Shown: positions 1 through 64,000 of the stretch, piece after piece
How the letters are laid out: each line of letters opens with the position of its first letter
How positions within the stretch are numbered: position 1 is the stretch's first letter
NCBI RefSeq assembly: GCF_007860185.1
Contig: NZ_SJPY01000002.1
Coordinates: 1-64,000 of the forward strand
Origin: Novipirellula aureliae
Lineage (GTDB): Bacteria > Planctomycetota > Planctomycetia > Pirellulales > Pirellulaceae
Reading direction: 5' to 3'
DNA: 64,000 nt
Translations under genes and position numbers: made by a program
Notes under the pieces: model-generated
The model's database searches: none
Seen by the model: only the letters and a program-made list of their open reading frames with translations
Told to the model about the DNA's origin: nothing

Positions 1-169
1 TGTCGGAAAATTCTTGATAACTGAATGGATTCAGAATCTCCACCGCTTCAATCGGTCGCTCAAAATCCAAGATCGCATTGAGCAATCCAATCAACGCGAT
101 GTCGTTCTCCGGAGATCCAAAGATTTTTTTGAAGGCAAAGTCAACGGTGGGCTTAATTCTTAGAGGCAT
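1..169 (-). CDS. Rpn family recombination-promoting nuclease / PD-(D/E)XK transposase, N-terminal part
   Basis: The reverse strand opens with ATG at 169 and reads without a stop to the window edge, giving 56 residues. The start MPLRIKPTVDFAFKKIFG followed by a GSPEN/ALIGLLNAIL segment is the N-terminal signature of the Rpn (PDDEXK_2, formerly 'transposase_31') family. Members are RecA-independent DNA endonucleases that promote horizontal transfer, or act in phage defence. The catalytic core lies beyond the window, so it cannot be judged whether the gene is intact. It neighbours another nuclease gene pair and a repeat mosaic, which fits an accessory patch. Confidence 0.72.
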   Translation of the reverse strand, partial: MPLRIKPTVDFAFKKIFGSPENDIALIGLLNAILDFERPIEAVEILNPFSYQEFSD

Positions 170-787
170 CCGTTACCGTGGGGCTAAAACAAAGAGCTGA
201 GTATAACAGAGTTTCGTTGGGTTGGTGGCTATCACGATCCGTCTTCTCGGCTCCGCTGCCGGACGCCCGGTCTCCGCTCGGGCACTCCGCTGCGGACTCC
301 ATGCTCGCCGCTACAACCCGGCTACGGACGACACCGCTCGTTCCTCGCTTCGTGTCGTCCTCCGCCGGGCAACCTCCTGTTGCCGCATCTTCCATCATCG
401 GCGGACATCCTATCCGCTTGCTTTCGGCGAATCGTGTCTACGAAGCTGCACGGAAGAACTCTCACTTCGCTTACGCTCGTCCGCTATTCGCTTGCGTTCA
501 AGTTCGCCTATCGGCTCGAAGCGTGCGCGGACTCGGCATCGTGCCGAAAGCCATGGCGGGCATCCTGCCCACCAACGAAAAACGGCAGCCTTTCGGCTAC
601 CGTTCGGGTGTCGCTTCGCTCCAGTGCAAGCGGTGGAACACTCATCAAAGAGACCTGACCCATTTGATTTCTTCATTTGATTTCTTTCAAGCCTGACCCC
701 CGCGAAGCGTTACCTTACACTGCTTAAACTTATTCGCTTCGCTCCAGTGCAGTTAGTCGTTTCCTTCAGAAACTACCCCCGTCCCAT
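170..787. other. Non-coding GC-rich repeat mosaic
   Basis: All six frames contain only short overlapping open frames with no recognisable protein. Read on the minus strand, the part around 240-320 carries a loosely periodic GCGGAG motif. An 18-bp direct repeat, TCGCTTCGCTCCAGTGCA, lies at 611-628 and 734-751. The composition contrasts with the AT-richer genes on the right. It looks like debris of small repeats that has replaced the end of the STAND-like gene at 788. No function is assigned. Confidence 0.4.
611..751. repeat. 18-bp direct repeat pair
   Basis: TCGCTTCGCTCCAGTGCA occurs at 611-628 and again at 734-751. Between the copies are several GGGTCAGGCTTGAAAG-like pieces when read on the minus strand. 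Such spaced direct repeats are typical of repeat-associated debris, but the family is not recognised. Confidence 0.55.
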
Positions 788-1702
788 TTAACGACTCCCT
801 AATGCATAATTCCCGTAAGCATCAATTTGCTTCCAATAGTCGTCATGCGAAACGTTTCCGTCCTTCCAGTCCGCTGGAATCCAATCTCGAAACCTCGGCT
901 TGGTTGCACCAGAAGATATCTGATGACTGCTTGGCAATAGGCCAACCAACAATCTCCATCCTTGTTCTGGAAACTCTTTGTTAATGATTTTAACCGCGGC
1001 AACACGCAATTCGATTGCTGTTGAAGTCTGAGGGAACCATGGAAGCAGTATCGTAATCAAAGAATTTGATGGGCGATTGGTCCAGTTGCCTCCGGGGTCT
1101 TTCGTGTCAAGCTTCGCAAGAGCTAATAAAGTCTCAACAAACAAATCGTTGTTCCAAGCAAGAATTTCGAGAGCTCTAAACAAACCAGACAAGTAATTTC
1201 TGCCGGCGATTCCATCGCTTTCCTGTGAGAATAATTTGCCGAACGGATCTTCCTCATTCGCCAAACTACTTTTAACGGCCGCAAGAAAAACACTCGGAGT
1301 TGCTTCTGCCAAAAATGTAAGGAAGTTATCCATGGACGCCCATCGAATCCAATCGGCGTCTTCAAAAATCCGACGAACAGATCCGTCAATTTTGTTGTCA
1401 ATATAGCCGTCAGTACAATTCGGAAAATTTTCGGGGTTTGCCCCAAGCATTGCGTAGTTTGTGGCAAGCCCATCCATAAGCTGCCTTGAATACTTTGGAT
1501 TCTTACCGTAGATGTTTGCGGCAAATCTCTGGTCGGGCAACAGTTCGAAAATCGGGTTGGGTTCGGTAAATACTGTTTCGAATGCGTCGACCAATTTGTC
1601 GATCGTTTGATCGAAGATGGCTTCGGAAATTTGTGGCGACGCAAGTGTTGCATCGCTAATATTCCAAATCCCATTTCTTAAAGCTATGAGTTTTTCAGAC
1701 AT
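788..1702 (-). CDS. C-terminal-type domain of STAND/Avs-like defence protein, separate or split gene
   Basis: 304 residues. It resembles the helical C-terminal region found behind the NTPase of large STAND-type bacterial immune proteins: an N-terminal LIALRNGIWNISD stretch, FELLPDQRFAANIYGK, an ADWIRWASMDNFL block, then LDPGGNW/NRPSNSL and ILLPWFPQTS near residues 205-230. This recognition is from memory of the family. No Walker A motif is present. The start overlaps the stop of the upstream nuclease gene as TAATG, so the two are translationally coupled or were separated by a -1 frameshift. The C-terminus stops abruptly at repeat debris at 787, shorter than expected. Probably a remnant. Confidence 0.55.
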   Translation of the reverse strand: MSEKLIALRNGIWNISDATLASPQISEAIFDQTIDKLVDAFETVFTEPNPIFELLPDQRFAANIYGKNPKYSRQLMDGLATNYAMLGANPENFPNCTDGYIDNKIDGSVRRIFEDADWIRWASMDNFLTFLAEATPSVFLAAVKSSLANEEDPFGKLFSQESDGIAGRNYLSGLFRALEILAWNNDLFVETLLALAKLDTKDPGGNWTNRPSNSLITILLPWFPQTSTAIELRVAAVKIINKEFPEQGWRLLVGLLPSSHQISSGATKPRFRDWIPADWKDGNVSHDDYWKQIDAYGNYALGSR

Positions 1703-2751
1703 TAGAGGTTCTCACGCATCTTTTGAATCAAATCTTGAAATTTCTGCCCAGTTAGCATTTCAAGTATGGCTTGATCGTTCGGGTTTTTTTCGTCCCACTT
1801 CCCTGCAAGCCCGGCCGAAGCAACAACGTGGGGGTTTTTGATCTCTTTTAACGTTTTTTCATCAACCCGGGGCTTCGAAAACTCATCTGGGATTACCGCC
1901 ACTTTCTTCCTAGCAAAAGCTTCCACCAGAGGCATCGAAATAGAGTCTCTAGAAATTGTACCGGCGTTCTGATTAAACGATTGGATCTCGTACAATAGTT
2001 GTGACCAAATAGAATTCGCGTTATCTTCAGCACACTGCGAGATCAAAGAATGAAGGAGTGCGAGCGAGACTCCAGCTTTTACGTCTAAATCAAAACCCAA
2101 AAGGTGAAAACACTTTAGAAATTCATGCAGCTCCCCGTCTTCGATTTCTACACCCTTGTTTGCTCGTTTGAGTTGTTTCCGAAATGCCTTTAGCTTTTGA
2201 CGTTTCGCAACGTTGCTAAAGTATGCGAGTTCAACATTTCTAATAAACTCGCTGGCATCTTCAGTGTGCCTCGCCCATTCTAGGATTGTTCTCGTGTTGT
2301 CGATGTCTTTGGCACTAATAGGGCCGGTAACTAACGCGAAGTTGTCTTTCTTTGGCAAAAATTTCTTCGGGTCTCTAAAATCCGACCACGCCTGATGAAT
2401 TACCTCCGCAAATGTCGTGTCGCTTTCAGAAATTGTAATTGTGTGTTTTACTTGAGCTAAAAGACGAGAGACGCTCCCAGTTTGAGTGTTCTTCGTGAAT
2501 ACAACAAAATCGTCGGTATTATAGCCGTTTGCTTTTGCTTGCAGCTTTATCTTGGTGATGGGATCAGTCGCCAGGCTAGGAACACACCCACCCGTGAGCA
2601 TAAGTACGACAAACGAAGTCTGAACTCTAGTTTCAAAATTGACGCCTCCACCTCCCGACGAATATGGGTTCGAAAGCTCCTTGGCCAGATTATTTTTTCT
2701 TGGGACGCTTTTGCTTTGCCCCTTTCTTTTTGACAAGTTTTTTTTGGCCAT
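1702..2751 (-). CDS. Mrr/Cap4-like QxK dsDNA nuclease domain protein (Avs-type effector)
   Basis: 349 residues. A basic N-terminus is followed by SNPYSSGGGGVNFE (conserved Glu about 40), YNTDDFVVF (Asp 80/81) and LLAQVKH (QxK at 100-102), which together form the restriction-like nuclease core of the Mrr/Cap4 type. Residues 120-290 are helical and match the rest of the N-terminal effector module of Avs/STAND-like proteins. The tail, from HVVASAGLAGKWDEKN to the stop, resembles the segment that normally follows the NTPase, yet no P-loop is present. The catalytic residues look intact. It is the first gene of a leftward pair with the 788-1702 gene (TAATG overlap). Role inferred as a degraded or minimal anti-phage nuclease. 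Confidence 0.6.
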   Translation of the reverse strand: MAKKNLSKRKGQSKSVPRKNNLAKELSNPYSSGGGGVNFETRVQTSFVVLMLTGGCVPSLATDPITKIKLQAKANGYNTDDFVVFTKNTQTGSVSRLLAQVKHTITISESDTTFAEVIHQAWSDFRDPKKFLPKKDNFALVTGPISAKDIDNTRTILEWARHTEDASEFIRNVELAYFSNVAKRQKLKAFRKQLKRANKGVEIEDGELHEFLKCFHLLGFDLDVKAGVSLALLHSLISQCAEDNANSIWSQLLYEIQSFNQNAGTISRDSISMPLVEAFARKKVAVIPDEFSKPRVDEKTLKEIKNPHVVASAGLAGKWDEKNPNDQAILEMLTGQKFQDLIQKMRENL

Positions 2752-3342
2752 GCTTATTGCTTCTGATAAATTACCTGTCGGTCAACTGATAGGTTGTTGG
2801 AGAAGTGAAGGTATGTCATTCGTCTATTAAATTTTGTGGTGGCTCATGTTTTCGAGAATGGTAAAAGACAGTTAGGAACACTCACAAAGCCATTGCCCAA
2901 GTTATAGCAGATTAGAGTTAGGTCGGTTTAGAAACGGATTTCCATGGGTTCTAGGAAACGAAAACAGAGATAGGTCCAGATAGCACTGCGTCACCTGACA
3001 TGATGCTCTGTCCCTATGCTCCACTGACGAGGAGCTAATCAAGTGTGAGACAATTGCACTTACGACGCGGATAGCCCAGTTTCAGCAACGGCTACGTGAC
3101 CGTCAAGCGTGAAGAAGTTGCCTCTACGATGATATCCTTTCCACCTACGATTTCTCCAAAACAGTCTTGCTCCAGAGACCCCATCGGGTATGTCGATGGG
3201 GCAAGCACTTACGCCAGTTACTTACCGGATATCGGGGGTTAGAGTTTCCGACTCATCACAAATCGAAGCTGTGTTTAAATTGCGTCCTTTGGTATGCTCT
3301 TCTCGTCCCTATGCTCCTTGCACATGCGTCTGAGTAAATGCT
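2752..3342. other. Intergenic stretch without recognisable gene
   Basis: 590 bp with only short spurious open frames. The phrase GTCCCTATGCTCC occurs twice (near 3010 and 3305), suggesting a fragment of a dispersed repeat. It separates the accessory patch from the two-component operon. No RNA gene was recognised. Confidence 0.4.
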
Positions 3343-5103
3343 TCAACCGCTCGGCAATTCCAAAATGAACACCGCGCCGGTTGAGCAGTCTTTGTCAAAC
3401 AGTCGTCCAGCGATTGACTTGGCCATTCGATCGCACAGGGCCAAGCCAAGACCTACACCCGCAACCGCATTAGCCTTGGCGGTACGCGATTGGTGAAACG
3501 GCTCGTACAGACGTTTACGATCGACCGACGTGATTCCTGGGCCAAAATCTTGTACGCGGAATTGGATTCGATTCGCTGCTGGCCCAACAGAAAGAATGAT
3601 GCGATTGTCCGCCGACGATTGAGCGTATTTACAAGCGTTGTCTACAAGGTTGAAGAGAATCTGTTCAATGACAGCAGGTTGAGTTGACAGGGGCACGATG
3701 GCAACCGACGGAGGAACTTCGATCACCAATCGCATTTGACTGTCGTCTGCTCGCTCCATCAAACGACAGGAAAAGCGGCTTATTAATCCTTCTACCGTTA
3801 CGGTCTCGCTATGAATTCTCGCAGAACTTCGCTCCAGTTTCGCAAACAGCAGGACATTTTCGACTAAATGCGACAACCGATCTGCTTGAACCTTTAGCGT
3901 GTTGGCATACTGTTTTGACTTTTCTGGTGGTACCATTCCATCGGCCAACATTTCGGAATACATACGAAATGTGGTCAGAGGGGTGCGCAGTTCATGCGTC
4001 ACCGCGGACACGAACGCCGCTCGCCGTTCACTCAATCGCAATACTCCACGCAGCAGCAATGCCGATGCGAGTGCGGCGAGACCCAAGCAGCACCAAGCGG
4101 CCAAAAGGGATATCGAAAAGGCTGAGCTTCTAGCGGTAGCTGGCAAATCCATTGCAAGGCGGGCCAACATCGCTGGCCGGTCGATTACGAGTTGGACGGG
4201 GATGGTCGTCAGTGCCGTGCCGATCTTCAGTTGCGTATTGGGCGTTATCGCTTCAAACTGTACATTCGGCAATAACTCCGCGACTTCGTTTTGCAGTTCA
4301 TGTTCGATTTCCTGCCAATTCAACCAACAACACTGGAACACCATTCCGTTTTCGTCGTCGACTCGACGAACAAAGATTAACTTGCCATTCATCCAAGTGG
4401 GTTGCATCGGGACTGCTTGCAACGCATTCGATTTTGTCGGCAAGGGGGTATTGTTTTCCGTCATTTGAAGGCCGTAGCTCAGACTGTTGTTTAACAAACT
4501 TTGCTGCGTCAACTCCAACGTCGAAAGACGACGTTGACTATAGTCTTCATTGACACGTTTTGTACCGCGTGAAAGCTGTGCGTCAATTTTGTTGTCGTAG
4601 TTCAATGGTGGAGCCGAAGTTGCCAGTGAGTTGTTCGGTTCGGCATGGTCCATCTCAGTGCTCTGACGCAATAGCGTTTGGTAGTCAAAGGCCTGGTCCG
4701 CGAGTTGGATCTGCGATAGGGTTTGCTGACGCATCGAGTCAGGAGAGGAAATGTTGTTTTGGGCGTCAATCTGGAATCGCAGCAACACCAAGTTTGCGGA
4801 AGGAGAATGGATCTCCGAGGGGAACCGGTAGAAGTACGGTGGTCGAGCTGCTTCATGAATGACCAATGGCAACATTTTCAAATCCATGCGGTACAACGCG
4901 CTGCTGATTCGCTCTTGCAGTTCTGCTTCGCGGCGTGCCATTTCGGTTTCTGCTCTGTCAGATTCACGAAGGCCATCAAGGCGAATGGTCTTCAAGCTGA
5001 GCCAAGACATGGCGATGACAATCGCCAGCAGGCAAACGCAAAACAGCGTCCAGATTTGCCAGGGCTTTTTCACTGTTTGGCCTCGAGCGAATGGGCTGTC
5101 CAC
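3343..5103 (-). CDS. Membrane-bound sensor histidine kinase
   Basis: 586 residues. One membrane helix lies near residues 17-37 and a second near 330-350, enclosing a roughly 290-residue extracytoplasmic sensor region with no recognised domain. The kinase core follows: H-box AVTHELRTPLTTFRMYS with phospho-His about 370, N-box NLVDNACKYA about 487, G1 box DFGPG about 519, and G2 box GVGLGLAL about 549, so HisKA plus HATPase_c are complete. It is expected to phosphorylate the response regulator encoded just upstream, whose 3' end overlaps this gene by 34 bp. It is the last gene of a three-gene leftward operon. The signal sensed is unknown. Confidence 0.9.
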   Translation of the reverse strand: MDSPFARGQTVKKPWQIWTLFCVCLLAIVIAMSWLSLKTIRLDGLRESDRAETEMARREAELQERISSALYRMDLKMLPLVIHEAARPPYFYRFPSEIHSPSANLVLLRFQIDAQNNISSPDSMRQQTLSQIQLADQAFDYQTLLRQSTEMDHAEPNNSLATSAPPLNYDNKIDAQLSRGTKRVNEDYSQRRLSTLELTQQSLLNNSLSYGLQMTENNTPLPTKSNALQAVPMQPTWMNGKLIFVRRVDDENGMVFQCCWLNWQEIEHELQNEVAELLPNVQFEAITPNTQLKIGTALTTIPVQLVIDRPAMLARLAMDLPATARSSAFSISLLAAWCCLGLAALASALLLRGVLRLSERRAAFVSAVTHELRTPLTTFRMYSEMLADGMVPPEKSKQYANTLKVQADRLSHLVENVLLFAKLERSSARIHSETVTVEGLISRFSCRLMERADDSQMRLVIEVPPSVAIVPLSTQPAVIEQILFNLVDNACKYAQSSADNRIILSVGPAANRIQFRVQDFGPGITSVDRKRLYEPFHQSRTAKANAVAGVGLGLALCDRMAKSIAGRLFDKDCSTGAVFILELPSG

Positions 5104-5786
5104 ATGTAGCCTGTTCCACGAACGGTCAAGATGATCGATGGTGGATCCGTATTGTCGCGCAACTTTTCTCGCAAGCGTGCGATGTGCATATCAATCGTGC
5201 GAGTGCTGATCCCTTTTGGTGTTAATTGCCAAACATTGGTCAGCAACTCATCTCGTGAAATCGCTCTGCCAAGATTTGCAACGAGGTATTTTAGTAGAAG
5301 AGTTTCTCTCTCGGACAGTTCCGATCGCATCCCATCGCGATAACGAAGCTCTCGCCTGTCGAAATCGATCACTCCATGTGCAAAGTGAATGGGGGCAAGT
5401 TTAGACATTTCGGTCGAGCGGCGCAGGACCGCTTCCACACGCGCGACCAACTCTTTTATGCTGAATGGTTTCACGACGTAATCATCGGCTCCTTCGCGAA
5501 GCCCCTGCACACGATCGGCCTCCTCACCTTTCGCCGTCAGAACGATCACTGGCTTTGCAAGCCGCAGCTTACGAACGGAACGCAAAATTTCCATTCCTGA
5601 CAATCCTGGCAAACCGAGATCCAATAGAAGCAAGTCGTAGGTGCATTGAATCGCTTGCTGTTTACCGCTCGGACCGTCACCTGACTCGATGGTATTGTAA
5701 CCACTGAACTGCAACGCATCGACGATTCCGCAACGGATCGCGGAATCGTCTTCGATGGTCAGAATAGTCAATCGTTCCGTCATCAA
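5070..5786 (-). CDS. OmpR/PhoB-family response regulator
   Basis: 238 residues. The receiver domain (about 7-120) has the acidic pair EDD at 12-14, phospho-acceptor Asp56 in LLLLDLGLP, the switch Thr in VIVLTAKG and Lys in VVKPFS. A winged-helix DNA-binding domain follows (about 135-232), with the recognition-helix region RTIDMHIARLREKL and the wing VRGTGYMW. It is a transcription factor controlled by the adjacent histidine kinase. Its ATG overlaps the stop of the DUF4139 gene (ATGA at 5783-5786) and its end overlaps the kinase start by 34 bp, so the three are translationally coupled. Target genes cannot be deduced; autoregulation of this operon is plausible. Confidence 0.93.
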   Translation of the reverse strand: MMTERLTILTIEDDSAIRCGIVDALQFSGYNTIESGDGPSGKQQAIQCTYDLLLLDLGLPGLSGMEILRSVRKLRLAKPVIVLTAKGEEADRVQGLREGADDYVVKPFSIKELVARVEAVLRRSTEMSKLAPIHFAHGVIDFDRRELRYRDGMRSELSERETLLLKYLVANLGRAISRDELLTNVWQLTPKGISTRTIDMHIARLREKLRDNTDPPSIILTVRGTGYMWTAHSLEAKQ

Positions 5787-7675
5787 TATCGCAGGTAGTA
5801 TTCGTAATCGACCGTTGGTTTGAAAGACTCGCCCGGTAGGATCGTCTCGGTCCAGCGGATCACACTGCTGTTGTTGATCGGGTCGCCTCGTTGTTCATGC
5901 CAATCCTCTGCGTGGTAAGCTTCTAGCACTACCTTCCCATTATCGGATAGCTTCGTCGCTTTTCCGCCAAATCGCAACTGGACGGCCAACGTCACGGGCT
6001 CCTTCTTTTGGTTGGTCAACTCCGCTTCGATCTTTCCAGTGACACGAGCATAATCGTGCCCTCGCCATGAAAGTACTTTTAACTCACGCCCCGTTTCAGT
6101 GTCCTCTGCTTTGCCACGCAGGTCAACGGAGACCGTCACCGGAACTCGGCACGAGCTTCCCGGCGAAGTGTAGGTAAGCAATTCTTGAGCTAGTGGCTGC
6201 ATCTCATCAACGATCATCGCGGCACCGGTCGTCCAGGGGACATTGGAGTTGTTGACTAGTTCCACTTGGCGCCAAACCCTTGCCTCGCTAAGTCGCAATG
6301 GTGAAGGTGAATCAACAGTGGAGGCAACAAAATTTTCCGAATGAGTCATTTGGATATCCCAAGTGTAGATATCGCGATAGGCGATGTCCGTATGCAAGAT
6401 TGGCACGATTGCCCGCTCGCCACGTCTAAGCGTCATCGGGGCGAGTTGATAGACGAACATGTCATTGCCGCCCTTGCCGTTCAACTCATCGGGCAAATCG
6501 ATCGCAGTTGTTTCATCTTGCGTGGCTGGACGACTTCGGAAATCAGAAATCTGTTGAGTAAAAACTGCGTTGGACATCAAATGATTGCCCCTTCCCATGA
6601 TGCTTGGTGCGGCTTGTGCAAGTGAATTCCGCAGCGTCGCTTCGAGCACGATCGGCGAGGGAATCGTGCGAAAGCGAAAATTTGGTACGCCAACAACGAC
6701 ATGAAAAGGAACGTTGGTAAAGTCTTCGGCCTCATTTAAAATTTCACCTTGCATTATCATTTCCGCTTTTTGTTGCTGGCTAGCTTGTTTTTCGGGCGAC
6801 GGGTCCTTTCCAGGAGCAAGGGCTTGACCGGTCAGGTTGATGCGATAAGTCGGAATCCAGCGGACATCGGGTCGAAAGTACATCAAGTTAACATTGACTT
6901 CCGCATTGGCTTGAGCGAATTTCATCGTCAATCGCTTGTGTCGTGATTTTGTGATCATCGTCTTCTCGATCAAACTGTTCATGTTTTCGATCGTTAGATT
7001 GCGTACCATGTCGGCGCGAATCATCATGTCGCCCGATTGAGTCCGAAGCAAAAAGTACTCTCCTCCAACGTCACTGATCGAGGTCGTTGCGGTTCGTGAG
7101 CCAAGTGATCGTGTGGACTGGGAAGCGGATAACTGGGAAGACAACCGCATCGAGTCACTTGGGTCGTTAAAGTTGGCTGCGGACAAGTTGTTAGCCAACT
7201 CGTCATTCGACAGAATTTTCAGGAGCCTTCCTTCTATTCGTTCCTGATCGACCTCTAGCGAACAAGCTTTACCCAAGTTCGACTTGACAACCTCCATAAT
7301 GTTCGTGCAATTCAACTCCCGAGCCATTGTTGATTCGGTGTCGACCCACCCTGCAACAAGCGACTGGATCGTTCCCTTTTCCGGTACAGCCCAAAAGGAT
7401 CCAAGTACGGCAGCATCGGGAACATCATCCGTATAAGCGACACCGTCTGCGTCGGTCGTTGCCTTGCCTTGCTTGACAACCAAACAGTAACCATCCTTGA
7501 AAACCACCACTCGCTCCGTTTTCAAATCCAAGCGAGATGCAACCGTCAAGTTGCTCGGCGAGTCCCCAGCCACTCCAATGTTTGGGAGGGTACAAAATTG
7601 CGAGATTGTGATTATGAGTGCAACCAGTCTGGCGTTTTTTGCCCAGAGCCAGATTGGAGTAACGAGCATGGCCAT
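5783..7675 (-). CDS. Exported DUF4139-type protein
   Basis: 630 residues. The N-terminus is basic, then hydrophobic, with a likely signal peptidase site after GVA at about 36, so the protein is exported. The order of motifs (an early ERVVVFKDGYCLVVKQG strand, NVNLMYFRPDVRWIPTYRINL near the middle, then DFTNVPFHVVVGVPNF, and a C-terminal WTETILPGES block) matches DUF4139-like beta-rich proteins. The biochemical role of the family is not established. It is the first gene of the leftward operon with the response regulator and histidine kinase (4-bp overlap), which suggests a cell-envelope function monitored by that pair. Confidence 0.72.
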   Translation of the reverse strand: MAMLVTPIWLWAKNARLVALIITISQFCTLPNIGVAGDSPSNLTVASRLDLKTERVVVFKDGYCLVVKQGKATTDADGVAYTDDVPDAAVLGSFWAVPEKGTIQSLVAGWVDTESTMARELNCTNIMEVVKSNLGKACSLEVDQERIEGRLLKILSNDELANNLSAANFNDPSDSMRLSSQLSASQSTRSLGSRTATTSISDVGGEYFLLRTQSGDMMIRADMVRNLTIENMNSLIEKTMITKSRHKRLTMKFAQANAEVNVNLMYFRPDVRWIPTYRINLTGQALAPGKDPSPEKQASQQQKAEMIMQGEILNEAEDFTNVPFHVVVGVPNFRFRTIPSPIVLEATLRNSLAQAAPSIMGRGNHLMSNAVFTQQISDFRSRPATQDETTAIDLPDELNGKGGNDMFVYQLAPMTLRRGERAIVPILHTDIAYRDIYTWDIQMTHSENFVASTVDSPSPLRLSEARVWRQVELVNNSNVPWTTGAAMIVDEMQPLAQELLTYTSPGSSCRVPVTVSVDLRGKAEDTETGRELKVLSWRGHDYARVTGKIEAELTNQKKEPVTLAVQLRFGGKATKLSDNGKVVLEAYHAEDWHEQRGDPINNSSVIRWTETILPGESFKPTVDYEYYLRY

Positions 7676-7778
7676 AGCTTGCGTCCTAGTTGAAATTGGG
7701 AAGCTGCGAATTGATGAAACGACGCATTCATCCTATAGCAAGAAGGCGATCCGAAGCGTAACAAGTTTGTAACAGCGA

Positions 7779-7932
7779 CTAGAGCATTTTGCAAAAAGCC
7801 GTAGGCTGCGTGTTTCGTGGCTGTGGCTTCCAGCCGCAGCGTTCTTCTGAACTGGGGCTGGAAGCCCCAGCCACGTCAAAAATCAAAATGCTCTAGCCGC
7901 AGGCGAGCGAAACGCCACCTACAGACGGCTTT
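7779..7932. repeat. Nested palindromic element (MITE/REP-like) between operons
   Basis: The outer arms CTAGAGCATTTT (7779-7790) and AAAATGCTCTAG (7885-7896) are perfect 12-bp inverted repeats. They enclose an inner hairpin at about 7817-7875 built from GTGGCTGTGGCTTCCAGCC and its near complement GGCTGGAAGCCCCAGCCAC. A third pair, AAAAAGCCGT / ACGGCTTTT, brackets 7793-7931 and ends next to the deoC stop. It is non-coding. It could fold into a long hairpin and act as a transcription barrier downstream of deoC, but its architecture is that of a small non-autonomous repeat element. Confidence 0.65.
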
Positions 7933-8664
7933 TCAATATCCGCTGCTTGTCGGGCGGTCTTGCACCGCGATTGCTGGCAAGCCCAGTTTGGATCGGCATT
8001 CGTCCAGCATCATTTTGGTTTGGCTCGCACCCACGCGACTGACCCCAATTTCGCGGACCTTTAACATGGTTGCATAATCACGGATCCCGCCTGCGGCTTT
8101 GACCTCCACATGATTTGGCGAGTACTTTCGCATCAAAACCAAATCCTCGATCGTAGCACCGCTGGTCCCAAATCCGGTCGATGTTTTGACCCAATCCGCA
8201 CTGAGCTCGCCACAAATTTCACAGAGCCGGATTTTGTGTTCCTCTTGCAAAAAACAGTTTTCGAAAATCACTTTCACTTTTTGCTGCTCTGCGTGAGCCA
8301 GCTCAATGACCGCTGCGATGTCTTGACGCACGTAGTCCCAATCTTCGCTTAGAACCTTCGAGATATTGACGACCATGTCGAGTTCTTCACATCCATCGGC
8401 AATCGCCTGTTCCGCTTCGGTTCGTTTGGTGGATGTCATGTTGCCACCGTGTGGAAATCCGATCGTCGTGGATGTTTTCACAGTGCTTCCCGAGAGCAGT
8501 TCGGCACACCGTTTGACGGCATACGGCATGATGCAAACACTGGCAACATCATACGCTCGGGCCAAAGCAACGCCTGCCTCTAAGTCCGAGGTCGTCAAAG
8601 TGGGAGCCAATAGTGCATGGTCGATCATTTTGGAAATGTCGAGATAGGTAAATTCCGAGGCCAT
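7933..8664 (-). CDS. deoC: Deoxyribose-phosphate aldolase
   Basis: 243 residues, the usual length. A class I aldolase that cleaves 2-deoxyribose-5-phosphate to glyceraldehyde-3-phosphate and acetaldehyde in deoxynucleoside catabolism. Visible hallmarks are DHALLAPT near the N-terminus, EELDMVVNI, KVIFENCFL, the Schiff-base Lys in DWVKTSTGFG, and the proton-relay Lys in VEVKAAGGIRD. It is the last gene of the leftward mnmE-ogt-deoC run, 24 bp after ogt. The stop abuts a palindromic repeat element. Confidence 0.95.
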   Translation of the reverse strand: MASEFTYLDISKMIDHALLAPTLTTSDLEAGVALARAYDVASVCIMPYAVKRCAELLSGSTVKTSTTIGFPHGGNMTSTKRTEAEQAIADGCEELDMVVNISKVLSEDWDYVRQDIAAVIELAHAEQQKVKVIFENCFLQEEHKIRLCEICGELSADWVKTSTGFGTSGATIEDLVLMRKYSPNHVEVKAAGGIRDYATMLKVREIGVSRVGASQTKMMLDECRSKLGLPAIAVQDRPTSSGY

Positions 8665-8688
8665 TGTTTACTCGAGAGTTTGAAGGGG

Positions 8689-9234
8689 TCATCGCACGGA
8701 TTTCGATTCGGTTGATTCAAGATCTAACAGAAACCGCTTCGTTTGCAAACCGCCGGGGGCACTAAAACCGCACAGCCGTCCGTTGCCTGCGACAACGCGG
8801 TGGCATGGAATCACGATTGGAACTCGATTGCGAGCCATTGCGGAACCGACCGCTCGACTGGCTCCCTCGCTACCCGAACGCCGAGCAAGTTCTTTGTAAG
8901 AGAGGGTTGTTCCGACAGGTATTTCGCGGCATTTCTCGTAGACGACGGTGGAAAACGGTGTCCAACCCGTCGAGTCGATTACGATTGGATCGAAGTTCGC
9001 TTCACCCGTTTTGAAGTACAACGCAAGTTGCTTATCAAGCAAGTCGCTTTGTCGCCGGGCAATCCAATTGGCGGTTGTCGATTCGGATACGAAGCCACCA
9101 TCCTCTCGCCAATGCAACCGGTACAATCCGTTTTTGGTCCAATGTGTCCAGATCGTGCCAAGCGGGCAATCATGCTCGCGGCGCAGACAAATGTCGAGCT
9201 CGGATGTTGTCCTCCGATGGGTTGTTTGCTTCAT
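8689..9234 (-). CDS. ogt: Methylated-DNA--protein-cysteine methyltransferase
   Basis: 181 residues. A suicide DNA repair protein that transfers alkyl groups from O6-alkylguanine to its own cysteine. The active-site motif IPCHRVVAGNG is present at about 140-150, preceded by the helix-turn-helix-like SYKELARRSG and Arg-finger region ASRAVGSAMARN, and followed by GFSAPGGLQTKRFLLDLE. It has the ordinary single-domain Ogt/MGMT layout with a degenerate N-terminal domain. It lies 3 bp downstream of mnmE and 24 bp upstream of deoC on the same strand, so co-transcription is likely. Confidence 0.95.
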   Translation of the reverse strand: MKQTTHRRTTSELDICLRREHDCPLGTIWTHWTKNGLYRLHWREDGGFVSESTTANWIARRQSDLLDKQLALYFKTGEANFDPIVIDSTGWTPFSTVVYEKCREIPVGTTLSYKELARRSGSEGASRAVGSAMARNRVPIVIPCHRVVAGNGRLCGFSAPGGLQTKRFLLDLESTESKSVR

Positions 9235-9237
9235 GAG

Positions 9238-10644
9238 TTACTTTCCAATGCAAAAGCGGCTGAACACTCGGTCGAGTAGGTCATCTGTATAAACGGCGCC
9301 AGTAACTTCGCCCAAACATTCGGCCGCTAAACGCAGATCCGAAGCAACCAATTCGTGGCCGTCTCCGTTAGCGACCAATTCGATCGCCGAGGAAATTGCT
9401 TGTTCGGCTTGGTTCAGCGATTGGCTGCATCGAGCGGCGGTACCGATTACGGAGCCAGTCTCTTCCTGATCGCGAGCATCAAGGTGCGATTCAATTTGCT
9501 CCTTCAGTTCCGCGACGCCTGCACCGCTGATCGCGCTCGTGTAAACCCAACCGTTGATGGGGGAATGTTTTGAAACCAAATCGGTTTTCGTAGCCACCCA
9601 AATATCGATGACGCTACGTTTACCAGTAAGCGTGAACGGACGGAGTTTTTCTTGATTTTCGGACAAGTCGCCCGCCGACAAATCGACGCACCAAAGTCGA
9701 ATGTCGGCGGAAAGGCCTGCACGGTCAGCATGCCCTTGAGAAGCCGAAGCGATTTCGTCGAGCGTCTTGTCTTCCGTTTCCTGTTCAATCCCGGCGGTGT
9801 CCACGAATTGCACTTTTCGACCACCGCGAGTCGTACCATCGCGAGTCGTGCCACCGATGGTCGTTGTGACGTAGACCGCATCGCGAGTTGTCCCAGCGAC
9901 ATTCGCCACGATCGCCGCATCGTTGCCTGCGATCGCATTGACAAGTTGGCTCTTGCCCGCATTCGGTTCGCCGCGAAGTACGATGATCGGCATCGCCGAC
10001 GCGCCACCTCGGTTGCAGAGCTTTGAGTGAATATTTTTTAACGAATCGCGAACATCGGTCAATCGCTTTACCAACATGTCATCGCTAATGAACTCGATAT
10101 CTTCGTCGACGAAATCGAGTCCCGCTTCGACATCGGCTAGCAGATCCAGAATCATGCTTCGCATTTGTTCGAGCGGCCGCGACAAATTTCCGGCCAATTG
10201 TTCAAGTGCTTGATTGAGCGATCCGCGTCCTTCCGCTTCGATGACGCCAAGGACCGCCTCGGCTTGTGTCAGATCGAGACGTCCAGCCAAGAACGCTCGC
10301 ATCGTAAACTCACCTGGGCGTGCAGCGCGAGCACCCGATGCTGTCAACCGCTGGACAATCGATTGAAGAATCGGTAGCGAGCCATAGGTGTGAATTTCGG
10401 CGCTCGGTTGCCCCGTATAACTTCGCCGCGAAGGCCAAAGCAGCAGAGTCACATTGATGATCCCGAGGGGGTCCTCCAAATCGAGCCTCGTATTGATTGC
10501 CCGGGCACCATGTTCACTTGGCAAATCGATAGAAAGCGACTGCAAAACCGATAGAACGGATTCGCCCGAAAGTCGCACAATGCCGCGAGCCGAAGGCGTT
10601 GACGGTGAAGCAATCGCCACGATTGTCTCGTTCGAATCGAGCAT
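9238..10644 (-). CDS. mnmE: tRNA uridine-5-carboxymethylaminomethyl modification GTPase MnmE
   Basis: 468 residues. With MnmG it installs (carboxymethyl)aminomethyl groups on wobble uridine 34 of several tRNAs. The N-terminal tetrahydrofolate-binding domain contains the RPGEFTMRAFLAGRLDLTQAEAV signature. The inserted G domain has the P-loop GEPNAGKSQL, the GTTRDAV switch, DTAG and TKTD motifs. The helical domain ends in the diagnostic C-terminus FSRFCIGK, whose cysteine is conserved in the family. A short run of threonine/glycine codons around 9825-9870 slightly expands the segment before DTAG. It is the first gene of the leftward mnmE-ogt-deoC operon. Confidence 0.96.
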   Translation of the reverse strand: MLDSNETIVAIASPSTPSARGIVRLSGESVLSVLQSLSIDLPSEHGARAINTRLDLEDPLGIINVTLLLWPSRRSYTGQPSAEIHTYGSLPILQSIVQRLTASGARAARPGEFTMRAFLAGRLDLTQAEAVLGVIEAEGRGSLNQALEQLAGNLSRPLEQMRSMILDLLADVEAGLDFVDEDIEFISDDMLVKRLTDVRDSLKNIHSKLCNRGGASAMPIIVLRGEPNAGKSQLVNAIAGNDAAIVANVAGTTRDAVYVTTTIGGTTRDGTTRGGRKVQFVDTAGIEQETEDKTLDEIASASQGHADRAGLSADIRLWCVDLSAGDLSENQEKLRPFTLTGKRSVIDIWVATKTDLVSKHSPINGWVYTSAISGAGVAELKEQIESHLDARDQEETGSVIGTAARCSQSLNQAEQAISSAIELVANGDGHELVASDLRLAAECLGEVTGAVYTDDLLDRVFSRFCIGK

Positions 10645-10829
10645 GGAAGGCTATTAAGGTTAGAGACAATCAAGCAAATGAGGGAGCGATTCGTATTCTA
10701 TCAGATCTGCAAGAACGTTGGAGTATAGCGGTTAGGTGATTCCAAGAAACACATCGATCGGCATGTCGTCAGTAAATCGGGTAGAATGACAAGCCTCTCA
10801 ATACAACCGATCGCTATAGGTGGAGTTTC

Positions 10830-12512
10830 ATGACGATGTCAGGTGATGTTTCAGATAATGCCTCCTTGGCTGCGGAAATCGATCCTCTGAATGAGGACGC
10901 AAATGAAGTACCAGCCCTAGCGGTTCTAGCCGTTCATTTCCAAGAAATCTTAGCGGTCATCCTTTGGACGTTGGCTGCCGATGTGCTGATTTTCCGCAGT
11001 CTCGGGTACTCGGGTCCAGCCGTTTTCTTTGCACTTGTTCCAATCATTTTCTGCGTCAATCGATTTCGAAATCGATCCGCTGAAGTAGGTCCAACGGAAG
11101 CGTCTGGGCATCGTTTAGCGATAGCGGTTCTTAGCGGGCTGTTGCTTTGCGTGGCGATGCGGCTCCTTTGGCTCGGCTCTGCAATGACCGTTTGCTCTGG
11201 TGCGGTGTTGGTGGTCGGTTTGGCGATGGCTGCGTCGGGCGTGATGCCTTTTGTGCTCGAGGGGATTGCGTTCGCAAGTCGATTACTATTTGACGGGCTC
11301 GTCCGACTTCGGCAATACCGACTACCTCGACGCGGGGGGAACCCGTCGGGCGATCACCAATCCGAAGTCGCCGCCGGTACGTCCGCCCGCTCGCCCTGGA
11401 CGTGGCTCTTGCCAATCATTCTTGGAACCATATTCGCAAGTCTATTTGTGATGGCGAACCCAGACCTTCGCGGCATGGTTGGGGAACAGTTTTCCAAGAC
11501 CTGGAAGCGGATTCTCACCTGGGCATCGATGACGTCGCCATGGGAACTCCCCTTCTGTGTGCTCGCTTTGGTCATTGGTGCGGGGTTGATGCGTCCACGT
11601 TCAGGGTTCACCCAGTTTGGCAAAGAGGAAGTCATAGAGGCCGAACCGAATGGCACAACGGCTTCGCTGTTGCCAGCGTTCCGCAATACATTGATTTTGC
11701 TGATCGGGCTATTTTGTGTTTATCTAAGCTTTGAATTCTCGACACTATGGCGAAGCGAATTCCCCGAAGGATTTTACTATGCCGGATATGCCCATCAGGG
11801 GGCAGCTTGGTTGACGATTGCGTTAGCTGTAGCAACGGTATTGCTGTCCGTTATCTTCAGCGGCGAGGTGCTGCAGGATTCGCGGGTGAACCGACTACGG
11901 ACGTTGGCGTGGGTCTGGTCGGTGCTGAATTTATTGTTGGCGATGGCCGTCTACAACCGCCTGCTAATTTACGTGGGCTACAACGGAATGACGCGGATGC
12001 GAACCGTAGGTTTCTTTGGCATCACTGTCGTTGTCATTGGATTTTTGCTGGTGCTTTATAAAATCGCCAAACATCGATCGTTTTGGTGGTTGGTGCGTGC
12101 CCAATTGATTGCACTGGTCTTGACCATCGTTTCCTATAGTCTGTTTCCGGTCGACTATGTTGCCCATCGCTACAATGCGGCAAAGGTAGCGACGGGCTAT
12201 TTGCATCCGAGCGTCATGATTGCGGTCAAACCGATCGATAATGAAGGAATGCTAAACTTGTTCCGACTCGTCGACCATCCGGATCCAATCATTCGTGAAG
12301 GTGTCAAGGCGAGGTTGGCCAATCGGCTAGAGGAAATTCGCAAACAGCGAAACAGGAACCCGAATCACTGGACCGCTTTCCAAGCGGCGGAGAATCGCCT
12401 ACTCAAGAAGTTGGAAGCCCACAAGTCTGTTTTGCAGCCGTACCTCGGCAAACCAAACGCAAGGAATGATGCAGGAGCGGTGTTCACGGATTATGCGATG
12501 CAGTGGTATTAG
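10830..12512 (+). CDS. Multi-pass membrane protein, DUF4153/DUF4173-like
   Basis: 560 residues with about ten to twelve hydrophobic segments. An acidic cytoplasmic N-terminus precedes the first pair of helices at about 35-75. The C-terminal third contains RTLAWVWSVLNLLLAM, then VYNRLLIYVGYNGMTRMRTVGFFG and SLFPVDYVAHRYN, a pattern seen in the DUF4153/DUF4173 family of uncharacterised membrane proteins. A soluble tail of about 90 residues, rich in Arg and Lys, follows. It starts from ATG at 10830 with GGTGGAG just upstream. It stands alone, divergent from mnmE. Function unknown. Confidence 0.75.
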   Translation: MTMSGDVSDNASLAAEIDPLNEDANEVPALAVLAVHFQEILAVILWTLAADVLIFRSLGYSGPAVFFALVPIIFCVNRFRNRSAEVGPTEASGHRLAIAVLSGLLLCVAMRLLWLGSAMTVCSGAVLVVGLAMAASGVMPFVLEGIAFASRLLFDGLVRLRQYRLPRRGGNPSGDHQSEVAAGTSARSPWTWLLPIILGTIFASLFVMANPDLRGMVGEQFSKTWKRILTWASMTSPWELPFCVLALVIGAGLMRPRSGFTQFGKEEVIEAEPNGTTASLLPAFRNTLILLIGLFCVYLSFEFSTLWRSEFPEGFYYAGYAHQGAAWLTIALAVATVLLSVIFSGEVLQDSRVNRLRTLAWVWSVLNLLLAMAVYNRLLIYVGYNGMTRMRTVGFFGITVVVIGFLLVLYKIAKHRSFWWLVRAQLIALVLTIVSYSLFPVDYVAHRYNAAKVATGYLHPSVMIAVKPIDNEGMLNLFRLVDHPDPIIREGVKARLANRLEEIRKQRNRNPNHWTAFQAAENRLLKKLEAHKSVLQPYLGKPNARNDAGAVFTDYAMQWY

Positions 12513-12543
12513 TGCTTCCACAGCATTGAATCTTTGGGGTAAT

Positions 12544-12594
12544 GGACTTGTTAAAGATCCTTGCGCACCAGGGATCTTTAGCAAGATCCACTAC
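12544..12594. repeat. Hairpin repeat, copy 1 (GATCTT family)
   Basis: Arms CTTGTTAAAGATCC (12547-12560) and GGATCTTTAGCAAG (12572-12585) pair with one mismatch around an 11-nt loop. A second copy lies at 16294-16345. Both are followed by ATCCACTAC. It sits between a membrane-protein gene and pyrG. No T-run follows, so it is a repeat rather than a classical terminator. Confidence 0.7.
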
Positions 12595-12682
12595 CATCCC
12601 CCCCCATTCTTATCCATGACGAGGCACAAGAGCACCAATCACTGCTTTCACACACGGCAAGACTTTTGTATCATTCTCCTCC

Positions 12683-14317
12683 ATGACAAAACACATCTTT
12701 GTAACCGGCGGCGTCGTAAGTTCACTCGGAAAAGGGCTGACGAGCGCATCACTGGGAATGCTACTAGAACATCGTGGTTTGCGGGTCCGAATGCAAAAAT
12801 TGGACCCCTACATCAACGTCGATCCAGGCACGATGAGCCCTTATCAGCATGGTGAGGTATACGTCTTGGACGACGGCAGCGAAACCGACTTGGACCTGGG
12901 ACACTACGAGCGGTTCACCTCGGGCAAATTGTCGCGTGACTGCAATTACACGACGGGCCAAATTTATTTGTCGGTAATCGAAAAAGAACGCAAGGGCCTT
13001 TTCTTAGGCAAGACGGTCCAAGTCATTCCGCACATCACCAACGAGATCAAATCGGTCATCAAACGGATGGCCAGCGATGATGTGGACGTCGTGATTACCG
13101 AGATCGGTGGAACCGTCGGCGATATCGAGGGACTGCCGTTCTTGGAGGCGATTCGCCAATTCTCGCTCGACGTCGGACGCGAAAACTGTCTCTACATGCA
13201 CTTGACGCTGGTCCCCTATCTGAAAGCAGCGGATGAACTCAAGACGAAACCGACCCAACACTCAGTGGGGCAGCTGCGTGAAATTGGGATCCAGCCAGAC
13301 GTATTGGTGTGCCGCTGCGAGCATTCGATCAGCCGGGATGATCGCGAAAAAATTGCCCTGTTTTGTAATGTTCCCGTCGAGGCGGTGATCGAGGAAAAGG
13401 ATAAAGACTTTTCGATCTACGAGGTTCCCATTTCGCTCGTTGATAACAAACTCGATGAGTTCGTGGTCAAGCGGTTGGGATTGCCTGCATCGACGCTTGA
13501 TATCACTCCGTGGACAGATCTGCTTCATCGGCTACGTAATCCACGTCATGAAATTTCGATCGCGGTGGTTGGGAAATATGCCGAGCACAAAGATGCGTAC
13601 AAATCAATCTACGAGTCGATCGATCATGCGGGGATGAAGCACCAAGCTCAAATTCGCATCGGACGCGTTCAAAGCGCGGATATCGAACGAGAGGGAGCCG
13701 AGCGGTTGCTCGGTGGCTACCACGGAATCTTGGTCCCAGGCGGATTTGGCGAACGTGGCATCGAAGGAAAAGTCCAAGCGGTCCAATTCGCGCGGGAACG
13801 AGGCATTCCATTCTTCGGCATCTGTTTGGGGATGCAGTGTGCCGTGATCGAATACGGACGCAATGTCGTTCAATTGGAAAAAGCCCACTCCAGTGAGTTC
13901 GACAAAGACACCAAACACCCGGTCATTTGCTTGCTAGATGAACAGAAAAACGTAACTCAGATGGGCGGCACCATGCGGCTCGGAAGCCAACCGACTAAAC
14001 TGGATCCGCTCAGCTTGTCGGGCAAGGCTTATGGAGCGGACGATATCGAGGAACGACATCGCCACCGTTATGAGTTTAACAATCACTACCGTGAACCGTT
14101 TGAAGCGAGCGGAATGCGATTCGCTGGCACGAGTCCCGATGGCAGCTTGGTCGAGATTATTGAAGTCCCCGATCACCCCTGGTTCGTTGCAGCTCAGTTC
14201 CACCCCGAATTCAAAAGCAAGCCACTAAAGTCGCATCCGCTGTTCGCCGGTTTTGTCGAAGCGGCGATCGAGCGACGGATCAAACGTATTGAAAAAGATG
14301 CCAATTCGGAATCATAG
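12683..14317 (+). CDS. pyrG: CTP synthase
   Basis: 544 residues, the normal length. It converts UTP to CTP using ATP and glutamine, the last step of de novo CTP formation. The synthetase domain starts [16 protein letters not shown] (P-loop-like), with [15 protein letters not shown], the Mg-binding [15 protein letters not shown] segment and [10 protein letters not shown]. The class I glutaminase domain has PGGFGERG, the nucleophile elbow GICLGMQCA and the QFHPE triad end. ATG at 12683 follows CATTCTCC. The stop TAG is immediately followed by a GGGGCGTTAGCCCC palindrome and then the 29-bp tandem array. Confidence 0.98.
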
Positions 14318-14361
14318 TCGTTGGGGCGTTAGCCCCGGTTTTGTGCCGCGAGTACGTTGGT

Positions 14362-14689
14362 TAGGACCAAGCGGAAGATGAGTGGCACAGGCTTCCAGCC
14401 TGTGATGCAAAAAACACAGATTGGAAGCCTGTGATGCAAAAAACACAGACGGGAAGCCTGCGATGTAAAAAACACAGACGGGAAGCCTGCGATGTAAAAA
14501 ACACAGATTGGAAGCCTGTGATGCAAAAAACACAGACGGGAAGCCTGCGATGTAAAAAACACGGACGGGAAGCCTGCGATGTGAAAGACACAGACGGGAA
14601 GCCTGTGATGTGAAAAACACAGGCTGGAAGCCTATGATGTGAAAAACACAGGCTGGAAGCCTGTGCCACTCATCTTCCGCTCGATCCTA
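14362..14689. repeat. 29-bp tandem repeat array with terminal inverted repeats
   Basis: A GATG(C/T)(A/G)AAAAACACAG unit recurs at exact 29-bp spacing (GATG at 14404, 14433, 14462, 14491, 14520, 14549, 14578, 14607, 14636), each unit carrying GGAAGCCTG. The array is bounded by a 35-bp inverted repeat, 14362-14396 and 14655-14689, with 33 matching positions. Successive units differ by a few substitutions (T-G versus C-G, GCAA versus GTAA). There are no unique spacers, so it is not CRISPR. It fills the pyrG to DUF1844 gap. Two frames on the minus strand stay open only because the unit lacks stops. Confidence 0.9.
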
Positions 14690-14745
14690 GTGGCAAGACA
14701 GCTAACAAATTCAGCCATTTCAATTCTATACCGGAGAGAAAAGCA

Positions 14746-15210
14746 ATGAGCGATTCACAAGATCCGAATCAAGACCAGAATCCTGAACAAGAAGAGCCAA
14801 AGCTCGTCGTCGATAGCGACTGGAAAGAACAGGTTGCCAAAGAAAAACAGCAAGCGGCAGAAGCACCATCGGAGTCGAGTTCGGATGCCGAAGGGAAAGC
14901 CGAAGGGAACGTAACGGACAGCGTTACGGAGGCTCCCGAAGCGGTACCGCCTACGGCACAAGCGCCGCCGCCAGCATCCTTCGAAGTCTTGATTTCGATG
15001 TTGTTTACTCAGGCAATGATGATGCTTGGCCAAATGCCCGACCCAGCTTCTGGCAAGTCCGAAATTAACAAACCTTTCGCAAAACATCACATCGACACGC
15101 TCGAGATGCTGAGCGAGAAAACGAAGGGCAACCTGTCAGACGACGAAGCGAAAATGCTCAGCGAAGCTTTGCACGCCCTGCGAATGATGTATGTCAACGT
15201 CAAGGCTTAA
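14746..15210 (+). CDS. DUF1844 domain-containing protein
   Basis: 154 residues. The first 80 are acidic, Gln/Glu/Pro-rich and probably disordered. The C-terminal half (about 83-150) carries FEVLISMLFTQAMMMLGQ, then an INKPFAKHHIDTLEMLSEKTKGNL segment and an EALHALRMMYV end, the DUF1844 core: two helices with a conserved methionine-rich stretch. A likely cytoplasmic protein of unknown role, widespread in planctomycetes and related phyla. GGAGAGAAAAGCA precedes the ATG. It is followed 63 bp later by pfkA. Confidence 0.85.
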   Translation: MSDSQDPNQDQNPEQEEPKLVVDSDWKEQVAKEKQQAAEAPSESSSDAEGKAEGNVTDSVTEAPEAVPPTAQAPPPASFEVLISMLFTQAMMMLGQMPDPASGKSEINKPFAKHHIDTLEMLSEKTKGNLSDDEAKMLSEALHALRMMYVNVKA

Positions 15211-15273
15211 CACGGTGATCCGTATTGGACCAACTCTAGAATCGAGTCATTTGGAACGAGGACGGGAAAAGCG

Positions 15274-16263
15274 ATGAGGATCGGTGTTTTTTGTAGTGGT
15301 GGAGACGCTCCGGGCATGAATGCTTGCGTGCGTTCGGTCGTGCGCGGAGCCACATCGGCTGGGCACGAAGTGGTCGGGATCAATCGTGGCTACCAAGGTT
15401 TGGTGGACGAAAATCTGTTTCTCGACTCGCTGGGCGAGGCAAAGATGTCGGCTCGGTCCGTATCGAATATCATTCAACGAGGCGGCACGATTCTGAGAAG
15501 TGCTCGCTGCCAAGCGTTTCAAACCGAAGCCGGGATGCAGAAAGCGGTTGAAACGCTTGAAAAGTTTAAAATCGACGGACTGATCGCGATTGGCGGCAAC
15601 GGCACCTTTCGCGGACTAAACGAATTGGTCGAGCGTTGGGATGGCCGCGTGATCGGTGTCCCAGGGACGATCGACAATGACCTCGTCGGTACGGATTATA
15701 CGATCGGTTTCTCTACCGCCGTACAAACGGCGGTCGATGCGATTGATAAACTTCGCGATACCGCTGAGAGTCACGAACGATTGTTCTTGGTCGAAGTGAT
15801 GGGGCGGCATAGCGGGTACCTGGCTCTCTACACCGCACTAGCCGCCGGTGCTGAAGTCGCCTGCATCCCTGAAACGCCAACGGATATCCCAGGGATGGTT
15901 GACCATCTTCACTCTCTACAACAAACCGGCAAAAAGTCGATCATTGTCGTCGTTGCGGAAGGAGACGAATTGGGCGGAGCGTTGATATTGCAAGACAAGC
16001 TTCAAAAGGCAAAATGCAGTTTTGCTTTGCGGACCGTCATTCTGGGGCACGTTCAGCGCGGCGGATCGCCAACGCCCGATGATCGAATCTTGGCAACCCG
16101 TCTGGGTGATTTTGCCGTGCGATCGATCAGCGAAGGAGCCACGGCAATGATGGCGGGAGAAATCAACCACGAATGCGTGCTGTCGCCTATCAAGGATTCT
16201 TTTTCCAAACGCAAAGAATTACCAAAAGAGATGATCGATTTGCTCGATCGAATGTCGAAATAA
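15274..16263 (+). CDS. pfkA: 6-phosphofructokinase (ATP-type PfkA family)
   Basis: 329 residues. It phosphorylates fructose-6-phosphate at C1 in glycolysis. Visible motifs are GVFCSGGDAPGMNACVR (nucleotide loop), GGNGTFRG (107-114), PGTIDNDLVGTD (130-141, catalytic Asp in GTIDND), VEVMGRHSGYLAL, and LGHVQRGGSPTPDDR near the C-terminus. The usual GGDGS/T metal-site motif reads GGNGT here (Asn109), a substitution at a residue often used to coordinate Mg2+. PGTIDND argues for the classical PFK group over strict PPi enzymes, but the phosphoryl donor is not certain from sequence alone. Confidence 0.93.
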   Translation: MRIGVFCSGGDAPGMNACVRSVVRGATSAGHEVVGINRGYQGLVDENLFLDSLGEAKMSARSVSNIIQRGGTILRSARCQAFQTEAGMQKAVETLEKFKIDGLIAIGGNGTFRGLNELVERWDGRVIGVPGTIDNDLVGTDYTIGFSTAVQTAVDAIDKLRDTAESHERLFLVEVMGRHSGYLALYTALAAGAEVACIPETPTDIPGMVDHLHSLQQTGKKSIIVVVAEGDELGGALILQDKLQKAKCSFALRTVILGHVQRGGSPTPDDRILATRLGDFAVRSISEGATAMMAGEINHECVLSPIKDSFSKRKELPKEMIDLLDRMSK

Positions 16264-16293
16264 CGCTTCGTCACCGCTCGATTTTCGCGTAGC

Positions 16294-16345
16294 GGATCTT
16301 GTTAAAGATCATGGCACGGAGGGATCTTTAACAAGATCCACTACT
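16294..16345. repeat. Hairpin repeat, copy 2 (GATCTT family)
   Basis: Perfect 17-bp inverted repeat: GGATCTTGTTAAAGATC (16294-16310) and GATCTTTAACAAGATCC (16323-16339) around a 12-nt loop, followed by ACTAC. Same family as 12544-12594. It lies between the convergent pfkA and the small membrane-protein gene, where it could limit read-through, though no T-run is present. Confidence 0.75.
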
Positions 16346-16371
16346 GCCGGCCGTAGAAAGTCGGTGGGGGC

Positions 16372-16650
16372 CTACGGTAGGTTCGCCAAAGAAGACGGTT
16401 CTGCACGCACATACAACGATCCAACGACCATAAAGCCTAATGTCGCGGTGTGGATCAACCACGCATCATCCGCTCGGATTACCGTCCGAAGGGTGATGAC
16501 CGTCATCACGGCCAATGCGGTGTAAAACTGACGCTCGGACCACTTTGCCAATTCACCTTGACTGACCTTGCTCAAAAACAAGATCGAGAGGGCGACGATC
16601 GGAGGGACGATCGCATTGAAAATTTGTAGGAGTTGCAAGAAATCGATCAC
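16372..16650 (-). CDS. Small membrane protein, unknown function
   Basis: 92 residues from a GTG at 16650, chosen because AAGG lies 8 nt upstream and the protein then begins MIDFLQLLQIFNAIVPP, immediately before the first helix. A longer frame extends to 16815 but adds a low-complexity leader that overlaps the promoter region of the divergent lipoprotein gene. Three hydrophobic segments are visible (about 9-30, 42-60, 68-86). No family recognised. Confidence 0.55.
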   Translation of the reverse strand: MIDFLQLLQIFNAIVPPIVALSILFLSKVSQGELAKWSERQFYTALAVMTVITLRTVIRADDAWLIHTATLGFMVVGSLYVRAEPSSLANLP

Positions 16651-16883
16651 GTTGGAAACCTTCCAAGAAGAAGAGGCGGCGTTCCGAAGAGGAGTTGAAA
16701 AGTGTTGAACGGGTTGTCTCATTTTCGGCCTACTCGAATCTAGGTCGACTTGAGGAAATCTTTCCATTTTCTCGAAACTTTTTACACCCCACGCAATCCG
16801 CAAAGCTTTCCTCAAGCCGCCATCCGGCCCAACCGATACAACTCGTATTGTCTACGTTCCTTCCTCACTGCGATCCGAATGAC

Positions 16884-17351
16884 ATGGAACCTTCCGTTTT
16901 CTCTACCAAGTCCTTTCGCATGCTTCTAGGTATCGCCGTTTTTTCAGCGGTCTGTCCTTTGATGGGGTGCCGAATATGCGCGGATTGTGAAGACTTGGCC
17001 TACCCAGCCTACGGAGGTGCCTGGCAACGCACCAACCGAGAAAGCGGTCGCGTGGCGAGTATTTTCGATCCCGGCGGTGCCAAAAATCCCCAACTTGTTA
17101 GCCGTGACACGCCAATGGTCCCCGATGAGATCGAGCGAGCACGAAGGTCCCAAGACGATATCGACATAGCGGATGACCCAGAACCGATGTTCGAAGATTT
17201 CGAGAGTCATGAGGATGATTCCGTCGGAGAGGATCCCCAGCTACCAAACCCCGATAATGAAGATCAGCAAAATCGAGAGGAAGAGCTGCGCAATTTAAAT
17301 CTCGAAGACATCCGTGTTCTGCCTGCCAAGCCGATGCCGCCATTGACATAA
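16884..17351 (+). CDS. Putative lipoprotein
   Basis: 155 residues. The start at 16884 was chosen over the longer frame from 16695 because it begins with a basic-hydrophobic signal (SFRMLLGIAVFSAVCPLMGC) that ends in a lipobox LMGC, so the mature protein would begin at the Cys near residue 26. The mature part has CRICADCEDLAYPAYGG, then acidic low-complexity sequence (DDPEPMFEDFESHEDD) and a Glu/Asn-rich end. This is a typical small planctomycete lipoprotein. Function unknown. Confidence 0.7.
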   Translation: MEPSVFSTKSFRMLLGIAVFSAVCPLMGCRICADCEDLAYPAYGGAWQRTNRESGRVASIFDPGGAKNPQLVSRDTPMVPDEIERARRSQDDIDIADDPEPMFEDFESHEDDSVGEDPQLPNPDNEDQQNREEELRNLNLEDIRVLPAKPMPPLT

Positions 17352-17361
17352 AGCATCCTGG

Positions 17362-17379
17362 TTGGAGTCCAGGCTTTAG
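17362..17379. repeat. 18-bp dispersed repeat, left copy of inverted pair
   Basis: TTGGAGTCCAGGCTTTAG here is the exact reverse complement of 17672-17689. A further copy is at 20830-20847. The pair brackets the RAYT relic. The right copy forms the 3' end of rsmA. Confidence 0.85.
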
Positions 17380-17397
17380 TCGCTCGGGAACACTGGC

Positions 17398-17649
17398 TTG
17401 AGTCATCGAGCAACTCGACAAGATCAGCTTCAAACTTGGAGATTCGCTCGGAAGTTTCGCCGCCAACATGAGCGTGTCGAAGCGCGCGGCGGTGACCATG
17501 TAAACGGTGTGGGTCTCATCTTAGGCGTGGGGGACGCTATGTTTGGGGCGAGCGTGAAGTCGCCGTTCAACGAGCGTCTCACAACGTTGGTCATCGGTCA
17601 TTTCGCGCCAACGATACAAGATCTTTGGATCGCGTGGCATGGCGTTCAT
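17398..17649 (-). pseudogene. REP-associated tyrosine transposase (RAYT, Y1-type) relic
   Basis: From ATG at 17649 the minus strand reads PRDPKILYRWREMTDDQR, then a charged stretch ending KHSVPHA and an in-frame stop. Without the stop it continues DETHTVYMVTAARFD, after which the reading must shift frame to HAHVGGETSERISKFEADLV. The order of these pieces matches the N-terminal third of planctomycete RAYT-like transposases (a charged leader, an H-x-PPH segment, then TAA(C/R)F-(D/E)H). The catalytic Tyr and HUH region are missing. So the gene has a nonsense codon, a frameshift and a large deletion. It lies exactly between the inverted 18-bp repeats 17362-17379 and 17672-17689. Confidence 0.65.
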
Positions 17650-17671
17650 CACCTTTTTCAAATCCGACCGG

Positions 17672-17689
17672 CTAAAGCCTGGACTCCAA
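17672..17689. repeat. 18-bp dispersed repeat, right copy; supplies the rsmA stop
   Basis: CTAAAGCCTGGACTCCAA, perfect inverse of 17362-17379. Read on the minus strand it encodes LESRL and the TAG stop of rsmA. Confidence 0.85.
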
Positions 17690-18604
17690 CGACTCCGCTT
17701 GCCGCAGCGCCTCGACCAATGCTTGGATTTGCGAGACAGACAATTCTTCGGTGCGGCTTTTTTCACCGTGACCGAGCGATGCAAGGATCTCGTCAACTTG
17801 CACCTTTTCGAGTCGCCCCTTCATCGCACTGATGACGACGCTGCGTAGAAACTTGCGGCGATGGAAGAACAACGCTCGAACCGTCTGGTGAAAGTAAACC
17901 AAGTCCGGGATTTCCGCCCGCCGCTTCGGCTCGGCATCCAAGCGGATAATCGCTGAGTCGACCTTGGGACGAGGCCAAAACACCTTTGGCGATAGAATCC
18001 GCACGATATTGGCTCGGCAGACCGATTGAACCCAAACGCTCAACGCCCCGTAATCCTTCGTCCCGGGTGAAGCAACCATGCGGTCGGCCAACTCTTTTTG
18101 AATCGTTACGACAATGAAGTCGGGCGACGGACTTTCGTGCAGCAGGTTGCTGATGATTGGCGTGGCCACGTTGTAAGGCAAATTTGCCACCAGCCCGAAT
18201 CGTGCATTGTCCCCCAAACGGCTCCGTGCGTCACGAATATGATCCATGATATCGGCACGCAGCGAGTTTTTGTTGCGCAGCGCATCGCCTTGAAGCAGCA
18301 GTACGTTCGAGCGATAAGCTAACTCTTCGCTTGCCAGTTGGTGTAAATTTTTGTCGATTTCGACCGTAAGTACCGCACCCGCCGCGTCAGCGAGCCGGCT
18401 GGTCAGCGAACCAGCGCCGGTTCCGATCTCCAAAACGACGTCATCTTTGGTCATCTCGGCCGTCCGCGCGATCAGGTCGACGAGGTTCAAGTCGATCAGG
18501 AAGTTTTGGCCAAATCGAGTGACGGGCCGTAGCCCTGCCGCCGCGAGCCGCCGGGAAAGATAGCTAGCCGTTTGCCGATTGGGATGATTAGGTGATTCGT
18601 TCAA
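17672..18604 (-). CDS. rsmA: 16S rRNA dimethyladenosine transferase RsmA (KsgA)
   Basis: 310 residues from TTG at 18604. It dimethylates two adjacent adenosines in helix 45 of 16S rRNA during small-subunit maturation. Motifs: [17 protein letters not shown]-binding [20 protein letters not shown], and the catalytic [15 protein letters not shown]. The open frame extends to 18715, but that leader overlaps ribE and is not conserved in type. TTG at 18604 sits 4 nt after the ribE stop and gives a normal N-terminus, so coupling with ribE is likely. The C-terminal five residues and the stop come from a dispersed 18-bp repeat, implying that the original tail was replaced. Confidence 0.92.
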
Positions 18605-18608
18605 TCGA

Positions 18609-19205
18609 TTAATTCTCTTGAGTTTCCAGAGTTCTTTGCACGTATTTTGCCAGGATGTCCGTTTCCAAATTGACTTCGTCGCCATTGGAAAGCTTACCAA
18701 GTGTTGTGACGTCAAGGGTATGCGGAATCAGAGCGACGCTAAAGGAGTCGTCGTCAGCATCAACGATCGTTAAGCTGACGCCATCGATCGCAATGCTCCC
18801 CTTGCCAGCAATTTGTGACGCCAATTTTTTGGGGATTTGAAAGCGAAGCGTTGCCCAAGGCGGGTCATTTTGCCGATCAATGAGAATTCCTTGGCCATCA
18901 ATGTGGCCTGTGACATAATGCCCACCCAGCCGATCGCCGACCTTTAAAGACCGCTCCAAATTCACAGGCGAGCCTTCGGCGAGCTTCCCTAGATTGGTTC
19001 TCGACAACGTTTCTGCGCCCGCTTCGAAATCGAGCCGCGAGCCATCCACTTTGACAACGGTAAGACAACAGCCATTATTAGCGATACTGTCGCCAACAAC
19101 CACACCTTCGGCGACTTCGCCCGCATCGATCGTAAATCGTTTGCCGGGCGGCTCATCATGAATTTCGACGAGCCGGCCCATCACTTCAACCAATCCAGTA
19201 AACAT
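18609..19205 (-). CDS. ribE: Riboflavin synthase, alpha chain
   Basis: 198 residues. It dismutates two 6,7-dimethyl-8-ribityllumazine molecules into riboflavin and the pyrimidinedione. The internal duplication of two lumazine-binding barrels is clear: [15 protein letters not shown]...[14 protein letters not shown] in the first half and [14 protein letters not shown]...[13 protein letters not shown] in the second, followed by the short trimerising C-terminal helix [11 protein letters not shown]. Followed 4 nt later by the rsmA TTG. No FMN riboswitch was recognised in the 175 bp between it and the divergent eno gene. Confidence 0.95.
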
Positions 19206-19368
19206 GGTCTCGCATTAGTTAAACAGAGAATTTTGGAGTCCAACACCATTGGATGGACGAGAAAACAGCTGCATGCTCCGTTGCCGGGTAGTCACGCTGC
19301 GTTCCATTGGACAAAATGCCGACGGTTTGCACAACAGTTCAACGACTCCCTTTCCCTATATGACTTGA

Positions 19369-20673
<1,305 letters not shown>

Positions 20674-20782
20674 GTCAATCGTGACCTGATCTTTCAGGCA
20701 ACATACGCCGTAAATAAAATCGGGTACAATCTGACCACACCATCCAATTTCGGGTGCGTGTGGTTTTTTTGGCGAGTGAGAT

Positions 20783-20850
20783 GGCTGGAGTCCAGCCTTT
20801 CAGTGATTCCCGAGAATCAAGCGTAAGGACTAAAGCCTGGACTCCAACGT
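20783..20850. repeat. Dispersed GGAGTCCAGGC-type hairpin repeat
   Basis: The left arm GGCTGGAGTCCAGCCTTT (20783-20800) and the right arm CTAAAGCCTGGACTCCAA (20830-20847) form an imperfect hairpin. The right arm is identical to the copy at 17672-17689. Located between eno and a small membrane-protein gene. Confidence 0.7.
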
Positions 20851-20883
20851 CCTACTTTCAACAATGCAAATGCAAGATCACTC

Positions 20884-21456
20884 ATGAACATGATCGCCGA
20901 ACAGCCGCTAATCGTGTCGATCTTTCTCGGCTTCGTCAGTTTGGCACTGCTGTTTGGATGGCTACAAACAGGCAACAAAGCCGCCGGTATCGCTGGTCTG
21001 ATCTTTCTATTACTCATCCCTGCAGAATGGTTTGTGGCTGCCAACATCGTGACAGACCGCGAACAAATCGAAACGTTGATCTACGAAACAGCGGACGCGG
21101 TCGAAAACGAACGCTACGAAGATGCTTACAAAGTGATCGGCGATCCTGATGCCGAGCGGCGGGCACGAATCGAGTTGCCTCCGTATACATTCGATATCGC
21201 TCGGGTTAATTCGATTCGTAGCATCAAAGTGATCGAAGGAATGCAGCCGCTTGAGGCGGAAGTCGATATGACAATCAAAGCAGACATCAGTAATCGAAGC
21301 GGTACAATCAATGATTTTCGTGTGGTTCGCCGTTTGGTCTTGAGATTGCAAAAGGACCCCAAGGGGCAAAATACCACAGGACAGTGGAAAGTGATCGATT
21401 ATCAGAACTTGCCGATGACCGGTGGCCCCGACCAGTTTTCGACGCTGCCACAGTGA
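20884..21456 (+). CDS. Membrane-anchored hypothetical protein
   Basis: 190 residues. Two hydrophobic segments (about 9-26 and 32-50) precede a soluble domain that has alternating Glu/Asp-rich helix (ADAVENERYEDAYKVIGD) and beta strands (LEAEVDMTIKADISNRSG, RRLVLRLQKDP...GQWKVIDY). The later part looks like a cystatin/NTF2-type fold that tests a mass-balance loop, but no family is assigned. Same direction as the DUF1559 gene 75 bp downstream. Confidence 0.65.
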   Translation: MNMIAEQPLIVSIFLGFVSLALLFGWLQTGNKAAGIAGLIFLLLIPAEWFVAANIVTDREQIETLIYETADAVENERYEDAYKVIGDPDAERRARIELPPYTFDIARVNSIRSIKVIEGMQPLEAEVDMTIKADISNRSGTINDFRVVRRLVLRLQKDPKGQNTTGQWKVIDYQNLPMTGGPDQFSTLPQ

Positions 21457-21531
21457 CTTCTAATAACCGTGACTTCTAATAACGTCGTCAAAATTGTTTT
21501 GAATTTTTTTCACCATCGGAAAGGTCAAAGA

Positions 21532-22311
21532 ATGAGCGGTCAGTATCCTCCCCAGCAAATCAATCCACGAGCGAATCAGAATTCGGGATCGAAGGTCGTG
21601 CTCATCGTGCTCTCCTGCGTCGGCGGCGGATTGGCTTTGATCTGCGGTTGTGGCATTTTGCTTGGACTTTTGCTTCCAGCGGTACAGGCCGCTCGTGAAG
21701 CTGCTCGTCGAATGAGTTGTTCGAACAATATCAAGCAAATCGGATTGGCGATGCACAATTATCATTCGACATACGATTCGTTGCCACCAGCCTACACCGT
21801 CGATGCCAATGGCCGTCCACTGCATTCGTGGCGAACACTGCTCTTACCGTTTATTGAACAGCGGGCCTTGTATGAACAAATTGATCTTTCCAAGCCATGG
21901 GATGATCCTGTGAACCTCCCGATCGCCCAAATGGTTATTCCCACCTATCAATGTCCGTCCACCGTCAATGACCCAAGCTACACGACTTACGTCGCAATTG
22001 TGAATCCTAATGGCGTTATGACCGGCCCGATACCAACCCGGTTTCGTGACATTACAGACGGTTTGTCGAATACGATCATGGTCACGGAAGCGGATTCCGA
22101 TTTGGCTGTTCCATGGATGAGTCCAACGGACATTGACCTACAAGCTTTCCTCGATTCTGGTTCGGCGCGAAACCAAGGTGGTCATCTAGGTGGTGCCCAT
22201 TCGTTGTTTTCCGATGGGGCTGTCAAGTTCATCACCGATTCGGCAGATCTCTCGCTTCGTGAACAGCTCATCAACAAGGCCGATGATTCGCTTGGCAACG
22301 CTGGATATTGA
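21532..22311 (+). CDS. DUF1559 domain protein (planctomycete pseudopilin-like)
   Basis: 259 residues from ATG 21532, preceded by AAAGG. After a short polar leader there is one hydrophobic helix (about 22-48, [20 protein letters not shown]), then [40 protein letters not shown], the hallmark of DUF1559 proteins. The C-terminus has the H-x9[12 protein letters not shown] motif seen in the family. The N-terminus lacks the usual GFTLVE prepilin cleavage motif, so this is the variant with a plain membrane anchor. Planctomycetes carry many paralogues of unknown role. Confidence 0.88.
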
Positions 22312-22364
22312 CGTTTGGGAAGCTTGGCAAATCAAATCAACTTACACACATTGACAAGAACCGC

Positions 22365-24263
22365 ATGGAATTACTGCTTTATCTCGCGATGATCCCGACG
22401 TTGGGGGTAGCGGCACAATGGTTGGCTTACCGAATGGGTTGGCCGAGCATTTTACTGCTGCTGCTGTTCGGTGTTTGTCTCGGTTTTTTTATTCAGCCAG
22501 ATATTTATTTGGCGGAATTGGTTGGCGGAGATGCGCAGAAAACGGGGCCAGAGCTTCTGTTTCCGGTTGTCTCGCTGTCGGTCGCGGTCATCATGCTCGA
22601 AGGCGGATTGTCGCTTAAATTCACAGAGCTTCGTGAGGCAGGCAGCGCGGCATTTCGGCTTGTCACGCTCGGCGCGTTGATCACGTGGATTGGAACGGCG
22701 GCCGCAGCAAATTGGGTACTTGGGTTTTCGTGGACGGTTAGCTTCTTGCTCGGGGCAATTTTGATCGTTACCGGGCCAACCGTTATCGGTCCGCTACTGC
22801 AACAAGTTCGGCCCACTCGGCGTGTCGCATCGACGTTGAAATGGGAAGGAATTGTCATCGATCCGATTGGTGCCGTGTTAGCGGTCCTTGTTTTCGACCA
22901 AGTGCTACTTCATTCAAACCAAGCCGACATGGGCTCAGCGATTTGGATGTTGACGAAGACCGCTTTGGTGGGTCTGGCGATGGGGATGGGCGGCGGCGCA
23001 TTTTTGACGGTCATGTTTCGGCGTTACTTGGTCCCGGATCATTTGCACGGCATCGGCACCTTGGCGGTCGCATTATTGTTGTATGCGGTAAGCGATTGGT
23101 TGGCCCATGAATCGGGCTTGATCACCGTGACGGTTACGGGGATTTGGTTGGCCAACCAAAAGCGATTTGATATTGAGCATATTGTCGAACTGAAAGAGAA
23201 CTTACGGACGTTGTTGATTGGCTGCCTATTCATCATTCTCGGTTCACGCGTTCGAGTCGAAGACGTGATGGCGATCGGATGGCCTGGACTGGTTTTCTTG
23301 GCCGTAATGATTTTACTCGTTCGCCCGCTCTCGGTTTATCTCTCGCTGCTGGGCTCCCCACTCAATTTTCGCGAGCAAACCTTTGTTGCCGCACTGGCAC
23401 CTCGTGGGATCGTCGCGGCAGCGGTTAGTAGCGTCTTTGCATTGGAAATGGAACGACATAGCGAAATGATCTTGCTTCCCGGTGCGGATCAATTAGCGAC
23501 CGTCACCTTTTTAGTGATTGTCGGAACCGTTGCATTCTATGGGACATTGGCCTCGCCAATTGCAAAGCTATTGGGTTTGGCCGACGAGCGTTCCAATGGC
23601 ATCTTGATTGCCGGTGCCGACCGCTGGGTTCGCGAATTCGCAGCCGAGCTGAAATCAGCGGGGTTACCTGTCTTGTTGGTCGATACCAACTTCAACAAAG
23701 TCTCGCAGGCTCGAGTGGCCGGCCTTCGCGCCGAATGCGTCAATATCCTCAACGAGCACGCTCGAGGTGATTTACCACTCGCCGGAATTGGTCGGTTGCT
23801 TGCGATGACGCCTAATGACGAAGTCAACACGTTGGCGGTGCGCGAGTGTCGCAGCCTTTTTAATCGTGCAAAATTGTTTCAGCTCACCTTCAGCCAAAAA
23901 AACGACGGAGGCCCTCGCGGCTTGACCCGCAATTTGATGGGGCGTGCGTTGTTCGGAGAAGGGCTGACATTCTCGAAGATCAAAGAAATGGTCGATTCCG
24001 GAGCCCAGTTCAAATCGACGAAGTTAAGCGAATCGTTCGGTTACCCTGAATTTGAACGACGTTACAATAAGACAGCCGAGCTCTTATGCGTGATCAATGG
24101 GGATGGCAAGCCTCGCATGAATACCGTCGATTCGCCACTCGAACCCGAGGCCGGCCAGACGATTGTTTGTCTGGTTTCATCGGTGCCGATCCCAGCCGAT
24201 CATGCGGCTGGAGAAAAAACAAAGTCAACGAAGAATTCGCCCACGGAGAATCCGAAGTCCTAA
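22365..24263 (+). CDS. CPA1-family Na+/H+ antiporter with C-terminal RCK-like domain
   Basis: 632 residues from ATG 22365; a TTG at 22308 would overlap the previous stop and adds an unlikely leader. Residues 1-400 form about twelve membrane helices with VSLSVAVIMLEGGLSL (helix 3/4 acidic region), ILIVTGPTVIGPLLQQV (ion-binding TGPT segment), KWEGIVIDPIGAVLAV and LAPRGIVAAAVSSVFALEM, the CPA1/NhaP pattern. A Rossmann-like TrkA-N/RCK domain (from about 420, GILIAGADRWVREFA...VLLVDTNFNKV) and a C-terminal extension follow. Expected to exchange monovalent cations for protons, with nucleotide or redox gating through the tail. Confidence 0.87.
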   Translation: MELLLYLAMIPTLGVAAQWLAYRMGWPSILLLLLFGVCLGFFIQPDIYLAELVGGDAQKTGPELLFPVVSLSVAVIMLEGGLSLKFTELREAGSAAFRLVTLGALITWIGTAAAANWVLGFSWTVSFLLGAILIVTGPTVIGPLLQQVRPTRRVASTLKWEGIVIDPIGAVLAVLVFDQVLLHSNQADMGSAIWMLTKTALVGLAMGMGGGAFLTVMFRRYLVPDHLHGIGTLAVALLLYAVSDWLAHESGLITVTVTGIWLANQKRFDIEHIVELKENLRTLLIGCLFIILGSRVRVEDVMAIGWPGLVFLAVMILLVRPLSVYLSLLGSPLNFREQTFVAALAPRGIVAAAVSSVFALEMERHSEMILLPGADQLATVTFLVIVGTVAFYGTLASPIAKLLGLADERSNGILIAGADRWVREFAAELKSAGLPVLLVDTNFNKVSQARVAGLRAECVNILNEHARGDLPLAGIGRLLAMTPNDEVNTLAVRECRSLFNRAKLFQLTFSQKNDGGPRGLTRNLMGRALFGEGLTFSKIKEMVDSGAQFKSTKLSESFGYPEFERRYNKTAELLCVINGDGKPRMNTVDSPLEPEAGQTIVCLVSSVPIPADHAAGEKTKSTKNSPTENPKS

Positions 24264-24434
24264 AATGTCGCTCAGCGTTCCGAGCTGGCAGCGTTCGTGG
24301 ACGGGCTCAGGTCCACTTCCATTTCCTGGCGTCGAATAAGCTTTCCGCTCAGAGAAGAGAGCGACCATCACTGCGACTTAACAGTATCCTTCAAGACAAC
24401 TAGTAAGAATCGATTTCCAGAGAACCATTCACGA

Positions 24435-25097
24435 ATGTTGATAAATCCATTTACCATTTTACTTGCCTGTTTGCCGCTTGTGGGCTATTTGTTGCTGTTG
24501 GGCATGATTCGAGTTTCGGGCCGAACGGTGGTTACCAGTGGAGCAAGAGACTTGGTCGCGTTAGGAATTGGGATAAGCGGATTGATTGCCATCGGGCCGA
24601 TTGAATTGTTCTTTCCGACCGCCGCAGCAACCGTATTTGGCCCCTACGTCTGGATTGCTTTGGCGATCTTCTATTCGCTCTGCTTGTCCTTGTGTGCTTT
24701 GACGAGCCAACCACGACTGGTGGTCTACGGTCGGTCTCGGATGCAAACGTATGAAGCGCTCCTCAAGGCTGCACAGCAAATCGATCCGGCCGCTGGCGGG
24801 ACCGCCGATAATTTGCAAATCGTCCTTCCATCGATCAATGTTCGGCTGCGAGTGGATGGGGCACCTCATTCGGATTGGGCACAGGTGTTTGCGTTCGAGC
24901 CGAATCTGAACGCCACATTCTGGAACCGTTTACAAGCTCGATTGCGAAGTGAATTTGCCGATTCGACGGTACAGAGGAACTATCAAGGCTTACTGACGCT
25001 TGCCGCAGCAGCCTGCTTGATTGCCTTCATGGTTTGGCACTGTAGAGGACGTGAAGAATTGGTCGTCGAGGGCTTCCGGAAATGGCTATGGCGATGA
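24435..25097 (+). CDS. Membrane protein, unknown function
   Basis: 220 residues from ATG 24435; the longer frame from 24297 has no coding character before this. Helices at about 4-26, 36-56 and 64-86 precede a soluble domain (about 100-195: QTYEALLKAAQQIDP...NLQIVLPSINVRLRVDG), and a final helix lies at 196-210 (GLLTLAAAACLIAFMVW). The layout suggests a membrane-tethered cytoplasmic domain. No family recognised. It sits between the antiporter and efpL on the same strand. Confidence 0.6.
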   Translation: MLINPFTILLACLPLVGYLLLLGMIRVSGRTVVTSGARDLVALGIGISGLIAIGPIELFFPTAAATVFGPYVWIALAIFYSLCLSLCALTSQPRLVVYGRSRMQTYEALLKAAQQIDPAAGGTADNLQIVLPSINVRLRVDGAPHSDWAQVFAFEPNLNATFWNRLQARLRSEFADSTVQRNYQGLLTLAAAACLIAFMVWHCRGREELVVEGFRKWLWR

Positions 25098-25110
25098 AAT
25101 AATGCCGCCC

Positions 25111-25178
25111 CAAGTAGGTGGCGCAAGCTTCTAGCTTGCGATTTCAGCCACGCAAGCTGAGAGCGCAAGCCACTTGTT
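25111..25178. repeat. Palindromic GCAAGCT repeat
   Basis: Nested hairpins: GCGCAAGCTTCTAGCTTGCG is itself nearly palindromic and is followed by CACGCAAGCTGAGAGCGC. The outer bases GTAGGTGGC and GCCACTTGT can pair. Located in the gap before efpL. Confidence 0.6.
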
Positions 25179-25242
25179 TTTTTGCACGTCCCCATGCGTG
25201 CATGACGATCCCCCAATCACCCTCACCGGAGTGTTCTCTAAA

Positions 25243-25806
25243 ATGCTGGCAAAAGAAGTTAAACCTGGAATTGTTGTCAATCACGAAGGCAATCCTATTT
25301 TGATCGGATCAATGACGGTCCAGTCGCCTTCGGCTCGTGGTGCCGCAACGCTTTACAAATTCCGCGGTCGCAACGTGCTAACGAAAAGCAAAATCGATAT
25401 CGTTTTCAAGGGCACCGACGTGGTCGACGAAGCCGACTTTTCGCGGCGAAATGTGCAGGTCATGTATTCAGACCCCGAAAACATGTTTTTGATGGACCAA
25501 GAAAATTACCAGCAATACGAGGTTCCTCTAGAGGATGCTGCCGATCAAGTCCCCTACATTACCGAGGGTCTCGAGGGGATTCGTGCTCTGATCTACAACG
25601 ACGAATGTGTAGGGATCGATATTCCCGCGTCAGTGGAGTTGCAAATTACGCAATGCGATCCAGGTGTCAAGGGAAACTCAGCAACCTCAAGAACGAAGCC
25701 TGCAACCTTGGAGACTGGTTTGGTGATACAGGTTCCCGAATACATGAAAGAGGGCGAGCGGGTGAAAGTGGATACCAGGACAGGCGATTTCTTGTCACGT
25801 GCCTGA
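25243..25806 (+). CDS. efpL: Elongation factor P-like protein EfpL (YeiP)
   Basis: 187 residues from ATG 25243. It carries the three-domain EF-P fold that relieves ribosome stalling at difficult peptide bonds. The domain I tip reads QSPSARGAATLYK, the SPxARG loop diagnostic of the EfpL/YeiP branch instead of the Lys-bearing tip of EF-P. The C-terminus TKPATLETGLVIQVPEYMKEGERVKVDTRTG is the conserved domain III. No canonical EF-P modification lysine is visible at the tip, as expected for EfpL, whose Arg is not post-translationally extended. Followed by a candidate non-coding RNA and a strong terminator. Confidence 0.92.
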   Translation: MLAKEVKPGIVVNHEGNPILIGSMTVQSPSARGAATLYKFRGRNVLTKSKIDIVFKGTDVVDEADFSRRNVQVMYSDPENMFLMDQENYQQYEVPLEDAADQVPYITEGLEGIRALIYNDECVGIDIPASVELQITQCDPGVKGNSATSRTKPATLETGLVIQVPEYMKEGERVKVDTRTGDFLSRA

Positions 25807-25887
25807 ATTTCTAGTTGCCGAATTTGTTCGTATTCGGATGAAATGAGTATTTACACTGAACAATTGGTGAAACTTTTGCCGATGCCC

Positions 25888-25915
25888 TTGATGACTGCCA
25901 ACGCAAGTCTAAGAT
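25888..25915 (+). promoter_or_regulatory. Candidate sigma70-type promoter
   Basis: TTGATG (25888-25893), a 16-bp spacer, then TAAGAT (25910-25915); each hexamer matches four of six consensus bases. It would start a transcript at about 25922 that ends at the 26090-26131 terminator. Planctomycete promoter rules are poorly defined, so this is tentative. Confidence 0.3.
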
Positions 25916-25921
25916 AAAGAT

Positions 25922-26131
25922 GTGGGAGCTGAAAAAGCAACCGCATCGCTTCGGTCATTTAACTTCGGCAGAGGGATCAATTTTTGGGTTCGCCAAAGTC
26001 ATTCAAGGCTTGTGCAGTAGCACGCTGAGACTTTCGCGTTTCTCCCAGCGGCTCCATTTTTGCCGCCGATTGATCGGAGCATTTTGAATAGCCGGCCGGT
26101 GATGTGAAAACGTCACCGGCCGGTTTTTTTT
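25922..26131 (+). ncRNA. Candidate structured small RNA downstream of efpL
   Basis: About 210 nt without coding potential, bounded by a possible promoter and a strong intrinsic terminator. Internal hairpins are visible, for example CGCTGAGAC (about 26020) with GTTTCTCCCAGCG (about 26038), and GTGCAGTAGCAC. It could be a free RNA (6S-like in length) or just the efpL 3' UTR. No known RNA family was recognised. Confidence 0.3.
26090..26131 (+). terminator. Strong intrinsic terminator
   Basis: GCCGGCCGGTGATG pairs with CGTCACCGGCCGG around a GTGAAAA-type loop, followed directly by eight T residues on the plus strand. The minus-strand side has no T-run, so it stops rightward transcripts from efpL or the candidate RNA before the convergent ATPase gene. 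Confidence 0.9.
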
Positions 26132-26244
26132 GTTGCTAGGCGGGGTCAAGACGCGGCAGCGTCGCCGGCCCGGCAAGCGATCCGGGCACCGTTTATACAA
26201 AACGTTAAGCTGTGGATGCTAGGTCTGCCATGGGTGGACCCAAC

Positions 26245-29200
26245 CTACAAACGATTCAGGGAATGGACGAACAACACATTATCGCTAACCTGACCTTTGG
26301 CGATGTCGACCAGGTGTTGATGGTGCGTCAACAAAATCACTTGCGTCTTTGTCGACAATTCGGCAAGTGCCGCAAATGTCGCGGCAGCTCGTGCGTCATC
26401 GAAGTTCGATAGAATATCATCGACGATGAACGGGAATGGCGGATTGGATTGCAAATAGACTTCCAAGGAAGCTAATCGCAACGCCAGAAACAATTGGTCA
26501 CAGGTTCCTTCGCTCATCTCGTCCACGTGGACCAATTTGGTCGCATCGTCACCGCGAACGCCAACCAATACATTATCCTCCTGGTCGGTCGAATCGGCTT
26601 CCAATCCAGAAAAACTGCCGAGCGTAAACCGTGAAAACAGTTCGCTGGCACGACTCAAAATCGGACCTTGATTACGTTGTCGGTAACGAGTGACGGCGGT
26701 CCGTAGCAGAATCGACCCCAGTTTGGCTCGGATATAGTCTTCCGCATGAGTGCGGGCGCGTGCCAAGGCTTCCTCAGCTCGTTCGTTCGCAGCAGCAGCA
26801 CGGTCGTTGCCATCGATCCGGTCCAGATCATTTTCCTTGCCAAGGATCGTTTTCCACAACTCCTGTCTTCTCGCTTCGATCTTTGTGTGCTCTTCGTCCA
26901 ATTGTTGAATTTGTGGTGCCAATTGATCGGCATCCTCTTTCATTGCTTCGGCAACAAAGGTTTCAAGTTCCACACCATGCGCTAACCCACGCAGTTCACT
27001 TTTGATTTCCGAGACCGATTGCTCGATCGTTTGACGACACAGTGACATTCGCTCGATTTCGGGTAGTTGATCAGGATGATCGCACCCCGCTTCGCTGCAC
27101 AACTGCTTCAAAGAAGCTGTCAGTGTCTCCATTTTCGCGGCAGCTTCTCTTTGTTGTTTTTCGAAATGGCGATGTTGCAGCAACCACTCATCTCGGGTGG
27201 TTTGGATGTTTCTGGTTCGTTTTAGCTGGTCGTGCCATTGGCTGACGATGGCTTCGACGTTGATTTCGCTAACGTCTTCCTTATTGTCGTTTAGCTTTTT
27301 ATACAACTCGCGAACACTCGCTTCGTACGATTGAATCTCGGCGGTTCGGTTTTGCACATCGTCACGAAGTTTTGCCGCATTTTTAAGCTCGCTCGTCAAC
27401 TTATCGATTGTTTCGAGAACCGCACGCGCCTCATTGGCCGAGAGACTTCCGTCGCCTTCGATCGCCAACATTGCATTGCCCCACTCCGTTTGCCAAATGT
27501 CTTTTTCCGCTTTTGCTTCTTCGTAGAGAGACTCAGCGCTATCTCGCTCGTTCAGCAAATCTTGCCGACGGTTTTCCAATTGCTTCGCCTTTGCGATGAC
27601 GGTATCGACTTGTTCAATACGGTCGCGGCAAGCATCTAGAATCGGACTGATTCGTTCAGATTCTTTACAACATTCGCGGTTCGAACTTGGGTCGATCGCG
27701 ACCATTGAATCGATCGCCTGCTGTCGCTTTTGCTGTTCGGCTCGAAGCTCCGCCTTGGTTCGTTCAAGTTCGTTTGTATTGGCAACCAACTTTTCATATC
27801 GAACGAGCCAATTTTTCATCTCCGTCGGCGTTGGCATTGAAGCGGATGAATCGGGCAGGATCCCGGCGGCTTGCCATATATCCAACCAACGACTGGACAG
27901 TTTTTGCCGGTCGGCTTCGCATCGTCTGAGTTCGTCGGCACGATCTGTGATTCGGGTTTCACATCGCTTGATCGTCGCGATAAACCGTGCCTTATCTCTA
28001 ACCAAATTGGCTTCACGGCGCAAGCGATCCGCGATCTCATCGCACGTTTCCAGCCGTGAGCGAAGATCCTCGATTGCGTGCAGTAAACGGTCGGGTACAC
28101 CCGTGCGAGCGATTTGCTCGGTGGTTTCCAACGCTCGGTCCCGGAGATTGCGAGCATTTTCCAATTGCTCTTCGCTGGGGACGTCTTGGTTCAGTGTCAA
28201 TGCATGTAAATCTTCGTTCGCTCGGGCCAATTCATCTTTCAAGTCCCGGATATTGCCCTCGAGTTTTTCAATGGAACGAGCGTTGCTTGCGAACTGATCC
28301 GCGAGCGAGTCAACCATTTCCGTTGTCGGTACACTTCGTTGCCGCAGTTCCTCGATACCGCCTGACCACATCGGTAACCGATTTAGCTCAGCTTCCATTT
28401 CCGATTGCTGAGTGGTGAGGGACTTGGCTAACTGGTCGATGCGTGAATCAATATCGCCAAGATTTTGGGCATCCGCAACCGCTCGCTTGAGCCGTTTAGG
28501 ATCATCGGGCTCATCGAGTTGTGCGATCGATTCGAGCACAGCATCGAGGTCCCGATTCTTTTTGTCGAGGTCGCGTTTGGTTTTCTCGACCGTTGTCAGG
28601 CGTTCGGAGCGTTGATCGGCGAGATCGCGGATTTTGGCCCGCGTGGCAGGCTTGATTCGTAACCCGTCGGCATTGTGGAGGTCAGGTTCTTTGCCGAGCG
28701 TTTTGAGCAACGAGATTGCTCTTGATTCGCATTGCTGAAACTCGGCTCTTTGATCTGGCAGTACTCGCAAAGCTTGTCGATACAAACTTAAGTCTTCAAA
28801 GAGTGATTCTACCTCGGAAGCATGCTCCAAAATCATCGGCGGCTGGCCGAGTTTCTCGAGTTTGGCATTGAGTGATTCGAGTTCGTCGCTGGTCGTTTTA
28901 TGAGAGGTCTTCGCGTTGGCTAGTCCCTCGGTAACCGTCACTCGACGCGTCACGAAATCATCGGACAATCGGGCCACATGGCCGACTTCTTCTAGCTCCC
29001 GTTCTTTGTCCTTCAAGGTCCCAATCAATGGCAACGCTTTGAGGATTCGATCCGAGCGATCACGGCGCCCGCGACATTTGATTTGTGCTTTGTCCAACTC
29101 GACCTTTTCCGCTCGCAGTTCCTCGAGCTCCTCGGCTTGACGCTTCCAATCGTTACTTTTTACTGAAAGCTCGCGAACCTCTTTACGGGCAGCGTTGAAA

Positions 29201-29775
29201 GCCGAAATGGCGGCGTTGACCTGCGGCTTCGTTGCCGTCGACGGCTTGAACAGATGATCGCATTGTGAGTCGAGCGAACTTCGCAGTCCCGGCATGTTGG
29301 CGGACCCCGAACCGGCAGCAAACAACGATTCCCCCAACTCGCCACCACCTTTGGCGATCGTTTTCCCGCCTTCAACAAGCTGTTTCGAATCGATACCGAA
29401 TTGCGTTTGGAATTGCTGCTGAGTCAAGCCGCAAAGAAATGCAGAAAGCACTGCTGGGTCCAGAGCCCCTTTGTCGTTCTCGCCTCGCAACGACTTTTGC
29501 CCGCCATGACGGCGAACGCATGTTAACGTTTCCCCATCGTGATCTTCAATTGTGCCGCCGACCCTTAGATTTTTATAAGCGTGTTGAAAATGGTCGCGGC
29601 TTTTCGTTTCGCCGGGAAAGCCGAACAACCAATGTGTCAGCGCACGGAGCGTTGAACTCTTGCCCGCTTCATTTGGACCGTATACCAGGTGCAAACCAAA
29701 GTCGCCCTGCTCAAACGATAACGTTTGATTGTTGAACGGACCGATGCGAATTAAATCAAGTTGTCGAATTCTCAT
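26245..29775 (-). CDS. YhaN/SbcC-like SMC-type AAA ATPase
   Basis: 1176 residues. N-terminal MRIRQLDLIRIGPFNNQTL with Walker A GPNEAGKSST (about 33-42). A long coiled-coil region (about 170-1000) rich in Glu, Arg, Lys and Leu follows. The C-terminal ATPase half has the ABC-like signature EMSEGTCDQLFLALRLASLE, then Walker B FIVDDILSNFDD and the H-loop LLTHHQHL. This is the SbcC/Rad50 layout in the YhaN subgroup. No CxxC zinc hook was seen at the coiled-coil apex. It overlaps the stop-start of the nuclease gene (ATGA at 29772-29775), so the two products probably form an SbcCD-like DNA-end processing complex. Confidence 0.85.
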   Translation of the reverse strand: MRIRQLDLIRIGPFNNQTLSFEQGDFGLHLVYGPNEAGKSSTLRALTHWLFGFPGETKSRDHFQHAYKNLRVGGTIEDHDGETLTCVRRHGGQKSLRGENDKGALDPAVLSAFLCGLTQQQFQTQFGIDSKQLVEGGKTIAKGGGELGESLFAAGSGSANMPGLRSSLDSQCDHLFKPSTATKPQVNAAISAFNAARKEVRELSVKSNDWKRQAEELEELRAEKVELDKAQIKCRGRRDRSDRILKALPLIGTLKDKERELEEVGHVARLSDDFVTRRVTVTEGLANAKTSHKTTSDELESLNAKLEKLGQPPMILEHASEVESLFEDLSLYRQALRVLPDQRAEFQQCESRAISLLKTLGKEPDLHNADGLRIKPATRAKIRDLADQRSERLTTVEKTKRDLDKKNRDLDAVLESIAQLDEPDDPKRLKRAVADAQNLGDIDSRIDQLAKSLTTQQSEMEAELNRLPMWSGGIEELRQRSVPTTEMVDSLADQFASNARSIEKLEGNIRDLKDELARANEDLHALTLNQDVPSEEQLENARNLRDRALETTEQIARTGVPDRLLHAIEDLRSRLETCDEIADRLRREANLVRDKARFIATIKRCETRITDRADELRRCEADRQKLSSRWLDIWQAAGILPDSSASMPTPTEMKNWLVRYEKLVANTNELERTKAELRAEQQKRQQAIDSMVAIDPSSNRECCKESERISPILDACRDRIEQVDTVIAKAKQLENRRQDLLNERDSAESLYEEAKAEKDIWQTEWGNAMLAIEGDGSLSANEARAVLETIDKLTSELKNAAKLRDDVQNRTAEIQSYEASVRELYKKLNDNKEDVSEINVEAIVSQWHDQLKRTRNIQTTRDEWLLQHRHFEKQQREAAAKMETLTASLKQLCSEAGCDHPDQLPEIERMSLCRQTIEQSVSEIKSELRGLAHGVELETFVAEAMKEDADQLAPQIQQLDEEHTKIEARRQELWKTILGKENDLDRIDGNDRAAAANERAEEALARARTHAEDYIRAKLGSILLRTAVTRYRQRNQGPILSRASELFSRFTLGSFSGLEADSTDQEDNVLVGVRGDDATKLVHVDEMSEGTCDQLFLALRLASLEVYLQSNPPFPFIVDDILSNFDDARAAATFAALAELSTKTQVILLTHHQHLVDIAKGQVSDNVLFVHSLNRL

Positions 29776-31052
29776 ACTCGGTTATCCGTCATCAAGCGGT
29801 TCAGTAGCCCAGGTTGAATCTCATCCAAAATCGATTTCAACGTAGCCGAATCATGCGGAATAAACTCGTCGAATTGGTCATGAAGTGCAGCAAGCTTTTG
29901 CTTTAACGCCTCTAGTTCGGCAAAGATCTCCGCCCTTAATTCGTCGTCGGTGGGAGCTTCTTCAAACGCTCGAATCAATTCTCGAATCGCACCTTCAGCT
30001 TCATCCTCACTGTCAAAGCGACGAATTGTTTGGGTATTGAACTTGATTTTCTCGACCCATACTTCGGCCCCGAGGGTAAAGGAATACGCCCGAATTTCCT
30101 GACGCCATTGTTCGAGATTCGCAAGCCAATTCACGTGGGCTTCGCTGTTGCCCGAGACAATCACTCGAGTCGCGATTGGCAACCCGTCGGCCGTTGCAAT
30201 GATGGCCCGCATCCTTTGTCCAAATCGCTCTAGCAAATCATCAGGATTTTCAATGCCAGTTGCATCGACATCGCAGATTTCAAAACGAAACACATCGAGC
30301 GGCTGAAAGTCGATCTGTACGTCACCGGCATCGGAAACCGTCACCAACTCACATCCCTTTTGCCCTGTTTCGCGGATGTGGCGACCTTGGATGTTTCCGG
30401 GGAAGACGATCGGGGTTTGGTCAGCTTGGTGATGGTGTTTGCGGGTGTGAACGTGACCGAGCGCCCAGTACTGATAGTCAAGACCGAGCAAATCGGCAGG
30501 CAAGCAGGGTGCGTACCGTTTGTGTTCACCTCCAGCTGCACCGTCAAGCGACGTGTGCAGGATGCCGATATTGAAAAGACCGTCGACCGCACGAGGGTAG
30601 GCAAGGACTAAGTTCTCGCGTTCTTCTTGATCCGCAAATCCGCGGCCGTGAATCGCGACTCCAACGCCTTCGTTGATCACCGTTTGAACGGAGGTGGACG
30701 ACAGCATCACTGGATCACCATTGGGATTGTCGGGCAACTTCAGTTGCTTCGTCATCTTGTTTTCGGCATCGTGGTTACCAGTGATCGCGTAGACAAGAAT
30801 GCCATGCCGATGCAGCCCGCTCAACCATTTGGCAAAGTGCAGCCCTGTTTGATGGTCCTCCCATTTCCCGTCATAAATGTCGCCTGCGATCAACACAAAG
30901 GAGACGTGTTCGCGGATCGCCAGTTCGGCAAGATTCGCAAGTGCTTTGCGAACGGCACCTCGAATCTCGTCCACCGGTGCGCCCTCGTATTTTTCCAGTC
31001 CTCGTAGCGGACTATCGAGATGAATATCGGCGCAGTGGATAAATTTAAACAT
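29772..31052 (-). CDS. YhaO/SbcD-like metallophosphoesterase (DNA exonuclease subunit)
   Basis: 426 residues. All Mre11/SbcD phosphoesterase motifs are present: FIHCADIHLDSPL (DxH), LIAGDIYDG, ITGNHDAE, GILHTSLDG and ALGHVHTRK, followed by VFPGNIQGRHIRETGQKGC. The C-terminal 150 residues include a beta cap-like region and a Glu/Leu-rich coiled coil (ELEALKQKLAALHDQFDEF) that probably binds the ATPase partner. It is upstream of and translationally coupled to the YhaN-like gene. A Mn-dependent nuclease role in recombination repair is inferred from the family. Confidence 0.88.
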   Translation of the reverse strand: MFKFIHCADIHLDSPLRGLEKYEGAPVDEIRGAVRKALANLAELAIREHVSFVLIAGDIYDGKWEDHQTGLHFAKWLSGLHRHGILVYAITGNHDAENKMTKQLKLPDNPNGDPVMLSSTSVQTVINEGVGVAIHGRGFADQEERENLVLAYPRAVDGLFNIGILHTSLDGAAGGEHKRYAPCLPADLLGLDYQYWALGHVHTRKHHHQADQTPIVFPGNIQGRHIRETGQKGCELVTVSDAGDVQIDFQPLDVFRFEICDVDATGIENPDDLLERFGQRMRAIIATADGLPIATRVIVSGNSEAHVNWLANLEQWRQEIRAYSFTLGAEVWVEKIKFNTQTIRRFDSEDEAEGAIRELIRAFEEAPTDDELRAEIFAELEALKQKLAALHDQFDEFIPHDSATLKSILDEIQPGLLNRLMTDNRV

Positions 31053-31206
31053 CAGCGGTTTTCAAGGTAGCTGTCGGTCCAATCAAGTTCATGGGGGTCA
31101 AGATTGTAATGCTGCGAATACCAAGTTGCAATTGTCGTGGATCGGTACGACCTGGAGCGAATGGAAGACCTCTCCGCTAGATCGTTTTATGGCGAAAGCA
31201 GATAAG

Positions 31207-31717
31207 TTACCTGTTTTTCTGCTTTGATGGTGCCAATCCGCTAGACACGGGAAGAGTCGATGGAAACGGCAAACCCGCTGCCTGGCATGAAGCCCTACTT
31301 AGAAATGCGGCCACAGGACGACCATCTTCGTTGACGTTGACCTCTTTAGCATTGCCGAATAGACGCGTGATTTCTGCAATATGCTCGTCGCTCAATCCCT
31401 TGCGTTTGCTGCCGAGACTCTTTCGCATCTCCTGCCACATCGCACTGGCGTCGATCAACTGCACTTTGCCTTTGCGATTGGCGGGCTTGCGGTTGGTCAC
31501 GATCCAGATCTAGGTACTGATGCCCGTGTTTTGGAACATGGACGTGTTGTTTTTCCTTCTCCTTCAGCACCGCTTCCTTAGAGGGATCCAGAACGCAGTC
31601 TAAACGACGTAGAACCGTAAAAGGCAAGATAACTTAGCCTTACTCGGATTGCTTGTAGTCACCACGTAGGAGATCCGCAACGGACCAGATAAAGGACGAA
31701 AGGTTTTGTTGAATCAT
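31207..31717 (-). pseudogene. hsdM: Type I restriction-modification methylase subunit (HsdM) relic
   Basis: From ATG 31717 the minus strand reads MIQQNLSSFIWSVADLLRGD, YKQSE, then stop-G-stop, then VILPFTVLRRLDCVLDPSKE and AVLKEKEKQ. This is the exact start of HsdM (expected SE-YGK-VILPF), with two nonsense codons where Tyr and Lys belong. It then jumps, in another frame, to FQNTGIST-stop-IWIVTNRKPANRKGKVQLIDAS and MWQEMRKSLGSKRKGL, the C-terminal part of HsdM. The whole SAM-binding and NPPF catalytic region is deleted. That makes three nonsense codons, one frameshift and a large internal deletion. No hsdS or hsdR was recognised nearby. Confidence 0.85.
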
Positions 31718-32142
31718 TTTTTCACTGCTACAAACACGGCAACCATGCCGCAACAATTTAGCCGATTTCCCGCCTTTGTGTATTCCATCACCCACCACCG
31801 CGGGATCCGTTATCCTCGTTTCTGACGCCGCCCAACATCCGATGCATCTGCTTGTATCGGAAATCGCGGGATGAATCGTTACGGATGCCATCGTGTTTGG
31901 CGAATTCTTGATCCGGGCAGCTTGCAATCTCATCGGGGCTCATCGGGGCAGTGCATGTCCAATCGACGCACTTGGCGGTTGTCGCCGGTGACAAGGTGCA
32001 TTGCAGCAACCCAAAAATCCGTCACTTTGAAGTGGCCCCATGAAGGAAAATCTATCGATGGCCAATCTCTACACTTCGTCTGATGCCTTGCGGGTTGCTT
32101 TTTGTTCTTACCTAAGCAGCCCCACGGTGAAACCGGGGTAAG
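31718..32142. other. Non-coding debris between hsdM relic and palindromic element
   Basis: Several short minus-strand frames, including one at 31788-32009 that reads APMSPDEIASCPDQEF and RDFRYKQMHRMLGGVRNE, look like fragments of a real protein but could not be assigned to a family. No intact gene. Confidence 0.4.
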
Positions 32143-32260
32143 CGGCCTGCTGATTTAATCGGTTTGACTCGACTTATTGTTTAACGCCAAGCCATAGGCG
32201 ACCGATTATGGAAAAGCTGACGCCTTCGGCTAAGCGTTAAACGATTAAATCAGCAGGCCG
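32143..32260. repeat. 118-bp nested palindromic element
   Basis: Perfect 19-bp terminal inverted repeats CGGCCTGCTGATTTAATCG (32143-32161) and CGATTAAATCAGCAGGCCG (32242-32260) enclose a second inverted pair, GTTTAACGCCAAGCC and GGCTAAGCGTTAAAC. It has MITE-like architecture and lies about 80 bp downstream of the tRNA-Val gene. Confidence 0.8.
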
Positions 32261-32342
32261 TTAGCGATGGGGTAAAGGCTGAGGGCAAAAAAGAGGGCGA
32301 ATTCTTAATGCCGCAAGTCCTTGCTGCTAAAGGACTTAGAAA

Positions 32343-32416
32343 TGGGCGTTGAGGGACTCGAACCCCCGACCCCCTCGGTGTAAACGAGGTGCTCTAACCA
32401 ACTGAGCCAAACGCCC
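32343..32416 (-). tRNA. tRNA-Val(UAC)
   Basis: The minus strand folds as a cloverleaf. Acceptor GGGCGTT/AACGCCC, D-arm GCTCAGTTGGTTAGAGC, anticodon stem CCTCG/CGAGG around loop TTTACAC (anticodon TAC), five-nucleotide variable segment, T-loop GGGGGTTCGAGTCCCTC, discriminator A at 32343. CCA is not encoded. Confidence 0.95.
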
Positions 32417-32514
32417 GAAACCATGGCTGGAGCTTTACCAGCTTGATGTTTCTATTGAGATAAACCTGAGTCCAACACGGTGCCTAGCGGCGAATTGCCG
32501 TTCGCGACAGTGTT

Positions 32515-32709
32515 TTAACGGCTAAGTAGACGAGTTCGGCGGGCTCTTCGTTCAGCCCGTAATCGGTTGCGGCGATTCGTTTCACTCGGTTTTTCGTAAT
32601 ACTCGCGACGTCGCATCTCTTTTTTGATGCCGCTGCGTTCTACCAACTTACGGAACCGACGAACTGCCTCCTGAATTGTTTCACGATCACGAACCACTAA
32701 CTTAACCAT
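32515..32709 (-). CDS. rpsU: 30S ribosomal protein bS21
   Basis: 64 residues from ATG 32709, chosen because [21 protein letters not shown] is the standard S21 start; a longer frame to 32754 adds an atypical leader. The protein is highly basic, with [17 protein letters not shown] and a C-terminal [10 protein letters not shown] helix. It binds the 30S platform near the anti-Shine-Dalgarno end of 16S rRNA and helps initiation. Located 98 bp from tRNA-Val on the same strand. Confidence 0.95.
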
Positions 32710-32891
32710 TTTGTCTCCGGTTTCATGTTTTTCTCTTCCAAATCCCCCGTTCAAAGAGGAAATCTTTCAAATTTGAATCGAACTTTCAGCACCAATGACT
32801 ACATCGGCACTCCAAGGTGCGGAAGTTTAACGCTCGAATGCCTTCGCTTGCAATGCCCAGTCAGCTAAAAAACGGGCTTTTTTGCAGCAAT

Positions 32892-34586
32892 TCACTCTCC
32901 ATGCTCCGATGCCACTTCGTCAGCCGACGGTGAGTGCGTTTTTGACCACGCGATCAGCATCATCGCCGATGCGAGATAACCCGCACAAAACTCCAGCACT
33001 CGGTTACGATCGTGGGGCGATAAAACCAAATCGCCCCATGATTCAGGGCCACAGGGGACGAACAACCGATTGCCATCGAGCGGCGAATGAATGATTCCGA
33101 ACAGGGTCAAAGCGGCAGCAACAAGCAGCACGACGCCAGCCAACTGCAACCGACGGTCGATCGCGGCGGCTAAGCACCAAGCCCATAACAGACTGGTCAG
33201 AATAAACCCACTGCTTAGCATCGTCAGCGTGCTCATGTCTTCTTGCAAAGCGGTGCTGAGCGTCGCTGGTGCAATCCCCGCACCACTCAACGCTGGGTCA
33301 GCCAGAATGCGGCCGGGGATACTCATGGCCAAAAAGGCTAGCGCTGGCAAACAAGCAATCGCGATCGCGGCGTAGTGTCGACGAGGCGTCGCCAAGAAAC
33401 TCTGGGCTGTAATCTCGAGGCCGATAAAAACCAGGATAGGAAACACGACCGGCTTGGGAATCCAGGCGTTTAACAAACCAAAATAACCAACCAACCCCGC
33501 CGACCCGACCAACAACGCCGTTGCCAACGTGTAAGCGGCCCGGCCCCCCATCGCTTTGTACGCAGGATGGCCAATGTATGGGGTGGTTTGGATCACGCCG
33601 CCTGACAATCCGGCCAACAACGTCGCAATTCCTTCGACACCGATGATCGTTCGAGCATCGTAATGGTCTCCTGCCGCAGCAGCGCTTTCGGTGCAATCGA
33701 TGCCGCCGACGATCGTACCAATCGCAAAGGGGAAAGCGATCGGCAGGTAGGCCAGAGCATCAGGAAACGCCGACACCCAAGCGAAATGAAAACTTTCAAG
33801 CCACTCGGTCGGGAACCAAGCCGCAGGCTGATAGGAAGGAAAAGAGTAGCCGTTAACATCGATCGCACACAACAAATAGTAAACGCCGCCAGCAATCAGC
33901 AGGGCACCGAGCGTTCCGGGCGTTCGACCAGGAAGCGGGATCTTTGCAATCAGCGTTGTCAGTACGATCACCATCGCCAAAATACCTGGCAGCGGATGGC
34001 CAACAATTTCGACGAGCGGAAAGAAGCTGATTAGAACCAGAGCGATGGCGACGAGCGACCCGAGCAGCCCTGCTCTCGGAACGACCCGCTGAACCCACTT
34101 TGTCATCGGAGCACAAGCCATCTTCAATACCCCCGAAAGCACGATGCACCAAATCCCGATGTACCAAGTCCGGTAGGCAGCATCGAACGATTCGAGCCCC
34201 ATCGCCAAGCCTTGCAGGTACGATGGACCGAGAACGAACAGCACAATGCCATAGGTCGAAGGCGTGTCTAAACCAAGCGGCATTGCCGTGACTCGGGGAT
34301 TGCCGGTTTGCCGAGACAAGCGGAAGGCGAGATAGAAAAACGCCAAATCACCAATCAGAACCCCCAAGGCGGTCCCCGGAACCATTCGAGAGACGGCAAA
34401 ATCGGTGGGAAAACCGAACCCAGTCAGCAATGCTACCATCAGTAGCAGACCCACGATATTGTCAAGCATCAACCCGAAGAATGCATTGATATCACCAGGC
34501 GTATACCATTGGTACCGTGACGAACCGAGCGAGTTGGCGGGTAGCTCGATCGAGCTCGCCACATGTTTTTCCGAGTTGTGGGTCAC
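32892..34586 (-). CDS. NCS2-like (xanthine/uracil/AzgA-type) permease
   Basis: 564 residues with about 12-14 hydrophobic segments. The first helices contain TPGDINAFFGLMLDNIVGLL, then LRLSRQTGNPRVTAMPLGLD, which resembles the TGNP..TA.P.G motif region of NCS2/AzgA transporters; a second half includes FAIGTIVGGIDCTESA (acidic transporter motif) and GVIQTTPYIGHPAYK. These support a proton-coupled nucleobase-like permease, but the substrate cannot be read from sequence and many planctomycete members are unannotated. It stands alone, divergent from the sigma-factor gene. Confidence 0.7.
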   Translation of the reverse strand: MTHNSEKHVASSIELPANSLGSSRYQWYTPGDINAFFGLMLDNIVGLLLMVALLTGFGFPTDFAVSRMVPGTALGVLIGDLAFFYLAFRLSRQTGNPRVTAMPLGLDTPSTYGIVLFVLGPSYLQGLAMGLESFDAAYRTWYIGIWCIVLSGVLKMACAPMTKWVQRVVPRAGLLGSLVAIALVLISFFPLVEIVGHPLPGILAMVIVLTTLIAKIPLPGRTPGTLGALLIAGGVYYLLCAIDVNGYSFPSYQPAAWFPTEWLESFHFAWVSAFPDALAYLPIAFPFAIGTIVGGIDCTESAAAAGDHYDARTIIGVEGIATLLAGLSGGVIQTTPYIGHPAYKAMGGRAAYTLATALLVGSAGLVGYFGLLNAWIPKPVVFPILVFIGLEITAQSFLATPRRHYAAIAIACLPALAFLAMSIPGRILADPALSGAGIAPATLSTALQEDMSTLTMLSSGFILTSLLWAWCLAAAIDRRLQLAGVVLLVAAALTLFGIIHSPLDGNRLFVPCGPESWGDLVLSPHDRNRVLEFCAGYLASAMMLIAWSKTHSPSADEVASEHGE

Positions 34587-34999
34587 TGGTTCTCTTCGTA
34601 GTTGGTTCGAAAACGAAATGCTTCTGCGGGCGGTATCATGCTATCAACTAGCTCAATGAGACGACACTCAACATAGCCAATTGCGTCTCAAAACGCACCG
34701 ATTTTGGGCTGGTGCGTCGTTTTTTTTGGCTCGCTGGACCAACACCCACGAACCAATTACGATGAGTGCCAATTCACCGCCTTTTCGATTACAATAGAAA
34801 TCGTCAACAGCCTAGAATTTTACCCAACAGGGTGTTTGGGTGGCTGGATTGCCCCAAGAGCATCCATCGCAACACGCAGCCCTGCTGCCATATTGGCAAA
34901 GGAACGGTTGGTATAAGATTCGCTAATCCCCAATTGCATCACGTTTTTCCTTATCTTTTTCTTTTTGCTTTTCCTTTCTCCAAGCAGGAGACATTTCGA
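34587..34999. other. Intergenic region with candidate small RNA and sigma-gene leader
   Basis: Holds two adjacent hairpins ending in a T8 run (34657-34727) between the divergent permease and sigma-factor genes. The remaining 270 bp before the sigma start show no convincing gene; an in-frame extension of the sigma frame back to 34766 lacks a good start. Confidence 0.5.
34657..34727 (+). terminator. Tandem hairpins with intrinsic terminator (possible small RNA end or attenuator)
   Basis: TGAGACG (34657-34663) pairs perfectly with CGTCTCA (34684-34690). Immediately after, ACGCACC (34693-34699) pairs with GGTGCGT (34711-34717), followed by CG and eight T residues on the plus strand. No plus-strand gene lies upstream within reach, so it either ends a small RNA or attenuates the sigma-factor transcript. 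Confidence 0.65.
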
Positions 35000-35653
35000 A
35001 TGACGACCACGAAGGATCCAACCATCTTTTCCGCGGCAAAGTCCGCAGCGGCGAGCGATTTGTCGGACGAAAACATCTTGGTTCAATACCGCGAGACAGG
35101 CGACCGATCACTCTTCGAAGCCTTGATCCATCGGTATCAAACCGAAATCTTCAGTTATTTGCGTCGTTATGTCGGCGACTCCGACACAGCCGAAGAAGCC
35201 TTCCAGGGAACATTCTTACAGGTCCATTTGAAATGTTACCAATTCGATTCGGCGCGTCGTTTTCGGCCTTGGCTTTATGGCATTGCCACCAACCAGGCCA
35301 TCGATGCCCAGCGGCGGAACAAACGCCACCGCATGGTTAGCCTCGATCGGACCAGCTTCACCGATAACGACGATCGCGCGAGTAGTTGGGCTGAGAAATT
35401 AGTCGGCGATTCTCCCGATCCTCACGCGACCGCAGCGATGGAGGAAAACGGTCGCTGGATCAATGCATCGGTCGCCGAACTTGGCGAAACGATGCAGCAA
35501 GTGGTTAACCTGGTCTACTACCAAGGATTAAAGTATCGCGAAGCGGCAGAGATTCTGGGCATACCGGTTGGCACGGTAAAGAGTCGTTTGCATGTAGCGA
35601 TTCAGCGTTTGGGCACCCTTTGGGAAGAAACGCATCAGAAGGGTGAAGATTGA
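35000..35653 (+). CDS. RNA polymerase sigma factor, sigma-70 ECF-like
   Basis: 217 residues from ATG 35000, chosen over upstream in-frame codons because CAGGAG lies 8 nt before it. Region 2 (about 25-95) has LFEALIHRYQTEIFSYLRRYVGD, DTAEEAFQGTFLQVH (2.2) and RRFRPWLYGIATNQAIDAQRR (2.3/2.4). A variable linker of about 45 residues follows. Region 4 (about 155-208) has the helix-turn-helix KYREAAEILGIPVGTVKSRLH. No anti-sigma gene with a transmembrane helix follows; the next gene is nrdR on the opposite strand, so regulation is unclear. Confidence 0.92.
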   Translation: MTTTKDPTIFSAAKSAAASDLSDENILVQYRETGDRSLFEALIHRYQTEIFSYLRRYVGDSDTAEEAFQGTFLQVHLKCYQFDSARRFRPWLYGIATNQAIDAQRRNKRHRMVSLDRTSFTDNDDRASSWAEKLVGDSPDPHATAAMEENGRWINASVAELGETMQQVVNLVYYQGLKYREAAEILGIPVGTVKSRLHVAIQRLGTLWEETHQKGED

Positions 35654-35675
35654 GGACGGCTACTTTTCTTCTTTA

Positions 35676-36158
35676 CTATTTTTCTTCTTTGCTCTTTTTG
35701 TCCTTGCCGGGGCCAACAATTTTAGAGATCGCTCGAATAAAATCATTAGCGTCGTGAAATTCCCGGTAAACACTGGCAAATCGGATGTAGGCGACCTCGT
35801 CCAACGCGGCGAGATGCCTCATCACGATCTCGCCGATCTGGGATGCTGTCACTTCGGAATCGTACGATTCGTAGATATCCGCCTCGATACTTTGCACCAC
35901 CTGCTCGATCTTCGAGCTTTGAATGGGGCGTTTTGAACAGGCTCGTTCGACACCGCGGCGTATTTTTTCTCGGTCGAGCGGTTCACGCGTTTGATCGCTT
36001 TTTACGACTCGCACATTTAACTGCTCGAGTTTCTCGAGCGTTGAAAACTTGCGTTCACAAGCGAGGCAAACACGCTTACGACGAACCATATAGCCACCCT
36101 CGGCAGCTCGCGTGTCAAAAACACGGTCATCGTCGACGTGGCAATAAGGACAACGCAT
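35676..36158 (-). CDS. nrdR: Transcriptional repressor NrdR
   Basis: 160 residues from ATG 36158 (MRCPYC), chosen because the longer frame to 36191 adds 11 atypical residues before the zinc ribbon. It represses ribonucleotide reductase genes when dATP/ATP levels are high. Zinc ribbon CPYC...CLAC (about 3-34) with KRVCLACERKFSTLE, then an ATP-cone (about 48-140) with VVKSDQTREPLDREKIRRGV and SIEADIYESYDSEV. The C-terminal tail is lysine-rich (GKDKKSKEEK). It converges on the sigma-factor gene with a 22-bp gap. Confidence 0.95.
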   Translation of the reverse strand: MRCPYCHVDDDRVFDTRAAEGGYMVRRKRVCLACERKFSTLEKLEQLNVRVVKSDQTREPLDREKIRRGVERACSKRPIQSSKIEQVVQSIEADIYESYDSEVTASQIGEIVMRHLAALDEVAYIRFASVYREFHDANDFIRAISKIVGPGKDKKSKEEK

Positions 36159-36256
36159 AGAAAGATCGTCGGGTGACGCGGGAAAGTTCAATGACGTGGG
36201 ACGCTCGTTGCGTTATAGTATCGAAATCTTCAATCGAAAGAAAGGAAACCAAAGCA

Positions 36257-36910
36257 ATGTCCACACAAGATTCAGAAAACACACCTCAAGACCAACCTCT
36301 GCCTGAAGAGCTTTCGTCGGCAGAAGCTCAGAGCAACGAGCCTGAACGAACTCAGCCGCGCGGTGGTGAATCGCCCACTGCAAAGTTTCGCCAGCAAGTC
36401 GCATCGAAACAGTCCGATTTCGATGACTACGATCCAGAAGAGAATTTGTGGAGTGGTCGTTACAGCAGTAAAGCGATGGTGGGGACATGGATTGTGATGT
36501 TTGTCGCTTCGATTGCATTGGTCGTGTTAGCAATTGTGATCGAACCCTTTCCGTGGTCGGTTGCAGCCATTCTGATTTTAGTGATGTGGGTGCTGGGCGT
36601 TTCTCTCTACCTGTGGCGACGTTTGGGCTACCATTACCAATTGACGACACAGCGTTTCATCCACAAAACGGGGATCATTACCCAGCGAACCGATCGTATC
36701 GAAGTGATCGATCTGGATGATGTCAGTTTCACGCAAGGGCCTGTTCAGCGAATGTTCGGGGTCGGGACGATTCGGCTAACCGGCAGCGATCGCAGTCATC
36801 CCGAATTGTCGATGTTGGGTATTGCCAAGGTCGACGAGGTGGCAGGGCTGATTGATGACATCCGACGAAAAGAACGTCGCCGACGAAGCCTTCACATCGA
36901 GTCGATCTGA
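36257..36910 (+). CDS. Membrane PH-domain protein (bPH2/DUF304)
   Basis: 217 residues from ATG 36257, preceded by AAAGGAAA. An acidic, Pro/Gln-rich leader of about 55 residues is followed by two helices (about 75-95 and 100-120: TWIVMFVASIALVVLAIVI and PWSVAAILILVMWVLGVSLYL). Then comes a PH-like domain with YQLTTQRFIHKTGIITQRTDRIEVIDLDDVSF and VGTIRLTGSDRSHPELSM, the bPH2 pattern. Family members sit in the inner membrane; role unknown. Divergent from nrdR. Confidence 0.82.
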   Translation: MSTQDSENTPQDQPLPEELSSAEAQSNEPERTQPRGGESPTAKFRQQVASKQSDFDDYDPEENLWSGRYSSKAMVGTWIVMFVASIALVVLAIVIEPFPWSVAAILILVMWVLGVSLYLWRRLGYHYQLTTQRFIHKTGIITQRTDRIEVIDLDDVSFTQGPVQRMFGVGTIRLTGSDRSHPELSMLGIAKVDEVAGLIDDIRRKERRRRSLHIESI

Positions 36911-36947
36911 TTCGTTTTCAGGTGGCGGAACCCGTCGGAAGTTTCCG

Positions 36948-37064
36948 TGCAATAAATTGCGATAAATTAGGCGCAATAAATTAGGCGCAATAAATTAGGC
37001 GCAATAAATTAGACGCAATGAAATTAGGTGCGATGAAATTAGGTGCAATGAAATTAGGTGCGAT
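36948..37064. repeat. 14/15-bp tandem repeat (AATAAATTAGGCGC)
   Basis: About nine head-to-tail units. The left part has 14-bp GCGCAATAAATTAG units; the right part has 15-bp GTGCAATGAAATTAG units, so the unit has expanded by one base. AT-rich, between two protein genes; it may create a curved upstream region for the following GYF_2 gene. Confidence 0.85.
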
Positions 37065-37136
37065 GACACGAGCTCAAGGAAGTCTGTACAATGAACGCGT
37101 TGGTTTGTTTCTTGGTCTGGTTGAAAAGGGATCGGC

Positions 37137-37535
37137 GTGGCCGAATGGTTTATCCAGCAGTCAGACGAGGCTGAGGACGTTGGTCCGCTTCGGCCGAGTG
37201 ACTTATTGAAACTGGTTCGCAGCGGGGACGTCAAACCTGAAACGCGAATTCGTAAAGATGACTCTGCCTGGTTCAACGCATCCGAAGTGGGGGGGCTGTT
37301 CGAGGCGGCCATGCGTCCAACGATCGAGTACTTTTGCCCTCAATGCCAACGCCCGGTGAATGAGCCGCCCGTGGTATGTACATACTGTGGACGAGAAATC
37401 TACCGGGCTTTGACGAGAATCACTGAAAACACGATCGCTACCAGCTCTCATGCTTCACACGACGCTCCCGGCAAATCGGTGCAACGGTGGCTTAAAAACA
37501 AGATGCTGCGTCGCGGTAAAGATCCCGAGACGTAG
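37137..37535 (+). CDS. GYF_2 domain protein with zinc ribbon
   Basis: 132 residues from GTG 37137 with AAAAGGG 7 nt upstream. The N-terminal GYF_2 (DUF4339) fold MAEWFIQQSDEAEDVGPLRPSDLLKLVRSGDVKPETRIRK is followed by a four-Cys zinc ribbon CPQC...CTYC (about 67-87). The C-terminus is basic (RWLKNKMLRRGKDPE). GYF_2 domains are common in planctomycetes and are thought to bind peptides; no catalytic role. It begins just after a tandem repeat block. Confidence 0.82.
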   Translation: MAEWFIQQSDEAEDVGPLRPSDLLKLVRSGDVKPETRIRKDDSAWFNASEVGGLFEAAMRPTIEYFCPQCQRPVNEPPVVCTYCGREIYRALTRITENTIATSSHASHDAPGKSVQRWLKNKMLRRGKDPET

Positions 37536-37597
37536 TTCGCCGATTGTCTTCGCTTAGACAAAACAAGCCCAACTGGTAGCTGTAGCCGCCAAGGACT

Positions 37598-38113
37598 TTA
37601 TCCTCCAAAATGCATTTCCGTAACGCCTCGCGCATTACTTGGCAGTTTTCCCGTCACGGTCACCTCGGTGATCGGATACCGTCCCGGTGCAAAACGTTGG
37701 CTTGATTTGGTCATAAAAACACTCTGAGGCAAGACCAACGTTTCAGCTTTGGCCAATGGCGGATCGCGATACAAGAAATATTGGCCATTCAAATCAATGG
37801 TTACATTCGGGATATCGAAGTCGGCCAAGTTTTTGATGACGACCACATCGACAAGTGCACCCCGCTCGCCACTTGGCATCGGCAATACGCGTTGCTCAAT
37901 CGCGACTTCGACCGGCAATTTCTTTTCCGCCGCCCGGCCATACAACGTTGCGTAAAGCGTCAGCCCCGCCAAGGGGATAATGCAAACGGCCAACAAAGCT
38001 AACGTGAATGCCTTGGACGACAACTGTGGCACCGGCGCGATACTGCGTGGCGGTTGATCGGCCAGACATTGTGCTTCGGGCGAAGAATTTTCGGAGCGTG
38101 CAGTCGAATTCAT
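37598..38113 (-). CDS. Single-pass membrane hypothetical protein
   Basis: 171 residues. A polar N-terminus of about 32 residues, one helix (about 33-56, FTLALLAVCIIPLAGLTLYA), then a beta-rich periplasm-facing domain (VDVVVIKNLADFDIPNVTIDLNG...LVLPQSVFMTK) that resembles an immunoglobulin-like fold. No family recognised. It is 6 bp downstream of the YdjY-like gene on the same strand, so the two form an operon. Confidence 0.65.
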   Translation of the reverse strand: MNSTARSENSSPEAQCLADQPPRSIAPVPQLSSKAFTLALLAVCIIPLAGLTLYATLYGRAAEKKLPVEVAIEQRVLPMPSGERGALVDVVVIKNLADFDIPNVTIDLNGQYFLYRDPPLAKAETLVLPQSVFMTKSSQRFAPGRYPITEVTVTGKLPSNARGVTEMHFGG

Positions 38114-38119
38114 AGAGGT

Positions 38120-39154
38120 TTACTTTAAGGGCAAGATATCTTCGGTTGGCAACACTTCGCTAAGTTTTGCGTTTGTCTCTGCATCGGCCGGGGATTTATC
38201 CGTTGGTACTGGAATTGGAACGAGCACGAGCCGGACCAAGGTCCCCTGTTCGGGAATCCGTTCAGTGAACGGCTCGTACAAAAGCGCCTCCGCGTTTGCG
38301 CTACTGGCGGCTCCAATATCCATCATTGCGGTACTAAAATTTGAAACGCAAATCATGTCGCCACCGTCTGCCATATAATACCGTTTGTTATCGGTCGGAT
38401 CGGTCCAAAATCCGCTGCCGGCAAACACCCAGTCAGGCTCAAGCGATTTGCCGCTATCCGCATCCCGGACCCACTCTCTGGCGTCAACGGCATGGAATTT
38501 TTTCTCTTGATCTCGCCACGTTACCCAAACCCGAATTCTCTGCCCCGTCGGCGGCAAAAATGCTGGGTCAAATCGAACCGGCGTTCCCGATTTTGCACCG
38601 ACCGCCAATAACGCGGCATGAACTTGGCTCGGCCGAGCAATGGTCGCAACCACCGATTCATGCTCCTTGGTGCCGTAGGGGCAAGCAAACATCTCAAGTG
38701 GCCCTCGATTGATCGCAACATAACCATCAACATAAACACGTTTTTTCACGCGATCGACCCAAAGCCGCGAATCAGGACCGAGCGATTTTGCCGCTGGCGG
38801 AGCCGAAAACGTCTTACGCAGCACTTCGAGGGGAGTTTCAGGTCTCGCCAGAGCATCAGGGTCCTGCGAGTCAAGGTCCTGCGCATCAGCGTCCTGCGCA
38901 TCAGCGTCCTGCGCATCAGCCCACTCGGAATTTGGGTCCTCGTTATCCCCCCCCTCGGCGTCAGCCCCCTCGGTATTCGCAGCTGGCGTCTCAGTGGCAG
39001 ACGGCAGCTCAGGAGTGTTCAAATCCACACCACCTTGCCCAAATACGTATCCAGCATCGCCGATAAGCAAGCATGAGGGCGCCAGAAAACAGCATCTGAT
39101 CCAAAAATGCCGGACAAAACGCAACGAATTGAAAGAGATTTGTTTTTTCATCAA
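38120..39154 (-). CDS. Secreted YdjY-like domain protein with acidic repeat linker
   Basis: 344 residues. Signal peptide from the basic start MMKKQISFNSLRFVRHFW through CCFLAPSCLLIGDAGYVFG. An acidic linker (about 45-110) contains DAQ-rich short repeats encoded by a 15-bp tandem DNA repeat at about 38868-38922. The globular part (about 125-335) has RVYVDGYVAINRGPLEMFACPYGTKEHESVV, the YdjY-like signature with a conserved His, and WVTWRDQEKKFHAVDAREWV. Planctomycete-type exported protein of unknown role. The adjacent 37598 gene is co-transcribed. Confidence 0.72.
   Translation of the reverse strand: MMKKQISFNSLRFVRHFWIRCCFLAPSCLLIGDAGYVFGQGGVDLNTPELPSATETPAANTEGADAEGGDNEDPNSEWADAQDADAQDADAQDLDSQDPDALARPETPLEVLRKTFSAPPAAKSLGPDSRLWVDRVKKRVYVDGYVAINRGPLEMFACPYGTKEHESVVATIARPSQVHAALLAVGAKSGTPVRFDPAFLPPTGQRIRVWVTWRDQEKKFHAVDAREWVRDADSGKSLEPDWVFAGSGFWTDPTDNKRYYMADGGDMICVSNFSTAMMDIGAASSANAEALLYEPFTERIPEQGTLVRLVLVPIPVPTDKSPADAETNAKLSEVLPTEDILPLK
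38868..38922. repeat. 15-bp in-frame tandem repeat in the YdjY-like gene
   Basis: GCGTCCTGCGCATCA-type 15-bp units repeat about four times. Since 15 is a multiple of three, the repeat encodes a DADAQ linker without frame loss. Confidence 0.75.
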
Positions 39155-39273
39155 TTAGACTCTGCACAAAGTATGGGACGAGAGGTTCATTCGTTATATT
39201 CGACTAGGCAAAAACGCACACGGGATTCCCCGCCCAATCGCCTTCAAATTATCCGTTTTTTGATTTTACCATC

Positions 39274-41145
39274 ATGTCTATCGACACATCGAGCTCGACA
39301 CAACCGCCCCCCCCGTTTGATCCTCCGTCGGTTCACGCTCCGCCGCCGAGCTCGTTGCCCAGTGCCCAACGAAACGGTTTACGTCAAAAGTTACAGAAAC
39401 GGGCTCAGCGTCATTCGGCGAAAAGCGTTTTTGGGAAATCAGCAATTGGCGGAAACGTGTACCGATGGGGTGTAGCGGTTGCGTTAGGTGACGAAATCGA
39501 CAGTCTACGGATAGCGATGAGCCAATTGGCATGTGACCAAAAGCCGAAACGTCGCTTGTCGACTCGTCCGCTCGATTATGCCAAACAGACAAGAGCAGCG
39601 ATTGAGCATTTCGCAACCTATCCTTTCGACACGGTTCGGGCTGCCGATGCCGTCGTCTGGTGTGCAGCGATGCCCAGTCTATCCAACGTTCTGGAGGCCG
39701 GTCTATGGTGGGATTTGCTGGGTGCCTTACTGCACTACCATGAGTCAATCCTTCAAGAAGCGACAGCCGAATCTCCTCTGCAACTGCTGGTCGGAGCGGA
39801 GCTGGGATTAACGATGGCATGGCGACTAGCAGACGTACCGTCCTGCAAACGCCAACGAAAATCCTCCCTCGCTTGCCTCGATCGATGGTCCGAACACAGA
39901 GAGGATTCCGTCCCTGCACTACTGAGCGACTTGCCTTCAATGCGATTGGCACTGGCATCCCTTTATCGTTGCCGTGCGATTCTAAGTAGCACGACGAAGA
40001 AGAAAAAGACGTTTCCAAAGGATGCGATGCTCGCGGGGCAAACGATTGCAACGTGGGTTGCTGCCTTAACGACCCCCGATGGTGGATGCGCATTTCAAAC
40101 CATGAAACGCAAGGATGTGATGGATGACTTGAACGACTTTGGGCTCTTGAGCCGATCAGCTGATTTTGATCCCGAATCGCTAAAGCCAGCGATTTCTGCG
40201 ACCTTAAAACGATCGCCCAAGGCGGGCAAGCCGCCTCATGCAGGGCGATTGGCGTGGGAAGTATCGCTACCCGATTCCTATCACCACTGCGACAAAGCAA
40301 AAGTCGCTGCGCTCTTGCCTCAGTGGAATGTGTGGCGTGGACGTATCGATTTGCAATACTCGGGAATGCAAAATTCGATCGATTTGTTCGCTGGCCGCGT
40401 GAAGGCTTTATCCGGTGAGATGGAGACGAAAATCGCAGTCGACTCTCGTCCGCAAACCCCCACAAGCGGTTGGACGTACAGCTGCGAGTACACCGACGAT
40501 GACGTTCACTACCTCGAACTCGAACAGAGTTGGACGGGTGACATCGTTTTACAACGCCAGTTCATGCTTCTGCGGGAAGACCGCTGTGTCATGATCGCCG
40601 ATAGTGTTCTCAGTCAATCCGAAGAGAAGTCCGAAGAGAAGATCGATTACTCGATGCGATTGCCTATCGCTGAATCCGTCTCTATCGATCCCGAAGCTGA
40701 AACCCGCGAAATCTTTTTGGCAGGCCGCAAACGACAAGCAATGTTGGTACCTTTGGCCGCTGCGGAATGGCGAATCGGCGCATCGACCGCAGCGCTCGAA
40801 CCTGATGAAAGGGGCGATTTGATGATGACCAACTCGGGTAGGGGGGCTCTTTACGCACCGCTTTGGCTTGACTTCCAACCACGGCGTTTTAAACGAAAAC
40901 GAACTTGGCGGCAATTGACGGTCGCCGACGAACGACGAATCTGCACAAGCAATGAAGCGGTCGGGTTTCGCATTCAAGCGGGAAGTGAGCAATGGATGCT
41001 CTACCGCAGCCTTGGACTGCGACGTTGCCGGACGATCATGGGCAAGAACTTGGTCGCCGATTTCTTTGCCGCACGGTTCGACATGGGCGATGCCGAATAT
41101 GAGGATTTGGTAACGGTCGACGACAGAGAGCAGATGGATGATTGA
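39274..41145 (+). CDS. Large conserved hypothetical protein (possible alpha-toroid plus beta domain)
   Basis: 623 residues from ATG 39274. The Pro-rich N-terminus (about 1-45) is low complexity. Residues 90-280 are alpha-helical with a repeating hydrophobic pattern (YAKQTRAAIEHFATYPFDTV, AGLWWDLLGALLHYHESIL). From about 330 the sequence is beta-rich with a tandem of Trp/Tyr strands (HYLELEQSWTGDIVLQRQFMLLREDRCVMIADSV). A helical barrel followed by beta sheet recalls heparinase II/III-like lyases, but no catalytic motif could be confirmed. It overlaps the PLPBP start by 8 bp, suggesting coupling. Confidence 0.6.
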   Translation: MSIDTSSSTQPPPPFDPPSVHAPPPSSLPSAQRNGLRQKLQKRAQRHSAKSVFGKSAIGGNVYRWGVAVALGDEIDSLRIAMSQLACDQKPKRRLSTRPLDYAKQTRAAIEHFATYPFDTVRAADAVVWCAAMPSLSNVLEAGLWWDLLGALLHYHESILQEATAESPLQLLVGAELGLTMAWRLADVPSCKRQRKSSLACLDRWSEHREDSVPALLSDLPSMRLALASLYRCRAILSSTTKKKKTFPKDAMLAGQTIATWVAALTTPDGGCAFQTMKRKDVMDDLNDFGLLSRSADFDPESLKPAISATLKRSPKAGKPPHAGRLAWEVSLPDSYHHCDKAKVAALLPQWNVWRGRIDLQYSGMQNSIDLFAGRVKALSGEMETKIAVDSRPQTPTSGWTYSCEYTDDDVHYLELEQSWTGDIVLQRQFMLLREDRCVMIADSVLSQSEEKSEEKIDYSMRLPIAESVSIDPEAETREIFLAGRKRQAMLVPLAAAEWRIGASTAALEPDERGDLMMTNSGRGALYAPLWLDFQPRRFKRKRTWRQLTVADERRICTSNEAVGFRIQAGSEQWMLYRSLGLRRCRTIMGKNLVADFFAARFDMGDAEYEDLVTVDDREQMDD

Positions 41146-41857
41146 ACCAACCATCATTGCGAGACTGCGACAGAATTGGCAGACGGTTCGATCCGAAGTT
41201 GCTGCGGCTGCCGTCTCGGCGAATCGCGAGCCTTCGGCGGTCCAAATTATCGGCGTGTCAAAGTACGTCGACGCGGAAGCAACATTGGCACTCGTCGAGG
41301 CAGGTTGCAATCAGCTTGGCGAAAACCGACCTCAGTTGCTTTGGAAAAAGAACGAGCAAATCGTATTCCCAAACGATATACGGTGGCATTTGATTGGGCA
41401 TATCCAACGCAACAAACTGAGACGATCGCTGCCGTTTGAGCCTATCATCCATAGCGTTGACAGCCCCCGTTTGCTCGCGGCAATCGCCGCCGAAGCCGTC
41501 GCACAAAGCCGAGTGATAAAGGTGTTGGTCGAAGTCAACATCAGCGGCGATGAGGCCAAAACAGGATTGTCACCCGAGCAGGTTGAACGTTTATTGCTAG
41601 ACCGACCTCAGCAGGGAGCCCAAATCATCGGCATGATGGCGATGGCAGGTTGGGGTAGCGAACGCGAAGAAGCGAAAATTCAGTTTTCCCAAACTCGGCA
41701 GCTTAGGGATGACCTGCAAAAAAAGCATAGTCTTCCGCTGCCAGAACTATCGATGGGGATGAGTGGCGATTTTAACGAAGCGATTGCGGAAGGGGCCACC
41801 ATGGTCCGGATTGGGTCAAGACTGTTCGAAGGATGTGACTTCATTCGACCGCTTTAG
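41138..41857 (+). CDS. YggS/PLPBP family pyridoxal phosphate homeostasis protein
   Basis: 239 residues. The PLP-binding Lys is in the N-terminal IIGVSKYVD strand of the TIM barrel, followed by AGCNQLGENRPQLL, RWHLIGHIQRNKLR (phosphate-contact segment), KVLVEVNISGDEAKTG, and SMGMSGDFNEAIAEGATMVRIGSRLF at the C-terminal phosphate loop. It is expected to buffer PLP and affect amino-acid and vitamin B6 pools without known catalysis. It starts 8 bp inside the upstream large hypothetical gene. Confidence 0.93.
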   Translation: MIEPTIIARLRQNWQTVRSEVAAAAVSANREPSAVQIIGVSKYVDAEATLALVEAGCNQLGENRPQLLWKKNEQIVFPNDIRWHLIGHIQRNKLRRSLPFEPIIHSVDSPRLLAAIAAEAVAQSRVIKVLVEVNISGDEAKTGLSPEQVERLLLDRPQQGAQIIGMMAMAGWGSEREEAKIQFSQTRQLRDDLQKKHSLPLPELSMGMSGDFNEAIAEGATMVRIGSRLFEGCDFIRPL

Positions 41858-42097
41858 TCGGCTTCTGCCGCTACGGAACCCGGCAAAAGGTTCCTCCGCT
41901 AAACCGCCTGCCCATCGGACTGCGCGTTGAGCTTACGAGCCGTGCAACTGGAGCATTTTGGCCTTTGGACCCGAGTCAAACGGAATGAACACCAATGCCA
42001 AAAGGGCTGATATCCACTACGAAAACCCTTGATTTCCAACTATACTCTGCGTACCGTCGATCGACTCCTATTCCCTTGCTCCTTTTTGGCGACCACG

Positions 42098-43633
42098 ATG
42101 AACCGACTATTGATGACAACTTTTTTGCTGACCGCTACCTTGCTGCCCACCGTCGGCCAGGCCCAATTCGAAGGAATGAAGTATCGCATCCCATCGGATG
42201 CCAATTCGTTGATTCTCATTAACGCCGAAAAACTGTTTGGTTCCCCTGTCGCCGACCGCGATCGTTGGGCGGCCCGTCGCCAAGCTGCCTTCGACGCTGG
42301 CATCTCGGCGTTACCACCCGATGCAACCGAGGTGATGTTGGTGGGCCGAATCGATCACGAATTCGGGCAATCGATTTGGGAAATGGGGATGATGAAACTA
42401 AAGGCGGATCGCAATATCTCGACCGCTGCCCAACGTTTTGGTGGAACGATGGACACGATCGCCGATCGCTCCGCGGTTCGTTTACCCGATGATCGCTATC
42501 TCGTCCAAATCATGGGCAATTTGGTTGGGTCCTATACCCCTGCAAATCGCCAAGACGTTACCCGATGGCTCAAGTCGACCGATGTCGGTACCGCTGCGGT
42601 ATTATCCGACTACTTAGAGCAAGCATTCGGATACGCCAATAAAGTGGGCACGCCAATCGTGATGGCATTGGACGTCGAAGGTTTGCTTTCGAAAACCGCG
42701 ATTAAGCATAACATGGATAAATTCGAATCGCTGAAGGATTCCGGCCTTTCGCCCGACGACTACGCCAATTTGATCGCTGGAGCAAAGGGGGTCACGCTCG
42801 GAATTACGGTCCAGGACAAAACGGTCGGTGCGATTCGAGTCGACTTCGCCGAATCACCTGCCATGTTGGAAAAAGTTGGCAAAGATCTGATCATCGAAGT
42901 GTTGCAAAATCAAGGTCTGATGATCGAAGATTTCCGAGAGTGGACACCGTCGGTGAGTGGTAATGCGTTTATGCTTCGTGGGTTGTTGTCAACGGGAGGC
43001 ACTCGCCGCGTGTTGAGTGTGCTTTCCCTGCCACCGACACTTGCCGATTCGATGGTTGAGATGCAATCGCCGGGGAGCGATCAGGAAGGAACGGCGAAAC
43101 GCATCGCGACCCAGCAGTACTTTCAATCGATAACGACGCTGCTCGACGACTTGCACGAAAAACCTCGCCGCGACAACGCGAAAACGTTTGGCCAAGCTGC
43201 GGTTTGGTATGACCGCTACGCACGCAAAATCGATCAATTGCCAATCTTGAACGTCGATGAGGCGATGCTTGATTTTGGTGCCAATGCAGCGAACCAACTT
43301 CGCAGCGCCGAGATGATGATGAAGGGTGTCGGGATGCGATCATCGCTTCGTACCAAGAGTAATAATGCGTCGTCCGGTGGAGTTGCCTACAGCTACGGCG
43401 GTTACCGAGCGGGTAACGGATACAATGGCTACATGTATGGTGCTCCATCCGTTTCGGTCGGTGTCAACGCAATGAATGCATCCCTGATGGAAAAAGGACG
43501 AACCGATGCGATCATTCGCAGCCAAGAGCGGACTTCTGGGGCGGCTTCGGTGATGCAAATCTGGCAACAACTCGACGAAGCGACCGCGGCAATCCGCCGC
43601 GAAATGGTGAACAAATACAGCGCCGACTTCTAG
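42098..43633 (+). CDS. Secreted hypothetical protein
   Basis: 511 residues from ATG 42098; upstream in-frame alternatives add an unlikely leader. Signal peptide MNRLLMTTFLLTATLLPTVGQA cleaves before QFEGMKY. The mature protein has a 400-residue mixed alpha/beta part (YRIPSDANSLILINAEKLFG, LSTGGTRRVLSVLSLPP) and a Gly/Tyr-rich segment near 450 (AYSYGGYRAGNGYNGYMYG). No family recognised; probable envelope protein. The stop TAG runs straight into the 39-bp repeat array. Confidence 0.7.
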   Translation: MNRLLMTTFLLTATLLPTVGQAQFEGMKYRIPSDANSLILINAEKLFGSPVADRDRWAARRQAAFDAGISALPPDATEVMLVGRIDHEFGQSIWEMGMMKLKADRNISTAAQRFGGTMDTIADRSAVRLPDDRYLVQIMGNLVGSYTPANRQDVTRWLKSTDVGTAAVLSDYLEQAFGYANKVGTPIVMALDVEGLLSKTAIKHNMDKFESLKDSGLSPDDYANLIAGAKGVTLGITVQDKTVGAIRVDFAESPAMLEKVGKDLIIEVLQNQGLMIEDFREWTPSVSGNAFMLRGLLSTGGTRRVLSVLSLPPTLADSMVEMQSPGSDQEGTAKRIATQQYFQSITTLLDDLHEKPRRDNAKTFGQAAVWYDRYARKIDQLPILNVDEAMLDFGANAANQLRSAEMMMKGVGMRSSLRTKSNNASSGGVAYSYGGYRAGNGYNGYMYGAPSVSVGVNAMNASLMEKGRTDAIIRSQERTSGAASVMQIWQQLDEATAAIRREMVNKYSADF

Positions 43634-43644
43634 GAGCGGCTCTA

Positions 43645-44424
43645 GTAGCGGCGTCTCGCCGAGACGCCGAATACACACAAATCGTAGCGGCGTCTCGCCG
43701 AGACGCCAAATACACACAAATCGTAGCGGCGTCTCGCCGAGACGCCGAATACGCACAAATCGTAGCGGCGTCTCGCCGAGACGCCGAATGCGCGCAAATC
43801 GTAGCGGCGTCTCGCCGAGACGCCGAATACACACAAATCGTAGCAGCGTCTCGCCGAGTCGCCAAATACGCACAAGTCGTAGCGGCGTCTCGCCGAGACG
43901 CCGAATACGCACAAATCGTAGCGGCGTCTCGCCGAGACGCCGAATGCACGCAAATCGTAGCAGCGTCTCGCCGAGACGCCAAATACACACAAGTCGTAGC
44001 GGCGTCTCGCCGAGACGCCGAATACACACAAATCGTAGCGGCGTCTCGCCGAGACGCCGAATGCACGCAAATCGTAGCAGCGTCTCGCCGAGACGCCAAA
44101 TGCACGCAAATCGTAGCGGCGTCTCGCCGAGACGCCGAATACACACAAATCGTAGCGGCGTCTCGCCGAGACGCCGAATGCACGCAAATCGTAGCAGCGT
44201 CTCGCCGAGACGCCGAATGCACGCAAGTCGTAGCGGCGTCTCGCCGAGACGCCAAATGCACGCAAATCGTAGCGGCGTCCCGCCGAGACGCCAAATACAC
44301 ACAAATCGTAGCGGCGTCTCGCCGAGACGCCGAATACACACAAATCGTAGCGGCGTCTCGCCGAGACGCCGAATACACACAAATCGTAGCGGCGTCTCGC
44401 CGAGACGCCAAATACGCACGAGTC
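43645..44424. repeat. 39-bp tandem repeat array, 20 units, with 117-bp higher-order period
   Basis: Twenty consecutive 39-bp units start at 43645, 43684, 43723 and so on to 44386. Each has the 19-bp perfect palindrome GGCGTCTCGCCGAGACGCC (or a one-base variant) and an A-rich tail ACACAAATC or ACGCAAATC. The AGCAGCG variant at the unit start appears only at units 6, 9, 12 and 15 (43840, 43957, 44074, 44191), so the array has expanded in trimers of 117 bp. Because 39 is divisible by three, several frames stay open on both strands; none is likely to be translated. It fills the gap between two genes. Confidence 0.92.
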
Positions 44425-44476
44425 TCGGAGAGACTCGCCTACTGAGCGTGCACGCGCGAGGCTCGGAGAGACTCGC

Positions 44477-45583
44477 CTACTGGGCATCCAGATCGGCGAG
44501 ATTCCCGCTGATTGATGTTTGGCCCCATTTGGCAGACAACATCACGCTATTGATCCCGGAACCGATCCCCAACATCGCAACTTGGTTGCCTGCTACCAAT
44601 TCGCCGCGAGCGGCGGCGGCAGCGAGCGTGAGCGGCAGGGCCACCGATCCGGTGTTCCCCAACTTGGCAAACGTGGCGCTGTCGTTTTCGATCGAAAACC
44701 CCATCGCCTTGAGCATTTCGACGCGGTGACGGGAACCAACTTGGTGACAAACGGTTCGATCGAAATCGCCTCGCGACAAACCCGACTCGGATAGCAAACG
44801 CTCCAACCCCGCAACGCCCGTCGCGATACCCTCCGCCATCAAACGTTCCGAATCCGTGTCCATCAATGGCTGCATCCCTGAACCGGCTGAATCTTGGTCG
44901 CTGCGGCACAAATCATTGAATTCGGTTCTCGCTTCGGCAACCGCCGTTTCGATAAGAGTGCTCGACGGAGTTTGCTTATTCGACGAAGACAAATCACGAT
45001 GCACCAACAACCATGCACAACTACCCGAGCCGATCGTGAGCGAAGCGAAAGCTGGTTTGACGCTTTTGCGGGTCAGAGACGAATCGGCATTCAAACGGGA
45101 GATGGTTTGTTCAAGTAAGGGACGACTGTTTTCGGTCCCGACCACGATCCCGGCACGAATGGCACCCGATTCGATCATCATCGCGATCTGGACCGCTCCG
45201 TTCATCACCCCTAAACAGGCGTTCGAAACGTCATAAACCCAGCAATCGTGGGGCAAGCCCAGCTCATGGTGAACGCGTGACGCCGTTGCCGGCTCTAAAA
45301 AGTCTCGACAAACACTGGCGTGAATCAGACAACCGATCTCCTGACGGTCGATTCCCACGGCATCGATCGCCGCATTAGCACTTTGGACACTCGGACCGCT
45401 CGGCATTGTCCCGCGTGACCAAACCCGTCGCTCATCGATCCCGCTCATCAACGCTAGCCGACCTTCGGGCAGCTTTAGACGCGAATAAAGAGGCGCTAAA
45501 TCGGTCTCAATTTTCTCGCTGTTCCAAATCTCATCGGGAATTATCGCCCCAATCGATTCCAAGCAAACGTTATTGAATTGCAT
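44477..45583 (-). CDS. 3-oxoacyl-ACP synthase III (FabH)-like ketosynthase
   Basis: 368 residues. Thiolase-fold condensing enzyme. Catalytic Cys123 in VYDVSNACLGVMNG, His in TVCHQVGSRH and Asn in KLGNTGSVALPL form the FabH-type Cys-His-Asn triad. The N-terminus carries FNNVCLESIGAIIPDEIW. It is more divergent from canonical FabH than a fatty-acid housekeeping copy would be, so it may serve a specialised acyl chain. It runs leftward and ends in TAG, which together with following bases is part of the GCGAGTCTCTCCGAG repeat flank at 44430-44480, meaning the repeat contributes its stop codon. Confidence 0.85.
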   Translation of the reverse strand: MQFNNVCLESIGAIIPDEIWNSEKIETDLAPLYSRLKLPEGRLALMSGIDERRVWSRGTMPSGPSVQSANAAIDAVGIDRQEIGCLIHASVCRDFLEPATASRVHHELGLPHDCWVYDVSNACLGVMNGAVQIAMMIESGAIRAGIVVGTENSRPLLEQTISRLNADSSLTRKSVKPAFASLTIGSGSCAWLLVHRDLSSSNKQTPSSTLIETAVAEARTEFNDLCRSDQDSAGSGMQPLMDTDSERLMAEGIATGVAGLERLLSESGLSRGDFDRTVCHQVGSRHRVEMLKAMGFSIENDSATFAKLGNTGSVALPLTLAAAAARGELVAGNQVAMLGIGSGINSVMLSAKWGQTSISGNLADLDAQ

Positions 45584-46113
45584 CGTCTGTCCTAAGTCCT
45601 TGTCTAGGCTGAAGTTGAACAGCTTTATACACCGCCAAGGTCGATCTGAACAGCATCATGTGACACCATCTTGCTAGCAACAAAACAGATTGATAGCACT
45701 CCATATAGTGCTAGCAGTGTCGGTATTCCACTATTTGTGAACGAGGTTTGAAAAAGTTCAAAACATTTCTACGATCTTCCCCATCGCCGGTAACACATCG
45801 TGTGTTGCCAACGGTGGTTTGCAACGGCGGCCTTGGTTAGTGAAATCGCTACGAAAGATCGTCGACCGTCAAGATGGGTTGAAAGCCAAGATGGCGCTCA
45901 CTGACATCTCAACGAAAACGCTCGCGACCAATCGGTTTACATCCGTCCGGTTTGTGGCGTTTCTTCTTTCGGTGATCGTGTTTCGCGAGGCGCTGTATAG
46001 CCTTCTGAAATTCGGCGTTCGCCAGTTTCCTTTGTTAACCACTGTGCATCGACGCAACAAGATTGTGGCGTCGAAATTCTTACAACCCGCGAACTTCGAA
46101 GAGGACCTTTCGG
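45584..46113. other. Intergenic stretch, divergent promoters expected
   Basis: 530 bp between the leftward FabH-like gene and the rightward C26-like gene. The only sizeable frame (101 residues, near 45819-46124) overlaps the next start and has no family likeness. No repeats or RNA recognised. Confidence 0.4.
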
Positions 46114-46866
46114 ATGACGTGTAAACCATTGATCGGCATTAACGCCGACTATCGTGCAGCTGCTCGTAACATGCCCGCATACAGTTATGTCGCAGCGGGC
46201 TACTTTCAGTCGGTATTGAAAGCAGGAGGGATTCCTGTTGTTTTGCCTCCGATGGACGATTCGGATTCGATTCGAACCGCCTTAGATGCCTTACACGGCT
46301 TTGTCATGATTGGCGGTGGGGACTTAGATCCACGCAACGATGGTTTCATGTTGCACCCTTCGGTACGGCCTTTGGATCCGGTTCGCGAAACCAGCGACCG
46401 CTTATTGATTGCCGAAATCTCAGAGCGAAGGATGCCACTTTTGGGTATTGGAACGGGGATGCAGCTCATGAACGTGCATCAGGGCGGCAACCTGTTTTTG
46501 AATATCAAAGAGGACCTACCGAATGCAGTGCCTCACCATGACCCTCAAGACCCCAATCACCGACATACATTGAATGTCGAGAGTGATTCGTTGATCGGCC
46601 GCGTCTATGGCGATGGCGAAATCCGCGTTAGCAGTCGGCATCACATGGCGATAGACGAAGTGGCACCGGGCTTCCGCGTCACCGCGAAGTGTCCAGATGG
46701 CGTGATCGAAGCAATTGAAAGCGAAATGATGGACTGGTTTGCCGTTGGCACCCAATTCCATCCTGAATGTGCCGCGGCATCGGCACTTGATATCCGTATT
46801 TTTGAGGAATTTGTTGACGGTGCTCGCGATCGAATGAGCGTCGAAGACCTACGTTTGGTAGCCTAA
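46114..46866 (+). CDS. Gamma-glutamyl-gamma-aminobutyrate hydrolase-like (C26) protein lacking the catalytic Cys
   Basis: 250 residues from ATG 46114 (GAGGAC just upstream). The class I glutamine amidotransferase fold is clear: IGINADYRA, YVAAGYFQSVLKAGGIPVVLPP, FVMIGGGDLDPR, then the nucleophile elbow reads LLGIGTGMQLMNVHQGG where PuuD-type enzymes have GICRGMQ. So Gly113 replaces the nucleophilic Cys. The other triad members remain: His216 and Glu218 in QFHPE. This is a pseudo-hydrolase, or uses a different chemistry. Alone between FabH-like and CrtI-like genes. Confidence 0.85.
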   Translation: MTCKPLIGINADYRAAARNMPAYSYVAAGYFQSVLKAGGIPVVLPPMDDSDSIRTALDALHGFVMIGGGDLDPRNDGFMLHPSVRPLDPVRETSDRLLIAEISERRMPLLGIGTGMQLMNVHQGGNLFLNIKEDLPNAVPHHDPQDPNHRHTLNVESDSLIGRVYGDGEIRVSSRHHMAIDEVAPGFRVTAKCPDGVIEAIESEMMDWFAVGTQFHPECAAASALDIRIFEEFVDGARDRMSVEDLRLVA

Positions 46867-47141
46867 CCGGCTTGCCAGCCGATTGCGAAAGCGAAACAAT
46901 GGAGTTCGGATCTCTGAGCTGAAGAGATCGTTTTGGGAAACCGTGCAAGGAACGACTTCGGAATCCCAGCAAGCGTACACAAGGATGTGTCAGATAGGAA
47001 AATTTGTACCCATTGATTTGTGTGAACGACATGAAGCCTCGAAATCCGCGGATGGATTCGCGACGAACTTGACAAGATGTCTTGGTTTTGAGACCGACTG
47101 TTTCGCCACAAACACCCACTAGGATGGCGGGTGAGTCACGC

Positions 47142-47169
47142 TTGGATGCGACCGATAACTTGGGATAAT
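47142..47169 (+). promoter_or_regulatory. Candidate promoter for small RNA
   Basis: TTGGAT (47142-47147), 16-bp spacer, GATAAT (47164-47169, five of six consensus bases). A start near 47176 would give a 70-nt transcript up to the terminator at 47248, containing the hairpin AAGTCA/TGACTT. Confidence 0.3.
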
Positions 47170-47208
47170 TAAATTTTGCTAAATGAATAAGTCATGGCTG
47201 ACTTCGAG

Positions 47209-47248
47209 GCCGGGCGTGCAACGAGTTGAGGCACGCCCGGCTTTTTTT
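47209..47248 (+). terminator. Strong intrinsic terminator
   Basis: GCCGGGCGTGC (47209-47219) and GCACGCCCGGC (47231-47241) form an 11-bp perfect stem with an 11-nt loop, followed by TTTTTTT on the plus strand. It can serve both the C26-like gene and the candidate small RNA. Confidence 0.9.
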
Positions 47249-47389
47249 GTTTGGATTTCGTACTTTAGGAAACGCAACCGAGTTTCATAGGGCTGTGTTT
47301 TTTGCCTCCGTCTGACATGCTCGGGCGGAGCATCAATGTGTGGCCGCCCGCGGTTCCTCCGCTCCGGAGCATACCCGGCGGGCCAGAAA

Positions 47390-48817
47390 TCAAACGGCTG
47401 GCGCCGTTTTCAACAAATCTTGGTCAACTTCGTTGCTGACGATGACGCCATAGTTTATCGCTCCTAGCCATCCGCTCATGATGATGCCGACGCTGCCGGC
47501 ATGGTACATACCGCCGACTTGCTGCGGCAATTCGCGACTGACGCCCAAGCCTTCGAACTTCGTTCCAAAGCTAGCTCCCATCTCGTGCCGCGTGTAATGC
47601 TTGAACGTGATTGGCGTTGCCGCTTCTGCACGATCGATTTTATCGCGAATTCCTGGAATGTACTTTTCCAAAGCACCAATCGTCGTTTCTACCAAGTCTT
47701 GTTTGCTGGCTTGATAATCGAGTTCATTCAGATCGGCCCAGTCTGACCAATTTGCGTTGGTGCTACTGACGATCGCATAGCGTTCTTTTTTCTCCGGCCG
47801 TGTGCGTGGATAATAGAAACTAAACGTCCGACTGGTGATGTCCCGGCTAAGCAGCAAATCGGTGCGAAACTCTTTCGCCGTACTGGTGAAAAACAGATCG
47901 CCGCATTCATCGATCGCTTCACCTTCCTTCAGCGCCATGTAGACTTGCGTGCTGCTATTGTTGAGCCGCACCGCATCGGCTCGCTCGACAAAACTTTTAT
48001 CGAGCGACTCGGTACCGAGCATTTTCAGGATGGTCGTTTTGAGGTTCGCATTGCTGACGACCGCACGGCAGCGAATCGTTCGTCCGTTGACGTCGACGGA
48101 CTCGACACGTCCGTCTTTGACCCCAATTCGATCGACCCCACAACGAATGCGGATATCCACATTGTTCTTGAGCAACTCTTTCTTCATCCGAGCGATCAGA
48201 TCATCGGTTCCGCCTTCGTAAATAAAGACACCTTTGCTCATAAAATTGCTGAACACGATTCCATAGGTAATCGCGGGGTCTTCTAGGGTCGAACCGTTAG
48301 CGTACGTGATCGGTTCCATAAGTAACCGGACCACATCATCGCGGCCTGGGAAAAACCGATCGAACAACTGTTTCGTCGTCGTGCTCTGATCATCATAAAA
48401 GTTCATCGACCGAGCGGTGTCGAAGAAATCGGATACCGTTTGTGGTTCGATACCAAACTTGGTCGTCAACAACCGCGTAAAATCTTCGCGATTGAAAGTG
48501 GTCGAAAGTGAAAACTGCGGATTGTCGAAGCGGATATTCGTCAATTGAACGATTCGATCGGCAATATCCCGGTTCCAATAGCGACGGCACGACTTAATCA
48601 TGCCGTGGGGAAAACCATGTAGAGAAACGTCAAAGGTATGGCCACCAGGCCGTAAAAACCAAGTTGCCAATCCGCCCAGTTTGTAGTGTTGTTCGAGGAG
48701 CAAAACGCGGTGACCGGCACGGCCTAAGATGTTGGCACTCGTCATACCAGCCAATCCGCTGCCGATCACAACAACATCGTACTCGTCCGCAGCATCTTTC
48801 AAAAAATCGCGTGGCAT
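47390..48817 (-). CDS. FAD-dependent oxidoreductase, phytoene desaturase/CrtI-like
   Basis: 475 residues. Rossmann FAD motif [22 protein letters not shown] (about 14-36), then [31 protein letters not shown], and the C-terminal FAD-closing segment [26 protein letters not shown]. This matches the CrtI/CrtN/retinol-saturase branch of flavoprotein amine-oxidase-like proteins. The substrate is not predictable; possibilities include carotenoid or other polyunsaturated-lipid oxidation. It stands near a FabH-like gene but in a separate, oppositely oriented transcription unit. Confidence 0.83.
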
Positions 48818-49325
48818 AAAATCGCTAAATGTCTAATGGAAGGGTTGAATGAAAGGGGGCCGATGCTCGATTACGATTCGGCTACTATTCGGCTGCTATT
48901 CGGCAAAAACTCGATTGGAGGCTGCCGCAGGAGGTTTATTACCGTACAACAAAACGCCGGCTCCGCCGAGGAGCCAAGGTTCGTCTAATAGGCGAATCGA
49001 ACGTTTTTTTCTGTCAAGACGGTTTCGCTACCGGCACCGACACAAACCACGTCTCCAGCGTGGCTCCCGCACCACGAAGAATGAGGGCAAGCACTTTCGT
49101 GGCTGGGGCTTCCAGCCGCAGCCTACTGGGGGCAAGATGCGTGGCTGGGGCTTCCAGCCGCAGCCTACTGGGGCAAGATGCGTGGTTGGGGCTCACTGGG
49201 GGCAAGAGGCCCTAGCACTCTGTTGCCAAGCCGAAAATCAAGCGGTGACGCAGCACTAGTGCTGCGATTCAAGTTTTAAAAATTTCACCCATTGATTTCC
49301 TCTCTCGACCTGCCGATAATTTGGA
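48818..49325. other. Intergenic region with 42-bp tandem repeat
   Basis: Contains about 2.5 copies of a 42-bp unit (GCGTGGCTGGGGCTTCCAGC plus CGCAGCCTACTGGGGGCAAG) at 49098-49200, the third copy one base shorter and degenerate. No protein-coding or RNA gene recognised. Confidence 0.6.
49098..49200. repeat. 42-bp tandem repeat, 2.5 copies
   Basis: Units begin at CGTGG 49098, 49140 and 49181 (spacing 42, then 41). The core GGCTGGGGCTTCCAGCC is palindromic and recalls the GGCTGGAAGCC hairpin in the element at 7779-7932. Confidence 0.7.
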
Positions 49326-49775
49326 ATGTCCTTGCAACGACCGTTCTCTGAGGACTCATCAATTTCCAAAGCTGTTTGTTCCATGAGCGATCGAAGATCA
49401 TCTTGTGAGTCATCGTTTGTAGGGTCTCTGCCCAAGAGATGGCGTTTCGTCGTTCGCCAACTTCTGCTTCTGTTCATTGTCGCCATCATTGCCTGCCAGT
49501 CGATCCCCTGTGGATTTGAGTTTTCGGCAAAGCGAGGCAATCATCAATCGACGATTCAGTCAAACCTCGGCATGGCGACGACTTCGGCAATCGAAGAAGC
49601 AGTCACCCCCGGCGAAAGTTTGCTTGATTTCACCACACCGGTGCTCGGTGGTTTGGTCGCAAGGGTGCTCGATACGCGCCGCTTGGGTATCGACCAAGAC
49701 GCAACAAACCGCGTTAACGCGTCGCGGACTCGGTGTGCAACGCTTCAAAGGATGAATGTGCGTTTACAGATTTAA
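49326..49775 (+). CDS. Small membrane hypothetical protein
   Basis: 149 residues from ATG 49326 (alternative ATG at 49383 gives 130). A single helix (about 45-66, VVRQLLLLFIVAIIACQSIPC) follows an Arg/Ser-rich leader. The rest has no repeats or motifs. The short overlapping minus-strand frame is less convincing. Function unknown; reality of the gene uncertain. Confidence 0.35.
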   Translation: MSLQRPFSEDSSISKAVCSMSDRRSSCESSFVGSLPKRWRFVVRQLLLLFIVAIIACQSIPCGFEFSAKRGNHQSTIQSNLGMATTSAIEEAVTPGESLLDFTTPVLGGLVARVLDTRRLGIDQDATNRVNASRTRCATLQRMNVRLQI

Positions 49776-49844
49776 TAGCGGTGGTTTCTAACGCTTTATC
49801 TGTATTTTCTTTACGCACACCGTTCTTTTGAAAGAGTTCAAAAA

Positions 49845-50501
49845 ATGTCTGGTTCTACCAATACCAATGCGCCTGCATCCAACCATGTGACTGCAAAGCA
49901 TTCAACCATCTCGCGAGCAAAAGTGTTGATCGCGAAAAAAGATTATGCGGCGGCCTCGGCGATACTTCGCACGGCCTCGCGTGACTACCATGTCCTCGAC
50001 ATCTTGGCCGTCTGTTTACTGCGATCAGGTCAAACTTCGGAAGCGATTTCGATTTATCGCTCCTTTGCGTTGTTGCCCGGCAGCGCCATGGTTCGTCCCG
50101 AGTTGGGCGATTCCTGTAAACGAAATTTCGCCACCGCCATGATCCTTCATGGATCTCCCAGCGGCGGACTCGATCTGCTCGAGTCTTGTCAGTCCAGAAC
50201 ATCCGAACGAGCGTTGGAAATCCGTGCTGCGATCAAGGCATGGGCTAAAACGTTGTCATGGTGGCGGCGGCTCGATTGGAAGCTGAATCGTATCGAGCCC
50301 CAAAATTGCGTCATCCCAATCAGCTTTGAGCCCGGCGAGTTTGAATTTGAGCTCGATTTGGCACCACAGCAACCGCTAGAGCAAGCTGTCAAACAAGCCT
50401 CTGCATTGGAGATAGACAAAGCACGGGGAGCTTCCATGCCAGTCCCAGAGACCGCAGAGAATCCCCCAGAAAAAAGCTCCCCTCTCTCCCACGGGGTCTA
50501 A
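49845..50501 (+). CDS. TPR-like hypothetical protein
   Basis: 218 residues from ATG 49845. Residues 22-130 form helix pairs with the TPR-like spacing (AKVLIAKKDYAAASAILRTA, DILAVCLLRSGQTSEAISIY). The C-terminal third has a beta strand pair (ISFEPGEFEFELDLA) and a Pro/Glu-rich tail. Possibly a scaffold. No family assigned. Confidence 0.6.
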   Translation: MSGSTNTNAPASNHVTAKHSTISRAKVLIAKKDYAAASAILRTASRDYHVLDILAVCLLRSGQTSEAISIYRSFALLPGSAMVRPELGDSCKRNFATAMILHGSPSGGLDLLESCQSRTSERALEIRAAIKAWAKTLSWWRRLDWKLNRIEPQNCVIPISFEPGEFEFELDLAPQQPLEQAVKQASALEIDKARGASMPVPETAENPPEKSSPLSHGV

Positions 50502-50536
50502 TCCCAGTATGCCGTGGACTCAACGCAATGGCTGGA

Positions 50537-50585
50537 GCGTAGCTCTTAGGGCGTAGCTCTTAGGGTGTATCTCTTAGGGAGTAGC
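50537..50585. repeat. 14-bp tandem repeat (GCGTAGCTCTTAGG)
   Basis: Units start at 50537, 50551, 50565 and 50579 with small changes (GCGTAGC, GTGTATC, GAGTAGC). Three and a half copies. Confidence 0.7.
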
Positions 50586-50666
50586 TATCGACATCGATTT
50601 GCTTGCTGCCCGAGCAAACGAAACAGTGCGTTCCTAGTGCTTTGTCCCGATTAGAAATCAGGGTGG

Positions 50667-50736
50667 TCGTCGTGGACGAGGTTACGAGTCCCTTTCGGCA
50701 CAGCGGTCCCAAAGGACTCGTTGCCTCGTCCACGAC
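50667..50736. repeat. Long imperfect hairpin (GTCCTGCT-type)
   Basis: Left arm starts GTCGTGGACGAGGTTACGAG (50667), right arm ends CGTTGCCTCGTCCACGAC (50736); about 29 bp with a few mismatches around a 12-nt loop. No T-run follows, so it is repeat-like. Confidence 0.65.
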
Positions 50737-51228
50737 CCCAAAATGAGGCTTGACGCACCACGAGTCCTCAATGTGACGGAACAAACTTCGAAAAAGCCGA
50801 GTTGGGCGGATTACTGCCGCCGCTGGGCTTCAAGGACCGTCTTATTTTTTTGGCTCGACCGCAGAATCCGTGGGTTGATTCATCCATCCCAAGTACCGAA
50901 GGGTAGGTTTTTCAGGCACCGCAGAGCAAAAAGAATGTTTTCGGTGCATCGGCAATCGGACGTTCAAAAATATACCTCGGCAAAACAAGCCGTTTTATCA
51001 AGGCCAAGCGAGACATTCTTCCCTCGCGGACCCGTTGTCCCTAGCCCGGATTATTCTGAAGAGCCATTTTTTTTGACCGGGGGCTCACGTCCCGGCGCGG
51101 TATTGCCGTCCCTACCGGGACGAAATCCACCCACCTGGAAAATCGTGTCGCTAGCCAAGGGTTTTAGGCAATTCGATGAGCCGCCTGCATCGGGAGTCGC
51201 CTGCAAACAACGGCTCCCGGGCCACTGT

Positions 51229-51474
51229 CTAACCCGAGATCGCTACTGGCATCATGACTTCGGATGCCGCCACGAGGCGGACGTTTTTGCAGCGTGAAAG
51301 TTGGAATTGGCGTGGCGCCTCGCGACATAGGCAAAGGCCTAAGAATCGGTAGCTACCCATAAATCGGATCGGGCTGACGATTCGGTGCGTTTGGTTTCCT
51401 TTGGCATCCGCATAATCCATTTCAATCACGTAGTTGTCACAATCTTGCATCGCCCGGCGCAGATTCGTATTCAT
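51229..51474 (-). CDS. Stand-alone WYL domain protein
   Basis: 81 residues from ATG 51474 (a longer frame to 51576 is less likely). The sequence NYVIEMDYADAKGNQTHRIV, then SPIRFMGSYRFLGLCLCREA and RQFQLSRCKNV, follows the WYL fold: a charged strand, an R-x-V-x-P turn and the R-x-F-x-L-x-R end. WYL domains usually sit in larger transcription factors and bind nucleic-acid-derived ligands; here no DNA-binding domain is attached. Possible ligand sensor or partner protein. Confidence 0.7.
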   Translation of the reverse strand: MNTNLRRAMQDCDNYVIEMDYADAKGNQTHRIVSPIRFMGSYRFLGLCLCREAPRQFQLSRCKNVRLVAASEVMMPVAISG

Positions 51475-51871
51475 CTTAATTTCCCCCACTGGAATGAAAC
51501 CGCATAGCAAACAGTTCGGCTGACTCGTTGTCAGCACATTCTTAGTATTGCCGTCCCCCGTGACACGTCTGGTCACAGGTCAGCAAATTTTTTTCATTTT
51601 TACTTCCGGCGTGTTTTGCAGAGGGAAACGTTGCCTGAAACGCCAATGGCTTGTCTCTGTTCCGACACGAACCATTGGGTTGACGGCGTTCGACGGAAAA
51701 CGGCAGACGAAATCTCGAATGGCCCCCGTAACACAAAACGGGGCAAGGAGATCGACCGATTGAGACCGCTTGCGAATTGGCGTAACCTACGCAGACGGTA
51801 ACGACAGTCTTGTTGATGCCTGTCAACTTTCAATTCAACGATTCACCCTATTGCTACGTGAAGCCATTCCT
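51475..51871. other. Intergenic region upstream of glnS
   Basis: 397 bp; an in-frame extension of glnS (to 51770) is present, but the leader is not conserved in type. No repeat family recognised. Confidence 0.4.
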
Positions 51872-53560
51872 ATGACCGAGCAGGACGCAAAACGCGAAAA
51901 CAAGAATTTTGTTCAACAAGCGATTGAAGCTGATCTGGCGTCAGGCCGGTTTCAAGGTGTCTTTACACGGTTCCCCCCCGAACCGAATGGATACCTACAC
52001 ATCGGGCACGCCAAGGCGATCTGCCTGAACTTTGGATTGGCAAAGCAGTATAACGGGACATGCAATCTACGGTTCGACGATACCAATCCGACCAAAGAAG
52101 AAACCGAGTACGTCGAATCGATCATGGACGACATCCGTTGGCTCGGCTTCGAGTGGGATAGTCTGCATTACGCCAGCGACTATTTTGAGCAGCTCTACGA
52201 GTGGGCCGAAAAGCTGATCAGCGAGGGGCACGCGTACGTTTGTGATCTGACGGCGGACCAGACCCGCGAGTACCGGGGTTCGTTGACCGAACCAGGTCGC
52301 AACAGCCCATTCCGCGATCGCACGCCCGAAGAAAACCTTGATCTGTTTCGCCGCATGCGGGCAGGTGAATTTCCCGATGGATCACGGTCGCTGCGCGCAA
52401 AAATCGACATGGCGTCGCCGAATATCAATCTGCGTGACCCCGTGATGTACCGAATCTTGCGTGCCACTCACCACCGCACCGGCGATACCTGGTGCATCTA
52501 TCCGACCTACGATTGGACACACGGTCAAAGCGATTCGATCGAAGGAATCTCGTTCTCGATTTGTACGCTGGAGTTTGAAAATCATCGGCCTCTCTACGAT
52601 TGGTATTGTCAGAAGCTTGGTATTCACCATCCTCGGCAAATCGAGTTTGCGAAACTGAAACTTAGCACGCTATTGATCGGTAAACGGCACATGCTGCGAA
52701 TGGTCAAAGAGGGCATGGTTAGCGGCTGGGACGACCCCCGGATGCCAACGCTCGTCGGCTATCGTCGCCGCGGCTATACCCCTGAATCGATCCGCCAATT
52801 CTGTGCGGATGCGGGCGTTGCCAAGTTCAATGGAACAATTGATATCGTCCGTTTGGAAAACGCCGTTCGCGAACATTTGAACGCGGTCGCACCAAGGCGA
52901 ATGGCCGTACTCGATCCTATCAAACTAACGATCACGAATTGGCCTGAAGGGAAAATCGAGATGGCCAAAGCGGTCAATAACCCAGGTGACCCAAGCGAAG
53001 GAACCCGTGAAGTGCCATTCTCGGGCAACTTGTTGATCGAGCAAGAGGACTTTCGCGAAGAAGCACCTCGCAAGTTCTTCCGGCTCAAAAAGGGAGGAGC
53101 GGTTCGGCTTCGGGCAGGCTACATCGTCGATTGCCACGACGTCGTCAAAGATGAGGATGGAAACATCATCGAGGTACTGTGTACCTATGACCCCGATTCC
53201 AAGAGCGGACAAGATACGTCAGGCCGCAAGGTGAAAGGCACGATCCACTGGGTCAGTGCTCCTCATGCTGCCAAAGTCGAAGTGCGATTGTACGACCGTT
53301 TGTTTACCGTTGAAAATCCTGGGAAACCAGAAGAAGGCAAAACGTTCGTCGATTATTTGAACCCTGATTCGCTAAAAGTGATCACGGCGAGGGTCGAACC
53401 AGAGCTAGCGAAAGCGAAGGTGGGCGACCGTGTCCAATTCGAACGGCTCGGCTACTTTGTGGTTGACCCCGATTCGACGGAAGAGAAAAAGGTGTTCAAT
53501 CGGATCGTACCGTTACGTGACACGTGGGGGAATATGGAAGCGAAAGGGAAGACGAACTGA
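51872..53560 (+). CDS. glnS: Glutamine--tRNA ligase
   Basis: 562 residues from ATG 51872, chosen because [14 protein letters not shown] gives the normal start; the frame extends to 51770. It charges tRNA-Gln. HIGH motif [10 protein letters not shown] (43-46), [50 protein letters not shown], and [19 protein letters not shown] are intact, followed by the anticodon-binding beta-barrels. The second signature, normally (V/L)(M/L)SKR, reads LIGKR (268-272), so the Ser of KMSKS is Gly; the Lys is kept. Otherwise full-length and presumably active. Confidence 0.95.
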
Positions 53561-54686
53561 ACCGAAACGGTTTTCGTTCTTTCACTCAGACACGGATTTC
53601 ATGAGCGTCCATTCGCGGGCAAACCACTAACAGAATGCTGGACAAAGTGCTTTGCTCGCCAATCACGCGAATGGACGCGAATGAAAGTTCAGGTTATTTG
53701 GTGTGTCCGTGCAGCAACTCAAAACCGCTAATCGACGCTTAGGAACGCTAATCAAGCATCGGTGGTCTGCTTCGAATGGTTTGATCAGCGTCGCTTAGCG
53801 TGCATTAGCGGTTCGTCTTTGCCGCCGACATTCAAGAGGGGGACGAATACGAATCAGGAAAGTTTGAGAACACGAATCAACGCTAATACACACGAATCAA
53901 GACCAAGCAGCAGGTCTCAATCATCGTCCACATTCGCTCATGATATCTTTGGCCAACCGTACCTCGCGTGCCTTGAGTGATCCGGCGATCGATCACGCAG
54001 TGACGAATCGGCTGCTCGCTGCGATTGTTTGTCGGCTCAACGTCACTGTCGAACATGAAACGAAAGCAATCCTTCGAAAGATCGTAATCTTGCGGAACGT
54101 CGCACTCATCAGTCTTGTATTGTACGGTTCTGAAGCGCGCAGCGAGATTCCCAGCCTCTTTCGTTGACGGCGGATTGCGAACCAACTCTATACAAAATTC
54201 ACTGAGCGGAATCACGATCCATTCTTGCGTCCAATGCAAACAAATGCCCGAATCTTGCCAACGAATGGATCAAGATAATGAGTAAGGTTAGGATTAAGAA
54301 TGCTCGTTCATGGCCGAAGGCCGTGAACGGCTACCAAGAATCTTCTACCTATTCCATCCCGGCTTCACCGGCCCAACTTTTCTTCATTCGCGCCCATTGA
54401 AGTGATAAGCGGACAAACCATTCTTCGCCTCTCACCCAATCCTCTGCGCGAATGACGCCAATGAATGCGCATCGAAGAAGGGTTCTTCTGAGAGACCGTC
54501 ACAACCCGCACGATCGTTATAGCTAGACGTTTTACCGAATGGTTAAGGCTTTTGTAGTCAGAAAGGTCAGCCCTATCGGGCATGTTTACCTAATCCGCGT
54601 GCTATGTTTTTTTGACCCGCCACTTTCGCTTCCTTAAAGAGTTTTCTTCCTTGAAAAACTCTTCCAACCTTTTGGGACCAAGAAAC
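53561..54686. other. Intergenic region with dispersed repeats and an IS66 relic
   Basis: 1.1 kb. Contains inverted pieces such as GCGTCCATTCGCG and its complement (53590-53680), CTAATCGACGCTTAG-like short repeats around 53730-53820, and the IS66 fragment at 53883-54239. No intact gene recognised. Confidence 0.5.
53883..54239 (-). pseudogene. IS66-family transposase C-terminal relic
   Basis: 118 open residues. The central part reads FRFMFDSDVEPTNNRSEQPI, then RHCVIDRRITQGTRGTVGQR and ERMWTMIETC, the C-terminal DDE region of IS66 transposases (DVEPTNN.AE..IR..V..R...GTRG). The upstream 50 residues do not match, so the gene is truncated. The rest of the element is not present in the window. Confidence 0.75.
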
Positions 54687-55103
54687 ATGCCAAACGTTAA
54701 CGTTGCGAACCAATCGAAAGAAGAAAACATCATCACGATGGATCGCCGTAGTGCCGATCGCCGACGAGGAAATCCTGAAGCGACCGACACAGGCATGATG
54801 ACGAACCCACGCCGCACCAAGCAACGTCGGCGACACATCGACCCAACGACTTGTGAGCGTGATTACAACGATGAAGAGATCGAGTTCATGCGAGCGATGG
54901 ACGACTACAAGCGAGCATCGGGACGAATGTTCCCGACTTGCAGCGAAGTCTTGGAAGTCGTGCGTTCACTCGGTTATGTTCGATTGACTCGCGATCAATT
55001 CGAAATTCTGGAAATGGACGAAGATAATCCAACCGATGAATTGGACCTCGATGCCGGGAACGACATGGAAGCCGAACTGGAAGACGAAATAGCCGACGCC
55101 TAG
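54687..55103 (+). CDS. Conserved acidic hypothetical protein
   Basis: 138 residues from ATG 54687; the longer frame to 54612 adds a basic leader and is less likely. N-terminal [22 protein letters not shown], then [20 protein letters not shown] and a helix [18 protein letters not shown], then an acidic tail. The pattern recalls a conserved family in planctomycetes whose role is unknown; the middle helix may be a winged-helix-like fold. Confidence 0.7.
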
Positions 55104-55335
55104 ACATTGTCGGAGAACGTAGTCGATACCGCCAAGACCTCACGTTTTTGGCTGATTAAACACCACTACAAAAACCTGCAGCAATCCTATCAGCCTGGAA
55201 GATGAGCGAGGAATCATTCCCGCTCCACTTCCGGGCTGTCTTCGCTTTTGCACCATCACAATGGACAAAAACGTCTTAGGGCGATTCGCGAAACAATTCA
55301 GCGATTGGAAGCCCAAATTTGTTTGCGAATCAATG

Positions 55336-55341
55336 TATAAT
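55336..55341 (+). promoter_or_regulatory. Perfect TATAAT -10 hexamer upstream of the LamG gene
   Basis: TATAAT is found 79 bp before the 55420 start. No -35 hexamer at proper distance was found. Weak evidence. Confidence 0.25.
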
Positions 55342-55419
55342 CTTGGAACACGAAGTTGTCGCGACTCACATCTCGACGTCGCAATACAAGTTCTCCATTA
55401 CAACCTACCGAAACTGACC

Positions 55420-57495
55420 ATGAAATCGATGATTGTTCAAACCCAAATCTGGCACTGGATCTCCGCATCCACGCTGATTCTCCTAACCTCTAGCTTTGCA
55501 CATGCTGCGGATCCCGTCATGCATTGGGATTTCAGCACGTTGGATGACGGCACAACGGTTGAGAACGTAAGCGGAATGGACGACGCCGTAGAGGGGCACG
55601 CTCGTTTGGCTGCTGGGATGGAAGGTGACGGTCTAAGACTCGATGGCTTTACGACCTGCGTTCGACATGTCACTCAAGACATCCCCCGTCCTGGAGACGC
55701 TTTTTCGGTCGAGGCGTGGGTAGCACTTGGAAATTATCCTTGGAACTGGTGTCCGATCCTAACCACCGAGAACGATGAGACCAAAGGCTATCGTTTGATG
55801 ATCGGACCGTATGGCCAAGTGTCAATGCAGTCCGCGATTGGTGAGCAGTGGGTCTCGTGTACCACCGCCAATGAAGCCATCCCCCTGCGAAAATGGATGC
55901 ACGTCGTTGGAGTCTATCGAGCCAACACCGACATGTCGGTTTACGTTAACGGAACGCTTGCAGCCACCATTCCGATCCAGGGCAAAGTAACGTTCCCAAG
56001 AGGCAAAGACCTGGAGTGCCGACTTGGCATGGTTGCAACACCTGGAAAGCCTTCCAATATCCACAGAACCTGGGGAACCCTTGGCCAGTACTTTGGACTT
56101 TGCGGAATCATTGACGAGGTGAAAGTCTACGACGAAGCGATGCAACCAGAGGATGTCAAAAAACATTTCGACAGCGTTGAAATGAAACAGCCGGAAATCG
56201 AGGCTCACAAACTGCCGACGATTGCGAAACATCCTGGGCGATTTGGCGCCTTTTATACCAAGCTGAAATACTACGATGGCTGGGATAATGTTTGGCCAGT
56301 CGATCAAGACCCCGATATTGTCGTCTGCTTTGACAAACTGCCGGTAAAAGTCATGTTCTGGCGAGGGCTCCGTTACGGAACGGCCTGGGTTTCAGAGAAC
56401 GAAAACTGGATGTCAGACCAAAGCGTGGAAGCGTGGGGACTGGGCGACGACGATACCGAAGGCTGCTTCGAACATATGCAGGACAGGCATTGCCGGTATT
56501 CGCATGTGCGTGTCATCGAAAACAATGATGCGAGAGTCGTGGTGCATTGGAGGTATGCTCCGACAAGCGCCTACCTCAGCACATGGCGTGTCGATCCAAA
56601 AACCGGCTGGGAATGCTGGGTCGATGAGTATCACACCATCTATCCCGATGCATCGGGGACCAGAAAAGTATCGTGGAAGAAAGACACACTCAAATTCCCA
56701 CGCCAGTTCCAGGAATCACTGCCGCTACTGCAACCTGGACAGGTTGTTAGTGATCTGGTGCATCGCGACTATGTCCACGTTGCAGATTACGAAGGCCATA
56801 TCGACCCCGTTTCCTTTGTAGACAATCCTCGCGAAAGAGACACCCAATTTGCCAAGGACTACACCATCCAGCAATACAATTTCAAGTCCGATAACAAGCC
56901 ATTTATCTGCTTTGAGCCAGGCAATCGCATGTCGGTGAGATGGAATAGTCTGAGCAGTTATGACAAGCACGTTGGTTGCAACCATTTCCCGGTTGGCCAA
57001 GCCCGCTGTGACGGCCGTACGAGCATCATGTCCGATCGTCCGTCGCATTGTGACAGTTTCCCCATTTCGGACCCTGTGGTTCACGAGGCGGGTGATCGCT
57101 GCTACTGGAATGCCCTGTATGGAATCAATGGGATGGAAATGGAAGAACTGGTCGAACTCGGCAAGTCTTGGGCTTTTGCACCCGAGATGGAAATTTCGGG
57201 TGAAGGATTCACGTCGAAGGGCTATGATCGTAGCCAACGGTGCTATCCGATAGAGAACAGCGGTTCGGTGCCAAAAGCATGCGAGATCACTCTAACCAGT
57301 AATGATCAGTCACCGATTGTTAACCCTGCTTTCTTCATCAAGAACTGGAATGCTGCGACCGCGAAGGTGCTCGTCAATGGAGAACCATCGAGCGATGTAC
57401 GCATTGGCGTGAATCACGAACTAGAGGGCGATGATCTCGTCCTGTTCTTATTTCTGCAAAGCAACGAGCCAGTCAAGATCACGGTTTTGCCGTAA
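55420..57495 (+). CDS. Secreted LamG-domain protein
   Basis: 691 residues from ATG 55420; an in-frame extension to 55261 lacks a good start. Signal peptide MKSMIVQTQIWHWISASTLI through SSFAHA, cleaving before ADPVMHWDF. A LamG/concanavalin A-like beta sandwich covers about 30-245 (FSVEAWVALGNYPWNWCPIL, IIDEVKVYDEAMQPEDV). The rest (about 250-690) is a beta-rich carbohydrate-related region with many Trp/Cys residues and no catalytic motif recognised. Likely a polysaccharide-binding or hydrolase-like protein exported to the periplasm or surface. Confidence 0.75.
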   Translation: MKSMIVQTQIWHWISASTLILLTSSFAHAADPVMHWDFSTLDDGTTVENVSGMDDAVEGHARLAAGMEGDGLRLDGFTTCVRHVTQDIPRPGDAFSVEAWVALGNYPWNWCPILTTENDETKGYRLMIGPYGQVSMQSAIGEQWVSCTTANEAIPLRKWMHVVGVYRANTDMSVYVNGTLAATIPIQGKVTFPRGKDLECRLGMVATPGKPSNIHRTWGTLGQYFGLCGIIDEVKVYDEAMQPEDVKKHFDSVEMKQPEIEAHKLPTIAKHPGRFGAFYTKLKYYDGWDNVWPVDQDPDIVVCFDKLPVKVMFWRGLRYGTAWVSENENWMSDQSVEAWGLGDDDTEGCFEHMQDRHCRYSHVRVIENNDARVVVHWRYAPTSAYLSTWRVDPKTGWECWVDEYHTIYPDASGTRKVSWKKDTLKFPRQFQESLPLLQPGQVVSDLVHRDYVHVADYEGHIDPVSFVDNPRERDTQFAKDYTIQQYNFKSDNKPFICFEPGNRMSVRWNSLSSYDKHVGCNHFPVGQARCDGRTSIMSDRPSHCDSFPISDPVVHEAGDRCYWNALYGINGMEMEELVELGKSWAFAPEMEISGEGFTSKGYDRSQRCYPIENSGSVPKACEITLTSNDQSPIVNPAFFIKNWNAATAKVLVNGEPSSDVRIGVNHELEGDDLVLFLFLQSNEPVKITVLP

Positions 57496-57878
57496 GGCGG
57501 CTACGCCGCAATCTCGCACGGCTCTCCGAGCGGATTGCGTTCATCGATTGGCACGACCCAACTTAGCATGTTGCGACTGCATTTGTTTAGCAATCGCTGA
57601 GTTGGAAAATTCGTAGTCGTGCTGAGGCGCAAAAGACATTGAGTTAGTGGCATCCTGTGGTAGTCGTCGAGTTAGCGTTGCCCATCGACAGTCTCCTTGC
57701 GAACAGGGGTTTCTATCGACACCCTAACAAAAAAGCAGAACCAATCCGTGTTCTTCGGCTCCGTTCTATTTGCTGAGTTCGTGCAGCGACGTGGCCCACT
57801 GAATCAGTGGAGGGTCAGATTTTTCCGATGGCGGGGCGAGAAATGGTGGGCCAAGCCTTATCGCTTCTACCAAACACT

Positions 57879-57956
57879 AAACGTTGGGGGTCCGCTTGGA
57901 CTTCGCAATGATGGATCGGAGATCCATTGCGAAGTCCAAACGGACCCCCAAAGTTT
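57879..57956. repeat. 32-bp near-perfect hairpin
   Basis: The left arm (57879-57910) begins AAACGTTGGGGGTCCG and the right arm (57925-57956) ends CGGACCCCCAAAGTTT. They match 30 of 32 positions with a 14-nt loop. Non-coding. Confidence 0.8.
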
Positions 57957-57983
57957 CAGCAATTCTCATTGAACACGGTAGCC

Positions 57984-58051
57984 AGCAGGACGTTACGGAT
58001 TTGTCGCCCAGCCGCTTTAACGGCTTCCCGGAGACTTCCGAACGTCCTGCT
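57984..58051. repeat. Inverted repeat AGCAGGACGTT
   Basis: Perfect 11-bp arms AGCAGGACGTT (57984-57994) and AACGTCCTGCT (58041-58051) enclose GC-rich sequence that also contains CCGCTTTAACGG-like pairing. Confidence 0.65.
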
Positions 58052-58172
58052 TGCTTCGTCGCAAAACGGATCACTCAGATGATGCCCATCATAGCTCTCT
58101 CTAAGGTTTCCGCGTCGATGAGGCTGGACGACCGCTTTTAATCGAAACCCTCGAAAAGGTCTCTACAACATC

Positions 58173-58740
58173 GTGAATCAGAATCCATTGCCAAGCAACA
58201 CTCCTCCCGCACTTTTCATCGGAATCGACTGGGCTGATCAGGCCCACGATTGCTACATCATCGCGGTCGATAAACGAATGGAAGAAGGATTGAACAAGCA
58301 TCCCGATGGGTCCTTGTTTACCGAGCTGCGCGGTGCGGGCCCGACCTTGGCAGCAAGGCCTGGCCGCCTTCGGCTCGCAGAAGGATCGCTGGAACAACGC
58401 TGATGAAATCGCTTGCCTTTCGGGCATCGCGCCCGTGACAGTTCAAAGTGGCAAAAGCCGAGTGGTGCATCAGCGTTGGGCGTGCCCGAAATACCTCAAA
58501 CAGACATTCCATGAGGTCGCCGACAGTGCTCGAAAATACTGTCCGTGGACAAAGGCTCGTTACAATCAACTCAAAGATGGCGGAATGAAACAGAATGCGG
58601 CAATCCGAAAGCTAGCTCGCAGCTGGATCCGAATTCTCTTTCGGGACTGGCAAACTGGTCAGCCATTCGACTGCGATCGCTACGTAACCGGCCTACTGCG
58701 ACGTAATCCCGAACTCGCAAATTACCTTCCAAAATCCTGA
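58173..58740 (+). mobile_element. IS110-family transposase gene, internally deleted and frameshifted
   Basis: Starts MNQNPLPSNTPPALFIGIDW followed by ADQAHDCYIIAVD, the DEDD/RuvC-like N-terminal start of IS110 transposases, then jumps within about 20 residues to LNKHPDGSLFTELRGAGPTL (helix-hairpin-helix region). A frame change near 58345 leads to QKDRWNNADEIACLSGIAPV, then an SGKSRVVHQR stretch and HEVADSARKYCPWTKARYNQ, the Transposase_20 domain with its nucleophile Ser near SGKSR. The DEDD core is largely deleted and the two parts are out of frame, so it cannot be active. A bridge RNA, if kept, would lie just upstream. Confidence 0.8.
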
Positions 58741-58956
58741 AAAAATGACCGCCAACCCCTGGAACAAACCTCCGATGTCTCCGGGCTAGGTTTGTTGCTA
58801 CTATTTCAGCAGCTTCCTATATTCGGTCATCGTTGTCGCGACTAAAACCGTCAGTAATTAAGTCGAAGTCCCTTCGGGATGACTGATGAACAACGTGAAA
58901 GTTGTTTATGACTTGCAAAGCGACCGATCGAATCAACGCAAAAATTGGCAGTACGA

Positions 58957-59514
58957 ATGATCCCAGTTCCGATCCTCATGCTTGGTATCCCAATCGTGTT
59001 TTTGTTCATGTGGTGTGGGATTTCATTACTGCTGTCGTTCTTGAGTGGCTGGTCCAAACTTGCGGGACGATATCAGTGCTCGTCGCTGCCTGATTGCAAA
59101 GCTTTCCATTTTCGATCCGGCATGATCGGTGCTGTTAAATACAATTCCTGTCTCACCCTTTCGGTCACGCAGCAAGGGTTGGGGCTTTCGGTGCTGATTC
59201 CATTTCGAATCGGGCATCCCACCCTTCTCGTTCCATGGTCGGACTTTCATCAGGTGCAAGAAAAACGAACGCCCCTACTTGGCGTTCGTTCCATGACCGC
59301 CATGCTGGGAACGCCCCCAACGGTACGTGTGACGTTACCGGTATGGCTGATCGACTATGTCGAAGTCGCGGACGGATACGAACTTGACCAGGGGCGTTCG
59401 TTTGAGTTCGATTCAGAGTTTGGCCCGCAGTGGGAATGCGAAGCGTGCGGCGAACACAACGATCCGACGTTTGATGTATGTTGGCAGTGCCAAAACGCAA
59501 ACTTGTGTAGATGA
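58957..59514 (+). CDS. Membrane protein with C-terminal RanBP-type zinc ribbon
   Basis: 185 residues from ATG 58957. A single helix (about 3-30, PVPILMLGIPIVFLFMWCGISLLLSFLSG) precedes a beta-rich domain (YQCSSLPDCKAFHF...LLVPWSDFHQV), and the C-terminus has WECEACGEHNDPTFDVCWQC, a four-Cys zinc ribbon of the RanBP2/zf-type. Function unknown; possibly a cytoplasm-facing membrane scaffold. Confidence 0.65.
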   Translation: MIPVPILMLGIPIVFLFMWCGISLLLSFLSGWSKLAGRYQCSSLPDCKAFHFRSGMIGAVKYNSCLTLSVTQQGLGLSVLIPFRIGHPTLLVPWSDFHQVQEKRTPLLGVRSMTAMLGTPPTVRVTLPVWLIDYVEVADGYELDQGRSFEFDSEFGPQWECEACGEHNDPTFDVCWQCQNANLCR

Positions 59515-59729
59515 CATCCAGGAATTAGAACGGATCGGCTCCGGCGTGATGAGACTTGTCGGTAACTGACAGGCTAGAAGTCGTGGGTACGTTGATCGCC
59601 GGCCGAAAAGGAGGAAATCCAAAACTTATAAATCGAACATCCCTTCGGAACTTCAATCGCAGCAGATTGCGCGACCCTGGACTCGCGTCCGCGGCTAGTG
59701 CCTATCGTGGCTTCGCCACTAAAACAAAC

Positions 59730-62700
59730 TTACTTTGGCTCCAGTAGTTCGAGCCCCAAATCCTTGCCTTTCTCGACCGCTGGAATGCCCTCAGCCATCC
59801 ACACAGGCTCGGGTGCGTCCTTCAAGTAATGATCAAAAAACTGTTGCATCCGAATTGCAAAGTCGCGACGATTGTAGTCGCCCATCACCCAGTGTGGGTC
59901 ACCGTTATAATTGAGCATCCAGGCTGGCTTTTCCAGGCGGCGTAGTGCAACAAAAAGCTCGATTCCTTGATACCATGGCACGGCGCCGTCTTGGTCATTA
60001 TGCAAAATCAGCAGTGGTGTATCGATATTGTCGGCGAAGAAGAGGGGTGAATTGGCAATATATTTTTCACGGGCTGCCCACAGATCCCCACCGATCCGAC
60101 TTTGCGTCCGTTCGTACTGGAACATGCGACTCATTCCACTGCTCCAGCGAATGCCACCGTAAGCACTCGTCATGTTACTGACCGGCGCCCCGGCTTCGGC
60201 ACAGGCAAACATGTCCGTTTGGGTCACCAGATAGGCCGTCTGGTACCCTCCCCAACTGTGCCCCTGCATCCCAATCCTTTCTTGGTCGACAAAGCCCTTA
60301 GCGATCAAATGCTCAACGCCCGGCAAAACGGCGTTCGCAGCACTCTGACCAGGCTCGCCCGTCTTATAAGGGATGTCTGGAATAAAGACGACATAACCAC
60401 GACTGACGTAAAAACTGAAGCAGATAATCGATCGCCCCGCAGCAGGCGGATAATACTTGTGCAGGCCATCCGAGCTTCGTTCATAAAAGTACACCAACAG
60501 CGGATACTTTTTGGACGGATCAAACCCATCCGGCTTGAGGAGAATGCCATCAAGCGTTTGCCCGTCTCGCGATTCCCAATGAGTCAATTCGGACGTCCCC
60601 CACGAGTACTCGTCTTGTTGGGGATTGAGGTCACTGACGCGAGAGATCTTTTCGAAGCGAGTGGTACTGGTCCATAGATCGGGAAACATGCGAAACGTGC
60701 TGCGAGTGAATACAACCTGGTCACTGTCTTTCGCTTTTTGCAGTTCACCTAGGTTTTCATCAAGCATGATCAATGGAGCAGGACCAACTGGGGCGGCTTG
60801 TTTATTTTTCGCGTTCCCCTCGAGCGCAGGCAGAGAGTAAAAACCGCTCGCCTTCGTCTTTAGATGGAATGCGGTCAACAGCATTGGTTTTTCGGCATCG
60901 ACAAAGCGCTGTTTGGAATCGAAGTGGCGATAGCGGAATCGAATCTCGTTTCGGCGACCGCTGCCCAAAGTGATGCAAACCGGTTTGGATTCGCCTGTCG
61001 GGTCGAGTTTCCAGATATCGTAACGATCGTAAATCAAGAGAGCGCGGTCCCCACGCAACCAGCCTGCCGTTCCATATGCCGACGGCAACATCGGACGATC
61101 GTCGAGTACATTGTAGAGTGGATGCTTAATACCTTTGCTGATCTCGATCGACTTCGCATCCTTATCTTTGGCCTTCTTTGCAAACCACTTCTTTTGTTCA
61201 GCATCAAACCAAACGATATACTTTCCGGTTGGCGACAGCGCCGCATCGGAGCGAACCTTGTTCAGGACCTGGGTCCTTCGTCCGCTATTGAGGTTAACCA
61301 AGTAAACGTCCTGGTACCCTGGGACGTCCCACGAAAGCATTTTACGGTAAGGCACATTGCTATTGGCGATTGATACGTTTGACGGGGAGCGATAGTCGAT
61401 ATCCACGACGGGGGTTTGCAGATCTTCGATCTGAACGATTTTCTTGGACTTCAACACATAGGCTGCGCGATAATCACGTTTCCGTTCGGCTTCAGCCTCC
61501 AGCAATTGTTGCGGTTGCAATTGTGGGTCTTGCCAATGCCAAAGATCAAGCTTGGCTCGTTCTTCCGATTCCTCGGCATCGACATCGCGTCCCTCAGCAA
61601 GATCGCGCCGCTGCTTGAGAATCGCCTCAGGAATGGGGCTCGTTTCAAAATACAGCCTGCGTCCATCTTCGCTGTAGCGCTGCGTCGATCCCGGTGCGAT
61701 CCACCATCCGCTGGGGATTCCCTGCTCACCTTCGCCAGCGATACACTTGGCCTGTTTGGAGCCAGCGGTCCATTCATAGACGGACCATTTCGGCGACTTC
61801 GATTCGTAGTCGTCTTTGTTGGTAATAAACGCCAAACGCGAACCATCTTCGTTAAAAGCAAGGTTTTTGTATTCCCCCACGCCACGGGCGATGCATGTCA
61901 ATTTCAGCGAATCAAGTTGCAGCAGATGCACACCATCGACCACCTCATTGGCAACGAGATCATCGGCTTGCTCACCATTCCGCTCTTCCTTATCGGGCGC
62001 TTCGACCGAAGTCACAAAGGCAAGCCAATTGCCCTTTTTTGAGAACCGAAAGGCACGGACGAAGGGAAAGGTTCGCTGGATTTCGGTAGGCAGATTGACC
62101 AGCTTTAGCGGCGTACCAACCGTCTTCTTCTTTGGGTCTTTATCGTCTTGGTCGGCCCTTGGCGGTTCGGAGTGCTGTGGTTTCTGCTTTGCTTTGGCCT
62201 CGCTCTCTTCGACCGGATCCGGTTTGCTACGCCCAGGCTTACGAGTTGTTGCTCCGCGGCTCTTTAGCTTTAGCTGTTTTGCTGGCTGGCGAAGTCCTTC
62301 GCCCGTCACTTCGTAAACCTCGCGTGGTCCCTTCTCGGTTTTATCAATCGGAGAGGTGACCGTTGGCTTTTCCATCTGGCATGCGACCCAATCACCGTTC
62401 TCTTGCGGCAAACCAAAAGAGCGAGCGTCATCGAGAGTGATGATGTCACCCGACGCCAATTCGAGGGCCTGCATCTTGGCTTGGGGACGCTCCTGCGATT
62501 CCTTTTTCTGTTTTCGAAATTGCTTCAGGATTTTTTTCTCTGGCGTGACCAAAAACACCGCGAATTGGCTGTTAAACGTGAAGCGGGCCTGTGCTGCACG
62601 TTCGATCACATATTCACGCGCCGTATCGACGTGCTGGATGTGCAAGGTCGACTCACCATCAATGGCACCACTTTGGACCGCGTACAAGACCCAGTTGCCA

Positions 62701-62879
62701 TCGTTTGAGATCTTGGCATTGGAAAGCGTATTCCAGACGTCGTAGTCGCTGTGCTCGAGCATTCGCCGGGTAATGTCTTGGGCCACGACAGCTGGGCAGA
62801 AAGTCAAAAACACCAACACGGCAGCGATTTTGCTGATCCGCGATTGGCCTGTGAAACGGAACAAAAGTCTAGTCATCAA
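59730..62879 (-). CDS. Exported prolyl oligopeptidase-family (S9) serine peptidase
   Basis: 1049 residues. Signal peptide MMTRLLFRFTGQSRISKIAA with cleavage near VVAQ. A long N-terminal region (about 35-720) forms a beta-propeller-like domain rich in Trp/Asp blades, with a Lys/Glu-rich insert (about 195-240). The C-terminal alpha/beta hydrolase domain has the nucleophile elbow QGHSWGGYQ (Ser875), Asp964 in HNDQDGAVP and His996 in GDPHWV. All three triad residues of S9 peptidases are present, so activity on peptides is expected. Monocistronic; an ATG at 62879 with GAGCCTC upstream fits a weak ribosome site. Confidence 0.9.
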   Translation of the reverse strand: MMTRLLFRFTGQSRISKIAAVLVFLTFCPAVVAQDITRRMLEHSDYDVWNTLSNAKISNDGNWVLYAVQSGAIDGESTLHIQHVDTAREYVIERAAQARFTFNSQFAVFLVTPEKKILKQFRKQKKESQERPQAKMQALELASGDIITLDDARSFGLPQENGDWVACQMEKPTVTSPIDKTEKGPREVYEVTGEGLRQPAKQLKLKSRGATTRKPGRSKPDPVEESEAKAKQKPQHSEPPRADQDDKDPKKKTVGTPLKLVNLPTEIQRTFPFVRAFRFSKKGNWLAFVTSVEAPDKEERNGEQADDLVANEVVDGVHLLQLDSLKLTCIARGVGEYKNLAFNEDGSRLAFITNKDDYESKSPKWSVYEWTAGSKQAKCIAGEGEQGIPSGWWIAPGSTQRYSEDGRRLYFETSPIPEAILKQRRDLAEGRDVDAEESEERAKLDLWHWQDPQLQPQQLLEAEAERKRDYRAAYVLKSKKIVQIEDLQTPVVDIDYRSPSNVSIANSNVPYRKMLSWDVPGYQDVYLVNLNSGRRTQVLNKVRSDAALSPTGKYIVWFDAEQKKWFAKKAKDKDAKSIEISKGIKHPLYNVLDDRPMLPSAYGTAGWLRGDRALLIYDRYDIWKLDPTGESKPVCITLGSGRRNEIRFRYRHFDSKQRFVDAEKPMLLTAFHLKTKASGFYSLPALEGNAKNKQAAPVGPAPLIMLDENLGELQKAKDSDQVVFTRSTFRMFPDLWTSTTRFEKISRVSDLNPQQDEYSWGTSELTHWESRDGQTLDGILLKPDGFDPSKKYPLLVYFYERSSDGLHKYYPPAAGRSIICFSFYVSRGYVVFIPDIPYKTGEPGQSAANAVLPGVEHLIAKGFVDQERIGMQGHSWGGYQTAYLVTQTDMFACAEAGAPVSNMTSAYGGIRWSSGMSRMFQYERTQSRIGGDLWAAREKYIANSPLFFADNIDTPLLILHNDQDGAVPWYQGIELFVALRRLEKPAWMLNYNGDPHWVMGDYNRRDFAIRMQQFFDHYLKDAPEPVWMAEGIPAVEKGKDLGLELLEPK

Positions 62880-63098
62880 AAGAGGCTCCTCGGCACGTTG
62901 TTATCCAATAACCGAGAGTAGCTACTCTTGTTAAAAAATGGAAACAAACTTGCCTTGGATGTCGCAGTTTTTGGCGATTTATCGAGGTCGACGTTGGAAT
63001 CCAGACGGCAGCCGGTTGACCCGCCCAGACGATACAATGCAGAACGGCCCTACTCCGTTTTCCATCGAAACGGCAACCTGCAAGCGGATCCAAAGCAA

Positions 63099-63491
63099 TT
63101 GAGCACCCTTCGACGAATCGTGGCCTACCTTTGGGCGTCGCCCTATACGATCGCTGGAATTACGATCGGGCTGTTGCTCGGTGGCCGGTTTCAGGTTGTC
63201 GACGGGGTCATTGAAATCAGCGGGCCGCGAATTGCGGGGCTCTTGCTGCGAATGCTCATCCCCGCCTTGGCTTTGACCTTTGGGCATGTCGTCTTTGGGC
63301 AAACCGAGGCTGCACTGGCACGGACTCGTGAACACGAACGGGTTCATGTACAGCAATATGAGCGATGGGGGATCGCCTTTGTGCCCGCCTACCTGACGTG
63401 CTGGCTGATTTTATCCCTCGCTGGCAGGGACGGTTACCGCGAAAATCCGTTTGAAGTGGAAGCTTACGCGGCCGACGACTGCCAAAAGTGA
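63099..63491 (+). CDS. Membrane protein with HExxH motif (predicted zinc-dependent)
   Basis: 130 residues from TTG 63099, chosen because the product starts LSTLRRIVAYLWASPYTIAG, typical of a short planctomycete family; the frame extends to 62928. Two helices (about 8-28 and 47-66) precede HERVHVQQYERWG (HExxH at 79-83) and a third helix at 94-108. Downstream ENPFEVEAY supplies acidic candidates (Glu119/121) for a third ligand, a gluzincin-like layout. An intramembrane or membrane-bound metallopeptidase-like role is plausible but not known. Confidence 0.65.
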   Translation: MSTLRRIVAYLWASPYTIAGITIGLLLGGRFQVVDGVIEISGPRIAGLLLRMLIPALALTFGHVVFGQTEAALARTREHERVHVQQYERWGIAFVPAYLTCWLILSLAGRDGYRENPFEVEAYAADDCQK

Positions 63492-64000
63492 AGATAGGTA
63501 AGCAAAGTAGCCAATCCGATGAGGTCGAAAGAATGACTTAGAAGATTTTCTCTCAAGACGATTGGGCGGCAAAGATGTCGTAAACTTGCGAATTTCCTAG
63601 TGTTTCATGCAAGTCCTGGGGTCTCAGCGTCCGAAAACCTTCACATGACTCAAACAAATTCTACACTTTTTGCAAAACAGCCGTTGACCATTTTGGATCA
63701 GCCGCTATCTTTCTATCTCGCTCAGCAAATGAGTCTTCCAAACGTCCCCGAGGGACACCTGGTATGACCCCGCTCTGAGCGAAAGTGAGCCGGTTTAAGA
63801 AACTTTAAAAAAACTTCTCAAACACGGTTGACGGCAACGAATCGCCTCGCTATTCTTCGCCCTCACTTGTGACCAACCGGCTGACGCCGACTGTCCCAGA
63901 GACATCATTCTGGGTACAATTCGCGTTGACCGGCTGTTCACAAAAACAGCGTCTCTTGCTGACATGACCCTGTGTCATCGGCGAGATATTGATATTTGAC
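63492..64000. other. Gene-free right edge with promoters; possible rRNA operon leader
   Basis: No protein frame. Contains a good promoter at 63828-63856, an extended -10-like TGGGTACAAT near 63911-63920, a hairpin CCCAGA/TCTGGG at 63895-63914, and ends ATTGATATTTGAC, which resembles the antiterminator-like leader that precedes 16S rRNA genes. The downstream gene lies outside the window. Confidence 0.35.
63828..63856 (+). promoter_or_regulatory. Sigma70-like promoter at right edge
   Basis: TTGACG (63828-63833), a 17-bp spacer, TATTCT (63851-63856). Five and four of six consensus bases. Would drive transcription out of the window to the right. Confidence 0.5.

Follow-up and report, generated by a model that had tools for sequence, protein, structure and literature searches.

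The DNA analysed here (the window) comprises the first 64,000 nucleotides of contig NZ_SJPY01000002.1 of Novipirellula aureliae. It contains an array in which 20 units, each 39 bp long, follow one another head to tail on the plus strand (43645–44424), each unit consisting of a 24-bp forward REP and a 15-bp spacer. The unit starts (43645, 43684 and so on to 44386) are separated by steps of exactly 39 bp, as stated in an initial annotation made from the sequence alone, and TRF run on the window describes positions 43645–44419 as a repeat of period 39 with 19.9 copies, 93% matches and a score of 1305. All 20 units open with GTAG, which is followed by C and by two 8-bp stem arms separated by a 3-nt loop, the stem being shorter or imperfect in units 6, 9, 12, 15 and 17. 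The first forward REP (GTAGCGGCGTCTCGCCGAGACGCC, 43645–43668, plus strand) starts 12 bp past the end of the upstream ORF. A perfect 19-bp palindrome (GGCGTCTCGCCGAGACGCC) had been attributed to every unit, but is present in only 15 of the 20 and absent from the five units just named. Predicted hairpin energy is −13.1 kcal/mol in the 15 units with the perfect palindrome, and −6.5 to −10.5 kcal/mol in the other five; a hairpin finder picked 18 of the 20 units, its threshold being a stem of 7 bp without mismatches or of greater length with no more than one. The loop base is G in the array units and T in most of the REPs listed elsewhere in the genome, and the 19-bp palindrome is perfect only where this base is G, as in the array. 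A general repeat search requiring arms of at least 12 bases returned no inverted repeats in the array, the stems of which (8 bp, with 3-nt loops) lie below that minimum.

The array is situated between two converging genes. Upstream, an ORF of 534 aa (42029–43633, plus strand) runs towards the array; neither Pfam nor NCBIfam gives a match for it at E ≤ 0.1, and its start codon is uncertain, because the DNA match to each of two congeners starts about 130 bp inside the ORF as listed. On the other side, a ketoacyl-ACP synthase III-like gene (44477–45583, minus strand; NF006720, E 8.5e-129, above cut-off) converges on the array. Two inverted REPs follow the 20 forward ones, so that the window contains the two REPs in inverted orientation that characterize a REPIN or BIME. 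Both are of a type related to the forward REP. In the first (GTAGGCGAGTCTCTCCGAGACTCG on the minus strand, 44419–44442), the first six plus-strand bases are the last six bases of unit 20. The second (44457–44480, minus strand) has one mismatch, and the TAG in its tag serves as stop codon for the synthase gene. ORFs of 281–359 aa crossing the array were taken as spurious, and a coding array was rejected; long ORFs cross it because 39 is a multiple of three. In an Rfam search of the window, only a tRNA, outside the array, reached the cut-off.

The 24-bp window REP, searched with up to three mismatches, has 339 matches (241 plus, 98 minus) on several contigs of the 7.27-Mb genome. The same search with a T-in-loop query returned 393 matches (286 plus, 107 minus), a set overlapping the first, and the reversed-pattern controls of these searches gave none in the source genome. 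Exact matching yielded 77 REPs of the GTAG-NCGCG type and 142 of the GTAG-NCGAG type (controls: 0). The GTAG at the unit starts, the two inverted REPs and these hundreds of genomic relatives had been overlooked in the initial annotation. Changes in the stem tend to be paired: across 36 distinct REPs, selected with a pattern that fixed the inner stem only, outer-stem positions were Watson-Crick paired in 84.7% of cells, versus 59.3% (maximum 68.8%) when the 3' arms were reshuffled; this figure is inflated, as the sequences are related and the loci were selected. The corresponding values for other genomes, 88.6% versus 63.6%, are non-independent, since the pattern with which most of these sites were chosen fixes three of the four outer pairs. 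The window unit is thus a GTAG REP, with GTAG at the foot of the hairpin, a dispersed high copy number, a site at a gene end and paired stem changes. It shares its anatomy with the GTAG-tagged REPs described by Di Nocera et al. (2013, PMC3733652), whose account includes Rhodopirellula baltica among other organisms, and notes that in that species the REPs fall into different families and tyrosine transposase genes are numerous.

The array had initially been called satellite-like and its structure uncommon in bacteria. This frame is wrong, since the unit is a REP of which hundreds of copies are scattered over the genome, together with a transposase-like gene flanked by REPs (see below), and the tandem reiteration of REPs with flanking DNA has already been described (PMC3733652, PMC3116915). 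The misreading is a tempting one, and the neat bacterial "satellite" at this locus is, in fact, a mobile-element cluster. An ordinary local satellite or minisatellite that arose through slippage during replication, independently of any mobile element, would accord with the exact phase, the 93% identity between units and the block duplication in units 10–15. As a full account of the locus, it is nevertheless refuted by the 339–393 genome-wide occurrences of the unit core (0 in the controls), and is made very improbable also by the existence of other arrays with different spacers and by the REP-flanked transposase-like gene. Slippage could explain later growth, and the local satellite survives as a possible growth mechanism of the array. 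The array is an ordinary case of the known GTAG REP/BIME cluster, and what is unusual is mainly the number of neat tandem arrays in this genome.

A looser REP pattern was found by exact match in 21 of 241 genomes of the family, the source genome included. Among the matches listed from public genomes, the REP pattern occurs in Rhodopirellula europaea 6C, Neorhodopirellula pilleata and further planctomycetes, and also in Chloroflexi, Lentisphaerae and others. Two congeners have one and zero matches genome-wide. Their best matches to the two flanking genes (71% DNA identity and 80–81% protein identity) have no such REP in the flanks examined; these genes sit on different contigs in the congeners and are not neighbours, so that no single empty site can be defined.

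The Pfam Y1_Tnp model, used as a finder of the cognate transposase, identified 13 genes in the source genome, none of which has a window-type REP in the flanks examined. One contig carries three near-identical copies of a Y1 transposase, together with part of a fourth, in about 21 kb (C8:49976–70618), again with no window-type REP in the flanks examined. Among the loci listed from 13 other genomes, 30 in each of two scans, some Y1 genes adjoin GTAG hairpins of other families. Eight of the source genome's own Y1 proteins were compared by tblastn with 120 REP loci listed from public genomes, and matches were obtained in four of these loci. Superfamily REPs lie close to the gene in L169, L138 and L127, and the REP in L216 is about 1 kb away. 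REPs of the window superfamily stand on both sides of a RAYT-like gene in the MAG loci L169 and L127; in L138, the REPs follow the RAYT-like gene, and the sequence ahead of the gene amounts to only 97 bp.

The source genome encodes a relative of the RAYT-like protein of L169 (C7:203796–204443), 52% identical and nearly full-length, which was detected only by way of L169. The gene encoding this relative is flanked by arrays of GTAG-CCGCG-type REPs, with a period of 50 bp on one side and 39 bp on the other, and the first REP downstream supplies its stop codon through the TAG of the tag. The sole match of the C7 gene in NCBIfam at E ≤ 0.1 is the REP-associated tyrosine transposase model (NF047646, E 1e-14), and the sole match of its protein among PDB sequences at E ≤ 1 is TnpAREP 4er8 (E 0.13). 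The protein falls below the curated cut-offs (54.7 bits versus 80 for NF047646, and 13.3 versus 23 for PF01797), and the gene is, therefore, referred to here as RAYT-like, on the basis of its flanking REPs and its motifs. M134-P135, H137 and H139, Y197 and N201-P202 (HxH, Tyr and NP motif) are kept in all five aligned proteins; the roles of the HUH, Tyr and NP residues are treated in PMC2817692. An AlphaFold2 model of the L169 relative (P0001, three rows) has a mean pLDDT of 43, too low for the model to be usable in judging a Y1 HUH fold. The stem of the window REP (GGCGTCTC) differs from the stem beside the C7 gene (CGCGTCTC), and the pairing of the two is at the superfamily level. The C7 gene can thus be considered, from its sequence context, the putative cognate RAYT flanked by REPs of the same superfamily, the stem being not identical. 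The setting resembles that of E. coli BIME-2 and TnpAREP, in which tandem BIMEs adjoin the RAYT gene (PMC2817692). The REPs of E. coli are longer and bulged, whereas those of the source genome have short perfect stems, like the REPs assigned to group 3 or subclass 2.5 in the accounts cited (PMC8266576; PMC6006769).

Other REP arrays of the source genome provide a record of how such structures grow. A set of 42 clusters was assembled from 40 sources (the window, 18 loci, L269 and a further 20 loci), which were chosen because matches lie or cluster there; 39 of the 40 hold a cluster, L051 being the one without, and proportions among the clusters are not genome-wide estimates, owing to this choice of loci. 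Thirteen clusters consist solely of forward units, 24 switch from forward to inverted, five are mixed and none starts with an inverted unit; 33 of the 37 all-forward or forward-then-inverted clusters have three or more forward units. Spacings within clusters range from 28 to 124 bp, spacers vary from array to array, and many of the genomic REPs lie in tandem arrays with periods and spacers of their own. The spacers were compared with the flanks of the arrays in the 34 head-to-tail arrays with at least three forward units. The start of the spacer matches the 3' flank of its own array over a mean of 10.2 nt, versus 2.3 nt for other arrays, and the end of the spacer matches its own 5' flank over a mean of 4.6 nt, versus 2.1 nt (p = 5e-5 in both cases, the permutation floor). 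These matches imply that the arrays expanded at their present sites, each from a single REP and the adjoining DNA. In the window, all 15 nt of the spacer match the 3' flank with one mismatch allowed, the last 6 nt lying inside the inverted REP; the end of the spacer matches the 5' flank over 2 nt only, the level seen for other arrays.

In the source genome, the base before GTAG in the first unit is A or C in all 42 clusters (30 A, 12 C); at the sites from other genomes (L109–L228), it is C or T in 97 of 110. The A or C before GTAG represents a lineage-specific extension of the tag. E. coli TnpAREP requires the REP tag and hairpin for cleavage and, in vitro, cuts single-stranded DNA at REPs and rejoins it, cleavage occurring at CT (PMC8266576). 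CT would accordingly be expected just before GTAG, and the base counts reflect this weakly. CTA precedes the first GTAG of the window array and is found in five of the 42 clusters (the window included), with CCA (six) and ATA (five) equally common. CT cleavage as the sole insertion rule is unsupported by the base counts ahead of GTAG.

Within the array, a CAGCG variant occurs only at 43840, 43957, 44074 and 44191, in units 6, 9, 12 and 15, exactly as previously noted. The chance of four of 20 units forming an arithmetic series is 57/4845 for any step and 11/4845 for a step of three, for a variant that was chosen post hoc. From this rhythm, the initial annotation had deduced a 117-bp higher-order period and growth of the array by duplication of trimers. 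Both ideas hold locally. Among the seven lags listed, identity is highest at 117 bp (94.3%), and 104 bp match exactly at this lag in units 10–15 (43996–44229, plus strand), which consist of two successive trimers and form the clearest block duplication of the array. The period is clear in units 4–16, where lag 3 gives 1.5 mismatches per unit (p=0.0004), this region having been picked post hoc. Neither idea extends to the whole array. There are 12 distinct unit types among the 20 units, and permutation of unit order over the whole array gave p=0.28 for the best of lags 1–8, p=0.20 for lags 3, 6 and 9 versus the others, p=0.40 for the length of the longest identical stretch, whatever the lag, and p=0.36 for an edit-distance order test over all lags; with lag 3 taken alone, the length of this stretch gave p=0.049 and the mean mismatch p=0.039. 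In a higher-order repeat, n-mers are more alike than neighbouring monomers across the array, and this was not observed here (p=0.28 to 0.40 over all lags). The third-unit rhythm is taken as a local block duplication in the middle of the array, and the whole array does not form a 117-bp higher-order repeat.

Regular spacing and a variant recurring at every third unit in mid-array might also suggest an array akin to CRISPR, or a genuine higher-order satellite whose functional unit is 117 bp long. CRISPR is ruled out by the near-identical spacers, unique spacers being expected in such an array, and a 117-bp unit is opposed by the order of the units at lag 3, which is not significant over the whole array with all lags tested (p=0.28, 0.40 and 0.36); this reading is scarcely credible. 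Copy number and unit order could also be wrong in the assembly, the genome being a 40-contig draft and short reads, if used, being unable to span 780 bp of repeats. An assembly artefact is, nevertheless, unlikely, as the 12 unit types among 20 units and the many arrays of other periods oppose wholesale invention, although the order of the units could still be wrong. A literature search, mainly outside subscription papers, yielded no account of higher-order order in REP arrays.

Order tests were also run on the 19 arrays with at least six complete units, the window included, with p values uncorrected for 19 tests. A lag of more than one unit was significant in L275 only (best lag 6, equivalent to two trimers, p=0.005), and L044 had a significant lag of one unit (p=0.0003). 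L275 (C2:442179–442630), a 30/31-bp REP array in which the unit lengths mostly recur in the order 30, 31, 31, is a better higher-order case than the window's array. L049 (C8:128.4–129.1 kb) contains nine REP pairs of 71 bp, with a CGG stem variant that occurs twice, four pairs apart.

The array is very probably a GTAG-tagged REP cluster that arose from a facing pair landing through the action of a RAYT in trans, the forward REP and the interior of the pair having then been copied in place to 20 units. This explanation is built on the anatomy of the REP, its dispersed copies, the REP-flanked RAYT-like genes of this and other genomes, the facing partners, the REP-free gene ends of the congeners and the spacers matching their own flanks. 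A facing REP pair (a forward REP and an inverted partner of related type) would have landed between the two converging genes, mobilized in trans by the genome's RAYT; the RAYT-like gene on C7 is the candidate for having moved this copy. On this explanation, its protein would bind and cleave the single-stranded GTAG-CGGCGTCTC REP, and the first duplication may have resulted from RAYT cutting and rejoining single-stranded DNA. Later units would have been added or exchanged in blocks, sometimes three together, by slippage or unequal recombination. A second mechanism has also been invoked for REP clusters elsewhere (PMC3116915).

Pseudomonas fluorescens SBW25 offers a close parallel, its REPs being described as forming facing pairs, evenly spaced arrays and ordered tandem clusters in which the DNA next to the REPs is included (Bertels and Rainey 2011, PMC3116915). 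The largest arrays named in that account consist of 12 GI and GIII sequences, whereas the forward REP reaches 20 units here, and most of the inverted partner is outside the repeat unit here, unlike the arrangement reported for SBW25 (PMC3116915). The breakpoints of the units were considered in the 21 of 34 arrays with an inverted partner, 17 of which have a recognizable core, the starts of inverted REPs being good to about 1 nt. In six of these 17 arrays (window, L048, L050, L272, L287 and L289), the unit ends about 6–9 nt into the first arm of the partner. It is conceivable, albeit rather unlikely, that the RAYT in this genome also builds tandem arrays, cutting at the GTAG foot and 6–9 nt into the facing inverted REP, with the resulting "half pair" rejoined head to tail; the suggestion comes from the unit ends in these six arrays and from the occurrence of 34 head-to-tail arrays of one REP superfamily. 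With its hundreds of superfamily copies, many of them in tandem arrays with spacers that preserve the breakpoints, its RAYT-like gene flanked by REPs, and two congeners nearly free of this REP, this genome constitutes a good natural data set on REP clusters.

The array might also have been retained for a function, in the protection of 3' ends or the termination of converging transcripts, or as a site for gyrase or another DNA-binding protein. It sits between converging genes, one of which takes its stop codon from an inverted REP, and the RNA folding of the array is far below that of shuffled sequences (z = −21.7, 20 shuffles). The gene context of the 42 clusters, based on rough ORF calls that ignored ORFs covering more than half of a cluster, is unidirectional in 22, convergent in 15 and divergent, the rarest context, in five. 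Binding of gyrase, IHF and Pol I has been reported for the REPs and BIMEs of E. coli (PMC2817692). Retention for function is opposed by the lack of a T tract (no run of T in the array exceeds 1 on the plus strand or 3 on the minus strand) and of any such REP beside the best match of either gene in the two congeners, and is, on balance, a doubtful reading. A canonical intrinsic terminator was rejected, the array hairpins having no T tract. For a REP cluster that landed and grew at this site as proposed above, the likeliest side effect would be that the two converging transcripts are protected at their 3' ends.

The TAG of the tag serves as a stop codon in nine of the 84 cluster flanks, with one antisense ORF omitted and ORFs covering most of a cluster ignored. 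When all ORFs are counted, one of the 42 clusters (L279) lies inside an ORF reaching at least 150 nt past both sides, and 11 are partially overlapped by some ORF, including the window's two and one antisense to the RAYT-like gene; some of these ORFs are plainly spurious. L279 (C4:61000–65500) contains a five-unit array at 2173–2328, within an open frame of 1731 nt (1988–3718). This array is possibly intragenic, or the true start of the frame may lie downstream; its position inside a long open frame suggests that the REP family is not strictly intergenic.

A second REP family, with a GTGG/GTAG tag and a GGCTTCYAGCC core, has 549 exact matches in the genome. Three more distant relatives are present in the source genome, two of which, RAYT-like genes, lie among second-family REPs (C9:184301–184891, L268; C1:1255128–1255757, L267), and one genome thus contains at least two REP/RAYT sets. 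In the window, a second-family REP (GTGGCACAGGCTTCCAGCCTGTG) opens an array of about nine 29-bp units at 14382–14668 (TRF 14397–14665), which ends in an inverted partner, and the second-family core GTGGCTGGGGCTTCCAGCCGCAG is found at 49098–49193 in a 42-bp unit present in 2.3 copies. A further tandem repeat at 36949–37066 is AT-rich, with periods of 14 and 28, and its sequence is unrelated to the REPs.
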